NCBI RefSeq assembly: GCF_010994095.1
Contig: NZ_WJYO01000001.1
Span: 496,001-560,000, forward strand
Direction: 5' to 3'
Origin: Mumia xiangluensis
GTDB lineage: Bacteria > Actinomycetota > Actinomycetes > Propionibacteriales > Nocardioidaceae
Length of the DNA stretch: 64,000 nt
Below, piece by piece: positions 1 through 64,000 of this stretch (positions are counted from its first letter, which is position 1; every line of letters begins with the position of its first letter). The notes under the pieces are model-generated. The model ran no database searches, was not told the origin of the DNA, and worked only from the letters and a program-made list of their open reading frames with translations. The translations under genes were made by a program, and so were the position numbers.

Positions 1-42
1 TGCTGCGTTCTCCCGCGAGCGCGGAGTCAGCCCGACGCAGCA
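1..42 (-). terminator. Possible terminator hairpin at the end of the Nudix gene
   Basis: An 8-bp perfect inverted repeat (TGCTGCGT at 1-8, ACGCAGCA at 35-42) encloses a second GC-rich hairpin (CCGCG at 13-17, CGCGG at 20-24). It spans the stop codon of the minus-strand Nudix gene. There is no clear U-tract, and the sequence beyond base 1 is outside the window, so termination is inferred from structure only. Confidence 0.4.
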
Positions 43-542
43 CCGGTCCCGAACGCGGGCCCTGCACCCTGCCTGAGCAGGAACTCCCTCGCCAGCCGGA
101 GGCGTACGACGCTGGTCTCGGTGAGGTCGCCGGGGACGTCGTCCCACGCGAACCACGCGACCTCGAGCGACTCGTCGTCGGCGACGTGCGCCCGGTCGGC
201 GGCAGCGGCGTCCACCGGACGGCAGACGAAGCAGAGGTCGAGGTACTGGGCGAGGTCGCCGTTCGGGTAGCGGTGCGGTTCGGTCACCGTGACTGACGCG
301 AGCGCCTCGACGGTCACGTCCACGCCGGTCTCCTCACGGACCTCGCGCACGATGCCGACCGCCGGCTCCTCGCCCGGGTCGAGGATGCCGCTGATCAGGG
401 CCCACCGACCCGAGTCGGCACGACGACCGAGCAGCACGTGCTCGCCGGCGGCGTCGAGGACGAGCGCCGTGACGCCCGGCAACCAGAGCAGGTCGGTGCC
501 GATGCGGGCGCGGAGCGCGGCGACGTACGGCGGGATCGGCAC
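27..542 (-). CDS. Nudix hydrolase
   Basis: 171-aa cytosolic hydrolase of the Nudix family, which cleaves nucleoside diphosphates linked to another moiety using a divalent metal. The Nudix box is intact: G52, E58, then REVREETG at 66-73 fits the GX5EX7REUXEEXGU pattern. The N-terminal beta strand and a W/F-rich C-terminal strand fit the usual 150-170 aa fold. The start is GTG at 542; a TAGGCT box on the minus strand lies 6 nt upstream with no Shine-Dalgarno, so the mRNA is probably leaderless. It is divergent from the DUF1707 gene. The substrate cannot be read from the sequence; the short form is most like ADP-ribose or mutT-type enzymes. Confidence 0.88.
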   Translation of the reverse strand: MPIPPYVAALRARIGTDLLWLPGVTALVLDAAGEHVLLGRRADSGRWALISGILDPGEEPAVGIVREVREETGVDVTVEALASVTVTEPHRYPNGDLAQYLDLCFVCRPVDAAAADRAHVADDESLEVAWFAWDDVPGDLTETSVVRLRLAREFLLRQGAGPAFGTGAASG

Positions 543-616
543 GAGTCGAGCCTACGGTGGCAGCGAGCGCCACGGCGCGGGAGGACGGGTTCACGCTGCC
601 CGCTACGGTGGGCGCC

Positions 617-1204
617 ATGGACCGCATCGACCCGCGCGACATGCGTGCCGGCGATCCCGATCGCGAGCACACCGCCGACATCCTGCGCCGCGCCGCCGGC
701 GAGGGCCGGATCGACATCGACGAGCTCGAGGAGCGCCTCGAGCGCGCCTACCGCGCCAAGACCTACCGCGAGCTCTCGGCGCTCGTCGCCGACCTGCCGG
801 ACGGCACCGCGCTGTCCCCCGCGGCAGCCGCACTCGCCCCGTCGACCCGCGCAGAGCCGCTCCAGCTCAAGGCGACGATGAGCGACGTGGAACGCTCCGG
901 GACGTGGGCGGTGCCGCCCCGGATCCACGTCTCCCCGGCGATGGGAAACGTGAAGCTCGACTTCCGCAACGCCGACTGTCCTCACCGGCTGGTCGAGATC
1001 GAGGTGAAGGGCGGCACCGGCAACGTCGTGCTGATCCTCCCGAAGGGGTGGGCTGTCGACGCCGACCAGCTCCGTACGGGGTGGGGCTCGGTGAAGAACA
1101 GGCGCGAGGGCTCGCCGTCGCCGGACGGTGTGCTCGTCCGAGTCACCGGCGGCATCGGGATGGGGTCGCTGGTCGCGCGCGACCCCCACTTCTACGAGAA
1201 GTAA
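617..1204 (+). CDS. DUF1707 domain protein
   Basis: 195-aa protein. Residues 9-61 match DUF1707, a short actinobacterial helical domain recognised by the M/R-x-G-D-x-D-R-E start and the ID-x-x-E-L-E-E-R-L core. The rest (about 100-195) is beta-rich with repeated glycine turns, like the cell-wall-stress response domains found behind DUF1707 or LiaF. No membrane segment or signal peptide is visible. I chose ATG 617 because DUF1707 starts a few residues later and a TACGGT box ends 7 nt upstream (604-609), fitting a leaderless mRNA; an in-frame start at 557 would add 20 unlikely residues. Function is unknown; DUF1707 proteins are often tied to envelope or regulatory roles. Confidence 0.8.
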   Translation: MDRIDPRDMRAGDPDREHTADILRRAAGEGRIDIDELEERLERAYRAKTYRELSALVADLPDGTALSPAAAALAPSTRAEPLQLKATMSDVERSGTWAVPPRIHVSPAMGNVKLDFRNADCPHRLVEIEVKGGTGNVVLILPKGWAVDADQLRTGWGSVKNRREGSPSPDGVLVRVTGGIGMGSLVARDPHFYEK

Positions 1205-1227
1205 GCGCCGCCCCGCGTGCAAGGCGA

Positions 1228-1265
1228 TTGACCGTGACCCCCACGGGTGCCTAGCGTTCCTAGGC
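1228..1265 (+). promoter_or_regulatory. Promoter and putative PadR operator
   Basis: A -35 box TTGACC (1228-1233), an 18-bp spacer and a -10 box TAGCGT (1252-1257) precede the PadR ATG at 1266. An inverted repeat GCCTAG-N5-CTAGGC (1249-1265) covers the -10 and the predicted start site. This places the transcription start at or next to the ATG, so the message is probably leaderless. The dyad fits autoregulation by PadR; the binding itself is inferred. Confidence 0.6.
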
Positions 1266-1601
1266 ATGAAGGGAAACGTCCTCAAGGGACATCTCGAGAT
1301 GCTGGTGCTCTCCGTGCTCGCACGACAGCCTCGCCACGGCTACGCGATCATCGAGGACCTCCGCGTGTGGAGCGACGACGCGTTCGAGCTGCCCGAGGGC
1401 ACGCTCTACCCGGTGCTGCACCGCCTGGAGAAGAGTGGGCTGATCAGCGGGTCGTGGGACGACGTGGACGGACGGCGCCGCAAGTCGTACGCGCTGACCG
1501 ACGGCGGTCACGCCGCGCTCGACGAGCAGCGTCGGAGCTGGCACGAGTTCTCGGTGGCGGTCGAGTCCGTGATCGGAGGCGTGCCGTGGCCGAGTCGATG
1601 A
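1266..1601 (+). CDS. PadR family transcriptional regulator
   Basis: 111-aa winged-helix regulator of the short PadR class. The N-terminal L-K-G-H-L-E-M-L-V-L-S-V-L start, the HGYAIIEDL helix and the LPEGTLYPVLHRLEKSGLI recognition helix with wing are all present. Residues 85-111 form the short dimer helix. ATG 1266 is chosen because it is the canonical PadR start and sits directly downstream of the -10 box. The stop overlaps the start region of the next gene, so the two are translationally coupled. PadR repressors usually control such a membrane partner in response to drugs or envelope stress; the ligand is unknown. A dyad over the promoter suggests autorepression. Confidence 0.9.
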   Translation: MKGNVLKGHLEMLVLSVLARQPRHGYAIIEDLRVWSDDAFELPEGTLYPVLHRLEKSGLISGSWDDVDGRRRKSYALTDGGHAALDEQRRSWHEFSVAVESVIGGVPWPSR

Positions 1602-2461
1602 GAAGCGTGGGCACGCTGACCGAGACCGAGGACGGCACCACCGACTCCGTCGCCACGGGCAGCCCGATCGACGCGTACGTCGTCGCGCTGGGCGTCACGC
1701 TGCGCCGCCGCGGCGACCGGGACGACATCCTCGCCGAGACCGCAGACCACCTCTGGCTCACCGCCGAACGCCTCGTGTCCACCGGCGTCGCGCCGCTCGA
1801 CGCCGAGCGGGCCGCCGTCGAGCGCTTCGGCGACCCGGAGGTGCTGGCACGGGTGTGGGCGACGGTCCCCAGCAGGCACCGCCCCCTCCTCGCAGCACCT
1901 GCCGCGGTCTCCGGGCTCGTCGGAGCAGCTGCCCTCGCGGCATCCACGGCCGTCTACCAGCTCCGGGCGATGACCGGCGGCTGGGACCAGTCCGAGTACC
2001 TCACGTGGAGCTCGGTCGCCGGCGTCGCGCTGCTGCTGGCGTGCGCGCCGCTGCTCAGCCTGCTCGCTGACGCCGACCGACGAGGGCTCGGCGTCCGCTT
2101 CGCGGTCGGGGCTGCCGCGGTCGCCCTCGCCGCGACGTGGTTCGTCGGCGGGCTCGGGTGGGCGTGGCCCGTTCCGGGACTGCTCGTGAGTGGTGTCGCG
2201 GTGCTGGCCGTACGCCGGTGGCGCGACCAGCGCGTCGGCCTCGGGCTGGTCGCTGCCGCGTGGCCGCTCGGCACCCTCGCGTACGTCGTCGGCGACGCGC
2301 TGCACCTCGGGCCCGTCGACTACACGTACCTGCAGCCGATCCTCCCGCCGGTGGTCGGCTTCTGGATCGGGGCGACCCTGATGGTGGCCGGCGTGGTCGC
2401 GGTCGCACGCACCCTGCTCGCCGTGCGGTCCACCGACCGCGCGACGCCGACTCCTGCCTAG
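1586..2461 (+). CDS. Permease-prefix/HAAS-type membrane protein
   Basis: 291-aa membrane protein partnered with PadR. Residues about 25-90 are a soluble helical segment with the pattern seen in HAAS/permease-prefix domains (L-R-R-R-G-D-R-D-D-I and E-R-A-A-V-E-R-F-G-D-P). Six to seven hydrophobic segments follow from about residue 95. GTG 1586 is preferred over ATG 1598 because GGAGG at 1575-1579 lies 6 nt upstream of it; the gene then overlaps the PadR end by 16 bp. In many actinomycetes a PadR-HAAS pair senses envelope stress or adjusts a transporter; here no ABC gene follows. The last four bases overlap the convergent methyltransferase gene. Function is otherwise unknown. Confidence 0.78.
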   Translation: MAESMRSVGTLTETEDGTTDSVATGSPIDAYVVALGVTLRRRGDRDDILAETADHLWLTAERLVSTGVAPLDAERAAVERFGDPEVLARVWATVPSRHRPLLAAPAAVSGLVGAAALAASTAVYQLRAMTGGWDQSEYLTWSSVAGVALLLACAPLLSLLADADRRGLGVRFAVGAAAVALAATWFVGGLGWAWPVPGLLVSGVAVLAVRRWRDQRVGLGLVAAAWPLGTLAYVVGDALHLGPVDYTYLQPILPPVVGFWIGATLMVAGVVAVARTLLAVRSTDRATPTPA

Positions 2462-3660
2462 CCGACGACGCGCAACCGCTCCAGCACCACCAGCGTGTCG
2501 TCGTCGACGGTGAATCCGGGGTCTCCGAGGAACGCCCGCATGTCCTCGCCCTCCCAGAACCGGGTGTGGCTCGCGCGCCACCGGGCGACCGTCTCGTCGC
2601 CCTCTCCCTCGTCGACCGCATGCCGGAGGTCGACGTCGGCGAGGCGCGCGACGCGGAGCTCCACGGTCTCGACGACGCACACGACGGCGTCGTCGGAGTC
2701 GACGACGCGCCAGCGCTCCCCGACCGCGGGCATGCCTTCGTCGTCCTCGTCGCCGCCGACGAAGAGCTCACGCACCAACGACGTGGTCGTGGTCTTGCCG
2801 CCGGCCAGCACGAGCCCCGCGAGCCGGTCGCGGAGCGGCCCCGCGAACGCGAACTCCAGCGGCGGCAGCTCCTCCACGGGCAGGTCGGGGCGGACCGGCG
2901 TGCCGGCCACCACCGCCGTACCGATCTCCTCGTCCCACCGCACCACCCGCGCACGCATGCCGTGCTCGGCCAGCGCGAGCGCCGTCCACGGGACCTGAGC
3001 CTCGCTGGTCTCGACGAGGACCTGACCGCCGGGCGCGAGCCACGGGACCACGCCGGCCGCGACGCGCCGGTGCACGTCCACGCCGTCGGCACCGCCGTCG
3101 AGCGCCACGCGTGGCTCGTGGTCGCGCGCCTCCGGCGGCATCAGCGCGATGTCGGCGGTGGGGACGTACGGCGCGTTCACGGCGATGACGTCGCACGCGC
3201 CGCGAAGGTCCTCGGGGAGCGCCGCGAACAGGTCGCCGGCGTAGGCGGTGCCGCGTGCCAGGTTGAGCCGGGCACACCCGACCGCAACCGGGTCGATGTC
3301 GCTCGCGACGACCCGGACGTCGTCGCGTTCGTGCTCGACGAGCGCCGCCACCGCGCCCGTGCCGCAGCACAGGTCGACGACGACGCCGTTGCGCGGGGCA
3401 GCAGCGACGGCAGCGCGCGCGAGCAGCTCCGTCCGCCGACGGGGGACGAACACGCCGGGCACGACGCGGATCCGGAGACCGCCGAACGCCGCCCATCCGA
3501 CGACCTGCTCCAAGGGCTCCCCGGCGAGCCTGCGCACCGTCATCGCCTCGAGCTCGTCGGCGGACCCCGACGACGCACGCAGGACCCGTGCCTCCTCCTC
3601 GGCGAAGACGGAGCCGGACGCACGCAGGCGCAGCACGAGACGATCATCGTCGACAGTCAC
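2458..3660 (-). CDS. PrmC-like glutamine methyltransferase fused to an ASCH domain
   Basis: 400-aa two-domain protein. Residues 1 to about 250 resemble the actinobacterial PrmC-related N5-glutamine methyltransferases: an RRxRTELLA stretch, the SAM motif VVDLCCGTGAVA and, at 162-165, NAPY in place of NPPY. The NAPY variant is seen in the PrmC-related group of unknown substrate. Residues about 255-400 look like a complete ASCH domain, with the K-T-T-T substrate-side motif after LVLAGG, the VGERWRVVDSDD strand and an EGEGDETVARWRASHTRFW helix. ASCH folds resemble PUA domains and bind or cleave modified nucleosides or RNA. There is no stop or frame change between the halves. It may act on translation factors or RNA; that is inference. 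Confidence 0.8.
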   Translation of the reverse strand: MTVDDDRLVLRLRASGSVFAEEEARVLRASSGSADELEAMTVRRLAGEPLEQVVGWAAFGGLRIRVVPGVFVPRRRTELLARAAVAAAPRNGVVVDLCCGTGAVAALVEHERDDVRVVASDIDPVAVGCARLNLARGTAYAGDLFAALPEDLRGACDVIAVNAPYVPTADIALMPPEARDHEPRVALDGGADGVDVHRRVAAGVVPWLAPGGQVLVETSEAQVPWTALALAEHGMRARVVRWDEEIGTAVVAGTPVRPDLPVEELPPLEFAFAGPLRDRLAGLVLAGGKTTTTSLVRELFVGGDEDDEGMPAVGERWRVVDSDDAVVCVVETVELRVARLADVDLRHAVDEGEGDETVARWRASHTRFWEGEDMRAFLGDPGFTVDDDTLVVLERLRVVG

Positions 3661-3681
3661 CGGACGATCCTCGCAGCCAGG

Positions 3682-4362
3682 TCAGACCTCGACCCGCGCG
3701 GCACCGGAGAGGATCGCTCTGACCGCGTCCTCCCGAGGCGGCCGGTCGAGCAGGGCGGCGGTGACGAAGTCGGCAGCCAGCCCCTCGAACCGACCTCGCC
3801 GACGGATCATCCCGTGCCGACCGCCCTCGACCAGCACGAGACCGGCCTGCGTCCTACGGCGGAGCGCGTCCATGACCCGCACGGTGCGCCCGAGGTCGGA
3901 GACGCGGTCCTCGCTGCCGTGGACGGCGAGGATCCGGCATCCCGACGGGTCGACCTTCGTGCCGTCGTCGGCGTACACCCAGGGGGCCAGTGCGACGACC
4001 ACGCCGACCTCCGGCTCGCCTGCGGACAGCAGCGCCGCCCGCCCGCCGAGCGAGTGACCGACCAGCGCCACGGGAAGCGTGCCGTGCCGCTCACGCAGCT
4101 GGTCGAGGGCCCACCGCACGTCGGCCAGGGGACTGAGCCGCGCGTCCCACCCTCGGCGCGAGTTGAGCAGGCGGTAGACCGCAAGCCTCCCCCGCCCGGC
4201 CCGCGCGAGCCGGCGCGCGACGGGCACCATCCGCAGCACCGACAGCTGCGCGGGACTCACGAGGGCGCCCTCCTCACGAGCGGCGCCGCCGTGCAGGACG
4301 AGGACCGCGCCGCTCGCCGCGCGCGGCACGGACACCGGGAGAAGGCGTGCCGCCGTGCTCAC
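3682..4362 (-). CDS. Alpha/beta hydrolase
   Basis: 226-aa alpha/beta-hydrolase fold protein, probably cytosolic. The nucleophile elbow GHSLGG places the catalytic serine at S104; D152 in HGSEDR and H183 in GGRHG complete a plausible triad. An HGG oxyanion motif lies at 24-26. The length suits a dienelactone-hydrolase or small esterase type. It starts with GTG at 4362 inside the stop of the upstream NTF2-like gene (GTGA overlap), so the two are co-translated. Substrate unknown. The fold assignment is firm, the exact reaction is not. Confidence 0.85.
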   Translation of the reverse strand: MSTAARLLPVSVPRAASGAVLVLHGGAAREEGALVSPAQLSVLRMVPVARRLARAGRGRLAVYRLLNSRRGWDARLSPLADVRWALDQLRERHGTLPVALVGHSLGGRAALLSAGEPEVGVVVALAPWVYADDGTKVDPSGCRILAVHGSEDRVSDLGRTVRVMDALRRRTQAGLVLVEGGRHGMIRRRGRFEGLAADFVTAALLDRPPREDAVRAILSGAARVEV

Positions 4363-4808
4363 CCGGTGGATCCCGGCGGGCTGCTCAGGTCGATCCCCTT
4401 GCGCCGCGCGAGGTCGGCAAGCTTCTCCTGCGCGTCGATGTCCACCGACACGTACGCGTGCAGGCCGTCGGCGTCTCGCCGGAGGAGGTATTCGTACGTG
4501 CTGTCGGCGAGCAGCTCACCGCCCTCGCCGTCGAACAGCCAGCGGACCCGCACCCGCACGAGCGCGTCGGTCAGGTCGACCGTGTCCTCCACCTCGTAGC
4601 GCACCCCGGCGAGGCCGAGCGCGCGGTAGAGCGGGTACGAGCTGCGCAGCCCTTCCACCATCTCCTCGCGAGAGCCGACCGACGCGGTGAAGCTGTCGGA
4701 GACGAGCGTGCCCGGGGTCCCCCACAGCGCGGCAGAGCGCTCGGCGTCGAAGGTGGCGAGCGACTCGGCGTACGCGGTGAGGAACTGCGAGACGTCGTTC
4801 GGGGGCAT
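4359..4808 (-). CDS. SnoaL/NTF2-like protein
   Basis: 149-aa single-domain protein of the NTF2-like cone fold: an N-terminal helix (FLTAYAESLATFD), the T-L-V-S-D-S-F region and repeated amphipathic strands such as LVRVRVRWLFDGEGG. Such domains act as small enzymes, ligand binders or immunity-type factors; no catalytic set can be assigned. ATG 4808 is preferred because a minus-strand TACGGT box (4815-4820) lies 6 nt upstream, giving a leaderless mRNA; a start at 4865 would overlap the divergent GNAT gene. It is first in a two-gene unit with the alpha/beta hydrolase. Confidence 0.78.
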   Translation of the reverse strand: MPPNDVSQFLTAYAESLATFDAERSAALWGTPGTLVSDSFTASVGSREEMVEGLRSSYPLYRALGLAGVRYEVEDTVDLTDALVRVRVRWLFDGEGGELLADSTYEYLLRRDADGLHAYVSVDIDAQEKLADLARRKGIDLSSPPGSTG

Positions 4809-4863
4809 GGTCCGACCGTAGCGCGGAACCACGACGGACCCGAGGCATCGTAGGCTCACCGGC

Positions 4864-5412
4864 ATGGTGTTCGAGGTCCGCGACGCAACCGCCGACGACG
4901 CAGCCGCGTGCGTGGCGATCTACACCCCGTACGTCGAGTCGACCGCGATCACCTTCGAGACGACGCCGCCCAGCACCGCCGAGATGGCCGAGCGGATCGC
5001 CGCTGCGCAGGAGCGGCACGCGTGGCTCGTGCTCGACGACGGCGAACGGATCGCGGGGTACGCCTACGGCGGGCCGTTCAAGTCCCGACCCGCCTACGCC
5101 TGGTCCTGCGAGGTCAGCGTCTACCTCGACCGTGAGCAGCGCCGGTCCGGTGGCGGGCGGGCCCTGTACGAGGCCCTTTTCGCGCGGCTCGAGAAGATGG
5201 GCGTCCGCACGCTCGTCGCGGTGATCGCGCTCCCGAACGCGGCGAGCCTCGGCCTCCACTCCGCGCTCGGCTTCGAACCCGCCGGGACGCTGCGCCGCAT
5301 CGGATGGAAGCACGGCTCCTGGCACGACGTCGCCTGGATGCAGCGCCGGATCGGCGACGACTCCTGGGCGCCCGCGCCGGCGCCACCTGCAGGGGCGGAC
5401 GAGAGGACCTGA
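4864..5412 (+). CDS. GNAT N-acetyltransferase, phosphinothricin-acetyltransferase-like
   Basis: 182-aa cytosolic acetyltransferase. The order of motifs matches the Pat/Bar group of GNATs: R-D-A-T-A-D-D near the start, IYTPYVESTAITFE at about 19-32, the YAYGGPFKSRPAYAWSCEVSVYL core, the acetyl-CoA loop R-R-S-G-G-G-R-A-L and LHSALGFEPAGTLRRIGWK-type end. These enzymes acetylate phosphinothricin, methionine sulfone or related amines. ATG 4864 follows TAGGCT (4851-4856) by 7 nt, so it is probably leaderless. It is followed after 1 nt by the DUF1905/YdeI gene, likely in one operon. The true substrate is not determinable. Confidence 0.87.
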   Translation: MVFEVRDATADDAAACVAIYTPYVESTAITFETTPPSTAEMAERIAAAQERHAWLVLDDGERIAGYAYGGPFKSRPAYAWSCEVSVYLDREQRRSGGGRALYEALFARLEKMGVRTLVAVIALPNAASLGLHSALGFEPAGTLRRIGWKHGSWHDVAWMQRRIGDDSWAPAPAPPAGADERT

Positions 5413-5413
5413 C

Positions 5414-5863
5414 ATGAGGCTGACCGCAGAGCTGGAGGCGACCGGCGGAAACACCACCGGGTTCCGCATCCCAGCGAGCGCCGTCGAGGAGCTCGGCGGT
5501 GGGCGTCGACCCAAGGTGGCGGCCACCATCAACGGCGCCACGATCCGCACGACGATCGCGAAGATGGGTGACGACTTCTGGCTCGGCCTGAGTGCTGCGC
5601 GTCGCGAGGAGACGGGCGCCGCGGCCGGCGACGTGCTCGACCTCGAGATCGTGCTCGACACCGCCCCGCGCGAGGTGGAGGTGCCGGACGACCTGGCGCA
5701 GGCCCTCGCGGCGGACCCCGCGGCGTCGGCGACGTGGGACACGCTCTCGTTCAGCAACAAGCGGTGGCACGCAGAGCAAGCGACGGGCGCGAAGAAGCCC
5801 GAGACGCGCGCAGCCCGGATCGCGAGGTCCGTCGAGATGCTCCGCGAGGGCAGAGCACGCTGA
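5414..5863 (+). CDS. DUF1905 and YdeI/OmpD-associated protein
   Basis: 149-aa protein with two parts. Residues 1-82 fit DUF1905: a small beta-rich domain with TTGFRIP, the V-A-A-T-I-N-G strand and a W-x-G-L-S-A-A-R-R loop. Residues 95-147 fit the bacteriocin-protection YdeI/OmdA helix pair, with the WDTLSFSNKR motif and A-R-I-A-R-S-V-E-M-L end. No export signal is present. It starts 1 nt after the GNAT stop with GAGAGGACCTGAC upstream, so it is co-transcribed. E. coli YdeI is linked to stress resistance, but the biochemical role is unknown. Confidence 0.82.
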   Translation: MRLTAELEATGGNTTGFRIPASAVEELGGGRRPKVAATINGATIRTTIAKMGDDFWLGLSAARREETGAAAGDVLDLEIVLDTAPREVEVPDDLAQALAADPAASATWDTLSFSNKRWHAEQATGAKKPETRAARIARSVEMLREGRAR

Positions 5864-5955
5864 CGCCGCCTACGCCGCGAGCGTCGAACGGTTGATGATC
5901 GCCCCGCACCGCGCCTGCACCAAACGGATTTCCTTGCGGTCAGAACGGACTCAAG

Positions 5956-5967
5956 GGTGCTAGCACC
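5956..5967. promoter_or_regulatory. 12-bp perfect palindrome upstream of the desaturase
   Basis: GGTGCTAGCACC is a perfect palindrome in the 211-bp gap between the YdeI-type gene and the desaturase. It lies about 50 bp upstream of a TAGCGT -10-like box (6016-6021). It may be an operator for a desaturase regulator, but none is encoded nearby. The rest of the gap holds nothing else I can identify. Confidence 0.35.
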
Positions 5968-6039
5968 ACCTCGGTCCTGGACCTGGATCTATCGGCCCGG
6001 TGCCCACAAGAGCAGTAGCGTCGAGACAGGAGGGCGAAC

Positions 6040-6078
6040 GTGCGCTCGCCGACGACACGGATCGAGGCCCGCCCATGA
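6040..6078 (+). CDS. Possible 12-codon leader peptide of the desaturase
   Basis: GTG 6040 has a near-perfect Shine-Dalgarno AGGAGGG (6028-6034) 5 nt upstream and opens a 12-codon frame (MRSPTTRIEARP) ending at TGA 6076-6078. That stop overlaps the desaturase ATG at 6075 as ATGA. The desaturase itself has only GAGG (6064-6067). Re-initiation could therefore couple desaturase translation to this frame. The peptide has no run of a single amino acid that would suggest classical attenuation. It may be a chance frame. Confidence 0.4.
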   Translation: MRSPTTRIEARP

Positions 6079-7184
6079 CCGTCCACACAGCATCCCCTCC
6101 GACAGGACCGCCTGGCCTCCCGAGACCGCAGGGCGAGCACGCGGCGACGGCCCGCTTCTCGGACCTGCTGCAGCAGGTCCGGACCCGTGGTCTGCTCGAA
6201 CGACGCGTCGGCTGGTACGCCGTCCGGATCGGCGGCACGATCCTCGCGTTCGCGGGACTCTGGGCCGCCTTCTTCATCCTCGGCGACTCGTGGTGGCAGC
6301 TCGCGATCGCGGCTGCGCTGGGGCTCGTCGTCACGCAGTTCGGGTTCCTCGGGCACGATGCGGCTCATCGCCAGATCTTCCGGTCGGCCTCCGCTAACGC
6401 CTGGACCGCCCGGGTGCTCGCCGGCGTGTTCGCCGGCCTGAGCTACGGCTGGTGGCGGGCCAAGCACAACAAGCACCACCAGGGCCCCAACCAGGAGGAC
6501 GTCGACCCCGACATCGGACCGGGTGCGCTGGCGTTCACCCCGGAGATCGTCGGGCGACGGACGAGCGGGTTCGCCGGCTGGTTCGCGGCACGCCAGGGCT
6601 GGCTCTTCTTCCCGCTGCTCACGCTCGAGGGTCTGAACCTCCACTACGCGAGCGTGCGCACGTCGATGGACCGCCGCGCGCCGCGGCCGTGGCAGCGCCT
6701 CGAGCTCGCCCTGGTCTCGGCACGCCTCATCGCGTTGGTGGTGGTGCTGCTCGTCGCGCTTCCCCTCGGGCTCGCCGTGGCGTTCTTCGCCGTGCAGATG
6801 GCGGTGTTCGGAGTCTCGCTCGGCATGTCGTTCGCACCGAACCACAAGGGGATGCCGATCGTCCCGCCCGACATGCGCCTGGACTTCCTGCGTCGTCAGG
6901 TGCTGGTGTCGCGCAACGTCCGCGGCAGCTGGCTCGTCGACGCGGCCATGGGCGGGTTGAACTACCAGATCGAGCACCACCTGTTCCCGAGCATGCCCCG
7001 CGGCAACCTGCGCAAGGCACGGCCGATCGTCCGCGACTTCTGCCTGCGCCACGACATCCCGTACGCCGAGGTCGGGCTGTTCAGGTCGTACGGGATCGTG
7101 GTGGGCTACCTGAACAACGTCGGGCTCCGGGCACGCGACCCGTTCGACTGCCCGCTCGCGGCCCAGCTGCGGACGACGGTCTGA
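6075..7184 (+). CDS. Membrane fatty acid desaturase, front-end type
   Basis: 369-aa integral membrane di-iron desaturase that introduces a double bond into acyl chains. The three histidine boxes are present: HDAAH at 94-98, HNKHH at 131-135 and QIEHH at 298-302. The Q in the third box is typical of front-end (delta-5/6-like) acyl-lipid desaturases, here without a cytochrome b5 domain. Hydrophobic pairs lie at about 45-90 and 215-255. ATG 6075 is chosen from GAGG at 6064-6067 and the overlap with an upstream 12-codon frame. It stands alone; electron donors are not encoded nearby. It may adjust membrane fluidity. Regiospecificity is unknown. Confidence 0.9.
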   Translation: MTVHTASPPTGPPGLPRPQGEHAATARFSDLLQQVRTRGLLERRVGWYAVRIGGTILAFAGLWAAFFILGDSWWQLAIAAALGLVVTQFGFLGHDAAHRQIFRSASANAWTARVLAGVFAGLSYGWWRAKHNKHHQGPNQEDVDPDIGPGALAFTPEIVGRRTSGFAGWFAARQGWLFFPLLTLEGLNLHYASVRTSMDRRAPRPWQRLELALVSARLIALVVVLLVALPLGLAVAFFAVQMAVFGVSLGMSFAPNHKGMPIVPPDMRLDFLRRQVLVSRNVRGSWLVDAAMGGLNYQIEHHLFPSMPRGNLRKARPIVRDFCLRHDIPYAEVGLFRSYGIVVGYLNNVGLRARDPFDCPLAAQLRTTV

Positions 7185-7472
7185 TCAGGTCAGCCGCTCG
7201 GCCAGGTGGACGGTGACCTCCTCGCCTGCGCCGTCCTTGCCGATCGCCCGGCACAGGTCCTTGCGGACGGGGAGCCAGTGCGGGCCCTGACCTGACGGCA
7301 TCAGGGTCGCGGCGAACGGATGCCCGTCCATCGTGCCGGTGACCTTCACGGCCTTGCGCGTCCCGAGGAGGTCCGCCGACCCGGGGACGGTCAGGAACGT
7401 CGCGAAGGCACCGTCCTTCTCGATCGGTGCGGTGAACGTGTGGTCGAGCGGGCCTGGCACCTGCGCGGTCAT
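7185..7472 (-). CDS. DUF1905 domain protein
   Basis: 95-aa protein made of a single DUF1905 domain: F-L-T-V-P-G-S-A near 25, V-K-V-T-G-T-M-D-G-H strand, H-W-L-P-V-R-K-D-L-C-R-A-I loop and V-T-V-H-L end. It resembles the N-terminal half of the YdeI-type protein at 5414. ATG 7472 is supported by GGAGG about 10 nt upstream; a longer frame to 7532 lacks such support. It ends 1 nt after the convergent desaturase. Function unknown; the domain is often found with stress proteins. Confidence 0.8.
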   Translation of the reverse strand: MTAQVPGPLDHTFTAPIEKDGAFATFLTVPGSADLLGTRKAVKVTGTMDGHPFAATLMPSGQGPHWLPVRKDLCRAIGKDGAGEEVTVHLAERLT

Positions 7473-7548
7473 CTCTGGCTCCTCCGTGACGGGGTCGTGC
7501 TCAGTGAGACCGGCGGCGTGTGCCGGACTCATCGGTCGTGGACGACCG

Positions 7549-8295
7549 TCACGGTTCGCGGCGGGTCACGCAGAAGATCCTCCCGAACGGGTCGACCAGC
7601 GTGATCCACCGGTCGGACCGCCACCGCTCCACGGGTCCGAGCAGGCGTAGCCGCTCGACCTCGGCGTCGGCGCCCTGCTCACCGGCGGCCAGGTCGAGGT
7701 GGGCGGTGACACCGCCGGACGGCGGCGGCGAGTCGAGGCGCTGCAGCAGGATGCCGAGCGGCATCGAGCTCGGGCGTACGAGGCGTAGGAACTCCTCGCG
7801 CCCGCCGTCCTGCACGGTCCAGCCGGTCACGTCCGCCCAGAACGCGCACTCACGCTCGAAGTGCTCGGCGGGGATGTCCAGGCACACCTGGTCGACCACG
7901 CTGCGGTGCCCGCCCGGCCACGTCGGGGCTGGCGGCACCTCCCGCTCGCCCTCGTCCGGGACCACGCAGAACGGCATCCCACCGGGCGACGCGAGGACCA
8001 CGTGCGTGCCGGGCTCGGCCACGACGTCGGCGCCCGCGGCGACCGCCGCGTCGCGTCCGTCGGCGATGTCGTCGACGTGCAGGTCCAGGTGGACGCGCGG
8101 CATCCCATGGCGCACGACCTGGAAGCGGAGGTACGCGTCGCCGCGCGGCGGCAGCAGCGTACGAAACTCTCCTCGCTCCCCGCGGGTCGGTGACGCCTCC
8201 GTGCCGGTGATCGCCTGCCAGAGGCCGAGCGCGCCCGTGGCGTTCGCAGCGGGCTGGTCGAGGAAGGCCGTGATCCAGCGCGGCGAGACCGTCAT
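7549..8295 (-). CDS. Two-domain VOC (glyoxalase/dioxygenase-fold) protein
   Basis: 248-aa protein with two vicinal-oxygen-chelate halves. The first (about 1-115) contains the VHLDLHVDDIADGRDAAVAAGA helix and a DEG end. The second (about 130-245) contains VVDQVCLDIPAEHFERECAFW and ends in LVDPFGRIFCVT, the usual VOC tail. Such proteins bind metals or small electrophiles such as antibiotics or aldehydes. The start overlaps the upstream HxlR stop by 4 bp (ATGA), so it belongs to that operon. Divergent from a thiolase. Substrate unknown. Confidence 0.85.
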   Translation of the reverse strand: MTVSPRWITAFLDQPAANATGALGLWQAITGTEASPTRGERGEFRTLLPPRGDAYLRFQVVRHGMPRVHLDLHVDDIADGRDAAVAAGADVVAEPGTHVVLASPGGMPFCVVPDEGEREVPPAPTWPGGHRSVVDQVCLDIPAEHFERECAFWADVTGWTVQDGGREEFLRLVRPSSMPLGILLQRLDSPPPSGGVTAHLDLAAGEQGADAEVERLRLLGPVERWRSDRWITLVDPFGRIFCVTRREP

Positions 8296-8792
8296 GCGTC
8301 GGACCCGCCGGACGGCACCGGGCGCTCACGCCGCGCGATGCGCAGCTCGACGTCGTCGAGGCCCACCAGGTGGCCCTCGGCGCAGCGCACCTCGACGTCG
8401 ACGGTGGCGCCGCAGTCGTGATGGGTGAGCTCGAGCGGGGTGGGGCTCGGGCTGTGCTTGCCGCCCCACTGGAACAGCGCCCACACGACCGGCACGAGGT
8501 CGCGGCCGCTCTCGGTGATGACGTACTCCTTGCGGGTCCGCTGGCCCGGCTCCTGGTAGTCGCGCTGCTCGAGGAGCCCGGCGTCGACGAGCGCGGCCAG
8601 CCGTGACGCGGTGGCGGCGCGAGTCATGCCCACGCGCTCCGCGAAGTCGTCGAACCGCGTCGTGCCGTAGTAGGCCTCGCGCATGACGAGCAGCGCCGTA
8701 CGGGTGCCGACGATCTCGACGGCCTTCTCGATCGAGCACCTCCCGACGGCGCTCCACGCGTCGCGGTCGCTCAGCACACCTTTCAGGATCAC
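8292..8792 (-). CDS. HxlR-type winged-helix regulator
   Basis: 166-aa regulator of the HxlR (DUF24) class. Residues 15-110 show the hallmark CSIEKAVEIVGTRTALLVMRE start, the RFDDFAERVGMTRAATASRLAALVDAGLL helix-turn-helix and the wing ending in VITESGRDLVPVVWAL. The C-terminal 50 residues with H-H-D-C and C-A-E-G resemble a small cysteine/histidine finger. C18 is positioned like the redox-sensing cysteine of several HxlR proteins. It is coupled to the VOC gene and divergent from the thiolase; dyads at 8822-8833 and 8829-8862 are likely operators. Confidence 0.88.
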   Translation of the reverse strand: MILKGVLSDRDAWSAVGRCSIEKAVEIVGTRTALLVMREAYYGTTRFDDFAERVGMTRAATASRLAALVDAGLLEQRDYQEPGQRTRKEYVITESGRDLVPVVWALFQWGGKHSPSPTPLELTHHDCGATVDVEVRCAEGHLVGLDDVELRIARRERPVPSGGSDA

Positions 8793-8815
8793 GTCGTCAT
8801 CGTCGCACCCGATCT

Positions 8816-8880
8816 AGGTCTGTTCAACTGAACTCAGCGGTGCTAGCGTCAGCCTGAGTTCACCAAACCAGACTCAGACC
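8816..8880. promoter_or_regulatory. Divergent promoter with stacked dyads between HxlR and thiolase
   Basis: Three symmetric elements overlap here. GTTCA-AC-TGAAC (8822-8833) is a near-perfect 12-bp dyad. TGAACTCAG (8829-8837) is repeated inverted as CTGAGTTCA (8854-8862). CTGAG (8854-8858) is mirrored by CTCAG (8873-8877), and AGGTCTG (8816-8822) mirrors CAGACC at 8875-8880. A TAGCGT -10-like box (8844-8849) for the thiolase lies in the middle. This is the probable control region of the HxlR regulator. Confidence 0.55.
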
Positions 8881-8894
8881 TGATGGAGGCCCGC

Positions 8895-10097
8895 ATGTCA
8901 GCACCTCGCTCCGCCCTGATCGTCGACGCCGTCCGCACGCCCGTCGGCAGGGGCAAGCCCGACGGCGCGTTCGCGTCCGTCCATCCCGTCGACCTGCACG
9001 CCCACGCTCTGCGGTCGCTCGTCGAGCGCACGGGCATCGACCCCGCGGAGCTCGACGACGTCGTCAGCGGCGCCGTCGCCCAGGTCGGCGAGCAGAGCGG
9101 CAACACCGCGCGGTGGGCCGTCCTCGCCGCAGGCTTCCCCGAGTCGGTCCCGGCCGTCACCGTCGACCGCCAGTGCGGCAGCAGCCAACAGGCGCTGCAC
9201 TTCGCCGCCCAGGGCGTGATGAGCGGCGCGTACGACGTCGCGATCGCGTCCGGGGTCGAGTCGATGAGCCACCTCCCGATCGGTTCCCAGACGCTCGGGC
9301 GTGACATCGCCGGCCCCGAGGTCGCGCGCCGGTACGCGTCCGGACTCGTCCCGCAGGGCATCAGCGCCGAGCTGATCGCGCAGCGGTGCGGCCTGAGCCG
9401 CACCCAGCTCGACGCGTACTCCGCCGAGAGCCACCACCGTGCCGCGCAGGCCCGCGACCACGGCCTCTTCACCCGCGAGATCGCCCCGCTCAAGGTGACG
9501 CTCGAGGACGGCTCGGTGCGCGAGGTGTACGACGACGAGTCCGTACGGCCAGGGACGACCGTCGAGACGTTGGCCGGTCTCCGCCTGGCGTTCAAGAACG
9601 ATTACTGGGCCGAGCGCTACCCGGACCTCGCCTTCTCGATCACCGCCGGCAGCTCGTCGCCGGTCAACGACGGCGCGGCAGCCGTCCTCGTCACGAGCGA
9701 GCGCGCCGCCGAGCGGCTCGGACTGACGCCGCGCGCACGCATCCACGAGGTCGCCGTCACCGGGGACGACCCGGTGCTCATGCTCACGGGCATCATCCCC
9801 GCCACCGCGAAGGTCCTCGAGCGGGCCGGGCTCACCATCGACGACATCGACGCCTTCGAGGTCAACGAGGCGTTCGCGAGCGTCGTCCTCGCCTGGCAGG
9901 CCGAGACCGGCGCGGACCTCGCGAAGGTGAACGTCAACGGCGGTGCGATCGCCATCGGGCACCCGCTCGGGGCGAGCGGGGCACGCCTGACGACGACGCT
10001 GCTGTCGGTGCTCGAGCAGCGCGGTGGCCGCTACGGGCTGCAGGTGATGTGCGAGGCAGGCGGTCTCGCGAACGCGACCATCGTCGAGCGGCTCTAG
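8895..10097 (+). CDS. Acetyl-CoA acetyltransferase (thiolase)
   Basis: 400-aa thiolase that condenses or cleaves acyl-CoA (acetoacetyl-CoA or beta-ketoacyl-CoA). The catalytic set is intact: C94 in VDRQCGSS, H356 in GHPLGASGAR and C386 in VMCEAGGLANA. ATG 8895 is chosen because GGAGG at 8885-8889 lies 5 nt upstream; ATG 8883 would have no ribosome site. It is divergent from an HxlR/VOC operon and shares its dyad-rich promoter. It ends 13 nt before the convergent thioesterase. The length and motifs are those of degradative or biosynthetic thiolase II; the pathway cannot be told. Confidence 0.95.
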   Translation: MSAPRSALIVDAVRTPVGRGKPDGAFASVHPVDLHAHALRSLVERTGIDPAELDDVVSGAVAQVGEQSGNTARWAVLAAGFPESVPAVTVDRQCGSSQQALHFAAQGVMSGAYDVAIASGVESMSHLPIGSQTLGRDIAGPEVARRYASGLVPQGISAELIAQRCGLSRTQLDAYSAESHHRAAQARDHGLFTREIAPLKVTLEDGSVREVYDDESVRPGTTVETLAGLRLAFKNDYWAERYPDLAFSITAGSSSPVNDGAAAVLVTSERAAERLGLTPRARIHEVAVTGDDPVLMLTGIIPATAKVLERAGLTIDDIDAFEVNEAFASVVLAWQAETGADLAKVNVNGGAIAIGHPLGASGARLTTTLLSVLEQRGGRYGLQVMCEAGGLANATIVERL

Positions 10098-10110
10098 GAC
10101 CTGGCCCTCG

Positions 10111-10590
10111 TCAGGCCGCCGAGGGGGCCGCGGCCCGGCGGGGGTCGACGTTGCGCGCGGTGGCGATCATGGTCGCGCACAGCGTCTCGACGCCGTCCGC
10201 CACCGCGTAGACGTCGGCCGCGCACACCGTCAGCAGCCGTGACACGCTCACGACCCGGCCGCGCGCGACGAGGACCTCGCCGACCGCCGGCGCGACGAGC
10301 TTGAGGCTCGTGTCGACGGTGGCGTTGATCCATCCGAGCGGGAGCGTGGTGCCGGCGGCGGACACCGCCGCGAAGTCGGCGACCGCGTAGACCGCGGTCG
10401 CCTGCAGCTGCCCGGGCCGGAAGGTGAGGCCGTCGCTCACCGGGAGCTCGATCTCCGACTCGCCGGCACCCAGGTGCCGGAACCGCAGCCCGAGGGTCTG
10501 CGCCATCGGCATCGCGAGGACGGCCTGCTCCACGCGGCTCGGCGGGGTCGTCTCGGTCGTCGTCGTCTCGCTCGTGGTCGTCGCACTCAT
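10111..10590 (-). CDS. PaaI-type thioesterase
   Basis: 159-aa hotdog-fold protein. After a low-complexity Ser/Thr-rich leader (about 1-20), residues 25-150 match PaaI/DUF4442 thioesterases: GLRFRHLGAGESEIELPVSDGLTF, the central QATAVYAVADFAAVSAAG helix and a V-A-R-G-R-V-V-S-V-S-R strand. It hydrolyses acyl-CoA thioesters in related systems. The start overlaps the MerR stop (ATGA at 10587-10590), so translation is coupled. Its promoter, upstream of the MerR gene, has MerR geometry. Partner of the nearby thiolase in acyl-CoA metabolism is possible but inferred. Confidence 0.82.
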   Translation of the reverse strand: MSATTTSETTTTETTPPSRVEQAVLAMPMAQTLGLRFRHLGAGESEIELPVSDGLTFRPGQLQATAVYAVADFAAVSAAGTTLPLGWINATVDTSLKLVAPAVGEVLVARGRVVSVSRLLTVCAADVYAVADGVETLCATMIATARNVDPRRAAAPSAA

Positions 10591-10973
10591 GGTGTCTCCT
10601 TCGTGGATCGGGCTCCGAGGGCCGCGGCTCGGCGCTGCTCGAACCAGCCGACGTGGTCGACCAGACGGTCGCGCAGCTCCTCGCGCTCGGCGATCTCCGT
10701 CTCGACGACCGCGATCCGCGCGCGGAGCCCGGCGACCATCTCGTCGATCGACAGCGACCCGTCGCGGTAGCGCGGCAGGAGCGCCCCGAGCTCGTCGAGC
10801 GAGAAGCCGAGGTCTCGGCCCATCGCGAGGAACGTGACCTCGCGAACCGCCGCCTCGTCGTACGCGCGGTAGCCACGGTCGGTGCGCCGGGCGGTCACCA
10901 GGCCGAGGTCGTCGTAGCGCCGCAACCGGTGCGTCGACACCCCCGTCCTTCGAGCGAGCTCGGAGATGCGCAT
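10587..10973 (-). CDS. MerR family regulator
   Basis: 128-aa MerR protein. Residues 1-70 contain the winged HTH: MRISELARRTGVSTHRLRRYDDLGL and the RGYRAYDEAAVREV wing. A dimerisation coiled coil covers about 80-115 (M-V-A-G-L-R-A-R-I-A-V-V-E-T-E-I). No conserved metal cysteines are seen, so a small-molecule or stress ligand is more likely. ATG 10973 is chosen because MerR proteins start here and the -10 box ends 7 nt upstream. It is translationally coupled to the thioesterase. Its promoter carries a 19-bp spacer, the MerR hallmark. Confidence 0.9.
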   Translation of the reverse strand: MRISELARRTGVSTHRLRRYDDLGLVTARRTDRGYRAYDEAAVREVTFLAMGRDLGFSLDELGALLPRYRDGSLSIDEMVAGLRARIAVVETEIAEREELRDRLVDHVGWFEQRRAAALGARSTKETP

Positions 10974-10980
10974 GTCGGGG

Positions 10981-11011
10981 ACGTTAGCAACGTTCGCGCT
11001 GTGCGAAGCAA
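10981..11011 (-). promoter_or_regulatory. MerR-type promoter with 19-bp spacer
   Basis: On the minus strand the -35 box TTGCTT (11006-11011) and -10 box TAACGT (10981-10986) are separated by 19 bp, longer than normal and typical for MerR-activated promoters. A dyad TTCGC-N5-GCGAA (10993-11007) lies in and around the spacer. The MerR ATG (10973) follows the -10 box by 7 nt, suggesting a leaderless autoregulated message for merR-thioesterase. Confidence 0.65.
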
Positions 11012-11018
11012 GCACCGA

Positions 11019-11513
11019 TCAGTCGCCGAGGTGCTCCAGCCACACGTACGGCACCGGCTGCGGCGCGTTCCACTCGGCGGTCCGCGCGGGGTCGACGTCG
11101 ACGAAGCCGGCCGACCGGTACGCCGCGAGGGCCGCGCCGTTGTCGGGAATCACGCGCACGAAGCAGGCCGCGAGCCCCTGATCTCGGGCGTCCGCGACGA
11201 GCAGCGTGGCGAGCGCGCGACCCACCCCGCGGCCCCGCGCGGCGGGGTCGACGAGAACGCGGGCGATCTCCCCCTCGTCCTCGTCGTGGTCGACCCACAC
11301 CTCGCCGTACGCGACCGGGGCCGTGTCCTCGACGAGCAACCACGGACGTACGTCGTCGTCGTTCCACCAGCGACGGACGCGATCGGGATCGAACGGGTGC
11401 TCCACCGTCGAGCACCACCGGCGGGCCTCGTCCGCCGACCGCGACCAGGAGGCGACGAGCGGCGCGTCGTCTGCCGTGGGGACGACGAGACCGGGCTGCG
11501 TGGGCGACCTCAC
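11019..11513 (-). CDS. GNAT family N-acetyltransferase
   Basis: 164-aa acetyltransferase. The acetyl-CoA site V-D-P-A-A-R-G-R-G-V-G-R-A-L lies at about 96-109 and is followed by the ARDQGLAACFVRVIPDNGAALAAYRSAGF segment of a complete GNAT fold. The N-terminal third contains W-C-S-T-V-E-H-P-F, seen in aminoglycoside- or ribosomal-type GNATs. GTG 11513 is preferred because a minus-strand TAGTCT box (11521-11526) lies 7 nt upstream. Substrate unknown. It lies between the MerR promoter and the methyltransferase but is a separate unit. Confidence 0.85.
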   Translation of the reverse strand: MRSPTQPGLVVPTADDAPLVASWSRSADEARRWCSTVEHPFDPDRVRRWWNDDDVRPWLLVEDTAPVAYGEVWVDHDEDEGEIARVLVDPAARGRGVGRALATLLVADARDQGLAACFVRVIPDNGAALAAYRSAGFVDVDPARTAEWNAPQPVPYVWLEHLGD

Positions 11514-11542
11514 CCTGCCGAGACTAGTCCTGGACTGCGGGT

Positions 11543-12298
11543 TCAGCGCCGCCGCGCCTCGACGAGCGTCCGCGTGGAGTGAGCGACGAACGGGCCGTCC
11601 GACGCGATCTGCTCGTGCAGGCGTCGCAGGTCGTCGGCGTACTGCCCGACGGTGAAGCCGGGCACGATCCAGATCACCTTCCGCAGGAAGTAGACGATCG
11701 CGCCGACGTCGTCGAACTCCATGCGCAACCGCTCTGTCCGCAGGTCGGCGATCTCGAGTCCCGCCGCCTCCGCGGCCGCGGCCTCGTCGTCGGGGTGACG
11801 CCCACGCCGGTGCTGCGGTCCGAGGGGCCCGAGGAGCTCCTCGGCCAGCTCGAACACCGACTCCGGCCCGACGTGCTGGGCGAGGTACGTGCCACCCGGG
11901 GCGAGCACCCGCGCGATCTCGCCCCACCAGATGGTCGCTGGGTGGCGACTGGTGACGAGGTCGAATGCGCCGTCCGCGAACGGGAGCGGCGGCTCGTCGG
12001 GATCGGCGACGACGACGACCCCGCGCGGATGCAGCAGGCGGGTCGCCTTGGCGAGGTTCGGCGGCCACGACTCCGTCGCGACGGCGACCGACGGGAACCG
12101 CTCGGCCCCGGCGAGCACCTCGCCACCGCCGGTCTGGACGTCGAGCGCGGCGGTGGCCGTCGCCCAGCGGTCGCTCATCAGCCGTTGGTAGCCCCACGAC
12201 GGTCGCTGCTCGCTCGCGCGCCCGCTGAGCCAGGAGAAGTCCCAGCCGGCGACGTCGGCGGCCTCGGCCTCCGCGACGAGCTCGTCGTACGACCTCAC
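11543..12298 (-). CDS. Class I SAM-dependent methyltransferase
   Basis: 251-aa methyltransferase-like protein. The central region shows LHPRGVVVVADPDEPPLPFADGAFDLVTSRHPATIWW, where strand beta4 and the P-F-A-D-G-A-F-D motif are typical of methyltransferase 11-type enzymes; IARVLAPGGTYLAQHVG is motif post-III. The usual glycine-rich GxGxG loop is poorly conserved (QTGGGE), as in several actinobacterial members. GTG 12298 overlaps the upstream regulator's stop (GTGA), so expression depends on that 911-aa regulator. Substrate unknown. Confidence 0.83.
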   Translation of the reverse strand: MRSYDELVAEAEAADVAGWDFSWLSGRASEQRPSWGYQRLMSDRWATATAALDVQTGGGEVLAGAERFPSVAVATESWPPNLAKATRLLHPRGVVVVADPDEPPLPFADGAFDLVTSRHPATIWWGEIARVLAPGGTYLAQHVGPESVFELAEELLGPLGPQHRRGRHPDDEAAAAEAAGLEIADLRTERLRMEFDDVGAIVYFLRKVIWIVPGFTVGQYADDLRRLHEQIASDGPFVAHSTRTLVEARRR

Positions 12299-15030
12299 GC
12301 GAGCTCCTTCGCGAGGGCGCGCGTCTCGCCGCTCTCGTACGCCGCCCCCATCGCGTCCCAGGCGCTCTCGGACGCCGCCAGGAGCGCGGGATCGCGATCG
12401 CGGCGGCCGCGGGTGCGAAGCAGCGCCGCCGCCACCCACCGGTGATGTGCGGCGTAGGTGTCGGCGCGCTCGATCAGACCGTCGGCGTCCGGGGCGTCGA
12501 GGACGACGGCGAGCTCAGCGGCGGCGACCGCGGCGTACCCGTCGAAGCGACCGGGGACGAAGGTCTGCGCGACCTCGGCCAGCGCGCCCGTCAGGTCCCC
12601 GCCCTCCGCGAGCGCCACCCGGGCACGGACGAACGCCGCCCACGGGGCGAGGTTCGGCGACTCGGAGAGCGACGCGGGGCCAGCCACGCGCCGTGACCGC
12701 TCCCACCACAGCGCGTACGCCGAGCGGTCTCCGCGCAGCCCGGCTGCGAGCGCCGCCCCGAGGAGCGGACCGGCGAGGGAGACGTTGCGGAAGCGGCGGG
12801 TCGCCTCGACGTTGCGCCAGACTTCCGCAGCGGCGCGCTCGGCGTCGTCGAAGGCGCCGGCGAGCGCGAGCGGCGCGATCGCGCTGCCCTTCGCCCAGCA
12901 CGGGTGAGGCTCGAGCGCAGGGTTCGCGTCCACCCGGTGACAGGCGTCGAGGGCCAGGTCGAGGCGACCTGTCGCGACGGCGTACGACGCCACCGACCGC
13001 AGAGCGTCGACAACCTCGACCGCCCCACAGGGCTCGCGCTCGGCGGAGGCCGCCGTGACGATCTCGAGGCGCTCTGCGGAGAGGCGGAGCGACTCGTCGG
13101 GCCGACCGTCGAGCGCGGCGGCGGTCGAGGATGCGTCCAAGGCGGCGCTGAGGACGAGGATCTCGCCGCCGTGGCGCGCGGCAGCCACCGCCTCCGCGGC
13201 GGCTGCCGGCAGGACGTGCTGGTGCTCGGCTCCGGAGGCCCAGGCGCGCGCGGTCGCGAGGGAGGCGCGAGCGTGCTCGCCACCGCCCCCGAGCGCCTCG
13301 GCCTCCGTGAGCAGGGCAGCGAGCGTCGCGGCGTCGGGGTCGGCGAGGAATCCCGCACCGCGGAACCGCTCGGCGACCGCCACGGCCGTGGCGAGCGCGA
13401 CGGCGGCCGCGCCGGGATCGTCCACGCGTGCGGCGTCCGCCGCATCGAGGAGGAGCTGGTAGGCCTCACGGGCGTCGGACACCAGGTGGACGCAGGCCGC
13501 GGCGTCCGTGAGGTCGACCGCGGCGTCACTCCCCCGTACCGCCAGCGCCGCCGCCGTACGGAAGTGCTTGCCTGCCTCGGCGACGAACCCCCGCGCAAAG
13601 GCGAGCGTCGCCACGTCGCGGGCGAACGCCCGGGCTCCGGCGTCGGCAGCGGCCCTGGACGGGACGCAGCGGCGCAGGTCGTCCATCACGCCGTCGACGT
13701 CGTCCGCCCAACCGCCGAGCGTCGACGCTCCGTACGGGCGGGCCTCGACGAGGTCACGGGCTCGCGAGCGGGCCCACGCCGCGTACCGGCGCCGGGTCTG
13801 CGCCTCGTCGTCGGACGCGGCGAGGTGCTCACGGGCCAGCTCACGCACACCGACGAGGAGGGACCACCGGTCTGCCCCGTCAGCCCCGGCCGTACGGCGG
13901 ACCAGGCTCTTGTCGGCGAGACGCCCGAGGAGGTCCGCGACGCCGCCGCGCCCCTCGTCCGGGAGGAGCGCCGTGGCCGCCTCCAGATCGAACGGACCGG
14001 CCATCACCGAGACCGTGCGCAGGGCAGCCCGCTCGTCCTCGTCGAGCGCGGCGTGGCTCCACTCGACGACCGCGCGCAGCGAACGGTGCCGCCTGTCGGC
14101 GGGGCGCCCGAGCGTGAGAAGGCGGAGGACGTCGTCGAGACCCGCCTCGACCCCGGCCAGACCCATCGACGCCACCCGTGCCGCCGCGAGCTCGATCGCG
14201 AGCGGTGACCCGTCGAGACGTCGCCCTAGCGAGGCTGCCGCGTCGGTCGGCACCTCGACGGTCGGGTCCACGGCAGAGGAGCGCTCCACGAACAGCGCTG
14301 CCGCATCGCTGTCGGAGAGGGGACCGAGGTGGAAGACGGCTTCACCGGGGACGCCGAGGCGCTCGCGGCTGGTCACCAGGACGTGCAGGTCGGGCAGCGC
14401 GTCGGCGAGGTGGACGACGAGTGCCGCGACGTCGTCGGTGACGTGCTCGGCGTTGTCGAGGACGAGCAGCACCCGGCCCCGAAGCACGGCGGCGACCGCC
14501 TCCGTGAGGGTCACCTGCGGGCGTTGCGCCACCCCCAGCACGGTCGCGACCGCGGCGTCGACGGCACCCGCGGCGGCCGGCACGAGGTCGACGAACGCGC
14601 CTCTCGAGGCGAACCAGGAGCGCGACCGCTCGGCGACGGCGACGGCGACACGGGTCTTGCCAGCACCTCCCGGTCCGAGCACGGTCGTGATCCGGGACTC
14701 GGCGACGAGCCTGGCGACCGCGTCGACCTCCGCCGTACGCCCGACCAGGGACGTCCGGCCCCGCGGGAGACCGACCAGGTCGCCGACGGCACCGGTCTCG
14801 GCCCGTGCGGCCGCGCCCGCCGCCAGGGCCGCCAGCTCGCGCCGGTCGCGCGCCCCGAGCTTGCGCAGCAGCGACGAGACGTGGCTCTCCACCGTACGGA
14901 CCGAGAGGTGGAGGCGGTGCGCGATCTCGGCGTTCGTGCGGTGCTCGGCGACCGCGGCGAGGACGTCACGCTCCCGGGGCGAGACGGCGTCAACAGGCAG
15001 GTCCGGCACCCGCCCAGTATGCCGCGCCAC
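12295..15030 (-). CDS. Large ATPase regulator with N-terminal LuxR helix-turn-helix
   Basis: 911-aa signal-responsive regulator. Unlike LAL proteins its LuxR HTH is at the N terminus (residues 16-70: S-P-R-E-R-D-V-L, T-N-A-E-I-A, R-T-V-E-S-H-V). An NB-ARC/AAA-type ATPase follows: LVGRTAEVD at 95-103, Walker A GPGGAGKT at 119-126 and LLVLDNAEHV for Walker B. Residues about 400-911 are alanine-rich helices like TPR repeats, the likely sensor region. The GTG start at 15030 is provisional; GTG 15009 is also possible. It is coupled to the downstream methyltransferase and divergent from cupin-sigma genes. The ligand is unknown. Confidence 0.85.
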   Translation of the reverse strand: MARHTGRVPDLPVDAVSPRERDVLAAVAEHRTNAEIAHRLHLSVRTVESHVSSLLRKLGARDRRELAALAAGAAARAETGAVGDLVGLPRGRTSLVGRTAEVDAVARLVAESRITTVLGPGGAGKTRVAVAVAERSRSWFASRGAFVDLVPAAAGAVDAAVATVLGVAQRPQVTLTEAVAAVLRGRVLLVLDNAEHVTDDVAALVVHLADALPDLHVLVTSRERLGVPGEAVFHLGPLSDSDAAALFVERSSAVDPTVEVPTDAAASLGRRLDGSPLAIELAAARVASMGLAGVEAGLDDVLRLLTLGRPADRRHRSLRAVVEWSHAALDEDERAALRTVSVMAGPFDLEAATALLPDEGRGGVADLLGRLADKSLVRRTAGADGADRWSLLVGVRELAREHLAASDDEAQTRRRYAAWARSRARDLVEARPYGASTLGGWADDVDGVMDDLRRCVPSRAAADAGARAFARDVATLAFARGFVAEAGKHFRTAAALAVRGSDAAVDLTDAAACVHLVSDAREAYQLLLDAADAARVDDPGAAAVALATAVAVAERFRGAGFLADPDAATLAALLTEAEALGGGGEHARASLATARAWASGAEHQHVLPAAAAEAVAAARHGGEILVLSAALDASSTAAALDGRPDESLRLSAERLEIVTAASAEREPCGAVEVVDALRSVASYAVATGRLDLALDACHRVDANPALEPHPCWAKGSAIAPLALAGAFDDAERAAAEVWRNVEATRRFRNVSLAGPLLGAALAAGLRGDRSAYALWWERSRRVAGPASLSESPNLAPWAAFVRARVALAEGGDLTGALAEVAQTFVPGRFDGYAAVAAAELAVVLDAPDADGLIERADTYAAHHRWVAAALLRTRGRRDRDPALLAASESAWDAMGAAYESGETRALAKELA

Positions 15031-15059
15031 CGCCGTACCGATCGTGTCGATTCCGTGGT

Positions 15060-15082
15060 GGATCCGTGCTCGCCACGGATCC
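15060..15082. promoter_or_regulatory. Perfect inverted repeat between the LuxR regulator and the cupin
   Basis: GGATCCGTG (15060-15068) and CACGGATCC (15074-15082) form perfect 9-bp arms around 5 nt, in the 118-bp divergent gap. An additional TTCCGTGG lies just upstream (15051-15058). It is the best operator candidate for the neighbouring LuxR-type regulator and could control both directions. Confidence 0.55.
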
Positions 15083-15148
15083 GCGCGGCGGTGCCACCGG
15101 CCGAGGATCGAAGCATCACCTCACCGATCCCGCACGAAGGAGACTCAC

Positions 15149-15538
15149 ATGCTGATCGTCGCGAAGGAGTCCGACCTCCGCCTCCCCGGAAGCCGCACGA
15201 CGCGTTTCGAGGGCGAGGCGTACGGCTCGGGTGTCTCGTTCTTCCACGTCGCCAACGCGCCGGGGACGGGCCCGGACGCCCACGTCCACCCCTACTCCGA
15301 GACCTGGGTCGTCCTCTCGGGCATCGCGCACATCCGCACGGCCGACGGCGAGACGTACGGCGAGCCGGGCGATGTCGTCGTCGTGGGGCCGGGCACCGCC
15401 CACGGCTTCCGCGCCGTCGGTCCCGACGTCCTGCGGATGCTCTGCATCCATGCGTCGCCGCGGATCGAGCAGGACTTCCTCGACCATGCCCGTGCGAGCG
15501 AGCTCGCGGTGGTCTTCGACCCGGAGCCGGTCCGATGA
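15149..15538 (+). CDS. Small cupin protein coupled to an ECF sigma factor
   Basis: 129-aa single-cupin protein. The metal motif H-V-H-P-Y-S-E near residues 46-52 and the later GPGTAHGF give the usual HxH...E...H ligands; the barrel strands W-V-V-L-S-G and GEPGDVVVVGPG are clear. It is likely cytosolic. ATG 15149 has GAAGGAGA about 7 nt upstream. Its stop overlaps the sigma gene start as ATGA (15535-15538), so both are made together. Cupins act as enzymes or sensors; a ChrR-like partner role for the sigma factor is a hypothesis because no zinc anti-sigma domain is visible. Confidence 0.88.
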   Translation: MLIVAKESDLRLPGSRTTRFEGEAYGSGVSFFHVANAPGTGPDAHVHPYSETWVVLSGIAHIRTADGETYGEPGDVVVVGPGTAHGFRAVGPDVLRMLCIHASPRIEQDFLDHARASELAVVFDPEPVR

Positions 15539-16197
15539 GTGCGACGACGCTCGTCGACCGGCCGACCGTGGACCTGCTCGAGCTGGAGGAGTACCGGCAC
15601 GAGCTCACGGCGTTCTTCCGGCGCCGGCTCGCCTCGGCGGCAGAGGCCGACGACGCGCTCCAGGAGACGATGATCCGCGCCTGGCGTGGCCGCGCGACGT
15701 ACCAGGGACGGGCCTCGGTCCGGTCGTGGCTCTACGGGATCGCGACGAACGTCTGCCGTGATGCCTGGAGGTCCGCCGCACGCCGTCCGCGCCCGATGGA
15801 TCTCGGCGCGACCGACGGCGCGGCGCTCGCCCTCGTCGGTGCCGCGGCAGATCCCGACCCGGCGGACGCGGCGGACGAGCGTGAGGACGTGCGGGCAGCG
15901 TTCACCTCCGTCGTACGACGCCTCCCGCCCCGCCAGCGTGCCGTGCTGGTGCTTCGTGACGTCCTGCGCTGGCGGGCGGCGGAGGTCGCGACGCTGCTCG
16001 ACACGTCCGTGGCATCGGTGAACAGCGCTCTCCAGCGCGCCCGCGGGACGATGCGGGACGCCGACGCCCGGGACGACGTCGTCGGCGCGGCGGACGCGCG
16101 GCTGGTCGACGAGTACGACGCGGCCTTCGCGGCGTACGACGTCGACCGACTCGTCGCCCTGCTGCGCGCCGACGCGCTCACGGCCGCGCGTAGCTGA
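15535..16197 (+). CDS. ECF sigma factor lacking most of its SnoaL domain
   Basis: 220-aa sigma-70 family factor. Region 2 (about 20-85) has the E-A-D-D-A-L-Q-E-T-M-I-R-A-W-R helix and SWLYGIATNVCRDAWR; region 4 (about 118-170) has LPPRQRAVLVLRDVLRW and VASVNSALQRAR. These are close to SigG/SigJ-type factors that carry a 120-aa SnoaL domain. Here only its first helix (LVDEYDAAFAAYDVDRLVAL) remains before TAG, and the gene overlaps the convergent reductase. ATG 15535 overlaps the cupin stop. No anti-sigma gene is adjacent. The shortening could alter regulation or inactivate it. Confidence 0.85.
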   Translation: MSATTLVDRPTVDLLELEEYRHELTAFFRRRLASAAEADDALQETMIRAWRGRATYQGRASVRSWLYGIATNVCRDAWRSAARRPRPMDLGATDGAALALVGAAADPDPADAADEREDVRAAFTSVVRRLPPRQRAVLVLRDVLRWRAAEVATLLDTSVASVNSALQRARGTMRDADARDDVVGAADARLVDEYDAAFAAYDVDRLVALLRADALTAARS

Positions 16198-16750
16198 GCA
16201 CGGCGCACCCGTTGTCGAACGTCGCCACCTGCTCGAGCGCGAAGGACGTCGGCCGGAAGCCGGTGACGAACGCGGGGATGCCCGAGCCGGCGACCACGGG
16301 GTACTTCTTGACGACGACCCGGTCGATCTCGTCCAGCAGCAGGCCAGCCAGCGCGCCCCCACCCGCGAGGTAGACGTCGTGAGGCGAGTCCTCGGCCTTG
16401 AGCTCGCGCACCCGAGCCACAGGGTCGGCCGCGGTGACCTCGACGTCTGGGTCCGCCGGCATGAGGGTGCGGCTGAAGACCACGGTGCGCAGGTGGGCGT
16501 ACGGGTTGGTGACGCCGAGCGCCAGCGCGGGGTCGTACGTCCGCCGGCCCATGACGATCGTGTCGAAGCGTGCGTTCGGGGTCTCGTCCACGCCCATCGC
16601 CCGGCGCACGTGGGTGGGGAGGGCGTCACCGAAGTCGGTCGCCATGAACCGGGTGAACTCCTCGGACAGGGGGAAGAAGTCGACCTCGTCGTCGGGTCCG
16701 GCGATGAAGCCGTCGAGGGTCGTGCCGATGTAGTAGGTCATCTTTCGCAT
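16178..16750 (-). CDS. Dihydrofolate reductase family (RibD C-terminal) protein
   Basis: 190-aa reductase of the RibD-C/DHFR-like superfamily. The N-terminal YYIGTTLDGFIAGPD strand-loop, the M-G-R-R-T-Y-D-P loop, the V-F-S-R-T-L strand and D-V-Y-L-A-G-G-G-A-L-A-G-L-L-L-D-E-I-D-R segment are all typical. These use NADPH on pterin- or flavin-like substrates; the stand-alone members are mostly of unknown substrate. ATG 16750 is chosen (16741 is also in frame). It shares a divergent dyad-bearing promoter with a TetR gene, so it is probably regulated by it. Its 3' end overlaps the truncated sigma gene by 20 bp. Confidence 0.87.
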   Translation of the reverse strand: MRKMTYYIGTTLDGFIAGPDDEVDFFPLSEEFTRFMATDFGDALPTHVRRAMGVDETPNARFDTIVMGRRTYDPALALGVTNPYAHLRTVVFSRTLMPADPDVEVTAADPVARVRELKAEDSPHDVYLAGGGALAGLLLDEIDRVVVKKYPVVAGSGIPAFVTGFRPTSFALEQVATFDNGCAVLSYARP

Positions 16751-16760
16751 GGCCCTAGCC

Positions 16761-16796
16761 AACCACTACAGATGAAGTACGTCAAGCGTAGTTGTT
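16761..16796. promoter_or_regulatory. Imperfect dyad between reductase and TetR genes
   Basis: AACCACTAC (16761-16769) and GTAGTTGTT (16788-16796) form 9-bp arms with one mismatch across an 18-nt spacer in the short divergent gap. This fits a TetR operator controlling both the reductase and the regulator. Confidence 0.45.
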
Positions 16797-16827
16797 TTCG
16801 TCGTCGCAACGCGGCAGGATGCACCCC

Positions 16828-17406
16828 ATGGTCAGCAACCCTCGACGTCGTACGACGCTCCTCGACGCGGGAATCGACGTGCTCGCGCGCCTCGGCGCCC
16901 GCGGGCTCACGTTCCGTGCGGTCGACGACGAGGCCGGCGTGCCGACGGGGACGACGTCCAACTACTTCGCGAACAGGGACGCGCTGCTGCGCGAGCTGGG
17001 CGACCACGTGTTCGTCCGCCTCGCGCCCGACCCCGCCGTCGTCGCGGAGCGATTGGCAGCTCCCCCCTCACGCGCGCTCGAGGTCGTGCTCATGCAGGAC
17101 ATCGTCGAACGCGCGCAGGCCGACCGGTCCGGCTATCTCGCGATGTTCGAGCTGCGCCTCGAGGCGTCCCGGCGCCCGGAGCTCGAGGTCGCCTTCACGG
17201 CCGGCTACCGCGCCAACCTCGACGACATCACCGCAGCGCACGTCGAGGGTGGCTTCCCGGGCGGCGACGCGACCGCGCTCCTGCTCTATCTCGCGATGAA
17301 CGGACTCCTGCTCGAGCACCTCACGCTGCCCGGCGTCCTCCCTGGCGGCGACTCCGCGCTGCCCGGGCTCGTCCAGCAGCTGGTGGAGACCATCGTCCCC
17401 GAGTGA
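16828..17406 (+). CDS. TetR family regulator
   Basis: 192-aa one-domain TetR protein. The HTH (about 8-52) reads T-T-L-L-D-A-G-I-D-V-L-A-R-L-G-A-R-G-L-T-F-R-A-V and G-V-P-T-G-T-T-S-N-Y-F-A-N-R-D-A-L-L. The ligand domain has the usual all-helical pattern ending in LLLYLAMNGLLLEHLTLPG. ATG 16828 is preferred on the GCAGGA spacing of 8 nt; ATG 16819 is possible. It is divergent from the DHFR-family reductase. Ligand unknown. Confidence 0.88.
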   Translation: MVSNPRRRTTLLDAGIDVLARLGARGLTFRAVDDEAGVPTGTTSNYFANRDALLRELGDHVFVRLAPDPAVVAERLAAPPSRALEVVLMQDIVERAQADRSGYLAMFELRLEASRRPELEVAFTAGYRANLDDITAAHVEGGFPGGDATALLLYLAMNGLLLEHLTLPGVLPGGDSALPGLVQQLVETIVPE

Positions 17407-17410
17407 GCTG

Positions 17411-17785
17411 TCAGGCCGACGCGCTCGCCGGGCCGAGGCGCGCCTCGAGGCTGGCCGCGTCCGGGACGAACCATGCCTGGGAGCCCTGGTTGGACTCGCG
17501 CACGAGGTCGCGGAGCGCGTCGCTGTCCTCGACGTACGCACTGATGTCCCCGACGACCGCGAGCTGGATGCGGTAGTTCACGAGCTTCTGGAGGATCTCA
17601 CCGGCGAGGCCGGAGCGGAGCTGGAAGAACGACGGGTCGAGACGCGACACGGGGACGGCGACCATCTGGGCCTCGTGGCTGAACACGTCGCCCACGAGCT
17701 GCGAGCCGTCGGACGGCGTCGCGATGAGCGGGCCCTCGGCGTCGAGGAAGAGGACGCGGACGCTGCCGTACTGGTCGATTCGCAT
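17411..17785 (-). CDS. DUF4180 protein
   Basis: 124-aa protein matching DUF4180: the V-R-V-L-F-L-D-A-E-G-P-L strand, the LDPSFFQLRSGLAGEILQKLVNYRIQLAVVGD core and the W-F-V-P-D-A-A-S-L-E-A-R-L end. The core resembles STAS/SpoIIAA-like folds, but this is only suggestive. ATG 17785 is supported by a minus-strand TACGGT box (17792-17797) 6 nt upstream, a leaderless arrangement. It is convergent with the TetR gene and not in an operon. Function unknown; DUF4180 genes often sit beside small regulators. Confidence 0.8.
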   Translation of the reverse strand: MRIDQYGSVRVLFLDAEGPLIATPSDGSQLVGDVFSHEAQMVAVPVSRLDPSFFQLRSGLAGEILQKLVNYRIQLAVVGDISAYVEDSDALRDLVRESNQGSQAWFVPDAASLEARLGPASASA

Positions 17786-17851
17786 GCGCCGACCGTACGC
17801 TGATCCGCGATCGCCCCGCACCCCGATTCCGCGCGGCGGCTACGCTGCAGC

Positions 17852-18247
17852 ATGCTGCGGATCCAGGACGTCACCTACCTCGTCTCCGACCACGACGAGG
17901 CGATCGCGTTCTTCGTCGACGTCGTCGGCTTCGAGGTCGCCCAGGACGACACCTTCGAGGGTGGGTGGCGCCGAGTGGTGGTCCGACCGACCGGAGGCGG
18001 CGCCGGGCTCGTCCTCAAGCTGACCGAGGCGGACGACCCGGCACTGGGGCGCCAGGCGGGCGGTGACGTGGCGTTCTTCCTCGAGACCGATGACTTCGCC
18101 ACGACGTACGCCCGGCTGAAGGCGCACGGTGTCCGCTTCCGTGAGGAACCGCGCTACGAGTCCTACGGGACCGTCGTCGTCTTCGAGGACCTGTACGGCA
18201 TGCCCTGGGACCTCATCCAGCCGCCGGCGACCGCGACCGCTCCGTGA
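17852..18247 (+). CDS. VOC family protein
   Basis: 131-aa single VOC domain: IQDVTYLVSDHDEAIAFFVDVVGFEVAQDD opens the fold, V-V-V-R-P-T-G-G-G is the first strand set, and FEDLYGMPWDLIQ closes it. Typical conserved metal residues H14 and E-E-P region suggest a binding or isomerising role. A TACGCT box lies 5 nt upstream (17841-17846), so the message is probably leaderless. Substrate unknown. Confidence 0.87.
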   Translation: MLRIQDVTYLVSDHDEAIAFFVDVVGFEVAQDDTFEGGWRRVVVRPTGGGAGLVLKLTEADDPALGRQAGGDVAFFLETDDFATTYARLKAHGVRFREEPRYESYGTVVVFEDLYGMPWDLIQPPATATAP

Positions 18248-18254
18248 CCAGGCG

Positions 18255-18767
18255 TCAGGAGAACGCCCCGCGGTAGTACTCGGACTGGTCCGCGAGGTAC
18301 TGCTCGAAGTCGATGTCGTCGAGGTCCTCGCCGCGCTCGGACGCGACCATGCGGTCCAGGTAGTAGTCCCATCCCGGACCGACGCTCGCCGCAGTCTCGG
18401 CGTCCGGCATCGCCTGGGCGAACGTCAGCGTCGTGAAGCCCTCGTCGTCGTCGAGGTCCAGCTCGATGACCCACTCGTCACCCGGCACACCCGACGGGGA
18501 GGCCGAGCGCGTGACCAGCCGTCGAGGCTTCTCGCACACATCGATGGTGTAGGTCTGACCGGGCACGTCGTCGCCCTCCGCGGTCATGTAGAAGGTGACC
18601 TCGCCGCTCTCCGGGTCGCCCTCCCAGGTGCCGATCCACGGAGACAGACGGTCGGGGTCGGTGATCGCCGCCCACACGTCGTCGATCGGGGCAGCGAACC
18701 GCCTCCGGTAGACGAGGTAGTCAGTGCCGTCCCGGTCCTCGCGACGTCCCGTCGGTGCGATCGTCAT
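18255..18767 (-). CDS. SRPBCC/AHSA1-like protein
   Basis: 170-aa START-fold protein. The Y-R-R-R-F-A-A-P-I-D-D-V-W-A-A-I-T-D-P-D-R-L-S-P-W-I start and the W-D-Y-Y-L-D-R-M helix are hallmarks of AHSA1/SRPBCC proteins, which form hydrophobic ligand pockets or act as Hsp90 activators in eukaryotes. It is convergent with the VOC gene and not obviously in an operon. Ligand unknown. Confidence 0.85.
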   Translation of the reverse strand: MTIAPTGRREDRDGTDYLVYRRRFAAPIDDVWAAITDPDRLSPWIGTWEGDPESGEVTFYMTAEGDDVPGQTYTIDVCEKPRRLVTRSASPSGVPGDEWVIELDLDDDEGFTTLTFAQAMPDAETAASVGPGWDYYLDRMVASERGEDLDDIDFEQYLADQSEYYRGAFS

Positions 18768-18823
18768 GGTGTTCCCCTCGTGGCCCTGCTCAGCACCCTA
18801 GGCCACGGGCGACGCGGACGCCG

Positions 18824-19708
18824 TCAGCCGCGGTGGCGCCCCGCGCCCGCGGTGGCACCCGCCGTACGGCGGCGACGCCCGAGCAGCAGCGCTCCCAGGC
18901 CGAGGACCACGGCCGCTCCCAGCGCACTCGCAGCGACGCGGGTCGTCACGGGTGAGGACGCACCCGACGCGGCGGTCGACGACGGCGGCTCCGCGCCGGA
19001 GGCAGCGACTGCCCCGTCGGTGGGCGCCGTGGTCGTCACGGGCGCGGTTGTCGCGGTGGGCGTCGGGGTCGCGGTCGTCGCCGCGGACGGACTGGGCTCG
19101 GTCGTGGGTACGGCGGTGGTGCGCGGCGGTGTACGGGGCGACGGCGTGGTCTTCTTCGCGGTCGTCGGCTTCGCGGTCGTCGGCTTGGTCGTCCTCGGCG
19201 CCGACGGCGTCACCGGAGCGGGCCGGTTCGCGGAACCCGGGTACTTCGCGAAGACCTGGACACCCCAGGTCGTGCCGTCCTCACGGATGAAGGCGACGCC
19301 GATGTCGGTGTAGTCGCCGAGGATATTGGCGCGGTGGCCTGACGAGCCCATCCAGCCCGCGTGCATCGCCGAGCCGCTCCCGTACCCCTGGGCGACGTTC
19401 TCGCCGATCCGCTGCCACCCCGAGGGCACCGCGCCGGAGAGGTCCGGGTTGTGCGACAACCGGCCGTCGTCGGCCATCTCTCGGGCCCAGTCCAAGGCTG
19501 CCGCGTCGAGCGCCGGGTTGCGAACGAGCGGCGCCAGGCCCTCGTCCGCACGCGCGGCGTTCGCGCGAGCCGTGATCGTGTCCGACTCGGAGGCGGCGGC
19601 GACCGGGGGTGCGATCGCCAGGACCAGAGACACGACCGCGGCAAGGACGGCGAGCGCCCCGGCGGACGCGCGAAGGTGCCACCTCGTCGTCACAGCTCCC
19701 GGCGTCAC
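18824..19708 (-). CDS. Secreted CAP (SCP/PR1)-domain protein with C-terminal membrane anchor
   Basis: 294-aa exported protein. A signal peptide (about 12-40) is followed by a CAP domain (about 45-165) with ALDWAREMADDGRLSHNPDL, W-Q-R-I-G-E-N-V-A and S-S-G-H-R-A-N-I-L. A Pro/Thr-rich linker follows, with tandem PTTAK units, then a hydrophobic segment (about 260-280) and an Arg-rich tail. There is no LPxTG motif. The GTG start at 19708 is provisional (19693 also possible). It precedes an M15 peptidase on the same strand, consistent with envelope work. CAP proteins often bind lipids or act as surface adhesins. Confidence 0.85.
   Translation of the reverse strand: MTPGAVTTRWHLRASAGALAVLAAVVSLVLAIAPPVAAASESDTITARANAARADEGLAPLVRNPALDAAALDWAREMADDGRLSHNPDLSGAVPSGWQRIGENVAQGYGSGSAMHAGWMGSSGHRANILGDYTDIGVAFIREDGTTWGVQVFAKYPGSANRPAPVTPSAPRTTKPTTAKPTTAKKTTPSPRTPPRTTAVPTTEPSPSAATTATPTPTATTAPVTTTAPTDGAVAASGAEPPSSTAASGASSPVTTRVAASALGAAVVLGLGALLLGRRRRTAGATAGAGRHRG
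19154..19183. repeat. 15-bp tandem repeat in the CAP-protein linker
   Basis: Two exact copies of a 15-bp unit (CTTCGCGGTCGTCGG) and a partial third encode PTTAK-type repeats in the extended linker. Copy-number change by slippage is possible. Confidence 0.6.
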
Positions 19709-19768
19709 GCGGGGAGCCTAGCGAGATCAGCGTCCGCGTGGCGATCCGGGGCCGTGACGTCTCGCCGC

Positions 19769-20680
19769 TCAGCGACCGTTGCGGCTGAAGTGCTGGTAGT
19801 CCACGAGGTTCTGCCAGCTCCCGCCCCAACCCCAGCCGATCGCGGTGAAGGCCCGCACCACCACTCCGTCGGCCGTGATCATGCCCGGCCGCACGCGATC
19901 GCGATCGACGTAGGCGGACGCCAGCTCCGGAAGCACGACGTCGCCCTTCACGTACGGGTTCTGGAACGGGTTCAGGTCGACGGCCAAGCCGTACGCGTGC
20001 TGCGAGAACGTCGAGGTCCCCCGCGTCGGCCGGCAGTTGAAGGCCCCGGTGTTGTTGCCGTCGCCGGTCGGCGGTGCCGTCTGCTCGTCGCGGCGGGTGA
20101 TGCGCATCTCCTCGATCGGGAAGCGCTCGGCGTACAGCTCGCGGAAGACGCGGACCAGGTCGCGTGCGACGGCGCGGTTGACCAGCAGCTCGCCGGTGTG
20201 GCGTGCGTCGTCGAAGCCCCAGAAGGTGAGCCGGACCCAGGCGAGGTCGTCGCGCCCCACCGGGCAACCTCGTCGCCAGGTGGACCGGGCGATGACGTCG
20301 GCAGGTGCCGGATCGGCGATCCGGCTCGCGAAGCCCGTACCGGGGAGCGCGGGAAGCTGGTCGGGCAGGGTGAAGCGCCGGTTGCGGAGCTCGCGCGGGG
20401 TCGGACGGATCTCCCCGAACCCGTCGGCCGTCCGAGGCAGCACCCGCGTGCCGAGCCACGCCGGCGGCACGGTCCCCGGAGCGGGAGGCGCCGGCGCTGC
20501 GGTGGTCGGCGCTGCGGTGGTCGGCGTCGTCGTGGCAGGGCTTGGTGAGGCAGTCCGCGACGCTGTCGGAGCGGTCGTCGAGACCGTCGGATCCGCGTCC
20601 GGATCACCGGCGCACCCGGCGAGCACGAGGACCAGACCGAGCCCGAGGGCCGGGAACGAAGTCCGTAGGCGGTGCCGCAC
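19769..20680 (-). CDS. M15 family peptidase lipoprotein
   Basis: 303-aa exported lipoprotein of the VanY/M15 D-Ala-D-Ala or L-Ala-D-Glu peptidase family. The lipobox cysteine is C23 (LVLAGC). A Thr/Pro-rich linker (about 30-70) leads to the catalytic domain with S226-Q-H228-A-Y-G-L-A-V-D235 and H297 near the end, the zinc ligands. GTG 20680 has a CGAAGGG site directly upstream. It lies beside the CAP-domain gene. It probably trims peptidoglycan stem peptides; exact bond unknown. Confidence 0.87.
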   Translation of the reverse strand: MRHRLRTSFPALGLGLVLVLAGCAGDPDADPTVSTTAPTASRTASPSPATTTPTTAAPTTAAPAPPAPGTVPPAWLGTRVLPRTADGFGEIRPTPRELRNRRFTLPDQLPALPGTGFASRIADPAPADVIARSTWRRGCPVGRDDLAWVRLTFWGFDDARHTGELLVNRAVARDLVRVFRELYAERFPIEEMRITRRDEQTAPPTGDGNNTGAFNCRPTRGTSTFSQHAYGLAVDLNPFQNPYVKGDVVLPELASAYVDRDRVRPGMITADGVVVRAFTAIGWGWGGSWQNLVDYQHFSRNGR

Positions 20681-20759
20681 CCCTTCGAGTCTGCACCCTC
20701 CGAGCCAGGCAGCACACCCGTCCACCCGCTGCCGCCACCACTGTCGTACGGTCGGCTCC

Positions 20760-21242
20760 GTGTCCGACGACTCGACCCCCACCACCCTCGGTCTCACCCG
20801 CGAGGACAAGATCTGGACCGTCGTGCTCCTCGGCGGGGGCGGTCTGCTCGTCTTCCTTCTCGCTCCCCTGCTCGCGGCGTGGCTCGCCGACGTCCCCGTC
20901 GTCCCCTTCAAGGGCCCGCTCGAGTGGGTCGGTTCGTTCGACCAGCCGTGGGCCTGGGTGGCGCGGCCCGTCGTCGGTCTTCTGGTCGGGATCGTCGTGG
21001 CGGTGGTCGTGATCGCGGACGCCTACAGGCTCGACGTGGACGCCGAAGGCATCGTCGTGCACCACGGCGACGACCGCCGCCGGATCGACCGTACGCAGGT
21101 GGTGGCCGTCTACCGCGACCGCAAGAGGGTCGTCATCGACGGTCGCGACGGCCGGCGTCTCTTCGACAGGGAGGTCGAGGCATCGCGCGACACGGTGGCG
21201 ACGGCGTTCCGTCGCCACGGCTACCCGTGGGAAGGGATCTGA
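20760..21242 (+). CDS. Two-TM membrane protein with PH-like C-terminal domain
   Basis: 160-aa protein with hydrophobic segments at about 20-42 and 68-88 and a charged C-terminal part (about 92-160) that reads as a PH-like strand set: YRLDVDAEGIVVHHGDDRRRIDR and VVAVYRDRKRVVI. This resembles the YqeB-type family. GTG 20760 follows a TACGGT box (20747-20752) by 7 nt, so it is likely leaderless. It is divergent from the M15 lipoprotein gene. Function unknown. Confidence 0.72.
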   Translation: MSDDSTPTTLGLTREDKIWTVVLLGGGGLLVFLLAPLLAAWLADVPVVPFKGPLEWVGSFDQPWAWVARPVVGLLVGIVVAVVVIADAYRLDVDAEGIVVHHGDDRRRIDRTQVVAVYRDRKRVVIDGRDGRRLFDREVEASRDTVATAFRRHGYPWEGI

Positions 21243-21271
21243 CGCCGGGCGAAAGTCAGCGCCGGCGCGTC
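21241..21271. terminator. Possible bidirectional terminator
   Basis: GACGCCGG (21241-21248) can pair with CCGGCGCGTC (21262-21271) with a 2-nt bulge in the short gap between convergent genes. There is no T-tract, so this is tentative. Confidence 0.3.
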
Positions 21272-23387
21272 ACCGCCGGCCCACCGTCGAGCCGACCAGC
21301 GGCGGCAGCCCCGTCGCGGGCGACCGGCGGGCCGCGAACGGGCTCGCGACCTCCGGCCGGCTGCCCGTGTAGAGCCAGGCGTCGAACAACCCGTCCAACT
21401 GCTGGCCCGACACTCTCTCCGCGAACGCGATGAACTGCGGCGTCGTGACGTTGCTGCCTTCGTAGCGCGCCGCCCAGCCCCGCAGGATCGCGAAGAAGTC
21501 GTCGTCGCCGACGGTCACCCGCAGCTGGTGCATCGTCATCGCACCTCGGTCGTACACCGCTCCGTCGAACAGGTGGTCCGGGCCCGGGTCGCCGATGACG
21601 AGGTCCCAGAACGGGTCGTCCGCCGGGTTCGACGCGTACGTCGCGTCGAAGATCTCCTGCGCCGTGGCGACGCCCTGGTCCTCCCACCAGAGCCACTCCG
21701 CGTACGAGGCGAAACCTTCGTTGAGCCAGATGTCCTTCCACCGCTTCAGCGCAAGGCTGTCGCCGTACCACTGGTGCGCGAGCTCGTGCACGATCACGCC
21801 CTCGGCGACCTCCTCCGAGCTGCCGAACCACTCCTGCGCGTAGATCGGCCGCGTCTGGTTCTCCAGCGCGAAGCCGAGCCCGGGATGGGCGTCGACGATG
21901 CCGCCGGAGGCCGAGAACGGGTAGTCGCCGAAGCTGTCCTGCAGGAAGTCGAGGATCTGCGGGTGCTTCGCGAAGGCGGCCTCGGCGTTCTCACCGAGCG
22001 TCGCTGGCCCCTCGTCAGGCGTCCCGACGATCCAGTCGTTCGGGTTCGGGTCGCTCCCCGCCGGAGCCCCTGGGACGACCCAGCCGTCCAGCTCGTCGCC
22101 GTCGTCCTCGAACGACGTGCTGCCGGCCCCGGTCGGTGTCGTCACGTCGTCGACGAAGACACCGGCGCCTTGGACCACGTCGTCGCTGGCGTAGGTGATC
22201 GCGACCTCGACCGAGCCACCCGACCACGCGCCGAGGTCCACGCGCCACTGCTCGTAGCCGTCGGACTCCCCGGTGGCCGCGTTCCACGCGCCGCTGCTGC
22301 CGGTCGCTGCGCACGTGCCGTCCGGCTGCGCGGTCTGGTAGTGCGAGAGGAACGGGTGCAGAGTCAGCCAGAACGGGCACGAGTCACCGGTGCTGGTGCT
22401 CGTCGCCCCGCCGAGGTCGGGGAGCGTCGTCCAGTCGTCCGTCCCCGGCGTGCGCGCCTCGACGAAGAAGAAGTCCCAGTCCTCCTCGGTCGAGCGGTCC
22501 ACCCAGAAGGACAGCTGGCCACCGGCCGCCGGGACAGCGACGGTCCGGGTCAGCCGCTTGTACGACTGCGCGTCCGTGGACGACTGCGAGATCGCGTACT
22601 GCTCGCCCGTGCGCGTCGGCACCGGCTCGTACAGCGTCGGGTCGATCGCCTCGATCACCCGGATCCCGTCGTGGCGGTAGTCGGTCACGCGGAAGTCGCT
22701 GATCGTCGCCGTCGTCAGGTACGACGCCATGGGCTCGCGCGCCTCCCACGACCACGTCGTCCATCCGTGCTTCGTCCGGTGCCCGCGCGGCACGCCGTTG
22801 GCGACGGCCTTCAGGCCCTGCGGCGCGGTGATGCGGAACGAGTACGACGCCTTGTCGCTCGGGTGGTCGTTCACCGGGTACCACGTGTCGGCGACGTGGG
22901 GCTGCCCGACCACGAGCGCGCCGTCGTCGGTGTGGATGAATCCGGACCCGTCCTCGAGCGTCGCCGGGACACCGTCGTACCGGACCTCCGTGACGAAGGT
23001 GCTGCGCTTGCGCAGGCCCTTCCTCGGGATCACGGTCAGCTCACCGCCGCTGTGCCGCCACGTGGCGCGGCGGCCGTTGACACGCACGGACCGGACGGTC
23101 AGGCCGTCGAGGTCCAGGTTGAACCGCGACAGGTTCTGCGTCGCCCGCGCCTTGATCCGTGCGTCGCCCACGAGCCGGTCCGTGGCCGGGTCGTAGCGCA
23201 CGTCGAGCGAGTAGTGGCGCGCGTCGTACCCTCCGTTGCCGTCGGTCGGGAAGTACGGGTCGCCGATGCCCGCGGCGCCTGGCGTGAAGTGCGGCCGTGA
23301 ACGCGCGGAGGCGGGGCCGGCGAGGAACGCCGCGCCGAGGGCGAACGCTGAAAGAACCGAGACGAGGACGAGACCGGTGCGACGCAT
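21270..23387 (-). CDS. Secreted M1 metallopeptidase with an inserted beta-rich domain
   Basis: 705-aa exported zinc aminopeptidase-like protein. A signal peptide covers about 1-28. Residues 30-250 are the M1 N-terminal beta domain; the catalytic half carries GFALENQTRP and HELAH at 534-538 with E557 in NEGFASY, matching HEXXH-X18-E. Residues about 265-460 are an extra region with the look of the MAM-like domain of immune-inhibitor-A proteases (D-D-V-T, S-F-E-D-D-G-D-E-L-D-G-W). ATG 23387 has GGAGG 6 nt upstream. The insertion may add substrate specificity. Its 3' end is close to the convergent YqeB-like gene. Confidence 0.88.
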   Translation of the reverse strand: MRRTGLVLVSVLSAFALGAAFLAGPASARSRPHFTPGAAGIGDPYFPTDGNGGYDARHYSLDVRYDPATDRLVGDARIKARATQNLSRFNLDLDGLTVRSVRVNGRRATWRHSGGELTVIPRKGLRKRSTFVTEVRYDGVPATLEDGSGFIHTDDGALVVGQPHVADTWYPVNDHPSDKASYSFRITAPQGLKAVANGVPRGHRTKHGWTTWSWEAREPMASYLTTATISDFRVTDYRHDGIRVIEAIDPTLYEPVPTRTGEQYAISQSSTDAQSYKRLTRTVAVPAAGGQLSFWVDRSTEEDWDFFFVEARTPGTDDWTTLPDLGGATSTSTGDSCPFWLTLHPFLSHYQTAQPDGTCAATGSSGAWNAATGESDGYEQWRVDLGAWSGGSVEVAITYASDDVVQGAGVFVDDVTTPTGAGSTSFEDDGDELDGWVVPGAPAGSDPNPNDWIVGTPDEGPATLGENAEAAFAKHPQILDFLQDSFGDYPFSASGGIVDAHPGLGFALENQTRPIYAQEWFGSSEEVAEGVIVHELAHQWYGDSLALKRWKDIWLNEGFASYAEWLWWEDQGVATAQEIFDATYASNPADDPFWDLVIGDPGPDHLFDGAVYDRGAMTMHQLRVTVGDDDFFAILRGWAARYEGSNVTTPQFIAFAERVSGQQLDGLFDAWLYTGSRPEVASPFAARRSPATGLPPLVGSTVGRR

Positions 23388-23456
23388 GGGGACCTCCAAA
23401 GATCCTGGTCGCTCTTCACTGTGCGCCCGACCCTCGGTCGGTGCAAGTGCCGGCCG

Positions 23457-23879
23457 TCAGCGGCGACGGTCGCGCCACGCCCCCGTCGCCCACAACGCCC
23501 ACAGCACGAGCAGCGGCTGGAACAGCAGCCGGATCGCGCGCGAGCGGTCGTCGTTGAGGCCGAAGGCGTCAGTGTGCGTGACGTACTGCGAGATGTTGCC
23601 GGGGAAGATCGCCACGAAGAACGCAGCCGTCAACCATCCCACCGCGACCCGTCGTCCGGGCAGCCCGATGAGCGCGCCGCCGAGCCCGACCTCGACGAAT
23701 CCCGAGGCGATCACGACGGTGTCGCCGTCCAAGGGCACCCAGTCGGGGACCTGGGCGAGGAACTCCTGCCGAGCCCACGTCAGGTGGCTGATGCCGGCGG
23801 TGAGCAGGAACGCGCCCAGCGCGAGCCGACCGATCGTGCGGGGGACGGACAGCGGCGCAGTCGACTTGTTCGATGGCAT
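23457..23879 (-). CDS. DoxX-like membrane protein
   Basis: 140-aa membrane protein with four hydrophobic segments. The first contains RLALGAFLLTAGISHL, and GFVEVGLGGALIGL and a PGN-x-S-Q-Y loop recall DoxX/MauE-type proteins, several of which have a redox or quinone role. ATG 23879 is the shorter of two possible starts and avoids the divergent regulator. It is upstream of the M1 gene on the same strand (70-bp gap). Function unknown. Confidence 0.78.
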   Translation of the reverse strand: MPSNKSTAPLSVPRTIGRLALGAFLLTAGISHLTWARQEFLAQVPDWVPLDGDTVVIASGFVEVGLGGALIGLPGRRVAVGWLTAAFFVAIFPGNISQYVTHTDAFGLNDDRSRAIRLLFQPLLVLWALWATGAWRDRRR

Positions 23880-23921
23880 GCGACCTCGCTCAGGGACGGG
23901 AACTGCGACCAACCCTAGGGT

Positions 23922-26804
23922 TTGATCCGCGACGCGTCAGATGACTGGACTCCGAGGCATCGGCTCACCTCGACCACTAGTCTTCTCGACATCATCGAGA
24001 TACCTCCGCGCCTGGTCGGCCGCGACGACGAGATCCGCACGCTCCGTGCACTGGTGACGGCTGCCCGCAACCGGGCCGGCGGAGCCCTGGTCGTCCGTGG
24101 CGAGCCCGGGATCGGCAAGACGTCGCTGCTCCACGCCGCGACCGCGCGGCTCCCCGGGGTGCGGGTGATCCGGGTCGACGGGTACGAGGCCGAGTCGGCG
24201 ATCGCCTTCGCGGCGCTGCACCGGCTGGTGGTGCCGCTGCGCGCGTACGAGGAGGCGCTGCCGGCCGCGCAGCTCGCCGCGCTGAGGACGGCGACCGGCT
24301 CCGCGGAGGGCCCGCCGCCCGATCGGTTCCTCGTGGGTCTCGGGCTGCTCGGTCTGCTGGACGTCGCCGCCGGTGACCAGCCGATCGTCTGCGCGGTCGA
24401 CGACGCGCACTGGCTCGACCCGGAGTCGCTGGAGGTGCTGGCGTTCGTGGCGCGGCGACTCCAGGCGGAGTCGTTGGCGATCATCCTTGCTGCGCGAGAC
24501 GACGACGCGGTGGGGGCGCGGACGGCCGGGGTGCCGGTGCTGCAGCTCGAGGGGCTCGACCGGAACGCCGCGCTCGCGCTGCTGACCGCGTCGGTGCCGC
24601 AGACCCTCGACCCGCTGGCGGCCGCCGCGATCGTCGCGGCGACCGGCGGCAACCCGCTCGCGCTCGTCGACCTGAGCCGTGATCTCGATGCGGCGGAGCT
24701 CGCCGCGATCGGCCTCGCGGACGACCCGGTCCCGATCGGGCGGACGCTGGAGTCCCACTACGTGCACCAGGTCCGCCGCAGCGGCGAGGAGTCCCAGCGG
24801 TGGATGCTGGTCGCCGCCGCAGGGTCCTCGGCGGACACGGAGGTGGTGCTTCGCGCCGCGCGCGCGCTCGGCATCCCTGCATCGGCGGCCGACGGCGCTG
24901 AGGCCGCCGGCCTGGTGGTCCTCGGGTCGACGGTGCGCTTCCGTCACCCGCTCGTGCGCTCCGCCGCGTACACGTCCGCGTCGGGCGCGGAGCGTCGACG
25001 GGTCCACGCCGCCCTGTCGAGCGCTGCAGCAGAGCTGGGGCTGACCGAGCTCGAGGCGGTGCACGCCGCGAAGGCCACGCTCGGCACCGATCCTGCCGTC
25101 GCGGACCGGCTCGAGCAGGCCGCCGACCGGGCCGGCGAGCGTGGCGGGTTCGCTTCCCGCGCCAGCGTCCTGACCCGCGCGGTCGAGCTCACCCCGGCCG
25201 GGCCCGACCGCGTACGCCGCCAGGTCGCTGCCGCCGAGGCGGCCCTCGCGGCCGGCGCTGCGCACGTCGCGTACGAGCTGCTCGCCGGCATCGACCGGTC
25301 CGCGCTCGACCCTGTGCTCAGCGGTCGGGTCATCGCCGTCGAGACAGCGCTCGCGATCTTCGTGCCGGAGGGCACCCGGATCGTGCACGCCAGCGAGCTG
25401 ATGCTTCGTGCGGCCGAGCTGTTCCACGGGCGCGACCTCGAGCGCGAGCAGCTCGCGCTGGTCCGCGCGTTCGAGTACGCGATGCCACCGGAGCGCCTGA
25501 TGGAGGGCGTCACCCTCGACGAGCTCGGCCGCCGACTCACCGCAGGGTCGGAGCTCTCCGAGGGAACCGTGTCGACCGTCCTGCGCGGTCTCGGCGCCCA
25601 CATCCTCCTCCCGTACGCCGACGCCGTGCCGTTGATGCGCCGGGCGGTCGACGCACTCGCGAGCATCGACGACGCCGACGCGCTCCAGCTCGGCACGATC
25701 AGCGTCGCGCTCACCACGGCGCTCTGGGACGCACCCGCCCGCCACGCGCACCTCGTGCGGTGCGCCGCCGCGGCACGCGAGAGGGGTTCGCTGCACGTGC
25801 TCGACACGGTCCTGTGGATCCTGTCGCTCGTCGAGGTCAACGGCGGCAGCCCGCGGCGCTCCGGCGAGTACGTCGAGCACGTCCGCGAGCTACGTCGTGC
25901 GATCGGCTACGACGCCGAGAACGTCGTCAACGTCGCCTACCTCGCGTGGCAGGGGGCGCCGCGCGAGCAGGTCGAGGCGATCGCCGAGGGTGCAGGCGCG
26001 CTGGGGTTCGGCGGCGTCCAGGCATCGGCCGCCAGCGGCCTGGCGGCGAGAGCCCTCGCCGAGGGCGCGTACGCCGAGGCGTACGCGTTGCTGAAGCCGC
26101 TGGTCGACGACCCGTACCTGCAGGTGACGCCACTGCAGTACCCCGACTTCGTCGAGGCCGCGGTGCGGTCCGGGCGTCCGGCGGACGCGGCACCGTTCGT
26201 GGCGCTGCTCGCCGCGTCGGCCGACGCGAACGGGTCGCCGTGGAACCGCGGCGTCTCCGAGCGCTCTCGCGCGCTCGTCGCTGCGAACGATGATGCAGAG
26301 GTCCACTACCGCGCGGCGATCAGCGCGCTCGACGGCGCGGGGGTGGACCTGGAGATCGCGCGGGCCCACCTCCTGTACGGCGAGTGGCTGCGCCGCTCCC
26401 GCAGGCGACGTGAAGCACGCGAGCACCTCGCGACGGCGGCGGAGGCGTTCGAGCAGATGGACGCGAGCGCGTTCGCCGCGCGCGCACGGGCAGAGCTGGA
26501 CGCGGCCGGCGGGAGCGTGCGTACGAGCGCGCCGGGGCAGGCGGTCCACCTGACGGCGCAGGAGTCGACCGTCGCTCGACTCGCGGCCTCGGGACGGACG
26601 AACGCGGAGATCGGCGCCACGCTCTTCATCAGCCCCAACACCGTCGACTACCACCTGCGCAAGGTGTTCCAGAAGCTGGCGATCACGTCGCGCCGTCAGC
26701 TCGCCGACCGCCTCGACGCGCTGCGCTACGGGCAGAGCATCGCGAGCAGCCCGGCGCACTCGCGCCGAAGCGTCTCCGCGGACTCCGGCTTGCCGGCGAG
26801 GTAG
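23922..26804 (+). CDS. LAL-type LuxR family ATPase regulator
   Basis: 960-aa regulator. An AAA/ATPase domain at the N terminus has LVGRDDEI at 31-38 and Walker A GEPGIGKT at 60-67, and VCAVDDAHWLDPES for Walker B. Residues about 330-860 are helical repeats; the C terminus (about 875-935) is a LuxR HTH with LTAQESTVARLAASGRTNAEIG and NTVDYHLRKVFQKL. The start is TTG 23922; an in-frame stop lies 3 nt upstream and no later start keeps the conserved ATPase front. No clear Shine-Dalgarno. The 3' end overlaps the convergent TetR by 79 bp. Target and ligand unknown. Confidence 0.87.
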   Translation: MIRDASDDWTPRHRLTSTTSLLDIIEIPPRLVGRDDEIRTLRALVTAARNRAGGALVVRGEPGIGKTSLLHAATARLPGVRVIRVDGYEAESAIAFAALHRLVVPLRAYEEALPAAQLAALRTATGSAEGPPPDRFLVGLGLLGLLDVAAGDQPIVCAVDDAHWLDPESLEVLAFVARRLQAESLAIILAARDDDAVGARTAGVPVLQLEGLDRNAALALLTASVPQTLDPLAAAAIVAATGGNPLALVDLSRDLDAAELAAIGLADDPVPIGRTLESHYVHQVRRSGEESQRWMLVAAAGSSADTEVVLRAARALGIPASAADGAEAAGLVVLGSTVRFRHPLVRSAAYTSASGAERRRVHAALSSAAAELGLTELEAVHAAKATLGTDPAVADRLEQAADRAGERGGFASRASVLTRAVELTPAGPDRVRRQVAAAEAALAAGAAHVAYELLAGIDRSALDPVLSGRVIAVETALAIFVPEGTRIVHASELMLRAAELFHGRDLEREQLALVRAFEYAMPPERLMEGVTLDELGRRLTAGSELSEGTVSTVLRGLGAHILLPYADAVPLMRRAVDALASIDDADALQLGTISVALTTALWDAPARHAHLVRCAAAARERGSLHVLDTVLWILSLVEVNGGSPRRSGEYVEHVRELRRAIGYDAENVVNVAYLAWQGAPREQVEAIAEGAGALGFGGVQASAASGLAARALAEGAYAEAYALLKPLVDDPYLQVTPLQYPDFVEAAVRSGRPADAAPFVALLAASADANGSPWNRGVSERSRALVAANDDAEVHYRAAISALDGAGVDLEIARAHLLYGEWLRRSRRRREAREHLATAAEAFEQMDASAFAARARAELDAAGGSVRTSAPGQAVHLTAQESTVARLAASGRTNAEIGATLFISPNTVDYHLRKVFQKLAITSRRQLADRLDALRYGQSIASSPAHSRRSVSADSGLPAR

Positions 26805-27364
26805 TCGATGAGGGCTCGGAGGAACAGCCCGTCGTAGAGCGAGTACGCGACCGGCGACGACATCCGGGAGGGGCTCTCCGCCAGCTCGGAATAGCGCGAG
26901 ACCACGCGCCAGACCATCTGCTCGAGCAGCTGGTCGATCTCCTGGATGACTCCCACGAGCTCGCACGTGTACATGCTCTGGTTGCGGAGGTCGTACCACA
27001 TGCGGTGGAGGGTGGTCTCGTCACGCAGCGTCATGACCATCGCGTCGGCGAAGCCCTCGCGGAGCTCCTTCGGTGTGGTCGCGGTGTCGAGGATCTCGTC
27101 GTAGTGCTTCACGCAGTCCTGCTTGTACTGCCGGATGCAGTGCTGCATGAGCTCGAGCTTGTCGCTGAAGTAGTAGTGGACGACACCGTGCGAGTAGGGC
27201 GAGTTCTCGGCGATGTCCCGAAGGCTCGTGTTGGCGAAGCCGCGGTCGGCGAGCGTCGTCAGCGCCGACGAGGCGAGCTCGGCCCGTCGCTGCTCGAACT
27301 TGTCGACGGCGGCGCGTTCCGCGCGTACCTGCCGACGTCGTGCGGGACCCTCGGTCGTGGTCAT
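26726..27364 (-). CDS. TetR family regulator
   Basis: 212-aa TetR protein. The HTH includes ALTTLADRGFANTSLRDIAENSPYSHGVVHYYFSDKLEL, and the ligand domain reads M-W-Y-D-L-R-N-Q-S-M-Y and V-W-R-V-V-S-R-Y-S. ATG 27364 or 27373 are both possible. It is divergent from an operon of two alpha/beta hydrolases and a metallo-beta-lactamase-fold enzyme, which it probably represses. The last 79 bp overlap the regulator on the other strand. Confidence 0.88.
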   Translation of the reverse strand: MTTTEGPARRRQVRAERAAVDKFEQRRAELASSALTTLADRGFANTSLRDIAENSPYSHGVVHYYFSDKLELMQHCIRQYKQDCVKHYDEILDTATTPKELREGFADAMVMTLRDETTLHRMWYDLRNQSMYTCELVGVIQEIDQLLEQMVWRVVSRYSELAESPSRMSSPVAYSLYDGLFLRALIDYLAGKPESAETLRRECAGLLAMLCP

Positions 27365-27416
27365 CCACCCCATCGTAGTCGCGACCGTCTGCGGCGACAC
27401 CAGCGATGCAGAAGAT

Positions 27417-27456
27417 TCTTGACGAGTGTCTGCAAAAATCTTGTCAAGCGTCAAGA
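27417..27456. promoter_or_regulatory. AT-rich divergent promoter with nested dyads
   Basis: TCTTGACG (27417-27424) and CGTCAAGA (27449-27456) are a perfect 8-bp inverted repeat, and a smaller CTTG-T-CAAG dyad (27440-27448) lies between them. The region is AT-rich compared with its surroundings. It lies in the gap between the TetR gene and the hydrolase operon and is the likely TetR operator. Confidence 0.5.
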
Positions 27457-27505
27457 TCTCTGGTCTTCTAAGAGCAGCATCACTGGCTCCGGCCGGTGAT
27501 CGGAA

Positions 27506-27540
27506 GGGGCTCGGCGCCGGCGGGGGCGGCACCGAGCCCC
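27506..27540 (+). promoter_or_regulatory. Stable stem-loop in the hydrolase-operon leader
   Basis: GGGGCTCGG (27506-27514) pairs perfectly with CCGAGCCCC (27532-27540); the 17-nt loop can pair internally (GGCGCC). It lies about 110 bp upstream of the first hydrolase gene, downstream of the TetR-type dyad, and is followed by a pyrimidine-rich run. It could be an attenuator or a terminator of upstream read-through. Confidence 0.45.
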
Positions 27541-27648
27541 TCGTACGTTCCCTCCCTCCCCTCTCTTCTCCGACTACGTGAAACACGTGGTCCACGCGCG
27601 GGAGCGCTCCCGCGAGGCTCGACACGTTGGCAGACCGAGGGGGTGCGC

Positions 27649-28470
27649 ATGCCGTTCATCACCGTCGACGACGGTGCCCGGATCTTCTACAGGGACTGGG
27701 GAGTCGACGGCTCCCCCGTCGTCCTCGGGCACGGGTGGCCGCTGAACTCCGACGCGTGGGAGGCAGCCGCGCTGTTCCTCGCCGAGCACGGCCACCGCGC
27801 CGTCGCGCACGACCGCCGCGGGCACGGGCGCTCGTCGCAGACCTGGCACGGGAACGAGATGGACACCTACGCCGACGATCTCGCGACCCTCCTCGAGACG
27901 CTGGACCTCACCGACGTCACGCTGGTCGGGCACTCCACCGGCGGCGGCGAGGCCGTCCGCTACCTCGCCCGGCACGGCAGCGCCCGCGTCGCGCGACTGG
28001 TCCTGGTCTCCGCAGTACCGCCGTACATGCTGCGCACCGACGACAACCCGCACGGCATCCCCGTCGACGTCTTCGACACCCTCCGCGCCGGAGAGCTGGC
28101 CGACCGCTCGCAGCTCTACCGCGACCTCGCCGACGGGCCCTTCTTCAACCACGACCGCGAACCGGTCGACCAGGGCTTCCGCGACGCGTTCTGGGTCCAG
28201 AGCATGGCGTGCGGGCACCGCGCCGCGTACGAGTGCATCGCCGCGTTCTCCGCGACCGACTTCCGGCCGGACCTTGCGGCGATCGACGTGCCGACCCTCG
28301 TCATCCACGGCGACGCCGACCAGGTGGTGCCCCTCGACGTCGGCGGCCGCCGTACCGCCTCGCTCGTCGACGGTGCCGTGCTGTCGGTGTACGAGGGCGG
28401 GGCGCACGGCCTGCCGGACACCTCGCGAGACAGGCTCCACGACGACCTGCTGGCCTTCGTCGAAGGCTGA
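27649..28470 (+). CDS. Alpha/beta hydrolase, chloroperoxidase/esterase type
   Basis: 273-aa cytosolic alpha/beta hydrolase of the non-heme chloroperoxidase-like group. HGW (28-30) is the oxyanion site and the triad is S96 (GHSTGGG), D224 (GDADQV) and H253 (GGAHG). The length matches esterase/haloperoxidase homologues (270-280 aa). ATG 27649 is the start; GAGGGGG is nearby. First gene of a three-gene operon opposite a TetR gene. Substrate unknown; related enzymes cleave esters or lactones. Confidence 0.9.
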
Positions 28471-28512
28471 GCGTCTCCAGCACCACCCACGGAAATGACA
28501 GGAAGGGACACG

Positions 28513-29355
28513 ATGACCGACACCACCGCACCCGACACGATCGTGCTCGTGCACGGCCTCTGGATGACACCGCGCAGCTGGGAAGGCTGGGTGGACTACT
28601 ACGGCGCGAAGGGCTTCACCGTCGTGACGCCGGGCTACCCGGGCTTCGACATCGAGGTCGAGGCGCTGCGCGAGAACCCCGAGATCATCGCCAACCTGAC
28701 GGTTCCCGAGACCGTCGACCACCTCGCCTCGGTGATCGAGGCGCTCGACGCGCCGCCGATCATCATGGGGCACTCCTTCGGCGGCACGCTGACTCAGCTC
28801 CTGCTCGCCCGCGGGCTGGGCGCGGCAGCCGTCGCGATCGACTCCGCGCCGACCGAGGGCGTGCACGTGAACCCGCTGTCGCAGGTCAAGTCGCTGTTCC
28901 CGGCGCTCAAGAACCCCGCCAACCGGCACAAGGCGGTCGGCTTCACGGCCGACGAGTTCCACTACGCCTTCACCAACACGCTCACCAAGGAGGAGTCGGA
29001 CAAGGTCTGGGAGCGCTACCAGATCCCCGCTCCGGGGAACTGGGTCTGGGAGTACGGCCTGTTCGCGAACTTCAAGCCCGGTCACCAGGACACGTGGGTC
29101 GACTACGGCTTCGACGATCGCGCACCCCTGCTGTTCATCGGCGGCAGCGAGGACCACATCATGCCGCCGTCGGTGAACAAGTCGAACGCGAAGCACTACA
29201 AGAAGTCGGCCTCGCTCACCGAGTACTACGAGTTCGAGGGGCGCGACCACTGGACGTGCGCAGCGCCAGGCTGGGAGGCCGTCGCCGACTACGCCCTGGA
29301 GTGGGCGCTGAAGCACGCCGGCGCGCCCAGCGCATCGCCGGCGACCGAGGGCTGA
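28513..29355 (+). CDS. Alpha/beta hydrolase
   Basis: 280-aa alpha/beta hydrolase, 42 nt after the first hydrolase. HGLWM (14-18) opens it, S88 sits in MGHSFGG, and a C-terminal GSEDHIMPP and EGRDHWT provide plausible acid and histidine. ATG 28513 has AGGAAGGG upstream. The stop overlaps the next ATG (TGATG). Together the two hydrolases and the MBL protein look like a small detoxification or xenobiotic-degrading unit. Confidence 0.88.
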   Translation: MTDTTAPDTIVLVHGLWMTPRSWEGWVDYYGAKGFTVVTPGYPGFDIEVEALRENPEIIANLTVPETVDHLASVIEALDAPPIIMGHSFGGTLTQLLLARGLGAAAVAIDSAPTEGVHVNPLSQVKSLFPALKNPANRHKAVGFTADEFHYAFTNTLTKEESDKVWERYQIPAPGNWVWEYGLFANFKPGHQDTWVDYGFDDRAPLLFIGGSEDHIMPPSVNKSNAKHYKKSASLTEYYEFEGRDHWTCAAPGWEAVADYALEWALKHAGAPSASPATEG

Positions 29356-30131
29356 TGCGCCTCACCCACCTCGGTGGACCGACCGTCCTGGTGGAGGTCG
29401 ACGGCTGGCGCATCCTCACCGATCCCACCTTCGACCCACCAGGACGGCGGTACGCCTTCGGCTGGGGCACGTCGTCGCGCAAGACCGCCGGGCCGGCGCT
29501 GGCCGCTGACGAGGTCGGCCCGGTCGACGTCGTGCTGCTCAGTCACGACCACCACGCCGACAACCTCGACGACGCCGGCCGTACGGCGCTGGCGTCGGCG
29601 GGCGTGGTGGTGACGACCGCTGCCGGCGCACGTCGGCTCGGGAACGGCGCGCTCGGACTCCGGGCCGGTGAGGAGACGGTGCTCTCCGAGCCCGGCAAGT
29701 CCTCGCTCACCGTGCGTGCGACCCCGTGCCGTCATGGGCCGCCGCTCAGTCGCCCGATCGTGGGCCCGGTCGTCGGGTTCGCCCTGCGCCTCGGCGACCA
29801 GCGCCGTACGGCGTTGTGGATGACCGGTGACACCGTCCTCCACGGGCCGCTGCGGCGGACCGCGGACGAGCTCGACGTCGATGTCGCGCTGGTCCACCTC
29901 GGCCTGGTGCGGTTCCCGATCACCGGACCGCTGCGCTACTCGATGGACGGCAAGGACGCGGTCGAGCTCATCGCGGCGCTCGAGCCGCGGGTGGCCGCGC
30001 CGGTGCACTACGAGGGGTGGTCCCACTTCAGCGAGCCGCCGGCGCACCTACGCGAGGCGATCGCGGCAGCACCGCCGGCCGTGCGCGAGCGCGTCGTGTG
30101 GCTCGAGCCGGGAGCGGCGCGGGAGGTGTAG
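29355..30131 (+). CDS. Metallo-beta-lactamase-fold hydrolase
   Basis: 258-aa protein of the MBL fold (UlaG-like group). The first zinc motif is S-H-D-H-H-A-D at 63-69, TPCRHGPP supplies a further histidine and MTGDTV an aspartate; PVHYEGWSHF lies near the end. It begins at ATG 29355, overlapping the previous stop by one base. Substrates of this group include phosphodiesters and lactones. Third gene of the operon; a strong hairpin follows the stop. Confidence 0.87.
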   Translation: MRLTHLGGPTVLVEVDGWRILTDPTFDPPGRRYAFGWGTSSRKTAGPALAADEVGPVDVVLLSHDHHADNLDDAGRTALASAGVVVTTAAGARRLGNGALGLRAGEETVLSEPGKSSLTVRATPCRHGPPLSRPIVGPVVGFALRLGDQRRTALWMTGDTVLHGPLRRTADELDVDVALVHLGLVRFPITGPLRYSMDGKDAVELIAALEPRVAAPVHYEGWSHFSEPPAHLREAIAAAPPAVRERVVWLEPGAAREV

Positions 30132-30138
30132 ACGCGAC

Positions 30139-30170
30139 GAGGGGCCCGGGCACACAGACCCGGACCCCTC
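30139..30170. terminator. Bidirectional terminator between convergent operons
   Basis: GAGGGGCCCGGG (30139-30150) and CCCGGACCCCTC (30159-30170) form a 12-bp stem with one mismatch and an 8-nt loop. It lies directly after the MBL gene stop and 12 bases from the stop of the convergent carboxypeptidase, where a shared terminator is expected. Confidence 0.7.
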
Positions 30171-30181
30171 GCTGCGTGGGT

Positions 30182-31378
30182 TCAGCTGCGCGGGATGTTC
30201 ATCCGCTCCGGGATGGACTCGTAGCGCTCAGGATCGATGCTGTCGAGCGTGTCGTCGGTGATCGCGTCGACGAGCCCGGACAAGCCGGTCTCGATCTGCT
30301 TGGTGAGCTGACCGTGCTGCTTCTGGCCCCACGACTGGGTCTGACCGCGGGTCTCGAACAGGATGGTCGCGCTCCCCCGGAGGGCGTACGCGCCGAGCGC
30401 CGTACCCGGCAGGTTCGTGTTCTGCGGGTAGAGCGTCACGTCGCCCTGCGGCGCGTTGCCACGCTGGAGCGCGTCGTAGACCGCGACGTTCGCGCGACGG
30501 GACGCGTCGTAGTCGAACTTGGGCCAGTCGCCGTGCTGGCTCGGGTCGTCGATGAACTTGCCGGAGATCGAGAGCGTCGTGTAGTCGTCCATCCCCTCGC
30601 CCGTGTAGCAGGCAGCCTGGTTGTGGAGGTCGACGAAGACGTCGACCGTCCCGAACTCGTGCTCGAGGCCGCGGTAGACGTCGCGGCTCGTCTGCGCCTC
30701 GGGTGTGAGGAACCAGCCGACCGACGCGCTGCTGCCCGGGAAGTCCGACGCCTGCGGCACGAAGTCGAGGTCGGGGTTGAAGTCACGGTTGACGTCGAAC
30801 CCTCCCGCCCGCGCGCTGTAGTTCCACGACGGCGACGCACCCGCGAGCTGCGGGAACCCGGCGACGACGTCGTCCCAGGTCATGTCGTTCTGGCGGGTGT
30901 CGTTCTCCGCCCCGTCGCCGTTGAGCTGCGGCACGGCGACGACGGTGACCTGCTCGCGGATCTCCGCCGAGCGCTTCGAGCTGTTGCCGAGGGTCGCGAG
31001 CAGGTTGAGGAGTGCCGGGGTGCCGTGCATCTCGTTGCCGTGGATCTGACTCTGGATCATGACGACGGTGTCGCCATGACCCACTCGGGCGCTCCAGATG
31101 TCGCGGCCCTGGTTCGTGGAGCCCGCGACCTCGACGTCGACGAGCCCCTTGCTGGTCTTCTCGATCTGGGCCAGCTTCTGGCCGACCTCGGCGTGGCTCA
31201 GGAAGCCCGTGATCGACTTCCCACCGGTCTCGTTGCCGCAGTGCGCCGTCAGCGGCTGGGCGGCTGCGGGAGCGGAGACGGCGGCAACGGCGATGCCCGG
31301 CAGGCCGACCAGGGTTGCTGCGGCCAGGGCCAGTCCTCGTCTGCGACGGGTCGTCGCCGCGGAAGATGTGGTTCGCAC
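30182..31378 (-). CDS. Secreted M14 zinc carboxypeptidase
   Basis: 398-aa exported peptidase. A signal peptide covers about 10-40. The M14 zinc set is H113-x-x-E116 (QIHGNEMHG) and H252 (VDLHNQA); the arginine motif D-V-N-R-D-F is at 195-200 and the catalytic glutamate is E342 (LFETRG). These remove C-terminal amino acids or act on peptidoglycan-derived peptides. GTG 31378 has AGAAGGG 8 nt upstream. Dyad GGTGA-N3-TCACC lies in the upstream gap. It is a stand-alone gene ending next to a strong terminator. Confidence 0.9.
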   Translation of the reverse strand: MRTTSSAATTRRRRGLALAAATLVGLPGIAVAAVSAPAAAQPLTAHCGNETGGKSITGFLSHAEVGQKLAQIEKTSKGLVDVEVAGSTNQGRDIWSARVGHGDTVVMIQSQIHGNEMHGTPALLNLLATLGNSSKRSAEIREQVTVVAVPQLNGDGAENDTRQNDMTWDDVVAGFPQLAGASPSWNYSARAGGFDVNRDFNPDLDFVPQASDFPGSSASVGWFLTPEAQTSRDVYRGLEHEFGTVDVFVDLHNQAACYTGEGMDDYTTLSISGKFIDDPSQHGDWPKFDYDASRRANVAVYDALQRGNAPQGDVTLYPQNTNLPGTALGAYALRGSATILFETRGQTQSWGQKQHGQLTKQIETGLSGLVDAITDDTLDSIDPERYESIPERMNIPRS

Positions 31379-31427
31379 AGTTATTGCCCTTCTGGTGAAT
31401 TCCGGCTGGTGCGTGGATTCAACCAGT

Positions 31428-31440
31428 GGTGAGATTCACC
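31428..31440. promoter_or_regulatory. Short dyad upstream of the M14 gene
   Basis: GGTGA-GAT-TCACC is a perfect 5-bp dyad in the 85-bp gap before the M14 gene, and GGTGA recurs at 31394-31398. Possible operator; no regulator is adjacent. Confidence 0.25.
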
Positions 31441-31463
31441 CGCAACAGATGCGAGGACGGCTG

Positions 31464-32129
31464 TCAGCGGCGGTCCTGCCAGGTGCAGAGGCAGACCTTG
31501 TTGCCCTCGGGATCGGCGAGGATCCAGAAGCTCGGCGCCTCCGCGTCGCTGACGAGCGTGCCCCCAGCGGCGAGCGCGGCGTCGATCCTGGGCTGCACCT
31601 GCTCAGGCTCGACCCAGACGTCGAGGTGCCACCGCTGGCGGCCCGACTCGTCGCCGGACTCCTGGAACCAGATCGTCGGCAGCGCGCCGTGCGGGTCGTT
31701 GAGCTCGTCGTCGACGTCGTCGAGCGGCGACTCCTCCAGCGCGAGCGCCGCCTGCCAGAACGGGAGGACCGCGCGGTGCTGCGGGCTGTCGAGGGCCAGC
31801 TCGACACGCGAGACCGTGGCTGACTGCAGGGAGGTGTCCTCGCCGGCTCCAGCGACGATGTCGGCGATCCGTCGCGCCAGGCGGACGTCCCGCTCGGTCA
31901 CGCCGTGCGCGTCGTGGCTGGTCAGCCGGACGTCGACGTGCGAGTAGCGCAGGTCGACGTCGGGGTGATGGTTCATCTCCTCGGCGGCGGCGGCGATCGC
32001 GTTCACGATCGTGAGGCCAGTGGCGAAGTCGGGGGTGACGATGCGGGTCTGGAGGCCACCGATGAGGTAGGCCCATCCGTCGAGGCGCTCGTCGGCGATC
32101 TGCTGCCCGGTCAGAGTGTCGGTGCTCAT
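31464..32129 (-). CDS. Pterin-4a-carbinolamine dehydratase fused to a VOC domain
   Basis: 221-aa two-domain protein. Residues 1-105 match 4a-hydroxytetrahydrobiopterin dehydratase (PCD/PhhB): WAYLIGGLQTRIVTP, E-M-N-H-H-P-D-V and the second histidine in Y-S-H-V-D-V are conserved. Residues 110-221 form a VOC-like domain, ending in LADPEGNKVCLC. ATG 32129 is chosen; there is no strong ribosome site. No aromatic hydroxylase gene is nearby, so a role in pterin recycling is doubtful. PCD-VOC fusions occur in actinomycetes. Substrate unknown. Confidence 0.85.
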   Translation of the reverse strand: MSTDTLTGQQIADERLDGWAYLIGGLQTRIVTPDFATGLTIVNAIAAAAEEMNHHPDVDLRYSHVDVRLTSHDAHGVTERDVRLARRIADIVAGAGEDTSLQSATVSRVELALDSPQHRAVLPFWQAALALEESPLDDVDDELNDPHGALPTIWFQESGDESGRQRWHLDVWVEPEQVQPRIDAALAAGGTLVSDAEAPSFWILADPEGNKVCLCTWQDRR

Positions 32130-32163
32130 GGCCCCATGCTTGCGCCATGAGAGGCTGGCGCGC

Positions 32164-32661
32164 ATGTCCGCCTTCCCGCCGACCTCCGCCGACGACGTTC
32201 TCGCGGCTCCCGCGCACCGGCAGCTCGAGGTGTTCCTCGACGAGCACCGCGCCGCGATCCACGACGCGCTCGACGGCCTGACCGAGGAGCAGGCCCGTCG
32301 TCGGCTCGTCCCGTCGAAGACCACGCTCCTCGGCCTGGTGAAGCATGCGATCTTCGTGGAGAAGGTGTGGTTCGACGAGGCGATCACCTGCCGGCCGCGC
32401 TCCGAGATCGGCATCCCGGCGTCGCCCGACGAGTCGTTCGACCTGACGGACGACGACACGATCGCGTCGGTCCGGGCGGCGTACCGCGACGCCGTCGAGG
32501 CCTCACGCCGCTCGGCAGCGCCGCTCGACCTGGACGACCTCGTACGAGGCAACCGCCGCGGGCCGCTGCCACTGCGCTGGGTCTACTTCCACATGCTGCG
32601 CGAGAGCGCCCAGCACTGCGGGCACGCCGACATCCTGCGGGAGCAGATCCTGGCGAGGTAG
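32164..32661 (+). CDS. DinB/DUF664 family protein
   Basis: 165-aa helical bundle of the DinB-like fold. The histidine set is seen in L-V-K-H-A-I-F-V-E (about 60) and FHMLRESAQHCGHADILREQI (about 140-160), which bind a metal. These are stress-induced proteins or thiol-dependent S-transferases. Start ATG 32164. It is followed by a promoter with a TetR operator, so the thioesterase is a separate unit. A second DinB-type gene lies at 50936. Confidence 0.87.
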   Translation: MSAFPPTSADDVLAAPAHRQLEVFLDEHRAAIHDALDGLTEEQARRRLVPSKTTLLGLVKHAIFVEKVWFDEAITCRPRSEIGIPASPDESFDLTDDDTIASVRAAYRDAVEASRRSAAPLDLDDLVRGNRRGPLPLRWVYFHMLRESAQHCGHADILREQILAR

Positions 32662-32664
32662 CTC

Positions 32665-32693
32665 GTGACATTACGACCGATCGGTCGTACTGT
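32665..32693 (+). promoter_or_regulatory. Promoter whose spacer is filled by a TetR-type operator
   Basis: -35 GTGACA (32665-32670), 17-bp spacer and -10 TACTGT (32688-32693). An 18-bp perfect palindrome (32672-32689, core GACCGATCGGTC) occupies the spacer. This core is the classic TetR/AcrR-type operator. The start ATG (32700) follows the -10 by 6 nt, so the mRNA is probably leaderless and transcription would be blocked by repressor binding. Confidence 0.75.
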
Positions 32694-32699
32694 TTCATC

Positions 32700-33173
32700 A
32701 TGACACTCACGAACGAGAAGCCTGCCCTCGAGAGCCCGTCGTGCGGCGTGGTGGTCCCCGCCCGGGTCTACCTCGACGATCTCGACGGCTTCGGGATGCT
32801 CAACCACGTCGAGTACGCCCGCCTCTTCGACCACGCGGTGATCGACTACTGGACCGACGCCGGCTGGGTGCTCGACCCGACCGAGTCCGTGCAGGTCATC
32901 CGCGACCTCCACCTGACCTTCCACCAGCCCATCACCCAGGTCGGCGACGTGGCCGTGCACCTGTGGGTCGAGCAGGCGGGTCGGACCAGCGTGAACTACC
33001 GCTTCCGGATCCTCTCAAGCGACCAGCAGACGCTCCACGCCGAGGGCACGCGCCGGCTGATCAACCTCGACCCCGCAACGCTACGTCCGGTGCCGCTCAC
33101 CGACGAGCAGTGGGCCTTCGCGACACCGCTGCTCGCGCCCGACGTCGTACGCCCGTCGCCCGACGCGCGCTGA
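32700..33173 (+). CDS. Acyl-CoA thioesterase
   Basis: 157-aa hotdog protein of the 4-hydroxybenzoyl-CoA thioesterase type: R-V-Y-L-D-D-L-D-G-F-G-M-L-N-H-V-E-Y-A-R-L-F-D at about 20-42 carries the catalytic-type aspartate and N-H-V-E-Y-x-R core, with R-F-R-I and A-E-G-T-R-R-L-I later. The ATG at 32700 is chosen because the -10 box lies 6 nt upstream. Hydrolyses acyl-CoAs; chain preference unknown. Promoter is under a TetR-type site but there is no adjacent TetR gene. Confidence 0.87.
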   Translation: MTLTNEKPALESPSCGVVVPARVYLDDLDGFGMLNHVEYARLFDHAVIDYWTDAGWVLDPTESVQVIRDLHLTFHQPITQVGDVAVHLWVEQAGRTSVNYRFRILSSDQQTLHAEGTRRLINLDPATLRPVPLTDEQWAFATPLLAPDVVRPSPDAR

Positions 33174-33196
33174 TCCAGCGGCCCGCGCTGTTCGGG

Positions 33197-33634
33197 TCAG
33201 CGGGCGGAAGCGTCGAACTCCGCCCGCGCCCGGACGATCTCCTCCTGGTGCTGCTCGGTCCACCGCACGAGCGACTGGATGGTGCCCAGCAACGTGCACC
33301 CGAGCGGAGTGAGGTGGTACTCGACGCGCGGCGGCACCTCGGCGTACACCGTCCGGCAGATCAGCCCGTCCCGCTCGAGGTTGCGCAGGGTCACCGTCAG
33401 CATCCGCTGGCTGATGCCGTCGATCGCCCGACGCAGCTCGTTGAAGCGCATCGTCTTCTCCTCGAGCAACGAGATCACCAGGAGCGACCACTTGTCGGCG
33501 ATCCGATCGAGGATCTGGCGCACCTCGCAGTTCTCGCGCGCGTCCCACTGGAGCACGTCCCAGCGGTCGCCCTCGTGGCCGTCCACGGTCACCTCGGAGG
33601 AACCAGGTGAGGTTGAAGTGCGTACTTCCGCCAT
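33197..33634 (-). CDS. HxlR-type winged-helix regulator
   Basis: 145-aa HxlR regulator with the hallmark N-C-E-V-R-Q-I-L-D-R-I-A-D-K-W-S-L-L-V-I at about 35-55 and RFNELRRAIDGISQRMLTVTLRNLERDGLI HTH. C36 sits at the typical redox position before the HTH. ATG 33634 is used; the longer frame lacks support. Divergent from an MFS gene; the dyad GGTTAC-N5-GTAACC in the gap is a typical HxlR operator. It is likely a repressor responding to electrophiles or quinones, exporting them through the MFS partner. Confidence 0.9.
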   Translation of the reverse strand: MAEVRTSTSPGSSEVTVDGHEGDRWDVLQWDARENCEVRQILDRIADKWSLLVISLLEEKTMRFNELRRAIDGISQRMLTVTLRNLERDGLICRTVYAEVPPRVEYHLTPLGCTLLGTIQSLVRWTEQHQEEIVRARAEFDASAR

Positions 33635-33661
33635 CCCCCCATCCTCACCGAGACTGGAGCA

Positions 33662-33678
33662 GGTTACAAGAAGTAACC
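33662..33678. promoter_or_regulatory. HxlR-type operator
   Basis: GGTTAC-AAGAA-GTAACC is a perfect 6-bp inverted repeat with 5-nt spacer between the divergent HxlR and MFS genes, of the same shape as known HxlR/YodB operators. It lies about 30-45 bp upstream of the MFS start. Confidence 0.7.
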
Positions 33679-33708
33679 AGTATTCGATCCGATAACCGGA
33701 GGCTCCCC

Positions 33709-35115
33709 GTGACCGCTGCACCCATCATCGACAGGACCGAGCAGCGGATGACCGCGCGAGCGTGGGGCGTCCTCCTCGTCCTGTGCGGCGCACTCTTCCT
33801 AGAGGGCGTCGACATCGCGATGCTCAACGTCGCGGTCCCCGCGATCGTCGCCGACCTCGACATCCCGACCGGGTCGGCGCACTGGGTCATCAGCGCGTAC
33901 GTCCTCGGCTACGCGGGGTTCATGCTGCTCGGCGGACGCTCGGCCGACCTCTTCGGGCGGCGGCGGGTCTTCCTGGTCGGGCTCGCCGTGTTCGTGGCGT
34001 TCTCCGGCATTGGCGGGCTCGCCGACGCCGGCTGGGTCCTCGTGGCGGCACGGTTCGCGACCGGTGTCGCAGCCGGGTTCATGACACCGGCGGGCTTCAG
34101 CATCGTCACGACCAGCTTCCCCGAGGGCCCGCTGCGGATCCGCGCGCTCACGGTGTACGGCGCCGTCGGGGCCGGCGGGTTCACGCTCGGGATGGTCGCG
34201 GGCGGGCTGCTCACCTCGGTCGGGTGGCGATGGGTCTTCTTCGCCCCCGTCGTCCTCGGCGCGCTCCTGCTCGCCGCCGGACACGCTCTCATCCGTCCCG
34301 ACCAGCCGCGCGACCGTACGACGACCGGTTTCGACGTCGCCGGCGCGGTCACGGTGACCGGCGCCATGGTCACGATCGTCCTCGGACTGGTGAATCTGGG
34401 TGAGGGACACACGGTCAGCGGACTCCTGGCACTGGCCGTCGCGGCAACGCTGCTCAGCGCTTTCGTCGCGATCGAACGTCGCTCGAGTGCACCTCTCCTG
34501 CGGCTGGGAATCCTCCAGCACGGCCAGCTCGCCTCGGTCAGCGCCGCCGGACTGCTCTTCATGGGCGCATTCTTCGGGTTCCAGCTCGTGGTCACGCTCT
34601 ACCTGCAGGACCTTCGGGGGTGGACTCCCCTCGAGAGCGGCCTCACGTTCGCGATCATGGGTGCCGACATGGTGCTCGCCCCGCTGCTGACGCCCCTGCT
34701 GGTGCGCCGGGCGGGCAACGTTGCCGTGATGACGGCCGGGTTCGTCAGCGCCACGGCCGCGTTCGCTCTGCTCCTGCGCCTCGATTCCGACTGGGCGTAC
34801 GTCGACTTCCTCCCGACCCTCCTGCTGATCGCAGTCGCCTTCGCCCTCGTCTACGGCCCGCTCACCGCCGCCGCGACGGCAGGGCTCAGCGACTCCGAGC
34901 ACGGCGTCGCCGGGGGCATCGTCAACACCGCGTTCCAGTTCGGCGCAGCCTTGGGCCTGTCCCTGGTGACGATCGTCCTCGTCGGAGACGGTTCCGGGGC
35001 CGCGACGCTCGACGACTACCGGCGAGCCCTCGTCGTCCCGGCAGTCGCGGCACTGCTCGCGGTCGCGATCGGCGTCGCACTCTGGCGGCGGGAGCGCGGT
35101 GCCGCCACGGTCTGA
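33709..35115 (+). CDS. MFS transporter, DHA2-like
   Basis: 468-aa membrane exporter of the major facilitator family. The pattern of transmembrane helices (14 expected) and the G-R-x-x-D-L-F-G-R-R-R loop (about 80-90) between TM2 and TM3 fit drug:H+ antiporters; L-N-V-A-V-P-A-I lies near the start. GTG 33709 has a GGAGG site 6 nt upstream. It is divergent from an HxlR regulator that likely controls it. Substrate unknown; quinones or drugs are plausible. Confidence 0.9.
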   Translation: MTAAPIIDRTEQRMTARAWGVLLVLCGALFLEGVDIAMLNVAVPAIVADLDIPTGSAHWVISAYVLGYAGFMLLGGRSADLFGRRRVFLVGLAVFVAFSGIGGLADAGWVLVAARFATGVAAGFMTPAGFSIVTTSFPEGPLRIRALTVYGAVGAGGFTLGMVAGGLLTSVGWRWVFFAPVVLGALLLAAGHALIRPDQPRDRTTTGFDVAGAVTVTGAMVTIVLGLVNLGEGHTVSGLLALAVAATLLSAFVAIERRSSAPLLRLGILQHGQLASVSAAGLLFMGAFFGFQLVVTLYLQDLRGWTPLESGLTFAIMGADMVLAPLLTPLLVRRAGNVAVMTAGFVSATAAFALLLRLDSDWAYVDFLPTLLLIAVAFALVYGPLTAAATAGLSDSEHGVAGGIVNTAFQFGAALGLSLVTIVLVGDGSGAATLDDYRRALVVPAVAALLAVAIGVALWRRERGAATV

Positions 35116-35116
35116 G

Positions 35117-35704
35117 TCAGGCGAGCGCGTCGATCACGTCGAGCGCACACGCCAGCGCGAGGTCGAGCTCGTCGTCGGAGTCGAACAGGACGGACCGCGT
35201 GATGCCCGCGGCGAGGAACGCGTCGACCTGGAACGCCACCGTACGACCGTCGCCACCGGCGGCAGCCACATCAGCGGCGAGCAGGTCGAGCCACTCGTGC
35301 TTGAGCGCGCGTACGGCGTCGGCGACGGGGCCGGCCTGCGCGCCGTACTCCGCCGACGAGGTCACCAGGAAGCATCCACCAGGGAAGACCCGCCGACGCA
35401 CGTAGGCGGCCCAGCTCTCGACCAGGGCCCGCAGCCGCTTCGCGCCCGGCTCGGCCGACCACACCGGCGCCACCACCTCTGCGATCACGACCCTGCGCGC
35501 CTCCCCGATCGCGGCGAGCTGGATCGCCTCGCGGTTCTCGAACACCGTGAGGATCCCGCTCTTGCTCACCCCCGTCGCCGTCGCGAGACCGCCGACCGAC
35601 AGCGAGTCGAGACCGTGCATCGTCGCGGTGTCGGCAGCCTGGCGTGCCACCTTGCGTCGCGTCGCGTCACCACGGGCGCGGCGGCCGTCGGTGGTGGTGC
35701 TCAT
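35117..35704 (-). CDS. TetR family regulator
   Basis: 195-aa TetR/AcrR regulator: HTH with G-G-L-A-T-A-T-G-V-S-K-S-G-I-L-T-V-F-E-N-R-E at about 38-60; the ligand domain has Y-V-R-R-R-V-F-P-G-G-C-F-L as in AcrR-like group members. ATG 35704. It lies 9 nt behind another TetR gene, convergent with the MFS gene (1 nt apart). Among nearby TetRs it is a candidate for the orphan operator at 32672, but that is untested. Confidence 0.88.
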   Translation of the reverse strand: MSTTTDGRRARGDATRRKVARQAADTATMHGLDSLSVGGLATATGVSKSGILTVFENREAIQLAAIGEARRVVIAEVVAPVWSAEPGAKRLRALVESWAAYVRRRVFPGGCFLVTSSAEYGAQAGPVADAVRALKHEWLDLLAADVAAAGGDGRTVAFQVDAFLAAGITRSVLFDSDDELDLALACALDVIDALA

Positions 35705-35713
35705 GGTCCGAGT

Positions 35714-36337
35714 CTAGGCCGCGGCATAGGCGGCCAGGAACGTACGGACGGCGATCGCGGCCTGCTCCGCCACATCGACCGGATCCCCGCCGGCGCCGTG
35801 GAACATCGCCCGATTCACGGGGATCCACAGCACCAGTGCCGCGAAGTGCTGGGCAGCCATCGCCGAATCGTCCATACGGAGGAGGCCGGCGTCCGACAGT
35901 CGCGCGAACGAGTCGGCGAGCGTCAAGAGGACCCGCTCGAAGCCTTCCTCGTACCAGGAGGCGCTCACGTCGGGGAACTGTTCGGCGTTGGCGATGACGA
36001 GTCGACGGAGAGCGATCGTGCCGGGTTGAACGACCGCGCCGAGGAGCTGTTCGGCGAGGACCTGGAGCTTCGGCTCCAGGTCGTCGGCATCGGCCGAGAT
36101 GTCTGCGACGAGCGAGACGATCCCGTCGACCCGGTCCGTGGTCGACAGGACGACCTCAGCGAACAGACGTTCCTTGTCCGCGAAGTGCTTGTAGACGGTC
36201 TGCTTCGACACGGCCGCGACCCGAGCGATCTCGTCCATGCTCGTTCCCGCGTAGCCCTTCGCGACGAAGGTTGCCGTCGCGGCGTCGATGATCGCGCGGT
36301 GCTTCCGCTCGGTACGGGACAGGTCGACGGTGTCCAT
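35714..36337 (-). CDS. TetR family regulator
   Basis: 207-aa TetR regulator of the AcrR type: R-A-I-I-D-A-A-T-A-T-F-V-A-K-G-Y-A-G-T-S-M-D-E-I and S-K-Q-T-V-Y-K-H-F-A-D-K-E-R-L-F are typical HTH helices; the ligand domain has the C-terminal TetR_C-like helices. ATG 36337. It is divergent from DUF998 and a three-copy operator lies in the gap, so autorepression plus repression of DUF998 is likely. The second TetR follows after 9 nt. Confidence 0.9.
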   Translation of the reverse strand: MDTVDLSRTERKHRAIIDAATATFVAKGYAGTSMDEIARVAAVSKQTVYKHFADKERLFAEVVLSTTDRVDGIVSLVADISADADDLEPKLQVLAEQLLGAVVQPGTIALRRLVIANAEQFPDVSASWYEEGFERVLLTLADSFARLSDAGLLRMDDSAMAAQHFAALVLWIPVNRAMFHGAGGDPVDVAEQAAIAVRTFLAAYAAA

Positions 36338-36362
36338 GGCTCGGGTTTCCTCTCGGGGCAGG

Positions 36363-36432
36363 TACTGGACAGTCTAGTTCACAACTGAGTACTGTACCGT
36401 CTAGTTTGCAGAACGGAACCGTCCAGTACTAG
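36363..36432. promoter_or_regulatory. Three 15-bp TetR-type operators
   Basis: ACTnGACnGTCnAGT sites occur at 36364-36378 (perfect dyad), 36391-36405 (one mismatch) and 36413-36427 (one good half). Centres lie 27 and 22 bp apart in the 103-bp gap between a TetR gene and the DUF998 gene. A TACTAG box (36427-36432) overlaps the third, so binding would cover the DUF998 promoter. Confidence 0.65.
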
Positions 36433-36440
36433 GAGAACCC

Positions 36441-37097
36441 ATGACCCTCACAGAAGCCGCGACCGAGACCACAGCGAGCTCCCGCCTCATGCTCCGGTGC
36501 GGGGCGGCAGCCGGGGTCGTCTTCGTCGCCTCGAGCCTGATCCAAGCCCTGACTCGCCACGGATTCGACTTCACGCGCAATGCCTTCAGCCAGCTGAGTC
36601 TCGGCGGACCCGGATGGATCCAGGTCACGACGTTCCTGCTCACTGGAGCGCTCGCGATCGCCGGCGCGTTCGGGATGCGATCAGCGCTGGTTCCCGGCCG
36701 AGGCGCGCGGTGGGCTCCGATCCTCGTCGGCGTGTTCGGGCTGTCGTTCGTCGTCAGCGGACTCTTCAAGGCCGACCCGGGCGAAGGTTTCCCGACCGGC
36801 GCGCCCGATGCGATGACCGTCACCACCGAGGGAGTCGTGCACCTGACCTCCGCGAGCGTCGGCTTCATCGCCCTCTGCGTCGCGTTGGGCGTCCTCGCCT
36901 CGCGGTTCCGTCAGGACGGCGAGAGCGGCTGGGCCGCCGTCTGCGTGGTGATCCTCGTCGTCGTCCTGGGTGGTTCGTCAGCGTCGTCCACGAGCGTGCT
37001 CGCGTTCACGATCGGCGGCTCCACCGGACTCCTGGGGCTGACCGCGGTCCTTCTCCACCTCAGCTCGCGCGCCGCCGGAGGATCAGCAGCGCGTTGA
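36441..37097 (+). CDS. DUF998 membrane protein
   Basis: 218-aa membrane protein of DUF998 type with five to six hydrophobic segments. The G-F-D-F-T-R-N-A-F-S-Q-L-S-L-G loop (about 41-55) after TM1 and D-P-G-E-G-F-P-T-G-A-P (about 110-120) are family marks. ATG 36441 has AGGAGA 4 nt upstream. Divergent from a TetR with operators in the gap, so it is probably inducible. The end overlaps the convergent TspO-like gene by 38 bp. Function unknown. Confidence 0.82.
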   Translation: MTLTEAATETTASSRLMLRCGAAAGVVFVASSLIQALTRHGFDFTRNAFSQLSLGGPGWIQVTTFLLTGALAIAGAFGMRSALVPGRGARWAPILVGVFGLSFVVSGLFKADPGEGFPTGAPDAMTVTTEGVVHLTSASVGFIALCVALGVLASRFRQDGESGWAAVCVVILVVVLGGSSASSTSVLAFTIGGSTGLLGLTAVLLHLSSRAAGGSAAR

Positions 37098-37842
37098 TCG
37101 CCACGATGGCCACCGCCGCGACGACAGCGGTCACGACCAACGCTCCAGACGTGTCGCGTACGGCGACGATCACCCCGACCAGCGCCCACACCAGTGCGGC
37201 GGCGTACGCCCAGGACCCGCCGATCAGGACGCTGAAGCCGACCGCGACCAGGGCCGTCACCGCCAGCGCCCACACCTGCCAGCCCGGGTCCGCACCATCG
37301 ACGTCGCCATCGGCCACCAGCGCCGTACAGACGTTGAGGGAACCGGCGGCCGTCACCCAACCGGCGTACAGCCCGGTCGTCACGCGCGCCAGCGGTGAGA
37401 GCCATCGCGGCTGGTCGGCGTCAGGCCCGGGGAAGACGGCGACGTGCGCGGCGTCGATGGCGATGACGACCATCACGAGCAGCACGGCGGCCGTCCCCCA
37501 CGACCACTCCAGCGCGGCCGCGACGATCCAGACCGCCGCACCGACGTACAGCAGGACGAGATCGCCCAGCAGCCGGTCCGACGCCCGGGTCCCGGTCGAC
37601 CTCGTGACGATCACGGCGATGCCGTACGCGATCGTCAGCAGGTAGACGACGCTCCAGATCGAGAACGTGTAGCCGGCTGGCGTGATCAGCAGGTCCTCGC
37701 CCTGGCTGCTCGCCGGAGCACCGAGACTCCAGATCGCCTGGACGGCCGGCACCACCACCTGCAGGACGGCGGCCGCGAGGGCAGCCCAAGCCAGGGCAGG
37801 CGAGGGTCGGGTCGGGGCGGTCGTGGCCGTCGGAGTCGTCAT
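37060..37842 (-). CDS. TspO/MBR-like membrane protein
   Basis: 260-aa membrane protein with about seven hydrophobic segments. The P-A-G-Y-T-F-S-I-W-S-V-V-Y-L motif near residue 65 and W-x-x-x-W-S-W-G further on are typical of TspO/MBR-related tryptophan-rich proteins, here in the longer version. ATG 37842 is chosen; the sequence upstream belongs to another frame. It overlaps the convergent DUF998 gene by 38 bp and is divergent from a QsdR-type TetR. May bind tetrapyrroles or sterols by analogy only. Confidence 0.75.
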   Translation of the reverse strand: MTTPTATTAPTRPSPALAWAALAAAVLQVVVPAVQAIWSLGAPASSQGEDLLITPAGYTFSIWSVVYLLTIAYGIAVIVTRSTGTRASDRLLGDLVLLYVGAAVWIVAAALEWSWGTAAVLLVMVVIAIDAAHVAVFPGPDADQPRWLSPLARVTTGLYAGWVTAAGSLNVCTALVADGDVDGADPGWQVWALAVTALVAVGFSVLIGGSWAYAAALVWALVGVIVAVRDTSGALVVTAVVAAVAIVAINALLILRRRAS

Positions 37843-37920
37843 CCCTCGCCACGCTACCGGCGGACAGGCGTGGGCACAGACCGCGAGAAGGCTTGCTCGG
37901 ACGCTGTCATCCGTGGTGAC

Positions 37921-38508
37921 ATGACCGCCATGTCGACGCGCGTCATCACCCCGAACGACGCGCTGGTCGTCGCGCGCGCCTGGTTCCTCGAAGGGCGGAC
38001 CGTCGACATGCTCGCGCTGGCGGACGAGCTCGCCATCGGTCGCGCGACGCTGTACCGCGTCGTCGGGAGCAGGGAGCGGCTCCTCGGAGACGTGGTCGCG
38101 TCGCTCGCGTTGCCGACGATGGCGGCGTCGCTCGCACGCGCCCGCGACGATGGCCTCGCCCCGGGGGTCGACCGGCTCGTCGGTGCCGCGCGCATCATGA
38201 ACCACGCCGTGATGGGGTTCGCACCGCTGCGCGCGTTCCTGACCGCCGAGCCCGAGATCGCATTCAAGGTGCTCTTCATGCCCGCGGCACAGGTTCACCT
38301 CCGCATCGTCGAGGCCTGGCAGCAGGTCCTCGCGGCCGCGGTCGCCCGCGGAGACCTGGCCCCCGACGCCGATCCCGAGCGCCTCGCGTACCTCTTCGTC
38401 AGGATCGGCGAGTCGATGATCTACGCGGACCTGCTCGCCGGCCGCGAGCCCGACCTCGACCTCGCGGCCACGCTTCAGCGCTCCCTGCTGGCGCCCGCGC
38501 CCGTGTGA
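37921..38508 (+). CDS. QsdR-like TetR regulator
   Basis: 195-aa TetR regulator. The HTH is unusual: P-N-D-A-L-V-V-A-R-A-W-F-L-E-G-R-T-V-D-M-L-A-L-A-D-E-L-A-I-G-R-A-T-L-Y-R-V-V, typical of the QsdR group (quorum-quenching control in Rhodococcus). The C-terminal half (about 80-190) has the QsdR-like helices. Start ATG 37921 (37930 also possible). It lies 78 nt from the divergent TspO-like gene. It ends 1 nt from the secreted carboxylesterase. Ligand unknown. Confidence 0.83.
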   Translation: MTAMSTRVITPNDALVVARAWFLEGRTVDMLALADELAIGRATLYRVVGSRERLLGDVVASLALPTMAASLARARDDGLAPGVDRLVGAARIMNHAVMGFAPLRAFLTAEPEIAFKVLFMPAAQVHLRIVEAWQQVLAAAVARGDLAPDADPERLAYLFVRIGESMIYADLLAGREPDLDLAATLQRSLLAPAPV

Positions 38509-38509
38509 C

Positions 38510-40090
38510 TCAGTCGAGCACCGACCAGAAGCCGCAGTGGCTCGCCTCGGCGACGTCCTCGACCGCGATCCCGCCGTTGCTCGCGAGATCGAACGCCAGG
38601 ACGTCGCCCGGCCCCTCGTACGCCGGCCACCGCGGGAGGCCACGTCCGTGCGGGCGACCGGTCGCGGCGAAGCTCGTCCAGTACGCGACCATCGCGTCCG
38701 ACAGCCGCTCCTGCTCTGCTGTGAGCCCGTCGCCGAACAGTCCCGGGAAGAGGAACGGCAGCTCGGTCGCGTGCGCGGCGCCATCCTGGCCCGCGAGCAG
38801 CGGGATCAACGGGTCGGCCGTACGGTCCTGGAACTGGTACGCGAACACCCGCGCGCCGCGGCGAGCAGTCGCGAGGTCGTACGCGCTCACGTGCGTGCAC
38901 GTCGAGAGCGGAGACCCGTAGTCGCTGAACACGGTGGACAGCGCGACGATCGGTGACGGGTACGCAGCGACCGGGTAGCGCTGGAGGACGCCGGCGGCCA
39001 TGGGTCCGAAGGTGGCGCCGATCGCGCCGGTGTACTGCGCGGCGGACAGTGACGTCCCGTACTGGAGCGGGATGAACAGCCGGTTCTCGTCGAGCGTGTT
39101 GCCGTGGACGAGGTCGACCCGGTTGGCGGTCCCGTCGGCGATGGCCTCCGCAGGCTGGTGCGGGAGCACGTCGTCACCGACGACCGGGGCGCCGCCCGGC
39201 CACGCACGCAGCAGCGTCTCGACGTCGACCTCGCGCAGGCAGGCGGCGACGTCCGAGGAGTCGTCACAACCGACTGCGCCCGCGACACGCTCGCCCGTCT
39301 CCTCGGCAGCCTCCCTGGTCGCGAAGTCGCTCGCGCACGAGTAGCTCTGCGCGATCGCACGTCGGAACAACCCCCGCGCGCGCGGCGAGGCGACGTTGGC
39401 GCACACGGAGGCGCTGCCCGCGGACTCGCCGAAAACCGTGACGTTGTGCGGGTTGCCGCCGAAGGCCGCGGCGTTGCGCTGCACCCACCGCAGGGCCGCC
39501 TGCTGGTCGAGCAGCGCAGCGTTCGACGAGCCGAGGGCCGGGTGGGCGAGGAACCCGAGAGGCCCGAGCCGGTAGTTGATCGTCACCACCACGACGTCGC
39601 CCTGCGTCGCGAGCCTCGAGGCGTCGTAGCTGCCGCCGGTGCCGGTGAGGAACGACCCTCCGTGGATCCACACCATCACCGGCAGTCCGGCACGCCGCGC
39701 GGAGCGGCCCGCCGGTGTCGTGACGTTGAGGTAGAGGCAGTCCTCGTCGACGGTCGTCGTGTTGCCGGTGCCGTTCGTGAGCTGCGCGCACTGCTGCCGC
39801 GGCGCGCTCGCATCGAGGACGCCGCGCCACGGAGTGACCGGACGAGGGGCGCGGAAGCGCAGCTCGCCGGTCGGTGGCGCGGCGTACGGGATGCCCTCGA
39901 AGGTCCGGAGGCCGGGTTCGACGGTGCCACGCACGGCGCCGGAGGCCGTCCGCACCACGGTGTCGTCGTGCCGGGAACGATCCATGCCTTCGGCCGGTGA
40001 CGCGAGCGACGCGGCGACGACGCCGGCCGCCAGCGCACCCGCGAGCAGGGCAGGGCGAAGAAGAGTGCGACGTCGGTGGGAAAGCTGCAC
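38510..40090 (-). CDS. Secreted type-B carboxylesterase
   Basis: 526-aa exported serine esterase. A signal peptide covers about 5-32. Residues 45-110 have the T-F-E-G-I-P-Y-A-A-P-P region of carboxylesterase B; GESAGS gives S223, and E-D-C-L-Y-L-N-V is conserved. D/E and H catalytic partners lie in the later regions (LVHGNTLDENR, DGAAHATELPF). GTG 40090 has GGAG 7 nt upstream. Stand-alone gene. Substrates of this family include p-nitrobenzyl or other esters; actual substrate unknown. Confidence 0.9.
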   Translation of the reverse strand: MQLSHRRRTLLRPALLAGALAAGVVAASLASPAEGMDRSRHDDTVVRTASGAVRGTVEPGLRTFEGIPYAAPPTGELRFRAPRPVTPWRGVLDASAPRQQCAQLTNGTGNTTTVDEDCLYLNVTTPAGRSARRAGLPVMVWIHGGSFLTGTGGSYDASRLATQGDVVVVTINYRLGPLGFLAHPALGSSNAALLDQQAALRWVQRNAAAFGGNPHNVTVFGESAGSASVCANVASPRARGLFRRAIAQSYSCASDFATREAAEETGERVAGAVGCDDSSDVAACLREVDVETLLRAWPGGAPVVGDDVLPHQPAEAIADGTANRVDLVHGNTLDENRLFIPLQYGTSLSAAQYTGAIGATFGPMAAGVLQRYPVAAYPSPIVALSTVFSDYGSPLSTCTHVSAYDLATARRGARVFAYQFQDRTADPLIPLLAGQDGAAHATELPFLFPGLFGDGLTAEQERLSDAMVAYWTSFAATGRPHGRGLPRWPAYEGPGDVLAFDLASNGGIAVEDVAEASHCGFWSVLD

Positions 40091-40240
40091 AGAGGGGCTC
40101 CTTGGATCGGGAGGTGAAGCGATCACACCTCGGCCGCGGTGCGACGCTAGGGCGTCGCCGATGCGGCGCGCCAGGTTCGGCGAGGAACGTGAGATCGCGT
40201 CCCACGCGCATCACCACGTCACCCGGCCGACCGCGCACGG

Positions 40241-41215
40241 ATGCGGGACACTGCGAACGTGCTCCACCTGCGCCTCGTCGTCCCGGCGAGCCTGACCGAC
40301 GCCGTCGAGGATCTGCTGCTCGCCGACGACGCCGTGAGCAGCGTCGTCGTCCTCCGGGGCGTCGCTCTGAAGCCGACCGGCGACCTGGTCCACGCCGACG
40401 TCGCTCGTGAGGCGGCGAACGAGGTGGTGCAGGCGCTCCGCGCACTCGGCGTGCACCGGCAGGGGACCCTCCACATCGACCCGGTCCAGACATGGCTCTC
40501 ACAGGCTGCGTTCGATGCCGAGCAGAAGGCACCGGGGAGCAGTGCCGACTCGATCGTGTGGGCCGGTGTCGCTCAGCAGGCGTACGAGGACACCGAGGCG
40601 AACTGGACCTTCATGTCGTTCATGGTGCTCGCCACCGTGCTCGCGTCGATCGCGCTGGCGATCGACTCGCTGGTCCTCGTCATCGGCGCGATGATCCTCG
40701 GTCCCGAGTTCGGTGCCGTGATCGCCCTGGGCGTGGCCCTGGTCCGCAAGCGGTACCACCTCCTGCGACGAGCGGTCCGGACCCTCGCGCTGGGGTTCGG
40801 CGGCGCGATCCTGGTCACCACCCTGCTCGCCCTCGCGGCACGCGCCCTGGGATGGATCACCCCTGCGATGCTGTCGGCTCCGCACCCGCAGACGGCGTTC
40901 GTCTCGGCTCCCGACCAGTGGTCCTTCGTCGTCGCCGTGATCGCCGCGTCCGCCGGAGTCCTCTCGGTGACGTCCTCGCGCGTCGGGGGTCTGTCCGGCG
41001 TCTTCATCTCGGTGACGACGATCCCTGCCGCCGGCGACATCGCGATCGGCCTCGCGTTCGGCCAGTGGAGCGACGTGCGGGGAAGCGGCCTGCAGCTGCT
41101 CGCGAACCTCACCGGCATGGCGCTCGCCGGCTGGTTGACGCTCCTGCTCCAGCAGACGCTGTGGTCCAGGATCTCGCGACAGCGCGCACGCCTGCTGGGG
41201 CGTCTCGCGCGCTAG
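40241..41215 (+). CDS. DUF389 membrane protein
   Basis: 324-aa membrane protein of DUF389 family. Residues 1-95 form a soluble N-terminal domain; five to six hydrophobic segments follow from about 125, including FMSFMVLATVLASIALAIDS and LVLVIGAMILGPEFGAVIALG, the family signature. ATG 40241 is used; GTG 40259 is an alternative. It overlaps the convergent M4 gene's stop by 4 bp. DUF389 proteins are proposed to be transporters or stress-linked; function unknown. Confidence 0.85.
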   Translation: MRDTANVLHLRLVVPASLTDAVEDLLLADDAVSSVVVLRGVALKPTGDLVHADVAREAANEVVQALRALGVHRQGTLHIDPVQTWLSQAAFDAEQKAPGSSADSIVWAGVAQQAYEDTEANWTFMSFMVLATVLASIALAIDSLVLVIGAMILGPEFGAVIALGVALVRKRYHLLRRAVRTLALGFGGAILVTTLLALAARALGWITPAMLSAPHPQTAFVSAPDQWSFVVAVIAASAGVLSVTSSRVGGLSGVFISVTTIPAAGDIAIGLAFGQWSDVRGSGLQLLANLTGMALAGWLTLLLQQTLWSRISRQRARLLGRLAR

Positions 41216-44043
41216 CGGCGGATCGTCTTCGTCGCGCGGGACGTCCGCGTCACGGTCGTGTAGCCCGACTTGCGCCCCGTCACCTTCACCACGATCTTCT
41301 TGCCGCGATCCTTCTTGGTGAGGCGGTACTTGAGGCCGGTGGCGCCCTTGATGGCCTTGCCGTTGCGGTACCAGCGCTGCGTGAGGCGGGTGCCGGCGGT
41401 CCACGTGCCCCGCTTCACGGTGAGCTTCCTGCCCACGCGCGGCTTGCCGCTGATCTTCGGCGTGCTCGACGCCAGCCGGCCGGCCAGCACGGTCGTCGCG
41501 TTGCTCGTCGCCGTGCGCGCGACGTGACCGGCCTTGGTCGCCGTCACCCGGACCGAGATGCGCTTGCCGACGTCGGCTGCCGTCAGGGCGTACGCGCTGC
41601 GGGTGGCGCCCGCGATCGATGCTCCGTTGCGCAGCCACCGGAACGTCCTCGTGACGCCCGTCGGGGTCCAGCGGTCGGAGGTCACCGACACCGTCGCGGG
41701 ATACCTCAGGGACGTCGTGATCCGTGGAGCCGCGGTGAGCCCGATCCGCGGCAGGTCGCAGGTGTAGACCTCGATGTCGTCGAGGTACCAGCCCCACATG
41801 GCCGCGTAGGCGTCACCGCGGACGGTGAACGACGGGCGTACGGACTTGCCGGCGAACGACGACAAGTCGAGACGGCTCGCGACCCACCCGCCGCTGTCGC
41901 CGGCGAACGCTGTCATGCCTGCGTACGCGTTCGGGAAGCCGTCACCCTGGACCAGGACCTGCTTCGGTCCGTTCAGCCACGGAAGGCTCGCGGTGCCGAC
42001 CTTCGTCGCGCCGACCGGCGTCATCTCGACCGTGCCGCCGTCGAAGTAGTCCGGGAGGTCGTCGTCGTCGTGATCGGAGTCCGGGTACCACTCGAAGATC
42101 CGCCACTGCTGGAAGTGGACATACGTGCGTTGCCCGGCGGGGATGGCGATCGCGTTCTTCGTCGTCAACGACGAGCTGTCCGGCTCGCCCTGGTTCGGAG
42201 CTGGGTCGGAGCCGAACCACGAGTCCTTCCCAGACGTCGCGTTGCTCGGGATCGCTCCCTGCGGGGCTCGCTTCCAGTGCGCACCCGCCGTGAACGTGTC
42301 CTCGGCGATGCCTTGCTCGCTGTCGAGGAGGGTGCGCTTGGTCGTCCCGACCGGACAGCTGTCGGGGGCGTCGGCGTACGGGGTGGTGTCGCCGGGCGCG
42401 GTCGCGAGCTCGGTCGCGGCGACCGCCTCCTGCACCTGGGTGCAGTGAGCGCTCGTCATCCCGGCGGTCCCGGACAGCGCCAGGTCCTTGCAGGTCTGCA
42501 CGAGGACACGACCGAGATCGGCGTAGTCGCTGCCGGACGTCAGCGCCTGCAGCGTCGCGACGTACAAGGTCGCCGAGCGGGTCAGCGTCGGATCGCCGAG
42601 GTCCAGGCCTGTGATCGTACGACCGTTGAACGGGCCGCCCTGCGAGATCAGGTAGTACGTCTTGTTGCCGACGCCGCTGTTGGTGTGGACTCCGCCGCGG
42701 TCGCCGTACGGGAGCGCGACGTCCTCGTTCCACTCAGGGGCCGTCATCCTGTCCGGGTCACCGAACATGGTCGGGTCGGCCATGCTGCGCACGGGCGAGA
42801 GATCCTCGCCGAGCTCCCACTCCGGCTCGGCGCCCTCCGAGTCGTCGCGCCGGTCGACGATCTCGCCCATCACGTCGGCCATCGACTCGTTGATCGCGCC
42901 GGACTGGCCCCAGTAGAAGAGGTTCGCGGTCTTCTCGATCACGCCGTGCGTGAGCTCGTGCGCCACGACGTCGTCAGCCTGGGCGAAGCCGTCCCCGAGA
43001 ACGATGCGCTCACCGTTCCAGGACGCGTTCGCGTAGGGGCAGGAGCTATCGGTGGCGCAGAAGCGCACGGTGGCGGCGAGCGTCTTGGGGTACCCGCTGC
43101 CCCCGGGGCCCACCCCGATGAGTGCCGTGAGGTCGATATCACCGACCTCCGCATAGAAGTCGGCAGTGGCCCCGAGGACGTCGTACGCGGTGTCGACGTC
43201 AGGGCGGTCCATCGGGGCGTCGCCCTCGTCGCGGATCGGCGACGCGCAGTCCTTGGGGTCGTCGAGGGGGACGTTCTCGGCGTCGCAGACGGTCCTGTGG
43301 AGGTGGGCGACCTGGTCGACGTCGGCGAGGATCCGGCCAGTGCCGGCATCGACGAGGATCATCCGGCGCAGTGCTGCGCCGTCGCTCGCCTCGAACCACC
43401 ACGCCGTGCTCACGCCCGGCACCGAGGTGAGCCCGGAGACCGCGGGGTCGACCAGCCACTGGCCCTGGTTGTCGAGATCAAAGTCGCCCGTCGTGGTCTT
43501 CTCGACGGCGGCGCGCGCGGTCGCCTCGGCGTCGGCCCTGGGCACCGTCACTGCAGGCGGCTCGGTCACCGTCGACGCCGTCGACAGCATCGAGCCGAGC
43601 TGCCGGTCAGGTCTCAGCGACACCACGACCTCGCCGCCGAGGACCGGGACCCCGTCCACCTTCTGCTGGTATCGGACGACGTCCTGTCCAGCGGCGCTGT
43701 GCTTCTGGTCCTTGCGGGTGAGCGACGACTCGCCGCCCTCCGCGACACCGAACGCGGCGCCGTACCTGGTGAGGTGCCGGCGGGCTGCCGTGCTCGCGCT
43801 GTCGAAGCGGTCGACCTTCGGGTTGTCGACCCGACCGTCCTCCGCGCCCGCGAAGGCGAGCAGGCCGTTCTCGCTCGATGCCGTGGTCAGCGCCGTCGTC
43901 GCCTCGGACCGGAGCAGGGCCTCGGCCGCGGCTTCGGGATCGGCCGGATCGGCTGCCTGGGCTGTCGCGGTGAGTCCCGAGGCGGCCAGCGCCGCGCCCA
44001 GCGCGAGCGCGGCGGCGGCGCGGCCTGGGAGTCGTGACACCAT
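41212..44043 (-). CDS. Secreted M4 (thermolysin-type) metalloprotease with C-terminal repeats
   Basis: 943-aa exported protease. A signal peptide (about 1-30) precedes the FTP/PepSY pro-region (about 60-215). The catalytic domain has HELTH at 362-366, E386 in NESMAD and GVHTNSGV with the catalytic-acid histidine. Residues about 540-755 resemble the MAM-like part of immune-inhibitor-A proteases; two Ig-like repeats follow (W-L-R-N-G and W-Y-R-N-G, about 765-850 and 855-940). ATG 44043 has GGAGA upstream. It is probably activated by pro-region cleavage and degrades protein outside the cell. Confidence 0.93.
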   Translation of the reverse strand: MVSRLPGRAAAALALGAALAASGLTATAQAADPADPEAAAEALLRSEATTALTTASSENGLLAFAGAEDGRVDNPKVDRFDSASTAARRHLTRYGAAFGVAEGGESSLTRKDQKHSAAGQDVVRYQQKVDGVPVLGGEVVVSLRPDRQLGSMLSTASTVTEPPAVTVPRADAEATARAAVEKTTTGDFDLDNQGQWLVDPAVSGLTSVPGVSTAWWFEASDGAALRRMILVDAGTGRILADVDQVAHLHRTVCDAENVPLDDPKDCASPIRDEGDAPMDRPDVDTAYDVLGATADFYAEVGDIDLTALIGVGPGGSGYPKTLAATVRFCATDSSCPYANASWNGERIVLGDGFAQADDVVAHELTHGVIEKTANLFYWGQSGAINESMADVMGEIVDRRDDSEGAEPEWELGEDLSPVRSMADPTMFGDPDRMTAPEWNEDVALPYGDRGGVHTNSGVGNKTYYLISQGGPFNGRTITGLDLGDPTLTRSATLYVATLQALTSGSDYADLGRVLVQTCKDLALSGTAGMTSAHCTQVQEAVAATELATAPGDTTPYADAPDSCPVGTTKRTLLDSEQGIAEDTFTAGAHWKRAPQGAIPSNATSGKDSWFGSDPAPNQGEPDSSSLTTKNAIAIPAGQRTYVHFQQWRIFEWYPDSDHDDDDLPDYFDGGTVEMTPVGATKVGTASLPWLNGPKQVLVQGDGFPNAYAGMTAFAGDSGGWVASRLDLSSFAGKSVRPSFTVRGDAYAAMWGWYLDDIEVYTCDLPRIGLTAAPRITTSLRYPATVSVTSDRWTPTGVTRTFRWLRNGASIAGATRSAYALTAADVGKRISVRVTATKAGHVARTATSNATTVLAGRLASSTPKISGKPRVGRKLTVKRGTWTAGTRLTQRWYRNGKAIKGATGLKYRLTKKDRGKKIVVKVTGRKSGYTTVTRTSRATKTIRR

Positions 44044-44212
44044 CGGTCTCCTCGAACGACAGGCAACCCGAGCGGCCCGTCACAGCAAACAATGCTTCGA
44101 CGGTACCCGGCGGTTGCCCGCCTGACGAGCGTTTGGCAGACCTAGTTCGGTGGTCCCCAGATGGGCAGGAATCGAGAAGTAGGCACCCCAGGACGCCCGT
44201 AGCGTGGTCGGC

Positions 44213-44380
44213 ATGTGCACCGACTTCTCGCTGAAGGCGGCCGCGGGGACCCCACCGGCCGTCAGCGCCACCGCCCAGGAACGACTCGACGACCTCGTAC
44301 GGCTGCGCCGGGAGCGAGACCGGCTGGCTCGCGAGGGAGCGCTCCCACGCGTCGCGGAGCCCGCGGAGACAGCCGGGTAG
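44213..44380 (+). CDS. Small 55-aa protein, hypothetical
   Basis: ATG 44213 opens a 55-codon frame to TAG at 44378-44380. Third codon positions are mostly G/C as in true genes. A TAGCGT box (44200-44205) ends 7 nt upstream, the same leaderless arrangement as several neighbours. The product starts MCTDFSLKAAAG and has a charged helix (R-L-D-D-L-V-R-L-R-R-E-R-D-R-L-A-R-E) in the middle that could dimerise or bind nucleic acid. No known family recognised. It lies between the divergent M4 gene and the convergent VOC gene. Confidence 0.45.
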   Translation: MCTDFSLKAAAGTPPAVSATAQERLDDLVRLRRERDRLAREGALPRVAEPAETAG

Positions 44381-44381
44381 C

Positions 44382-44843
44382 TCAGTCGAGGCAGAACTCG
44401 TTGCCCTCGGGGTCGGCCATCACGATGTGACCGGCGTCCATCGGAGGCGCCGGGTCGAAGCGCCTCACCCGGCTCGCCCCCAGCGCGACGAGCCGGTCGC
44501 ACTCGGCCTCCAGCGCCGACATCCGGTCGTCGCCCTCAAGCCCGGGAGCCGCCCGGACGTCCAGGTGCACGCGGTTCTTGGCGACCTTGTCCTCCGGCAC
44601 CTGCTGGAAGAACAGGCGTGGGCCCTCACCCTCGGGATCCTCGATGGCCGAGCGCGAGTTGCGGGCCTCCTCGGGGACGCCGATGCCCGCGAGGAAGTCG
44701 TCCCACGCCGCGAGCGGATCGGCGCCCTCGGGAACGTCGACCCCGGGCGGGCCGGGGTGGACGTAACCGAGGACGTCGCGCCAGAAGGACGAGAGGGCGC
44801 GCGGATCGTGGGCGTCGAACGTGATCTGCAGTTCTCTGCTCAT
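44382..44843 (-). CDS. VOC family protein
   Basis: 153-aa single VOC domain. It starts with L-Q-I-T-F-D-A-H-D-P-R-A-L-S-S-F-W-R-D-V-L-G and contains K-N-R-V-H-L-D-V-R near residue 95, ending in MADPEGNEFCLD, the shape of the common glyoxalase-like actinobacterial group. ATG 44843. It stands alone, with the DUF1801 gene 36 bp further upstream in a separate frame. Substrate unknown. Confidence 0.87.
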   Translation of the reverse strand: MSRELQITFDAHDPRALSSFWRDVLGYVHPGPPGVDVPEGADPLAAWDDFLAGIGVPEEARNSRSAIEDPEGEGPRLFFQQVPEDKVAKNRVHLDVRAAPGLEGDDRMSALEAECDRLVALGASRVRRFDPAPPMDAGHIVMADPEGNEFCLD

Positions 44844-44879
44844 GCCGTCACTCTGGCACGTCGCGCCGACAACCGGTCC

Positions 44880-45341
44880 TCAGCTCACGGCACGCTTGAC
44901 GAGGTCCTCGACCCGCTGCGCGTCGGCGTCGGTCAGCTCGGTCAGTGCGTACGAGGTGGGCCACATGCTCCCCTCGTCGATCTTCGCCGAGGCCTCGAAG
45001 CCGAGCGTCGCGTACCGGTCACCGAACTTGTCGGCGGCCTTGAAGAAGCAGACGACCTTGCCGTCCTTGTCGGCGTACGCGGGCATGCCGTACCAGGTCT
45101 TGGCGTCGAGGTCCGGCGCGACGCGGGTGACGATGGCGTGGATGCGCTCGGCCATCACCCGGTCGGAGTCCGGCATCTCCTCGATCTTGGCGAGCAGCGC
45201 CTTGAGGTTGTCGGCCTTCTTCGCCCCGCCGCGTCCGCTCGCCTTGAGCTCCTCGGCGCGCTCCTTCATCGCAGCGCGCTCCTCGTCGGTGAAGCCGGGG
45301 CCCGAGGTCGTCTTGGTGCTGGCCTTCTTGGTGGTTGCCAT
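44880..45341 (-). CDS. DUF1801/YdhG-like protein
   Basis: 153-aa protein. The N-terminal 45 residues are Lys/Ala-rich with G-F-T-D-E-E-R-A-A-M-K-E-R-A-E-E-L-K; the C-terminal part has L-D-A-K-T-W-Y-G-M-P-A-Y-A and V-C-F-F-K-A-A-D-K-F-G-D-R-Y-A-T-L-G-F, the signature of YdhG/DUF1801 (frataxin-like iron chaperone fold). ATG 45341 is used; a longer frame has little support. Possible iron or nucleic acid binding. Confidence 0.83.
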   Translation of the reverse strand: MATTKKASTKTTSGPGFTDEERAAMKERAEELKASGRGGAKKADNLKALLAKIEEMPDSDRVMAERIHAIVTRVAPDLDAKTWYGMPAYADKDGKVVCFFKAADKFGDRYATLGFEASAKIDEGSMWPTSYALTELTDADAQRVEDLVKRAVS

Positions 45342-45466
45342 GGTCGTCACTCCTGGATGTCGGTGGAACCCTCGGTCCCGGGTCGTCGTGAGAACCACGA
45401 TGCCGCAGCCGCTCTGGCGGGGCTTCTCGATTCGTGATCGATCGGCCGACCAGTCCGCGGGCCGGG

Positions 45467-46027
45467 TCAGCCGGCTTGCAGCGACCCCAGGTAGAGGTCG
45501 ACTGCTCGGTGCGCTCGGGCGCGCGCTGTCGGGCGATCGAGGAGCAACGCGTCCACGAGCAGCGGCGAGACGATCGCCGCGACGACGTCGTCCACCCGCT
45601 GGCGTGGAAGGTCGGCACCCCCGAGCGCGCGACGGAACGGCGCCACCAGGTCGTCGACGTAGCGCTGGCGCAGCTCCACCGCTGCGGGGTCCGTCGCGGC
45701 CATCGTCACCAGGGCCTGGAGGAACGCACCCACTGGCTTGTCCCTCAGGCGGTTGCAGAGGGCGTCGACCTCGGCGTGGGCGTCCTTCACCGGGTCACCA
45801 CTGAGGGCTCGCCGCGCGGTCGGGGCCACGTCGATGAGCGCCGCGAGGACGTCCGTCGGTGTCGCCCAGTGCCGGTAGATCGTGGAGCGGGAGACGCCCG
45901 TCGCCTGGTGGAGGCGCTGCGGGGTCAGGGCCGCGCCACCCTCCACGAGGAGCAGCTCCAGCGCAGCCGTCAGCACTACGACGGCGGTGTCGGCGGAAGG
46001 GCCGACGGGTCGTCCGACTCGAGTCAC
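45467..46027 (-). CDS. TetR family regulator
   Basis: 186-aa TetR regulator: the HTH has LLLVEGGAALTPQRLHQATGVSRSTIYRHWATPTDVLAALI. The ligand domain is short with V-D-A-L-C-N-R-L-R-D-K and V-D-D-V-V-A-A-I-V-S-P-L-L-V-D-A. GTG 46027. A dyad (46090-46106) lies in the gap to the divergent bicupin gene, its likely target. Confidence 0.87.
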   Translation of the reverse strand: MTRVGRPVGPSADTAVVVLTAALELLLVEGGAALTPQRLHQATGVSRSTIYRHWATPTDVLAALIDVAPTARRALSGDPVKDAHAEVDALCNRLRDKPVGAFLQALVTMAATDPAAVELRQRYVDDLVAPFRRALGGADLPRQRVDDVVAAIVSPLLVDALLLDRPTARARAHRAVDLYLGSLQAG

Positions 46028-46089
46028 GAATTAACAGTACATCTTGCACTGGGCTTGCGTCTGGGTTACCGTCTCGCTCAGGAAATAAC

Positions 46090-46106
46090 CGATACAACCT
46101 GTATCG
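46090..46106. promoter_or_regulatory. TetR-type dyad upstream of the bicupin gene
   Basis: CGATACA-ACC-TGTATCG is a perfect 7-bp inverted repeat in the 99-bp divergent gap, 20 nt before the bicupin start. Probably the TetR operator. Confidence 0.6.
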
Positions 46107-46126
46107 CCAAGTTTGAGGAGGTCGAT

Positions 46127-46978
46127 GTGCGAGCGCATGTCGAGATGATTCACGAGGACGACTACGTCTGGCACCCGGCCGAGCTGCCGGGCGGACAGGG
46201 CGAGGTGCTGGAGCAGCGCTTCTCCGTCGACGAGGAGGACGGCTCGTCCTCGCTCATGCTGTCGTTCACGACGGACTGGAGCCGCGGTGCCGGCGTCCCC
46301 CACGCCGACACGGAGTTCTTCGTCGTCGAGGGCTCGATGGAGTACGACGGCCAGACGATGGGCACGTGGGAGTACATCCACGTCCCGAAGGGCGTGCCGA
46401 TGGCCGAGCTGAAGGTCGCCGCCGGCAGCCGCCTGCTCCACTGGCGCGAGTACGGCCCGAGCACCTTCGACCTCGGCGGAGAGCGCACCGCCCCCGCCAG
46501 CGACGAGGTGACGATCACCAACCCCGCGGACCTCGAGTGGGCGTCGACGATCGACCGCACCCCCGGGCCGATGGCCCCGCTCTACATCAAGATGCTGCAC
46601 CACAACAAGGAGACGGACTTCTACACCCGCCTCATCAAGGCACCCAAGGGCTGGGAGGAGCCGCGCCTCCCGCACCACCCCGTCTTCGAGGAGTTCTTCA
46701 CCCTCGAGGGCCGCACCGCCTCGGTCCACGGCGACTCCACCGCCGGCACGTACGCGTTCCGCCCGGCGTGGATCAAGCACGGCCACTACGAGACGCTCGA
46801 GGACACCATCTGGATCCTCCGGTGCGACGGCGTCCTCGTGAACCTGTACTCGACCGACACCTGGATCGACTGGGGCGGCACGGCCGAGAACTACGACCCG
46901 GAGACCCAGTCGCCGATCCCGTCGACGCTCCCGGTCCGTTCACGCAAGACCGGCCCGTGGGACCCGAAGCTCGCCTGA
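46127..46978 (+). CDS. Bicupin-like protein
   Basis: 283-aa cytosolic protein with two cupin-like halves. The first (about 10-130) has the strand set L-M-L-S-F-T-T-D and F-F-V-V-E-G-S-M; the second (about 150-265) has E-F-F-T-L-E-G-R and H-G-H-Y-E-T-L-E-D-T, supplying histidines. GTG 46127 is chosen because GAGGAGG (46115-46121) lies 5 nt upstream. Divergent from a TetR gene with a dyad between. No enzyme identity can be given; related bicupins include dioxygenases and decarboxylases. Confidence 0.78.
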   Translation: MRAHVEMIHEDDYVWHPAELPGGQGEVLEQRFSVDEEDGSSSLMLSFTTDWSRGAGVPHADTEFFVVEGSMEYDGQTMGTWEYIHVPKGVPMAELKVAAGSRLLHWREYGPSTFDLGGERTAPASDEVTITNPADLEWASTIDRTPGPMAPLYIKMLHHNKETDFYTRLIKAPKGWEEPRLPHHPVFEEFFTLEGRTASVHGDSTAGTYAFRPAWIKHGHYETLEDTIWILRCDGVLVNLYSTDTWIDWGGTAENYDPETQSPIPSTLPVRSRKTGPWDPKLA

Positions 46979-47025
46979 GCACCTCGGCAGAGTCCGGCGG
47001 CGCACCGAGGTGCGCCGTCGGGCCG

Positions 47026-47796
47026 CTAGGCGCGCGCCATCATCGTCCAGCCGGTCCAGCCGCGCTCCTCGAGCAGCTGGAGGAGCCGCGGTGCGCACGG
47101 GAAGGACTCGAGGAACGCGGAGTCGAGCAGAGCGATGAGGTCGTCGTCGAGCGGTTGCTCGTACTCCTCGACACCGGCTTCCTCCGCCCTCTCCACCTCG
47201 CCCTCGATGAACGCGACGATCCGGTCGACGATCTCGGCGAGCCGCGGATCGTCGGGTCGTGCGTCGACCACCTCACCGAGGTCCCGGTACAGCACCTGCA
47301 ACGACCCCACGTCCAGCTGCTGCCGCTTCATGGCCATGAGGTCCGGCACCACGTCGGGCGCCTGGGCGGCGATGAGGATCCAGCTGTCCCGCTCGACCTC
47401 GATCAGCCGATCGGAGAACCCCAGCTCCCGCATCCGGGTGAAGTAGTCCACCGCCTCGGGGGGGAGCGCGAGACTGTCCCCGGCCGCGAGCTGGGCGATC
47501 CGTTGACGGTGGCGCTGCAGCTCGCGGATGTCGGTGCGGAGGCGGCGGTCGATGACCTCGACCGCCGCCTCGAACTCCTCGGGACCAGCTGCGAGGAGGT
47601 CGCTCACCTTCGACAGCGGGACCCCGGCATCGGCCAGCGTCCTGATCCGGATCAGCTCGACGACGGCCCGGGCGTCGTACCGCCGGTAGCCGGAGCGGTC
47701 GCGCTCCGGCTCCGGCAGCAGCCCCTTCGCGTGGTAGTGCCGGACTGCGCGAACCGTCACCCCGGCGTGCGACGCCAGCTGGCTGATCGTGAGCAT
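47026..47796 (-). CDS. MerR family regulator with effector domain
   Basis: 256-aa MerR protein. The winged HTH (about 1-70) starts MLTISQLASHAGVTVRAVRHYHAKGLLPEPERD. A coiled helix follows (about 80-110) and then a 140-aa helical effector region (TipA_S-like or unclassified; for example LEVERDSWIL-type helices and EGEVERAEEAGVEEYEQ). ATG 47796 overlaps the DUF1048 stop by one base. It is the last gene of an ABC exporter operon. A dyad in the operon promoter fits MerR control. Substrate probably a drug, but unknown. Confidence 0.85.
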   Translation of the reverse strand: MLTISQLASHAGVTVRAVRHYHAKGLLPEPERDRSGYRRYDARAVVELIRIRTLADAGVPLSKVSDLLAAGPEEFEAAVEVIDRRLRTDIRELQRHRQRIAQLAAGDSLALPPEAVDYFTRMRELGFSDRLIEVERDSWILIAAQAPDVVPDLMAMKRQQLDVGSLQVLYRDLGEVVDARPDDPRLAEIVDRIVAFIEGEVERAEEAGVEEYEQPLDDDLIALLDSAFLESFPCAPRLLQLLEERGWTGWTMMARA

Positions 47797-48167
47797 CAGG
47801 CCTTCTTCTTCACGTCCTGGTCGAGGGCGACCTGGTTCAACGCGACCTGGTTCAACGACGTACGCCACTTCGCCAGGTAGCCGTCGTACGGCTTCGCGCC
47901 CTGCAGGCGATCGTCGCAGAAGGCGGCCACGTCCTCCCCCGTCACCTCGAGGACACCCAAGCCATCGGCCGCTCCGGCCTCGAACGTCGCGAGCACGTCG
48001 TCGAGGATAGCGACGATGTCGGACCCGTCCCCCGACGTGAACCGCCACATGTAGCGCTTGATCTCGTCGTACACGACCCGGTAGTCGCGCGGCAGTTCGC
48101 CAGCACGCGCCTCCATGCGCTTCCACTGCTTCTTGTCACCGATGATCTTGTTCAGGATGTTGGTCAT
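47796..48167 (-). CDS. DUF1048 protein
   Basis: 123-aa helical protein of DUF1048, typically found with PadR-type regulators and ABC exporters. The K-I-I-G-D-K-K-Q-W-K-R-M-E-A-R front and L-P-x-D-Y-R-V-V-Y-D-E-I-K-R-Y-M-W helix match the family. The C-terminus has a tandem NQVAL repeat from a 15-bp duplication. ATG 48167. It lies 22 nt after the permease gene. Function unknown; it may act as a regulator accessory. Confidence 0.85.
   Translation of the reverse strand: MTNILNKIIGDKKQWKRMEARAGELPRDYRVVYDEIKRYMWRFTSGDGSDIVAILDDVLATFEAGAADGLGVLEVTGEDVAAFCDDRLQGAKPYDGYLAKWRTSLNQVALNQVALDQDVKKKA
47828..47857. repeat. 15-bp tandem duplication in the DUF1048 gene
   Basis: Two exact copies of CGACCTGGTTCAACG (47828-47842 and 47843-47857) encode NQVAL repeats near the C terminus; a degenerate third copy lies at 47813-47827. 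In-frame expansion, possibly recent. Confidence 0.7.
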
Positions 48168-48189
48168 CTGTCTTCTCCTTCGAGGGTGG

Positions 48190-48954
48190 TCAGGCGAACT
48201 TGCGGCGGTAGGTGGCCATCGCGAGGGCGTACGCGGCGACGAGGATGCCGACGCACCAGGCGAGCGCGATCCACACGTCGTTGCCGACGGGCTGCTGCGC
48301 GAACAGGTCGCGGATCGTGTTGACGATGGACGTCACGGGCTGGTTCTCGGCGAACCACCGCACCGGGCCCGGCATGTTGTCGGTGGGCACGAACGCCGAG
48401 CTGATGAACGGCAGGAAGATGAGCGGGTACGAGAACGCGCTCGCACCGTCCAGCGTCTTCGCCGTCAGGCCGGGGATCACGGCGAGCCAAGTCAGGCCCA
48501 GCGTGAAGAGGATCAGGAGACCCGCGACCGCGAGCCACGCCAGCACCCCTGCCCCGGTGCGGAACCCCATGAGGAGCGCGACGCCGACGACGACCACCAG
48601 CGAGACGAGGTTGGCGACCAGTGATGTCAGCACGTGCGCCCACAGCATCGACGAGCGCGCGATCGGCATGGACTGGAAGCGTTCGAAGATCCCGCCCTGC
48701 AGGTCGGTGAAGAGCCGGTACGCGGTGTAGGCGACGCCCGACGCGATCGTGATGAGCAGGATGCCGGGCAGCAGGTAGTCCACGTACGAGTCCGATCCCG
48801 GACCGGTGTCGATGGCACCGCCGAACACGTAGACGAAGAGAAGCATCATGGCGACCGGTGTGATGACGGTCGTGATGATGGTGTCGGGGCTGCGCCTGAT
48901 GTGGCTCAGCGACCGTCCGGTGAGCGTGGCGGTGTCCGTGGCGAAGTTAGGCAT
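48190..48954 (-). CDS. ABC-2 type transporter permease
   Basis: 254-aa permease with six hydrophobic segments, of the DrrB/ABC-2 type: I-T-P-V-A-M-M-L-L-F-V-Y-V-F-G-G near the start and F-Q-S-M-P-I-A-R-S-S-M-L-W-A-H in the middle are typical. ATG 48954 overlaps the ATPase stop by 8 bp, so they are co-translated. It exports a drug or lipid with the ATPase upstream. Confidence 0.92.
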   Translation of the reverse strand: MPNFATDTATLTGRSLSHIRRSPDTIITTVITPVAMMLLFVYVFGGAIDTGPGSDSYVDYLLPGILLITIASGVAYTAYRLFTDLQGGIFERFQSMPIARSSMLWAHVLTSLVANLVSLVVVVGVALLMGFRTGAGVLAWLAVAGLLILFTLGLTWLAVIPGLTAKTLDGASAFSYPLIFLPFISSAFVPTDNMPGPVRWFAENQPVTSIVNTIRDLFAQQPVGNDVWIALAWCVGILVAAYALAMATYRRKFA

Positions 48955-49723
48955 CGTTGTCTCCTGAGGTGTCTGCGCCGACGACCGCGAAGAACACGTC
49001 TTCGAGGGTGGGCTGCTTCTCGACGTACTCGACCTTGGCGGGCGGGAGGAGCTGCTTGAGCTCGGCGAGCGTGCCGTTCACGATGATCCGTCCCTGGTGG
49101 AGGATCGCGATCCTGTCGGCGAGCTGTTCGGCCTCGTCGAGGTACTGGGTGGTGAGCAGGACGGTCGTCCCCTGGCCGGCGAGCTCCTTCACGGCGTCCC
49201 ACACCTCGATGCGCGCCTGCGGGTCGAGCCCGGTGGTCGGCTCGTCGAGGAAGATGACCGGCGGATCCCCGATCAGGCTCATCGCGATGTCGAGGCGTCG
49301 GCGCATGCCGCCGGAGTACGTCGCCACCTTCCGCCCGCCGGCGTCGCTCAGCGAGAAGCGGGCGAGCAGGTCGTCGGCGATGGCTCCCGGGTTCGCGAGG
49401 TGGCGCAGCTTCGCGACCAGCACGAGGTTCTCGCGGCCGCTCAGGATCTCGTCGACGGCCGCGAACTGTCCGGTGAGGCTGAAGGACTCGCGCACCTGCG
49501 CGGCTTCCGAGACGACGTCGAATCCGTTGACGGTGGCCGTGCCCCCGTCGGCTTTGATCAGCGTGGACAGGATCCGCACGACCGTGGTCTTTCCGGCGCC
49601 GTTCGAGCCGAGCAGAGCAAAGATGCTCCCCTGCGCCACGACGAGGTCGACGCCCCGCAGCACCGGTTGTTCGCCGTAGGACTTCGTGAGTCCGGCTATC
49701 TGGATGGCTTGCGTTGTTGTCAT
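48947..49723 (-). CDS. ABC transporter ATP-binding protein (DrrA-like)
   Basis: 258-aa ATPase. Walker A G39-S-N-G-A-G-K-T46, Q-loop near FSLTGQF, signature YSGGM at 136-140, Walker B IFLDE at 157-161 and a H-like switch region (T-T-Q-Y-L-D-E-A). The LSGRENL and C-terminal V-F-F-A-V-V pattern resemble daunorubicin-resistance ATPases. ATG 49723. First gene of the operon ATPase-permease-DUF1048-MerR. The upstream dyad with 19-bp spacing points to MerR control. Confidence 0.94.
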   Translation of the reverse strand: MTTTQAIQIAGLTKSYGEQPVLRGVDLVVAQGSIFALLGSNGAGKTTVVRILSTLIKADGGTATVNGFDVVSEAAQVRESFSLTGQFAAVDEILSGRENLVLVAKLRHLANPGAIADDLLARFSLSDAGGRKVATYSGGMRRRLDIAMSLIGDPPVIFLDEPTTGLDPQARIEVWDAVKELAGQGTTVLLTTQYLDEAEQLADRIAILHQGRIIVNGTLAELKQLLPPAKVEYVEKQPTLEDVFFAVVGADTSGDNDA

Positions 49724-49730
49724 GACTCAA

Positions 49731-49761
49731 GGTTGCGGCCCTGACGCAGGGTCAAGGTCAA
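49731..49761 (-). promoter_or_regulatory. MerR-like promoter of the ABC operon
   Basis: On the minus strand TTGACC (49756-49761), 19 nt and GCAACC (49731-49736) lie before the ATG 49723. CCCTG-N3-CAGGG (49739-49751) is centred in the spacer, the MerR geometry. GGTCAA is directly repeated (49750-49761). The -10 element is poor, as usual for activator-dependent promoters. Confidence 0.5.
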
Positions 49762-49834
49762 GCATCAATTTCGGAGAGGTCGGCCGTGCCCGGCGCGAGG
49801 TGCGTGCACGCGCAAGCTGTCGCATCGTTGACGG

Positions 49835-50917
49835 GTGACCGAGCTCTCCGAACCGTTCCCCCGTACGGCGCGCGACGGGCTCGGCCGGCTCGTGCTGCGT
49901 CGCCACGCCGACGTCGTCGCGGCAGCGCACGACCCAGCCACCTTCTCCAGCGCTGTCTCCCGGTACCTCCAGGTGCCGAACGGCCTCGACGGCGCGGAGC
50001 ACGCAGCGTTCCGGCGCCTGCTCGATCCGTTCTTCGCCCCGGAGCGGATGTCCGCCCTCGCCCCCGCGTTGGAACGCACCGCGCACGGCGTCGTGGCCGC
50101 TCTCGGCGTGGGGACGTTCGACGCGGTGTCCGTCCTCGGCGCGCGGTTCGCGGTCCGCGCGCAGTCCGTGTGGCTCGGATGGCCGACGGACCTCGAGGAC
50201 GAGCTGCTCGCCTGGGTGGAGGACAACCGTGCGGCGAGCCGGAGCGGTGACGTCGCCCGTACGACGAAGGTGGCTGAGCGCTTCGACGCGATCATCCGGT
50301 CGTTGCTCGCGGCACGCCGTGACGACGGCGTACCGGTGGACGTGACGACGGAGCTGATGGGCCTGAAGACCGAGGACGGGCGCGGGCTCACCGACGCGGA
50401 GCTCGTCTCGATCCTGCGCAACTGGACCGGCGGCGACCTGTCATCGCTCGCGCTGTGCACGGGCGTCGTCGTGCACTGGCTCGCGACGCACCCGGCGCAC
50501 CAACCGGCGCTCGCTGTCGCCGACGACGAGAGCCTCGACGCCGCGATCGTGGAGATGCTCCGACTCGACGACCCGTTCGTGTCGAACCGCCGGATCGCCA
50601 CGTCCGACACGACGGCGGGTGGTTGTCCGGTCGCTGCCGGGGACCGGCTCGTCCTCGACTGGCGCGCGGCGAACCGTGACCCCGACGCGTTCGCCGACGC
50701 CGACTCGTACGACCCGGACGGGCACGCCGCGGCGAACCTCGTCTACGGGACCGGCCCGCACGTCTGTCCCGGGCGACCACTCGCGACGCTCGAGCTCCGC
50801 ATCCTCGTGCGCACGCTGCTCGCCGCGGGGCGCGTCACGCTCGACGACAGCCACCGTCCCGTCCGTGAGGAGGCGCCCGCAGCGGGGTTCCGTTCGGTGT
50901 CCGTGACGTTGGCCTGA
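49835..50917 (+). CDS. Short cytochrome P450
   Basis: 360-aa P450-like protein; family members are usually near 400 aa. The heme ligand is C311 in GTGPHVCPG and the E240-x-x-R243 pair is present. The I-helix motif reads GGDLSS (199-204) instead of AGxxT, so O2 activation may be altered; the N-terminal A-B region is short. GTG 49835 is used. It is divergent from the ABC operon and has no redox partner gene adjacent. Substrate unknown. Confidence 0.85.
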   Translation: MTELSEPFPRTARDGLGRLVLRRHADVVAAAHDPATFSSAVSRYLQVPNGLDGAEHAAFRRLLDPFFAPERMSALAPALERTAHGVVAALGVGTFDAVSVLGARFAVRAQSVWLGWPTDLEDELLAWVEDNRAASRSGDVARTTKVAERFDAIIRSLLAARRDDGVPVDVTTELMGLKTEDGRGLTDAELVSILRNWTGGDLSSLALCTGVVVHWLATHPAHQPALAVADDESLDAAIVEMLRLDDPFVSNRRIATSDTTAGGCPVAAGDRLVLDWRAANRDPDAFADADSYDPDGHAAANLVYGTGPHVCPGRPLATLELRILVRTLLAAGRVTLDDSHRPVREEAPAAGFRSVSVTLA

Positions 50918-50935
50918 GCCGTGCACCCGCGTCCG

Positions 50936-51487
50936 TCACTGCCCGACGCGGCCGTCCACACACTCCCGTAGGAGGTCGGCGTGCCCGCAGTGCCGCGCAT
51001 ACTCCTCGACCCGATGCACCCACAGCTCTCGGACCGCGATGCGGTCCTTGCCGAGCCGCTCTCCCAGGTCCTCGTACGGCGCCAGCGCCGCGTCGGTCGC
51101 CGCCTGCTCGCGCGCAAGGTCGGCGTACGCCGCAGCCACCAGGTCCGGGTCAGCGTCGGCTCCGTCGAAGTCGGCGTCGTGCTCGCCGTACAGTCTCGGC
51201 TCCGGCGGGCCGAACCAGCCCCGCCAGTCGCGCTCGACCTCGGCGAGATGGCGGAGCAGACCGAGCAGCGACATCGTCGACGGCGGCACCGAGCGCCGGG
51301 CGAGCTGCTCGGCGTCGAGGCCGTCGCACTTCATCGTGAGCGTCAGCCGGTAGCCCTGCAGATAGTCCTGGAGCGTCGCGAGCTCGCCCTCCACCTCACC
51401 CGCGCTCTCGCGCGGGTCGTCGGCGGGATCGACCCACATGTCGGTGTACTCGGTGGCCTGGGTCCATCGCCTCGCTGGGTCGCTCAT
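50936..51487 (-). CDS. DinB/DUF664 family protein
   Basis: 183-aa DinB-type helical protein: L-A-R-R-S-V-P-P-S-T-M-S-L-L-G-L-L-R-H-L-A-E-V-E-R-D-W and WVHRVEEYARHCGHADLLRECVDG supply the metal histidines. ATG 51487 or 51496. It is convergent with the P450 gene. Related to thiol-transferase-like stress proteins. Confidence 0.85.
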   Translation of the reverse strand: MSDPARRWTQATEYTDMWVDPADDPRESAGEVEGELATLQDYLQGYRLTLTMKCDGLDAEQLARRSVPPSTMSLLGLLRHLAEVERDWRGWFGPPEPRLYGEHDADFDGADADPDLVAAAYADLAREQAATDAALAPYEDLGERLGKDRIAVRELWVHRVEEYARHCGHADLLRECVDGRVGQ

Positions 51488-51564
51488 TCCGCCCATGCTT
51501 GTCGCAGGGCTCCCGGCGGGCAAGTGATATCCGGGGCACCGAGGCCACCCGCTGGCCGTGCTCC

Positions 51565-52443
51565 TCAGGCTTCGGGGATCTCGCGCCCGAAGCTCGCGAG
51601 AGTGATGTCCTCCGGCTCGGGCCCACCCCGTACGCCGGTGTCGAGGCCATCGATCGCCGCGAGCTGGTCGTCGGTGAGCGTGAAGTCGAAGACGTCGATG
51701 TTCTCGGCGATGCGCGACGGGGTGACGGACTTCGGGATGACCTGGCGGCCCTGCTGGAGGTGCCAGCGCAGTATTACCTGGGCCGGCGTCTTCTGGTGGG
51801 CCGTTGCGATCTCGTTGATGACCGGGTCCTCGAGCGTCGAGCCCTTCGAGCCATCGCGGTAGAAGGTGATCCCGCCGATGGGCGACCACGCCTGGTTGAC
51901 GATCCCGCGCTCGCGGTCGTACGCCAGGAGCTCGGGCTGCCGGAAGTACGGGTGCACCTCGATCTGGTTGACCGCGGGGACGATCTCGGTCTCGTCGAGG
52001 AGCCGGTCGAGGTGTCGCGGCATGAAGTTGCTGACCCCGATCGCGCGGACCGAGCCGTCCGCGAGCAGACGCTCGAGGGCGCGGTAGGCGGCGATCGTCC
52101 GGTCGAACGCGCTGGGCAGAGCCTGGTGCAGGATCAGGAGGTCGATCTGCTCGATCCCGAGCTTCCCGGCGCTCTTCTCGAAGGCGTGCAGCGTGTCGTC
52201 GTACCCGTAGTCGGTGATCCAGACCTTGGTCTCCACGAACACGTCGTCGCGGGCGAGGCTCGACCGCCTCAGCGCTTCGCCGACCTCACGCTCGTTCATG
52301 TAGGCCGCGGCGGTGTCGATGTGGCGGTAGCCGGCGTCGAGCGCGGTCTCGACCGCCGTGATCGTCTCGTCGGGTCGGGTCTGGAAGACGCCGTAGCCGA
52401 GCGCCGGCATCGTGACGCCGTTGTTGAGAGTGAGGGTTTCCAT
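51565..52443 (-). CDS. Aldo/keto reductase
   Basis: 292-aa NADPH-dependent reductase of carbonyls. The catalytic tetrad is intact: D43, Y48, K73 and H106 (L-L-I-L-H-Q). The N-terminal N-N-G-V-T-M-P-A-L-G-Y-G-V and the C-terminal I-P-K-S-V-T-P-S-R-I NADPH segment are typical of AKR5. ATG 52443. It starts 30 nt after the flavodoxin gene stop and probably belongs to the same operon. Confidence 0.93.
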   Translation of the reverse strand: METLTLNNGVTMPALGYGVFQTRPDETITAVETALDAGYRHIDTAAAYMNEREVGEALRRSSLARDDVFVETKVWITDYGYDDTLHAFEKSAGKLGIEQIDLLILHQALPSAFDRTIAAYRALERLLADGSVRAIGVSNFMPRHLDRLLDETEIVPAVNQIEVHPYFRQPELLAYDRERGIVNQAWSPIGGITFYRDGSKGSTLEDPVINEIATAHQKTPAQVILRWHLQQGRQVIPKSVTPSRIAENIDVFDFTLTDDQLAAIDGLDTGVRGGPEPEDITLASFGREIPEA

Positions 52444-52473
52444 GGATCGCTCCGATCAGTGGTGGGGTTTCAT

Positions 52474-53181
52474 TCAGGTCAGGCCGACCCGCGACAACCA
52501 GGCGTCGACATCTGGACCCGCGTCCGCGACTTCCTCCCCGCGAACGGCAAGTCCTTCACCGAGAGTCGCGCCCCGGCAGGCGGCTGCGTACTCGTCTTCA
52601 CTGGTCCCCAGCCCACTCATGGCGTGGGTGGTGACGGGATGGACGGGACGGTCGGTGAAGTCGAGCGACTCGACGAAAGTACGCATGATGCGTGGCGGTC
52701 GGACGTTCCAGATCGGGCTCGCCAGCACGACGGTGTCGTACGCCTCGATGCTCTGCAAGGGTTTCACGATTCCCGGTCGAGCGTCGACGGCCTGCTCGCG
52801 GGTGTTCCGCGTGACGGTCTCGTCGTAGTCGTCCGAGTACGGCTCGACGGCTTCGATCCGGTAGACGTCGCAGCCGATCCGGTCACGGATCATGCCGGCG
52901 AGGACCTCGGTGTTGCCGACCGCGAGGTCGATCCTGTCGCCGTAGTAGTAGTTCTCGCCCGGGCGCGAGAAGTACGCCAGAAGCACGCGGGGGCGGGCCA
53001 CCGACGCGTCCGACGTGCTCTCGGTGGCCGGGCGGGCTCGGTCAGGCGCATCAGTCGACCTCTCGGAGCGGGAGCAGCCGCTCGCGGAGGCGAGCAGCAC
53101 GCCGGCCGCGGTGCCGAGAAGCGATCCCAGCAGCGCACGCCGTGTCGTCGTGCTCGTGAGCGTGGCCCGCGCGTGCGTCAT
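52474..53181 (-). CDS. Exported flavodoxin-like lipoprotein
   Basis: 235-aa protein. A twin-arginine signal (T-T-R-R-A-L-L-G-S) leads to a lipobox cysteine at C36 (ASGC). Residues about 65-235 resemble the flavodoxin-like fold: V-L-L-A-Y-F-S-R-P-G-E-N-Y-Y-Y-G, E-A-V-E-P-Y-S-D-D-Y and V-L-A-S-P-I-W-N-V-R-P-P-R for FMN binding. ATG 53181 overlaps the MFS stop (ATGA). Exported flavodoxins are uncommon; it may reduce extracytoplasmic substrates. Confidence 0.87.
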   Translation of the reverse strand: MTHARATLTSTTTRRALLGSLLGTAAGVLLASASGCSRSERSTDAPDRARPATESTSDASVARPRVLLAYFSRPGENYYYGDRIDLAVGNTEVLAGMIRDRIGCDVYRIEAVEPYSDDYDETVTRNTREQAVDARPGIVKPLQSIEAYDTVVLASPIWNVRPPRIMRTFVESLDFTDRPVHPVTTHAMSGLGTSEDEYAAACRGATLGEGLAVRGEEVADAGPDVDAWLSRVGLT

Positions 53182-54599
53182 GAGACCTCCGTGGTTCGGT
53201 GCTGCGCAGGGCCGATGACGGTCAGGACGACCAGCAGGCAGGCGACCAGCAGTCCGGTGCCCCAGGTGAGGGCGGTCGACACCTGCGCCGTCAGGTCGAT
53301 GGCGTCGGCGGACGCGGTGACCAGGACCGCGAGCCCGAGAGCCATGCCGAGCTGGTGGAACGTGTTGACCAGGCCGCTGGCGGCACCGGCGTCGTCGGCG
53401 CGGACGCCGATGATCCCGAAGCTGGTCAACGGGGCGAACGCCAGGCCCTGGCCGGCACCCACGAGGACCATCGGAAGCGCCACCCCGGTCAGGTAGGTGC
53501 TGCCCGGACCCACCTGGGAGAGCCAGCCCATCCCCACCAGCGTGAGGACGACGCCGGCAACGAGCACGTGCGCCTCGCCGTACCGCCGAGCGATGCGCGG
53601 CAGTGCCGTCGCGACGGCGAAGTTGACCACGGTCATCGGGAGAAATCCCAAGCCCGCCTGGAACGCGTCGAATCCGAGCGCTCCCTGCATGAGCTGCGTG
53701 GTGAAGAAGAAGAAGCCCATCATGGCCCCGAGGTAGAGCGCACGGGCGACGTACGCGCCGCTGCGACGCCGGTCGCCGAACAGGCGCAGCGGCATGATCG
53801 GCTCGGCCACGCGCCGCTCGTGCCAGACGAGGAACCCGAGCAGCAGGACAGCAGCCACGAGCGCACCGGTCACGAGCGGGTCGGTCCAGCCACGCTCGGC
53901 GGACTCGAGGATCCCCAGCACCAGGGCGCCGACGCCGAGCGTGGCGGCAGCAGCACCCGCGACGTCGAAGCGGCCCGGACGGGGGGACGACGGCGGGAGG
54001 AACCGCGGCGCGAGGACCGCCATCGCGATCCCGAGGGGGACGTTGATGAAGAACCCGGCACGCCACGAGACCCACTCGGCCGCGGCTCCGCCCACGAGCA
54101 TCCCCACGCTGGCGCCGATGCCGGCGGTGGCGGCGTACCAGGCGACTGCACGGGAGCGCTGCTCTCCCTCACCGAAGCTCGCCGTCAGCAGCGACAGCGA
54201 AGCCGGCGCCACGACGGCGGCCCCGACACCTTGGAGCGCGCGGGCGCCGATCAGCCATCCGCCAGTCGGTGCGATCCCGACAAGGAAGGACGCGAGGACG
54301 AAGACCAGCAGTCCGCCGACGAACACCCGGCGCCGGCCCAGCAGGTCGCCGAGCCGGGCGCCGAGAAGCAGCAGCCCACCGAAGACGAGCGTGTACGCGT
54401 CCTGGACCCACGACAGGGCGGCGGCGTCCATGTCGAGCCCGGCGGCGATGCTCGGCAGCCCGGTGAAGATCACCGAGTTGTCGAGCAGGATCAGGAAGTA
54501 GCTGACCAGCACGATCGTGAGGACGGCGCGCGGGTGCGCCGGCCCGTCGGCCGCGGTCCGCGCTACCTGAGGGCGGTCGACGGTGTCGACGCGACTCAC
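53178..54599 (-). CDS. MFS transporter, DHA2 family
   Basis: 473-aa exporter of the 14-TM DHA2 family. Motif G-A-R-L-G-D-L-L-G-R-R-R-V-F (about 80-95) and W-V-Q-D-A-Y-T-L (about 60) are hallmarks. GTG 54599 overlaps the ADH stop (GTGA). In the operon with ADH and flavodoxin lipoprotein. Substrate unknown. Confidence 0.91.
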   Translation of the reverse strand: MSRVDTVDRPQVARTAADGPAHPRAVLTIVLVSYFLILLDNSVIFTGLPSIAAGLDMDAAALSWVQDAYTLVFGGLLLLGARLGDLLGRRRVFVGGLLVFVLASFLVGIAPTGGWLIGARALQGVGAAVVAPASLSLLTASFGEGEQRSRAVAWYAATAGIGASVGMLVGGAAAEWVSWRAGFFINVPLGIAMAVLAPRFLPPSSPRPGRFDVAGAAAATLGVGALVLGILESAERGWTDPLVTGALVAAVLLLGFLVWHERRVAEPIMPLRLFGDRRRSGAYVARALYLGAMMGFFFFTTQLMQGALGFDAFQAGLGFLPMTVVNFAVATALPRIARRYGEAHVLVAGVVLTLVGMGWLSQVGPGSTYLTGVALPMVLVGAGQGLAFAPLTSFGIIGVRADDAGAASGLVNTFHQLGMALGLAVLVTASADAIDLTAQVSTALTWGTGLLVACLLVVLTVIGPAQHRTTEVS

Positions 54600-55645
54600 G
54601 GGGTGACCATCACCTTCAGTGCCTCGCGGGCGTCCATGGCGGCGTACCCCGCCGGCGTGTCGTCGAGGGAGACCGTGCGGTCGAACACCCTGCCCGGATC
54701 GACCGTGCCGTCGAGGACGGCGGGGAGGAGCTGCTCGATGTAGGCACGCACCGGGGCGGGGCCGCCGGTGAGAGTGACGTTGGGACCGAAGAGGCTGCCG
54801 AAACCGACCGGAGCGTCCTCGTACTGCGGGACGCCGACCCGGCTGATGACCCCACCCGGACGCACGACGCCCACCGCCTGGTCGTACGCGGGCATATGAC
54901 CGACGGCCTCGAGGACGACCTGGCTGCCGCCACCGGTGAGGTCGCGGACGGCGGCGATCCCCTCGTCACCCCGCTCGGCGACGACGTCGGTCGCGCCGAG
55001 CTCGACGCCGAGCCGGGTGCGTACGTCGTGCCGTCCCATCAGGACGATCCGCTCGGCACCGAGCTGCTTGGCCGAGAGCACCGCGAGCAGGCCGACCGCG
55101 CCGTCACCGATCACGGTGACGGACGTGCCGGCACTCACGCCGCCCTTCACCGCCGCGTGCCAGCCGGTGCCGTACACGTCGGAGAGCGTCAGCAGCGATC
55201 CGAGCAGGGCGTCGTCGGTGTCCTCCGTGACACCGGGGACCTTCACCAGGGTGCCGTCGGCGAGCGGGACGCGGACCGCCTCCGCCTGACCACCGGCGGC
55301 GCCGATGCTCGGGTCGTTCCAGAAGCCGCCGTTCACGCACGAGGTCTGGAGTCCCGCGCGGCAGAACTCGCAGACTCCGCAGGAGATCGCGAAGGGCGCG
55401 ATGACGAAGTCGCCCGGGCGCAGGGTGCGGACGTCTGCGCCGACCGCCTCGACGACGCCGATGAACTCGTGGCCCATCGTCGAGCCGGCGTCCGTGGGCG
55501 GCATGGAGTGGTACGGGTGCAGGTCGGAGCCGCAGACGCAGGACCGGGTGACTCGCACGAGGGCGTCGGTCGGCAGCTGGATCGTGGGATCTGGGGCATC
55601 GAGGACGCGGACGTCGCCGGCGCCGAACATGAAGGTGGCTCGCAT
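54596..55645 (-). CDS. Zinc-dependent alcohol dehydrogenase
   Basis: 349-aa medium-chain dehydrogenase. Catalytic zinc residues C38 (C-V-C-G-S-D), H59 and E60 (G-H-E) and structural cysteines C89, C92, C95 and C103 are all present; the NAD-binding V-I-G-D-G-A-V-G motif lies near residue 170. ATG 55645 or 55654. First gene of the operon ADH-MFS-flavodoxin-AKR. Divergent from an MmyB-type regulator, which likely controls it. Acts on an unknown alcohol or aldehyde. Confidence 0.93.
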   Translation of the reverse strand: MRATFMFGAGDVRVLDAPDPTIQLPTDALVRVTRSCVCGSDLHPYHSMPPTDAGSTMGHEFIGVVEAVGADVRTLRPGDFVIAPFAISCGVCEFCRAGLQTSCVNGGFWNDPSIGAAGGQAEAVRVPLADGTLVKVPGVTEDTDDALLGSLLTLSDVYGTGWHAAVKGGVSAGTSVTVIGDGAVGLLAVLSAKQLGAERIVLMGRHDVRTRLGVELGATDVVAERGDEGIAAVRDLTGGGSQVVLEAVGHMPAYDQAVGVVRPGGVISRVGVPQYEDAPVGFGSLFGPNVTLTGGPAPVRAYIEQLLPAVLDGTVDPGRVFDRTVSLDDTPAGYAAMDAREALKVMVTP

Positions 55646-55755
55646 GACTTCCATTCGACCCGGCCTCAGCGCGCAGCGGGAGTGCCGGTCGTTCCGGGTA
55701 ACCGCAGTACCCCCCACTCCACCGGCTCCCGACCTACCGTGGAGGAATGCCACCG

Positions 55756-56634
55756 ATGGACCTCCGTGCCGAGATCCGTGAGTTCCTCAGCTCACGGCGC
55801 GCGCGGATCACCCCCGAGCAGGCCGGGCTGCCCGCGTACGGCGGCAACCGCCGCGTGAAGGGCCTGCGGCGCGAAGAGGTCGCGATGCTGGCCGGCGTCT
55901 CGGTCGACTACTACGTCCGTATGGAACGCGGCAGCCTCGCCGGCGCGTCCGAGGGTGTCCTCGACGCGCTCGCCATCGCGCTCCAGCTCGACGACGCAGA
56001 GCGTGACCACCTGTACGACCTCGCACGCGAGTCGGGCAGCAGCCCCCGGCGGCGCCGCGCGAAGCAGGGCACCGTACGCCCTGCGATCCAGCAGGTCGTC
56101 GACGCGATCGGCGACGCGCCCGCGTGGGTGCGCAACGGTCGCCACGACATCCTCGCGATGAACCCGCTCGCTCGTGCGCTGTACGCGCCGGTCCTGGCCG
56201 ACCCCCGCCGCCCCGCGAACACGACCCGCTTCATCTACCTCCACCCCGAGGCGGCACGCGAGCTGTTCGTGGACTACGACGCGGTCGCCCGCGACGCGGC
56301 GGCGATGCTCCGGCTCGAAGCGGGCCGCAACCCGCACGACAAGGCACTGATCGCGCTCGTCGGGGAGCTATCGACCTGCAGCGAGCTGTTCCGGCAGCGC
56401 TGGGCCTCGCAGGACGTCCGCTACCACCGCAGCGGCCGCAAGCGTCTGCGACACCCGGTCGTCGGGCAGCTCGACCTCGACTTCGAAGACCTCGAGTTCC
56501 CGTCCGAGCCGGGTCTGCACCTCAATGTCTACACCGCACCCGCGGGAAGCCCGACCTCCGACGCGCTCAAGCTCCTCGCCTCGTGGGTCGCGACGCAGGC
56601 AGCCACCGAGGCGACCTCCGCGAAGGACTCCTAG
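55756..56634 (+). CDS. MmyB-type helix-turn-helix regulator
   Basis: 292-aa regulator. An XRE-type HTH at about 20-75 (R-V-K-G-L-R-R-E-E-V-A-M-L-A-G-V-S-V-D-Y-Y-V-R-M-E-R) is followed by the MmyB/PAS-like ligand domain with W-V-R-N-G-R-H-D-I-L-A-M-N-P-L-A-R-A-L and F-V-D-Y-D. ATG 55756 has GGAGG 10 nt upstream. Divergent from the redox operon and followed after 5 nt by arr. Ligand probably a fatty acid or similar molecule, by family analogy. Confidence 0.9.
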   Translation: MDLRAEIREFLSSRRARITPEQAGLPAYGGNRRVKGLRREEVAMLAGVSVDYYVRMERGSLAGASEGVLDALAIALQLDDAERDHLYDLARESGSSPRRRRAKQGTVRPAIQQVVDAIGDAPAWVRNGRHDILAMNPLARALYAPVLADPRRPANTTRFIYLHPEAARELFVDYDAVARDAAAMLRLEAGRNPHDKALIALVGELSTCSELFRQRWASQDVRYHRSGRKRLRHPVVGQLDLDFEDLEFPSEPGLHLNVYTAPAGSPTSDALKLLASWVATQAATEATSAKDS

Positions 56635-56639
56635 AACCG

Positions 56640-57062
56640 ATGCCGGACCTCGAGAGCCTCGGCCCCGACCTCGGACCGTTCTTCCACGGCACGAAGGCGG
56701 ACCTGCGGCCGGGTGAGCTCCTGGCGCCCGGGTACGCGTCCAACTTCGGCAGGCGCGCGACGGCGAGCTTCCTCTACCTGACCGCGACCTTGGACGCGGC
56801 GACCTGGGGCGCCGAGCTGGCGGTGGGCGACGCACCCGGCAGGATCTACGAGGTCGAACCCACGGGCCCGTTCGAGGACGACCCGAACCTGACGGACCAG
56901 CGGTTCCCAGGCAACCCGACACGGTCCTACCGCACCCGGCACGCGCTGCGTGTCGTCGGCGAGATCGAGCGCTGGGAGCCACATCCGCCCGAGGTGCTCC
57001 AACACATGCGCGACCACCTCGACGAGCTCGAACGGCAAGGCATCGAGGCCATCGAGGACTAG
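56640..57062 (+). CDS. arr: Rifampin ADP-ribosyltransferase
   Basis: 140-aa enzyme that transfers ADP-ribose from NAD to the 23-hydroxyl of rifamycins. F-F-H-G-T-K-A-D-L near the start, Y-L-T-A-T-L-D-A-A-T-W-G-A-E-L-A and the E-P-T-G-P-F-E-D-D-P-N-L-T stretch are almost diagnostic; the family length (about 140 aa) is exact. ATG 56640, 5 nt after the MmyB gene stop. Expected to confer rifampin resistance; activity is inferred from high similarity. Confidence 0.96.
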   Translation: MPDLESLGPDLGPFFHGTKADLRPGELLAPGYASNFGRRATASFLYLTATLDAATWGAELAVGDAPGRIYEVEPTGPFEDDPNLTDQRFPGNPTRSYRTRHALRVVGEIERWEPHPPEVLQHMRDHLDELERQGIEAIED

Positions 57063-57079
57063 CCCGTCATACGCCTCGA

Positions 57080-57466
57080 TCAGGGCCGACGGCTCGCCAG
57101 GACGCAGAACTCGTTGCCCTCAGGGTCCGCGAGGACGACCCAGCTGACGTCGCCTTGACCGACGTCGACGTATCGGGCACCGAGGTCGAGCAGGCGCCGG
57201 ACCTCGTCGTCCTGCTCCCGGTCTGTGGGGTTGACATCGATGTGGAGCCTGTTCTTGACGTGCTTGCCCTCGGGAACACGCGCAAAGGTCAACGTCGGTG
57301 GCACCGGACCACGACGGTCCTTGCCCTCAGGCACCAGCGGGGAGCCGATGGTGACCACCTCGTGCTCGTCGCCCTGCACCTCGTAGTCGAGGACCGCGCA
57401 CCAGAACCGGGCAAGCGCGTGGGGCTCGGCACAGTCGATCTCGAGCTCGGTGAACTTGCTGGCCAC
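57080..57466 (-). CDS. VOC family protein
   Basis: 128-aa VOC protein: K-F-T-E-L-E-I-D-C-A-E-P-H-A-L-A-R-F-W opens it, K-N-R-L-H-I-D-V is the middle metal strand and LADPEGNEFCV closes it. GTG 57466 has GGAGG 7 nt upstream. It is convergent with arr (17-nt gap). It resembles the actinobacterial glyoxalase-like domain protein group. Substrate unknown. Confidence 0.87.
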   Translation of the reverse strand: MASKFTELEIDCAEPHALARFWCAVLDYEVQGDEHEVVTIGSPLVPEGKDRRGPVPPTLTFARVPEGKHVKNRLHIDVNPTDREQDDEVRRLLDLGARYVDVGQGDVSWVVLADPEGNEFCVLASRRP

Positions 57467-57605
57467 GTCGGAACCTCCCCCGGCAGGGTGACTCGGACAC
57501 GACTCGGACGCAAGTGCTCCCCGCACCAAAAGGCGTGGCCCCGGCCGACGGTCCGGAGGGAAGATGGGTGAGTCCCCGCCGCCACCAGTGAAGAGGCGAT
57601 CCAGC

Positions 57606-58001
57606 ATGGACGACGATCACTCGACGCAGGCGTCGGTCCGCTACGTCGTCGACGACGTGCAGGCCGCGACCGACTTCTACGCGGACCATCTTGGCTTCTC
57701 CGTCGGCTTCGCCCGCCCGCCTGCGTTCGCCGAGGTGACGCGCGGTGCGCTCCGCCTGCTGCTGTCAGGGCCGACGAGCTCCGGCGCCCGCGCCACACCG
57801 CCGGACCTGGACGTCCCCGGGCGCAACCGCATCCATCTCGTCGTCGACGACCTCGACGCGGAGATCGCGCGGGTGGAAGGCGAAGGACTGACCTTCCTCG
57901 GTGATGTCGTCGAGGGGCCTGGCGGTCGACAACGACTGATCACCGATCCGGCCGGCAACCTCGTCGAGCTGTTCGAAGCGTCGAAAGCCGACCGCAGCTG
58001 A
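57606..58001 (+). CDS. VOC family protein
   Basis: 131-aa VOC protein: V-R-Y-V-V-D-D-V-Q-A-A-T-D-F-Y-A-D-H-L-G-F and R-I-H-L-V-V-D-D-L-D-A and a DPAGNLVELFEA end. ATG 57606. It is followed by the YjbR gene after 30 nt on the same strand. Substrate unknown. Confidence 0.87.
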   Translation: MDDDHSTQASVRYVVDDVQAATDFYADHLGFSVGFARPPAFAEVTRGALRLLLSGPTSSGARATPPDLDVPGRNRIHLVVDDLDAEIARVEGEGLTFLGDVVEGPGGRQRLITDPAGNLVELFEASKADRS

Positions 58002-58031
58002 CCGGGCTGAGCTCGGTGTGAAGGGGTAGGC

Positions 58032-58391
58032 ATGGCGGTGATCGAGGACGTCCGGCCGTTGGGAGGCGAGCTGGAGCGCTCGTACGAGGTGTACGTGCGC
58101 GGCAGGCTGAAGTTCCGGGTGAAGCAGATCGTCTATGTGGCGTTCTCGCTCGACGAGACCGTGATGGAGTTCGCGTTCCCGAAGGAGGAGCGGGCAGCGC
58201 TCGTCGCCGCCGAGCCGCACAGGTTCCAGATGCCTGCCGAGTCGGACCTGCGCTTCAACTGGGTCCGCGCAGAGCTGGCCGCACTCGACCGGACCGAGGC
58301 CCGCGAGCTTGTCGTCGACGCGTGGCGCATGGTCGTTCCCAAGAAGCTGTCCCATGCGTACGACCTTGCGCACCCCGGCGGTCCGGGCTGA
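58032..58391 (+). CDS. MmcQ/YjbR family protein
   Basis: 119-aa protein with the YjbR-like fold: L-K-F-R-V-K-Q-I-V-Y-V-A-F-S-L-D-E-T-V-M-E-F-A and N-W-V-R-A-E-L; the C-terminal L-V-V-D-A-W-R-M-V-V-P-K-K helix is typical. ATG 58032. It may bind DNA or act as a double-wing protein; function is unknown. Same strand as the upstream VOC gene, possibly co-transcribed. Confidence 0.83.
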   Translation: MAVIEDVRPLGGELERSYEVYVRGRLKFRVKQIVYVAFSLDETVMEFAFPKEERAALVAAEPHRFQMPAESDLRFNWVRAELAALDRTEARELVVDAWRMVVPKKLSHAYDLAHPGGPG

Positions 58392-58412
58392 GTCGCCGGG
58401 CGGGCGCCGCCG

Positions 58413-58895
58413 TCACGACCCGTCGTACGCCGCCTGCAGCGCCGCGACGTCGATCTTGCCCATCTGGAGCATCGCCTCCATCACCCGCCGGTTCGCCGCG
58501 GTGCTGTAGTCCCCGGACAGCTCCTCCAGCTGCCGCGGGATGACCTGCCAGGAGACGCCGAACTTGTCCTTGCACCAGCCGCACGGCGCGGGCTGACCGC
58601 CGTCCGCGGTGAGAAGGTCCCAGTAGTGGTCGACCTCGTCCTGGCCGTCGACGAGGAGGTAGAACGAGAAGGCCTCGTCCAGAGTGAAGTCGGGTCCGGC
58701 GTTGAGGCCGGTCACCTCGTGGCCGGCGACGACGAACTCCACCACGAAGGGCTCGCCCTCCTCGACCCCGCCAACCCCTCCCGGTGCCGGGACCACCCTG
58801 CGGACTTCCGAGCCCGGGATGTTCTCGGCGTAGAACTGCGCCGCCTCGGCGGCCTGGTTGTTGCCGAACCACAGATGTGTGCGCACCGATGGCAT
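58413..58895 (-). CDS. PhnB-type VOC protein
   Basis: 160-aa protein of the PhnB/3-demethylubiquinone-like VOC group: THLWFGNNQAAEAAQFYAENIPGSE opens it, and the C-G-W-C-K-D-K-F-G-V-S-W-Q-V-I-P motif is diagnostic. ATG 58895 has GAGGAGG about 6 nt upstream. It follows the SigJ-type gene by 60 nt on the same strand, so it may be part of its regulon. Substrate unknown. Confidence 0.88.
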   Translation of the reverse strand: MPSVRTHLWFGNNQAAEAAQFYAENIPGSEVRRVVPAPGGVGGVEEGEPFVVEFVVAGHEVTGLNAGPDFTLDEAFSFYLLVDGQDEVDHYWDLLTADGGQPAPCGWCKDKFGVSWQVIPRQLEELSGDYSTAANRRVMEAMLQMGKIDVAALQAAYDGS

Positions 58896-58955
58896 CGTTG
58901 CCTCCTCGTCGATGGTCTTCGTGACAGGTAGTACGACCACCACGTGCCACAAGAC

Positions 58956-59885
58956 TCATCGGTGGCTGAGCAGCTCCCACAGGTCACCCACCGGCCCGAG
59001 ATGACCGAGCTTGTCCGGGTTGAGCACGTTGCGCAGCGCGACGATGCGTCCGTCGGCGACATCGATCGAGAGCACGCCGACCAGAGCACCATCACCTGCT
59101 CGCGTCAGGAGGGCCGGCTGACCGTTGGCGTCGGAGATCTCGAGGAGTACGCCGAACTTCTCGCCCGCCCGCATCAACCCGAGGAGGAAGCGGGCGACGG
59201 CGACGACGCCGACCATCGGCTTCTGGATGGCCGGTGCACGTCCGCCACCGTCACCGACGAAGACGACGTCGGTGGCCAGGAGCCGCTCAAGCCCGTTGAG
59301 GTCGGCCGCGGCTAGCGCCGCCACCAGCTCCCTGGCCAGCTGGTCGGCCTCCTCACGAGAGGGGCCCGACTGCAGCTGCGCGTCGCTGATCCGCCGCTTC
59401 GCGCGCGCCAGGATCTGACGGCAGTTGGCCTCGCTCTTGTCGACCACGGCAGCGATGTCCGCATACGAGTAGCCGATCACCTCGCGCAGCACGAACACCG
59501 CGCGTTCGGTCGGGCTCAGCGCCTCGAGCACGACGAGGAAGGCGGTGGTGACGGTCTCGTCCTGGTCGAGGCGGTGGGCCGGGTCGGCGTCCTGAGTGGC
59601 GACGATCGGCTCCGGAAGCCACGGTCCGACGTACTGCTCGCGCCGTACCCTGGCCGACCGGAGCGTGTCGATCGCGATCCGCGTGGTGACGGTCGTGGCG
59701 TAGGCGTCGAGGTTGTCGATCCGGCCGGATCCGCTGTCGCCGTCGGTGCTCCGATCGTGGCGGTGCATCTTCAAGAACGCCTCCTGCACGACGTCCTCAG
59801 CCTCCGCGACGCTTCCGAGCATCCGGTAGGCGATCGAGAACATCAGCGGACGGAGGTCGTCGTGCGCTGACGCGAGATCCAGCAT
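58956..59885 (-). CDS. SigJ/ECF41-type sigma factor with SnoaL domain
   Basis: 309-aa sigma factor. Region 2 (about 10-85) has R-P-L-M-F-S-I-A-Y-R-M-L-G-S-V-A-E-A-E-D-V-V-Q-E-A-F-L and region 4 (about 115-175) has L-S-P-T-E-R-A-V-F-V-L-R-E-V-I-G-Y-S-Y. The C-terminal SnoaL domain (about 185-300) is complete, unlike the short homologue at 15535. ATG 59885. The ECF41 group is usually regulated by this SnoaL domain and an adjacent COG2128-type gene; here the neighbour is the PhnB gene. Confidence 0.9.
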   Translation of the reverse strand: MLDLASAHDDLRPLMFSIAYRMLGSVAEAEDVVQEAFLKMHRHDRSTDGDSGSGRIDNLDAYATTVTTRIAIDTLRSARVRREQYVGPWLPEPIVATQDADPAHRLDQDETVTTAFLVVLEALSPTERAVFVLREVIGYSYADIAAVVDKSEANCRQILARAKRRISDAQLQSGPSREEADQLARELVAALAAADLNGLERLLATDVVFVGDGGGRAPAIQKPMVGVVAVARFLLGLMRAGEKFGVLLEISDANGQPALLTRAGDGALVGVLSIDVADGRIVALRNVLNPDKLGHLGPVGDLWELLSHR

Positions 59886-60113
59886 GCAGGTCGCCCCCCG
59901 ATCTGGCCGGCCGATGTGGTGATCACCGGAGCACACACTGCAAGGGATGCCGCATGACGTCAACCCAGATAGCCAGGCGCGCGGTCCCAGGCCGTACGGC
60001 ACCGTCGCGTCCAGCGCCGAGCGCCGTTGCTAAGGTGCGAGTCCTCCAGACAGCATCCGGTCAGTGATCGGGCTTCGAGCGGGTTGCCTTGCTCAGGATG
60101 ATGAGGTGTGTTG

Positions 60114-60689
60114 ATGCGAGGTCGCGCGGCCCTCACGGGTCTGGCATTGACGCTGCTGCTGCTCGCGGGCTGCGGCGACGACGACGCCGATGCCGATGCT
60201 CCGACCCGGAAGTCTTCCTCGTCGCCGTCGACTCCGACGTCGCAGGCGCCGGCACAGCCGACGGTCACGCCGGCTGCAGGGCCGGTGATCGGCGACGACG
60301 TCCTCCAGCTCAATCTCGTGGAGGGCATCGACTGGCGCCTGGTCGGCGCCGACGCCGCGACGAAGCGGATCGACGCCGGGGTCGTTTCCGTCGTCATCGG
60401 GTCGCTGCTGGACGCGAACGTCGTCGACCCCGACCACAACTACTACGCCGACGGCGTGGAGGAGACCTATCGCACCGACGGGTACCGGACGCAGCGACTG
60501 GGAAACCGTGACGTCGCCGGTGTGGAGTCGTGGGTCGTCGAGGCGCGCAGGGGCGAGGAGCGCGCGTACACCGTGGGCGGCAGCCGGGCCGGCTACGCAT
60601 GGGACATCACGTTCGTCGTGCCGGTGAACCTGGCCGAGGCCGACGACTCCATCGACTCGATGCTCGCCAGCGTCGCCTGGAAGGTCTGA
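60114..60689 (+). CDS. Lipoprotein, hypothetical
   Basis: 191-aa exported lipoprotein. Signal peptide with lipobox L-L-A-G-C at about 17-21, an Asp/Ser/Pro/Thr-rich linker (about 22-55) and a compact domain with D-Y-Y-A-D-G-V-E-E-T-type features and VAGVESWVVEARRG. ATG 60114 has GAGG 7 nt upstream; GTG 60108 is possible. It is divergent from the SigJ-type sigma gene across a 228-bp gap, in which a TAAGGT box (about 60034-60039) is the only promoter-like element I see. Function unknown. Confidence 0.8.
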   Translation: MRGRAALTGLALTLLLLAGCGDDDADADAPTRKSSSSPSTPTSQAPAQPTVTPAAGPVIGDDVLQLNLVEGIDWRLVGADAATKRIDAGVVSVVIGSLLDANVVDPDHNYYADGVEETYRTDGYRTQRLGNRDVAGVESWVVEARRGEERAYTVGGSRAGYAWDITFVVPVNLAEADDSIDSMLASVAWKV

Positions 60690-60818
60690 GCCCCGCTCGT
60701 CGGTTCGGTGCGCGACCCGCTCCGCTCGCCGTACGAGGGCGCCCGGCGGGACGGCCCTGTCACAAGCGCGGGTGCTGCTTCGTCGGACGGGGAAACATCG
60801 ACCGACAGGAGCAGAGAG

Positions 60819-61766
60819 ATGCGAATCTTCATCGCCGGGGCGACCGGAGCGGTCGGGAGCCGACTGGTCCCACTCCTCGTCGAGGCGGGCCACGACGTCA
60901 CCGGCTCGACCCGCCGCGACACAGGCTGCGAGGCCCTTCACGCCCAGGGCGCGACCGGCATCGTCATGGACCCGTTGTCGGCGGAGAGCGTGCTCGCCGC
61001 CGTCGCCGAGGCCAAGCCGGAAGTGATCGTGCACGAGCTCACCGCACTCAGCGGGCTCAGCGGCAACCTCAAGAAGTGGGACCAGGAGTTCGCGATGACG
61101 AACCGGCTGCGGACCGAGGGCACCGACCACCTGCTGGCGGCCGCCGCTACTCACGGCGTACGCCGCTTCGTCGCGCAGAGCTTCGGCGGAGGCTGGGCCT
61201 ACGATCGCACCGGCGGCGCGGTCAAGTCCGAGGACGATCCCCTGATCGGTGACCCGGGCAAGGAGGCGCGCGCGTCGCTCGCGGCGATCCGTCACCTCGA
61301 GGACACCGTCACGGGTGCGCCGGGGATCGAGGGGATCGTGCTGCGCTACGGCAACTTCTACGGACCCGGCAACGCCACCTCCCGCGACGGCGCCCTCGCC
61401 GACCTGCTTCGCCAGGGCAAGCTGCCCGTGGTCGGCGGAGGCACCGGAGTGTGGTCGTTCGTCCACATCGACGACGTCGGTTCCGCAACCGTGGCTGCCG
61501 TCGAGCGGGGTGCGCCCGGCATCTACAACATCGTCGACGACGAGCCGGCGCCGGTGAACCAGTGGCTCCCCTTCCTGGCCGAGCAGGTCGGCGGCAAGAA
61601 GCCGATGCGGCTGCCCGCCTGGATCGCACGTCCGCTGATCGGCCAGTTCGGCACGGCACTGATGACCTCCGTGCGCGGATCGTCCAACGCCAAGGCCAAG
61701 CAGGCGCTTGGCTGGACTCCGACGTACGCGACCTGGCGTCAGGGCTTCAAGACCGGCATCGGGTGA
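60819..61766 (+). CDS. NAD(P)-dependent epimerase/dehydratase family protein
   Basis: 315-aa extended SDR-fold protein. The Rossmann motif G-A-T-G-A-V-G is at 7-13; V-I-V-H-E-L-T-A-L and the LRYGNFYGPGN segment match the NAD-dependent epimerase group. The YxxxK catalytic pair is not obvious, so it may be an atypical member. ATG 60819 has GGAGCAGAGAG upstream. It ends 28 nt before the convergent sigma gene. Substrate unknown. Confidence 0.87.
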   Translation: MRIFIAGATGAVGSRLVPLLVEAGHDVTGSTRRDTGCEALHAQGATGIVMDPLSAESVLAAVAEAKPEVIVHELTALSGLSGNLKKWDQEFAMTNRLRTEGTDHLLAAAATHGVRRFVAQSFGGGWAYDRTGGAVKSEDDPLIGDPGKEARASLAAIRHLEDTVTGAPGIEGIVLRYGNFYGPGNATSRDGALADLLRQGKLPVVGGGTGVWSFVHIDDVGSATVAAVERGAPGIYNIVDDEPAPVNQWLPFLAEQVGGKKPMRLPAWIARPLIGQFGTALMTSVRGSSNAKAKQALGWTPTYATWRQGFKTGIG

Positions 61767-61794
61767 TCCCGCCGAGCCCTCTCCTGGTCTGTGT

Positions 61795-62799
61795 TCATGA
61801 CGCGGGCAGGCGCTCTGGCAGCTCGAGCAGCGGGAACTGGTCCGCGTGGAACGTGATGATCTCGGTGATCGCTCCGCCGGCGATGCGTAGGACGTCGATC
61901 GTCAGCGGAAGGTAGGCCCCCTCCTCCGCGTGCCAGTGGTAGTAGGCAACGGCGGGCTGCCTGTTCACGGAGGTGGGGACCGTGCGCAGGCCCGTCATGC
62001 CCTCGAAGCCGCTCTCGACCCAGTAGTCCACCACCGCGTCGCGGCCGACGTACAGGCCCGGTGTCGGCGGCATCGAAGTGCGGACGTCGTCCGTCACGAG
62101 CGCGGCGAGCCTGTCGATGTCGGTGTCCACGCTGGCGTCGGTGTAGCGCCGTACGAGCTCGCGCGTTCCGAGGTCCTCGTCGCCGCCGGCCCAGTCCTGC
62201 CGCTCGGCAGGCAGGTGCTCGCGCATGCCGGCGCGGGCCCGCTGCAGCGCGCTGTTGACGGAGTTGACGGTGTCCCCCAGGAGCTCCGCGACGTCCTTCG
62301 CCGGCCAGCCGAGCACGTCCCGCATGATCAGCACGGCCCGCGGGCGCGGCGCGAGGTGCTGGACGGCGACCAGGTAGGCCAGCTCGATCGTCTCGCGGGC
62401 GACGGCGACGGCCTCCGGCTCGTCCGCGTCGTCGGCGGGCAGCTCGTCGAGCAACCGGTCCGGGTAGGGCTGCAGCCACAGCACCTCGCCCCCGGTCGCG
62501 GGTTCCGGGCGGCGCTTGGCAAGCAGGTCCAGGCACGCGTTGGTGGCGATCCGGTACAGCCAGGCCCGGAACGTCGACCGCCCCTCGAACGTCTCCCGCC
62601 GCCGCCACGCCCGGAGGAAGGTTTCCTGCACGGTGTCCTCGGCATCCTGGAACGACCCGAGCATCCGGTAGCAGTGCACATGAAGCTCACGCCGGTGCCG
62701 CTCCACCAACCGCGAGAACTCTGGCTCGTCGACCTTGCTGAGTCCGCTTCGTTCCGGTTCGTTCATGCCGAGCTCCTCCAGCCGCACGTCCGCACTCAT
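61795..62799 (-). CDS. SigG-type ECF sigma factor with SnoaL domain
   Basis: 334-aa sigma factor. Region 2 (about 32-90) has the H-C-Y-R-M-L-G-S-F-Q-D-A-E-D-T-V-Q-E-T-F-L-R-A-W-R helix, region 4 (about 145-205) L-A-P-R-P-R-A-V-L-I-M-R-D-V-L-G-W, and a C-terminal SnoaL domain (about 215-330) is complete. ATG 62799 has GGAAGGA 7 nt upstream. It resembles SigG-like ECF factors, stress-induced in mycobacteria. Convergent with the epimerase. No anti-sigma gene is adjacent. Confidence 0.9.
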   Translation of the reverse strand: MSADVRLEELGMNEPERSGLSKVDEPEFSRLVERHRRELHVHCYRMLGSFQDAEDTVQETFLRAWRRRETFEGRSTFRAWLYRIATNACLDLLAKRRPEPATGGEVLWLQPYPDRLLDELPADDADEPEAVAVARETIELAYLVAVQHLAPRPRAVLIMRDVLGWPAKDVAELLGDTVNSVNSALQRARAGMREHLPAERQDWAGGDEDLGTRELVRRYTDASVDTDIDRLAALVTDDVRTSMPPTPGLYVGRDAVVDYWVESGFEGMTGLRTVPTSVNRQPAVAYYHWHAEEGAYLPLTIDVLRIAGGAITEIITFHADQFPLLELPERLPAS

Positions 62800-62923
62800 C
62801 ACGTCATCCTTCCGTCTCGTCGTCCCCTTGTACGTGTGACGGATACGGCGGCGACGACTCATCACTGTGCCGGCGGGCACGACGCCGAGGCGCGGGCGAG
62901 CTGGGCGGACGCTGCCTTTCAGC

Positions 62924-63271
62924 TCACGTGACCCAGATGAAGACCCACGCAGCCGGGACGAGGAGAACCGCCACGCGAAGGACGCCGAGGATCCGCGAGA
63001 TCGGCGGAGGAGGATTACTGGATCGCAGCGTCGCCCATCGCACGCTCAGCAGCAAGAGAAAGGTTGCGGCGAGCGCGAACGGCACCACCCACAACCACAG
63101 GTAGGCGGCTAGGAACCCCTTCTCGCGGCTCGACAAGCACCAGTCGGGTGCCTCGCAGCCGGGCGGTCGCGCCTCCGAGAGCCAAGGCCAGAATCCGATC
63201 GCTGCGGGCAGGACGACGAAGCCCACAGCCACGGTCGCGAGCCATCCTCCCCACCACCGTGCTGTGCTCAC
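62924..63271 (-). CDS. Membrane protein, hypothetical
   Basis: 115-aa protein with three hydrophobic segments (about 8-28, 50-75 and 92-112) and a C-E-A-P-D-W-C loop between the first two. No family recognised. It precedes the sigma gene at 61795 on the same strand, separated by 124 bp. Function unknown. Confidence 0.7.
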   Translation of the reverse strand: MSTARWWGGWLATVAVGFVVLPAAIGFWPWLSEARPPGCEAPDWCLSSREKGFLAAYLWLWVVPFALAATFLLLLSVRWATLRSSNPPPPISRILGVLRVAVLLVPAAWVFIWVT

Positions 63272-63354
63272 AGCTCAGTGTCGCCGCGCCTGGGTTCACG
63301 TCGTGTTGATGAGGCGGAGCTCCTCCGCTTGGCGGCTGTCGGGCTACTGAGAGC

Positions 63355-63990
63355 TCACTCGACCGACGGGCCCACGCTCCCCCGCGCCGCACTCAGCGCG
63401 ATCGCCACCGCGGCCGAGGTGAGCAGCGCGAGGGCCGGCGGGAGCCAGAAGAGCGGATTCTCGATGTCGCTCAACCGAATGACCATGCAAACGAGAGCCA
63501 CCACCGCGAACAGCGCCGTACCGACCGCGGTTCGGAGCGCACGGCGTGCCCGGCGGCCGGCGACGTGCCGTCCTCGCCACCACTGCGCGACCACGTTGGC
63601 CGTGGCGAGGCTGTAGCAGACCGCCACGAACGGAAGCCCTTTCTCGGCGTCGGTGAACGGCGCGATCCCGATCCAGCCGACGGCCGTCGCCAGGAACGCG
63701 AGCGTCGTGAGAACCCCCGCAAGGCCGAGCCCGCGGTAGGCATCGAGCAAGCGGAGGGTCCTGAGCACCATCTGCTCCGGGTCACCCTTCCGCGCTTCGG
63801 TGGCCGCATCGGCATCGACTCTCGCGGAGACCTCGGCATGTCGGGCCTCGACCTTGTCCCGCAGACACCGATACATGTAGTCGAGCGCTTCGGAGTCCGT
63901 GGCGAACGATCGCCGGGTCGCCTCGATCGGTGCCGCCGCCGCGTCGGTCGCGAACACCGTCCAGGCGCCGTCGAGCGGCGTGAACACCAC
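63355..63990 (-). CDS. Membrane protein, hypothetical, possibly continuing past the window
   Basis: At least 211 aa. The N-terminal 80 residues are soluble (about 40-65 charged helix with LRDKVEARHAEVSAR), followed by about four hydrophobic segments (about 90-112, 120-140, 155-175 and 180-200). No family recognised. The frame is open to the window edge, so GTG 63990 is provisional and the true start may lie beyond 64000. Confidence 0.65.
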   Translation of the reverse strand: MVFTPLDGAWTVFATDAAAAPIEATRRSFATDSEALDYMYRCLRDKVEARHAEVSARVDADAATEARKGDPEQMVLRTLRLLDAYRGLGLAGVLTTLAFLATAVGWIGIAPFTDAEKGLPFVAVCYSLATANVVAQWWRGRHVAGRRARRALRTAVGTALFAVVALVCMVIRLSDIENPLFWLPPALALLTSAAVAIALSAARGSVGPSVE

Positions 63991-64000
63991 GGCATCGGCT

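Follow-up and report, generated by a model that had tools for sequence, protein, structure and literature searches.

Two groups of genes diverge at this locus of the window, by which we mean the whole 64-kb stretch of Mumia DNA that was analysed. A regulator gene, here called REG, lies on the minus strand and is read away from a cupin-sigma factor pair on the plus strand, and the gap that they share holds a perfect dyad. The features of the locus are:

11543-12298, minus strand: class I SAM methyltransferase, translated from GTG 12298
12295-15009, minus strand: REG, with an N-terminal LuxR/GerE helix-turn-helix (HTH), a STAND-type ATPase and a helical C-terminal region; 904 aa from a conserved GTG
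12295-15030, minus strand: longest open reading frame (ORF) for REG, 911 aa
15016-15021, minus strand: CATACT, -10 element of a putative leaderless REG promoter, with the predicted +1 at the G of GTG 15009
15052-15057, minus strand: third half-site, CACGGA, on the REG side, 11 bp from the near arm of the core
15060-15082: perfect dyad GGATCCGTG-CTCGC-CACGGATCC, arms of 9 bp with zero mismatches
15063-15079: operator core TCCGTG-N5-CACGGA, 17 bp, centred on 15071
15149-15538, plus strand: single-domain cupin, 129 aa, matching the Cupin_2 profile
15535-16197, plus strand: ECF sigma factor of the SigG/SigX5 (ECF56-like) type, 220 aa, matching the PRK08241 and TIGR02960 profiles
16178-16750, minus strand: RibD_C/dihydrofolate-reductase-like gene, convergent with the sigma gene
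16828-17406, plus strand: TetR regulator, divergent from the RibD_C gene

The cupin and sigma genes are translationally coupled, since the sigma start lies inside an ATGA overlap with the cupin stop, an arrangement kept at all four Mumia loci that carry the pair. The methyltransferase is coupled to REG in the same manner by a GTGA overlap, its GTG 12298 lying on the REG stop. Downstream, the sigma stop falls 20 bp inside the convergent RibD_C gene (16178-16197), and this overlap has the same length in 4/4 Mumia loci. The original prediction had described two coupled pairs of genes diverging from a 118-bp gap, and the genes, their coupling and their divergence are all as described; it is the width of the gap that probably changes. 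CATACT is followed by exactly 6 nt and then by the GTG at the REG start, and this arrangement is exact in 4/4 Mumia loci. The true REG start is more likely this GTG at 15009, read as leaderless, than the longest-ORF start at 15030, and the gap between REG and cupin would then be 139 bp.

REG matches the GerE profile (3e-15) and, weakly, AAA_22/AAA_16. The HTH occupies residues 16-70 of the 911-aa ORF, the P-loop GPGGxGKT at 112-119 is invariant, and the recognition helix SVRTVESHVSxLLRK is nearly invariant among REG homologues. REG proteins are 74-78% identical within Mumia (dN 0.15-0.19, dS 0.7-0.86) and 50-55% identical to those of Amycolatopsis. The coding sequences of the locus are under purifying selection.

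The dyad stands where the original prediction had placed it, exact and with 9-bp arms. The centre of its core is 62 bp from the REG start and 78 bp from the cupin ATG, and across Mumia these distances are 61-62 bp and 75-79 bp. The exact 17-bp core is present in a single copy in the window. Among the six Mumia genomes scanned, the exact core with a family-like spacer occurs once in each of the four that bear REG, and it is absent from both that do not. A wider Mumia regulon was considered and rejected: the one-mismatch sites checked were without the third half-site and lay mostly inside long reading frames.

Between the operator and the cupin, at 15098-15112 of the window, we observed a CCGA[CG]GATCGA block that is present in 4/4 Mumia and not in Amycolatopsis. 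This block is a possible promoter element linked to the sigma factor. A sigma-autoregulated promoter was rejected, as the spacing from the block to GGATCC gave no convincing ECF promoter fit, and no promoter for the sigma factor was identified at the locus.

REG, cupin and sigma genes are syntenic in four of six Mumia genomes (the window genome and three of five congeners), where they are flanked by the RibD_C and TetR genes; the other two congeners are without the whole set. The methyltransferase is found at two of the four loci, that is in one of the three congeners with the module, which rules out the four-gene module of the original prediction and leaves the methyltransferase dispensable and incidental. 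The RibD_C-TetR pair is also found without REG, cupin or sigma genes in other members of the family. A close cupin orthologue is confined to the four Mumia among 295 genomes of the family, with distant relatives in two others, and a scan of genome contigs found full-length cupins of about 70% identity in three Amycolatopsis. In all three of these REG diverges from the cupin and the dyad core lies between them. At the two Amycolatopsis loci whose downstream sequence was read (L050 and L052), the next gene after the cupin encodes a DUF998 membrane protein, possibly a second member of the regulated operon, and there is no sigma gene; a sigma gene beside the cupin was seen in Mumia only. Because Amycolatopsis has the set without it, REG, operator and cupin appear to form the older unit, to which the sigma factor was added in Mumia, and on this synteny the cupin's older partner is REG. 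The co-occurrence that had been predicted thus reaches beyond close relatives for REG, cupin and dyad, and stops at Mumia for the sigma factor.

Further REG homologues came from searches that covered the phylum (396 genomes), one large-genome genus (150 genomes) and another order (299 genomes). When all hexamer-arm palindromes with spacers of 0-12 were counted in 40 usable upstream regions of distant homologues, TCCGTG-N5-CACGGA was present in 19; the runner-up, present in 4, is an overlapping reading of the same site. Whole homologue loci (224 kb) hold 33 exact copies of the core, whereas 89 other permutations of the half-site average 0.10. At least one exact copy is found in 28/41 loci, which are partly non-independent, and the site occurs in at least eight actinobacterial families. 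Of the 13 loci at which no exact copy was found, three are truncated or mis-anchored and L091 has a 4-bp spacer (N4) in the core; most of the others match 9-11 of the 12 core positions. Two loci (L090 and L092) have a Ser-to-Asn change in the recognition helix (SVRTVENHV) together with altered half-sites of the TCGGTG/CACGCA type, possibly a change of specificity.

At 24 of 27 core copies upstream of REG genes there is a third CACGGA, with one mismatch or none, at a distance of 5 or 6 bp from the core. It is always on the REG-proximal side, the opposite side showing no such preference, and some homologues have a fourth half-site. The asymmetry of the array suggests that REG may bind as a row of three or more subunits, in a manner conceivable for STAND multimers.

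The genes that accompany REG vary (VOC, PNPOx, RibD_C, AHSA1, methyltransferase, hydrolase and cupin) and the operator remains constant. Core copies also stand ahead of partners that are not divergent from REG, including an AHSA1 gene downstream of REG (L093, L097), a methyltransferase gene convergent with REG (L104, L108, L109, L111), a hydrolase-REG operon (L094) and an operon of a RibD_C-like gene and REG (L112). At five loci (L079, L080, L084, L085 and L086) the exact operator recurs about 550-660 bp beyond the REG stop, ahead of a small gene (...AEERAAMKE...) that is read toward REG; the piece of this gene that we tested had no Pfam match. The placement of the sites suggests that the REG homologues there control a pair of flanking genes.

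Ten large-genome relatives with REG together have 30 exact sites, of which 13 fall at the REG locus; ten genomes in which REG was not detected have 18. Roughly two copies per genome are thus background for the bare 12-base pattern, and above this level the REG locus is strongly enriched for the core. The distance from operator to REG start ranges from 19 to 141 bp across homologues, so no single mode of action is expected for all of them. A GATAAT -10 element stands at the REG start in the large-genome genus, and the third half-site extends into it, as would suit autorepression by REG; the spacing in Mumia would allow activation too. REG may thus act with either sign.

Within Mumia the sigma factor is the fastest evolving member of the set (63-73% identity). 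It has sigma2 and sigma4 regions of the SigG/SigX5 type and matches PRK08241 (1.2e-63, profile positions 27-248 of 343) and TIGR02960 (SigX5; 2.6e-59, positions 10-235 of 322); with the C-terminus missing, neither match reaches the whole-protein cut-off. Its best PDB match is 7qh5, and it also matches 5xe7/SigJ, aligned to SigJ residues 5-204, so that its own end corresponds to SigJ residue 204. These similarities suggest that it belongs to ECF56, a group described as SnoaL_2-bearing factors exclusively and including SigG1, which has a C-terminal SnoaL_2 domain and a separate anti-sigma factor, RsfG (PMC7730460). No SnoaL domain profile matched the 220-aa protein, which ends before the DATQSMPP strand of its closest paralogues, so that in 4/4 Mumia the SnoaL domain is lost after its first helices. 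The claim that this sigma factor is without its normal regulatory domain is therefore borne out, the missing part being SnoaL. The cupin-linked forms have 211-228 aa, compared with 292-322 aa for Mumia paralogues with the full SnoaL domain, and they form one clade (support 100/99). No SnoaL remnant was found 3' of the sigma gene, where the convergent RibD_C gene lies, and no RsfG-like gene was recognised next to it. The simplest account would be that the junction arose once, in the ancestor of Mumia. The sigma4 region has dN 0.08-0.14 and dS 0.5-0.8, and the tail is loosely constrained. Elsewhere in the window (62077-62739, minus strand) there is a second SigG/SigX5-type ECF sigma factor, 48% identical and full length with SnoaL, which is conserved in other Mumia.

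The effect of such a cut has been measured in group ECF41, in which proteins shortened to 204/206 aa were about 20-fold and 120-fold more active, and activity was lost when the whole extension was removed (PMC3426412). Since the same cut position in ECF41 gives a hyperactive sigma factor, the Mumia protein is probably without a brake, its control having moved from a fused domain to transcription by REG. ECF56 is not ECF41, and SigG1 has its own anti-sigma factor, so the truncation may fail to activate.

The cupin has an intact and conserved metal-ligand motif, H45-x-H47-x3-E51 ... H85 (HxHxxxE...H). It is 83-88% identical within Mumia, 70-71% identical to the Amycolatopsis cupins, and has a dN/dS of 0.11-0.26. 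In addition to Cupin_2 it has a weak AraC_binding match; a profile search found no ZAS-like anti-sigma domain on it, and among solved structures there was no close relative (best E 4e-6). The cupin may have a sensor role or, as with most partners of REG homologues, be a small enzyme, and its occurrence apart from the sigma factor in Amycolatopsis speaks for the enzyme.

Three other explanations of the locus were weighed. The dyad could be the site of some other regulator, such as a global factor or the neighbouring TetR, given that REG binding is a prediction from sequence and that 17-bp palindromes are used by HTH regulators of several families. However, the site tracks REG homologues through differing partner genes and bacterial families, in Mumia it is found only in REG-bearing genomes and once in each, and related genomes have the TetR-RibD_C pair at loci without detected REG, all of which makes another regulator very improbable. 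We infer that REG binds TCCGTG-N5-CACGGA, since the site stays with the REG family while the partner genes change. The predicted use of the dyad by the ATPase regulator is in this way supported from sequence, and this half of the original prediction is well supported, with a reach well beyond the window.

The other half, in which the cupin replaces the sensory domain of the sigma factor, is possible but weakened. A cupin acting in trans as a ChrR-like sensor or anti-sigma factor would bind the sigma core in place of SnoaL and release it on ligand or metal. The strict translational coupling in 4/4 Mumia and the loss of SnoaL in exactly the cupin-adjacent sigma factor fit such a role, as do the cupin fold of the ChrR sensor domain and the four ECF41 operons that encode cupins (PMC3426412; PMC8999054). 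The same cupin nevertheless accompanies REG and operator without a sigma factor in Amycolatopsis, evolves far more slowly than the protein that it would have to match, and has no ZAS-like domain, and we regard a sensor role as unlikely. We also doubt that the sigma gene is a remnant in decay, which would have joined the cupin operon horizontally as an ECF gene, been broken where it meets RibD_C and stayed on as a functionless passenger. The truncation does coincide with the boundary of the RibD_C-TetR pair, which stands alone elsewhere, the sigma factor evolves faster with a loosely constrained tail, and Amycolatopsis is without it; but a decaying gene would not readily explain an open frame, a coupled start and an identical 20-bp overlap in four species, a strongly constrained sigma4 region, or short forms that make up a single clade.

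We therefore lean towards a local, self-contained circuit in which REG at a three-part operator gates transcription of the cupin and of a sigma factor without a brake. The association of operator and family, the synteny, the truncation and the purifying selection are read directly from the sequences; binding by REG, multimer formation, the sign of regulation, the activities of sigma factor and cupin, and a ligand are inferred. REG subunits would bind the inverted pair TCCGTG-N5-CACGGA and the third CACGGA one helical turn nearer REG, and bound REG would control the divergent cupin operon as well as the REG gene itself. Through the REG family the operator would have been kept and the partner gene swapped, usually for a small enzyme-like protein, the partner in Mumia and Amycolatopsis being the cupin. 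The Mumia cupin operon would then have acquired an ECF56-like sigma factor, whose putative inhibitory SnoaL domain was cut at the RibD_C junction with retention of a short post-sigma4 stub that ECF41-type sigma factors need for activity. Such a sigma factor would probably be active whenever made, and control would lie in REG-gated transcription and in coupling to cupin translation. A broader proposal, in which a widespread class of N-terminal-LuxR STAND regulators reads a three-half-site operator with exchangeable partners and the cupin is in addition the in-trans ligand sensor of the captured sigma factor, strikes us as quite unlikely.

STAND-type LuxR regulators are abundant in actinomycetes and their sites are seldom known. 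Our search of the literature, confined to open-access papers, found no description of this operator or of N-terminal-LuxR STAND regulators carrying it. With a precise operator common to the family, dozens of uncharacterised regulators can be tested directly together with their target genes, and partners can be assigned by sequence. The Mumia branch is also a natural experiment, an ECF56-like sigma factor minus its fused regulatory domain and still under selection, which could show whether SnoaL acts as a brake, as an activator or in both ways.

REG resembles the LuxR-type STAND ATPases of the LAL/MalT group, for example SCO6993, in combining a STAND-type ATPase with one LuxR-type HTH, but the HTH is C-terminal in LAL proteins and N-terminal in REG. 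MalT-type proteins work as multimers that bind repeated boxes. SCO6993 binds palindromes, including at its own promoter (PMC9628970), and no consensus could be derived for it, whereas the REG family has a defined, shared operator and in Mumia appears to exert local, single-site control. The Mumia sigma factor shares with SigG1/ECF56 (TIGR02960, PRK08241) the sigma2-sigma4 core, the long linker and the first SnoaL helices, and differs in missing the SnoaL_2 domain. ECF41 sigma factors (SigJ, Ecf41Bli) have a SnoaL-type extension whose partial removal yields an active sigma factor, and a few of their operons contain cupin genes (PMC3426412); they are a different ECF group, and in Mumia the truncation is natural and fixed in a clade. 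Like the Mumia pair, ECF11 RpoE-ChrR associates an ECF sigma factor with a cupin fold, but ChrR fuses a zinc anti-sigma domain to its cupin-like domain, whereas the Mumia cupin stands alone.
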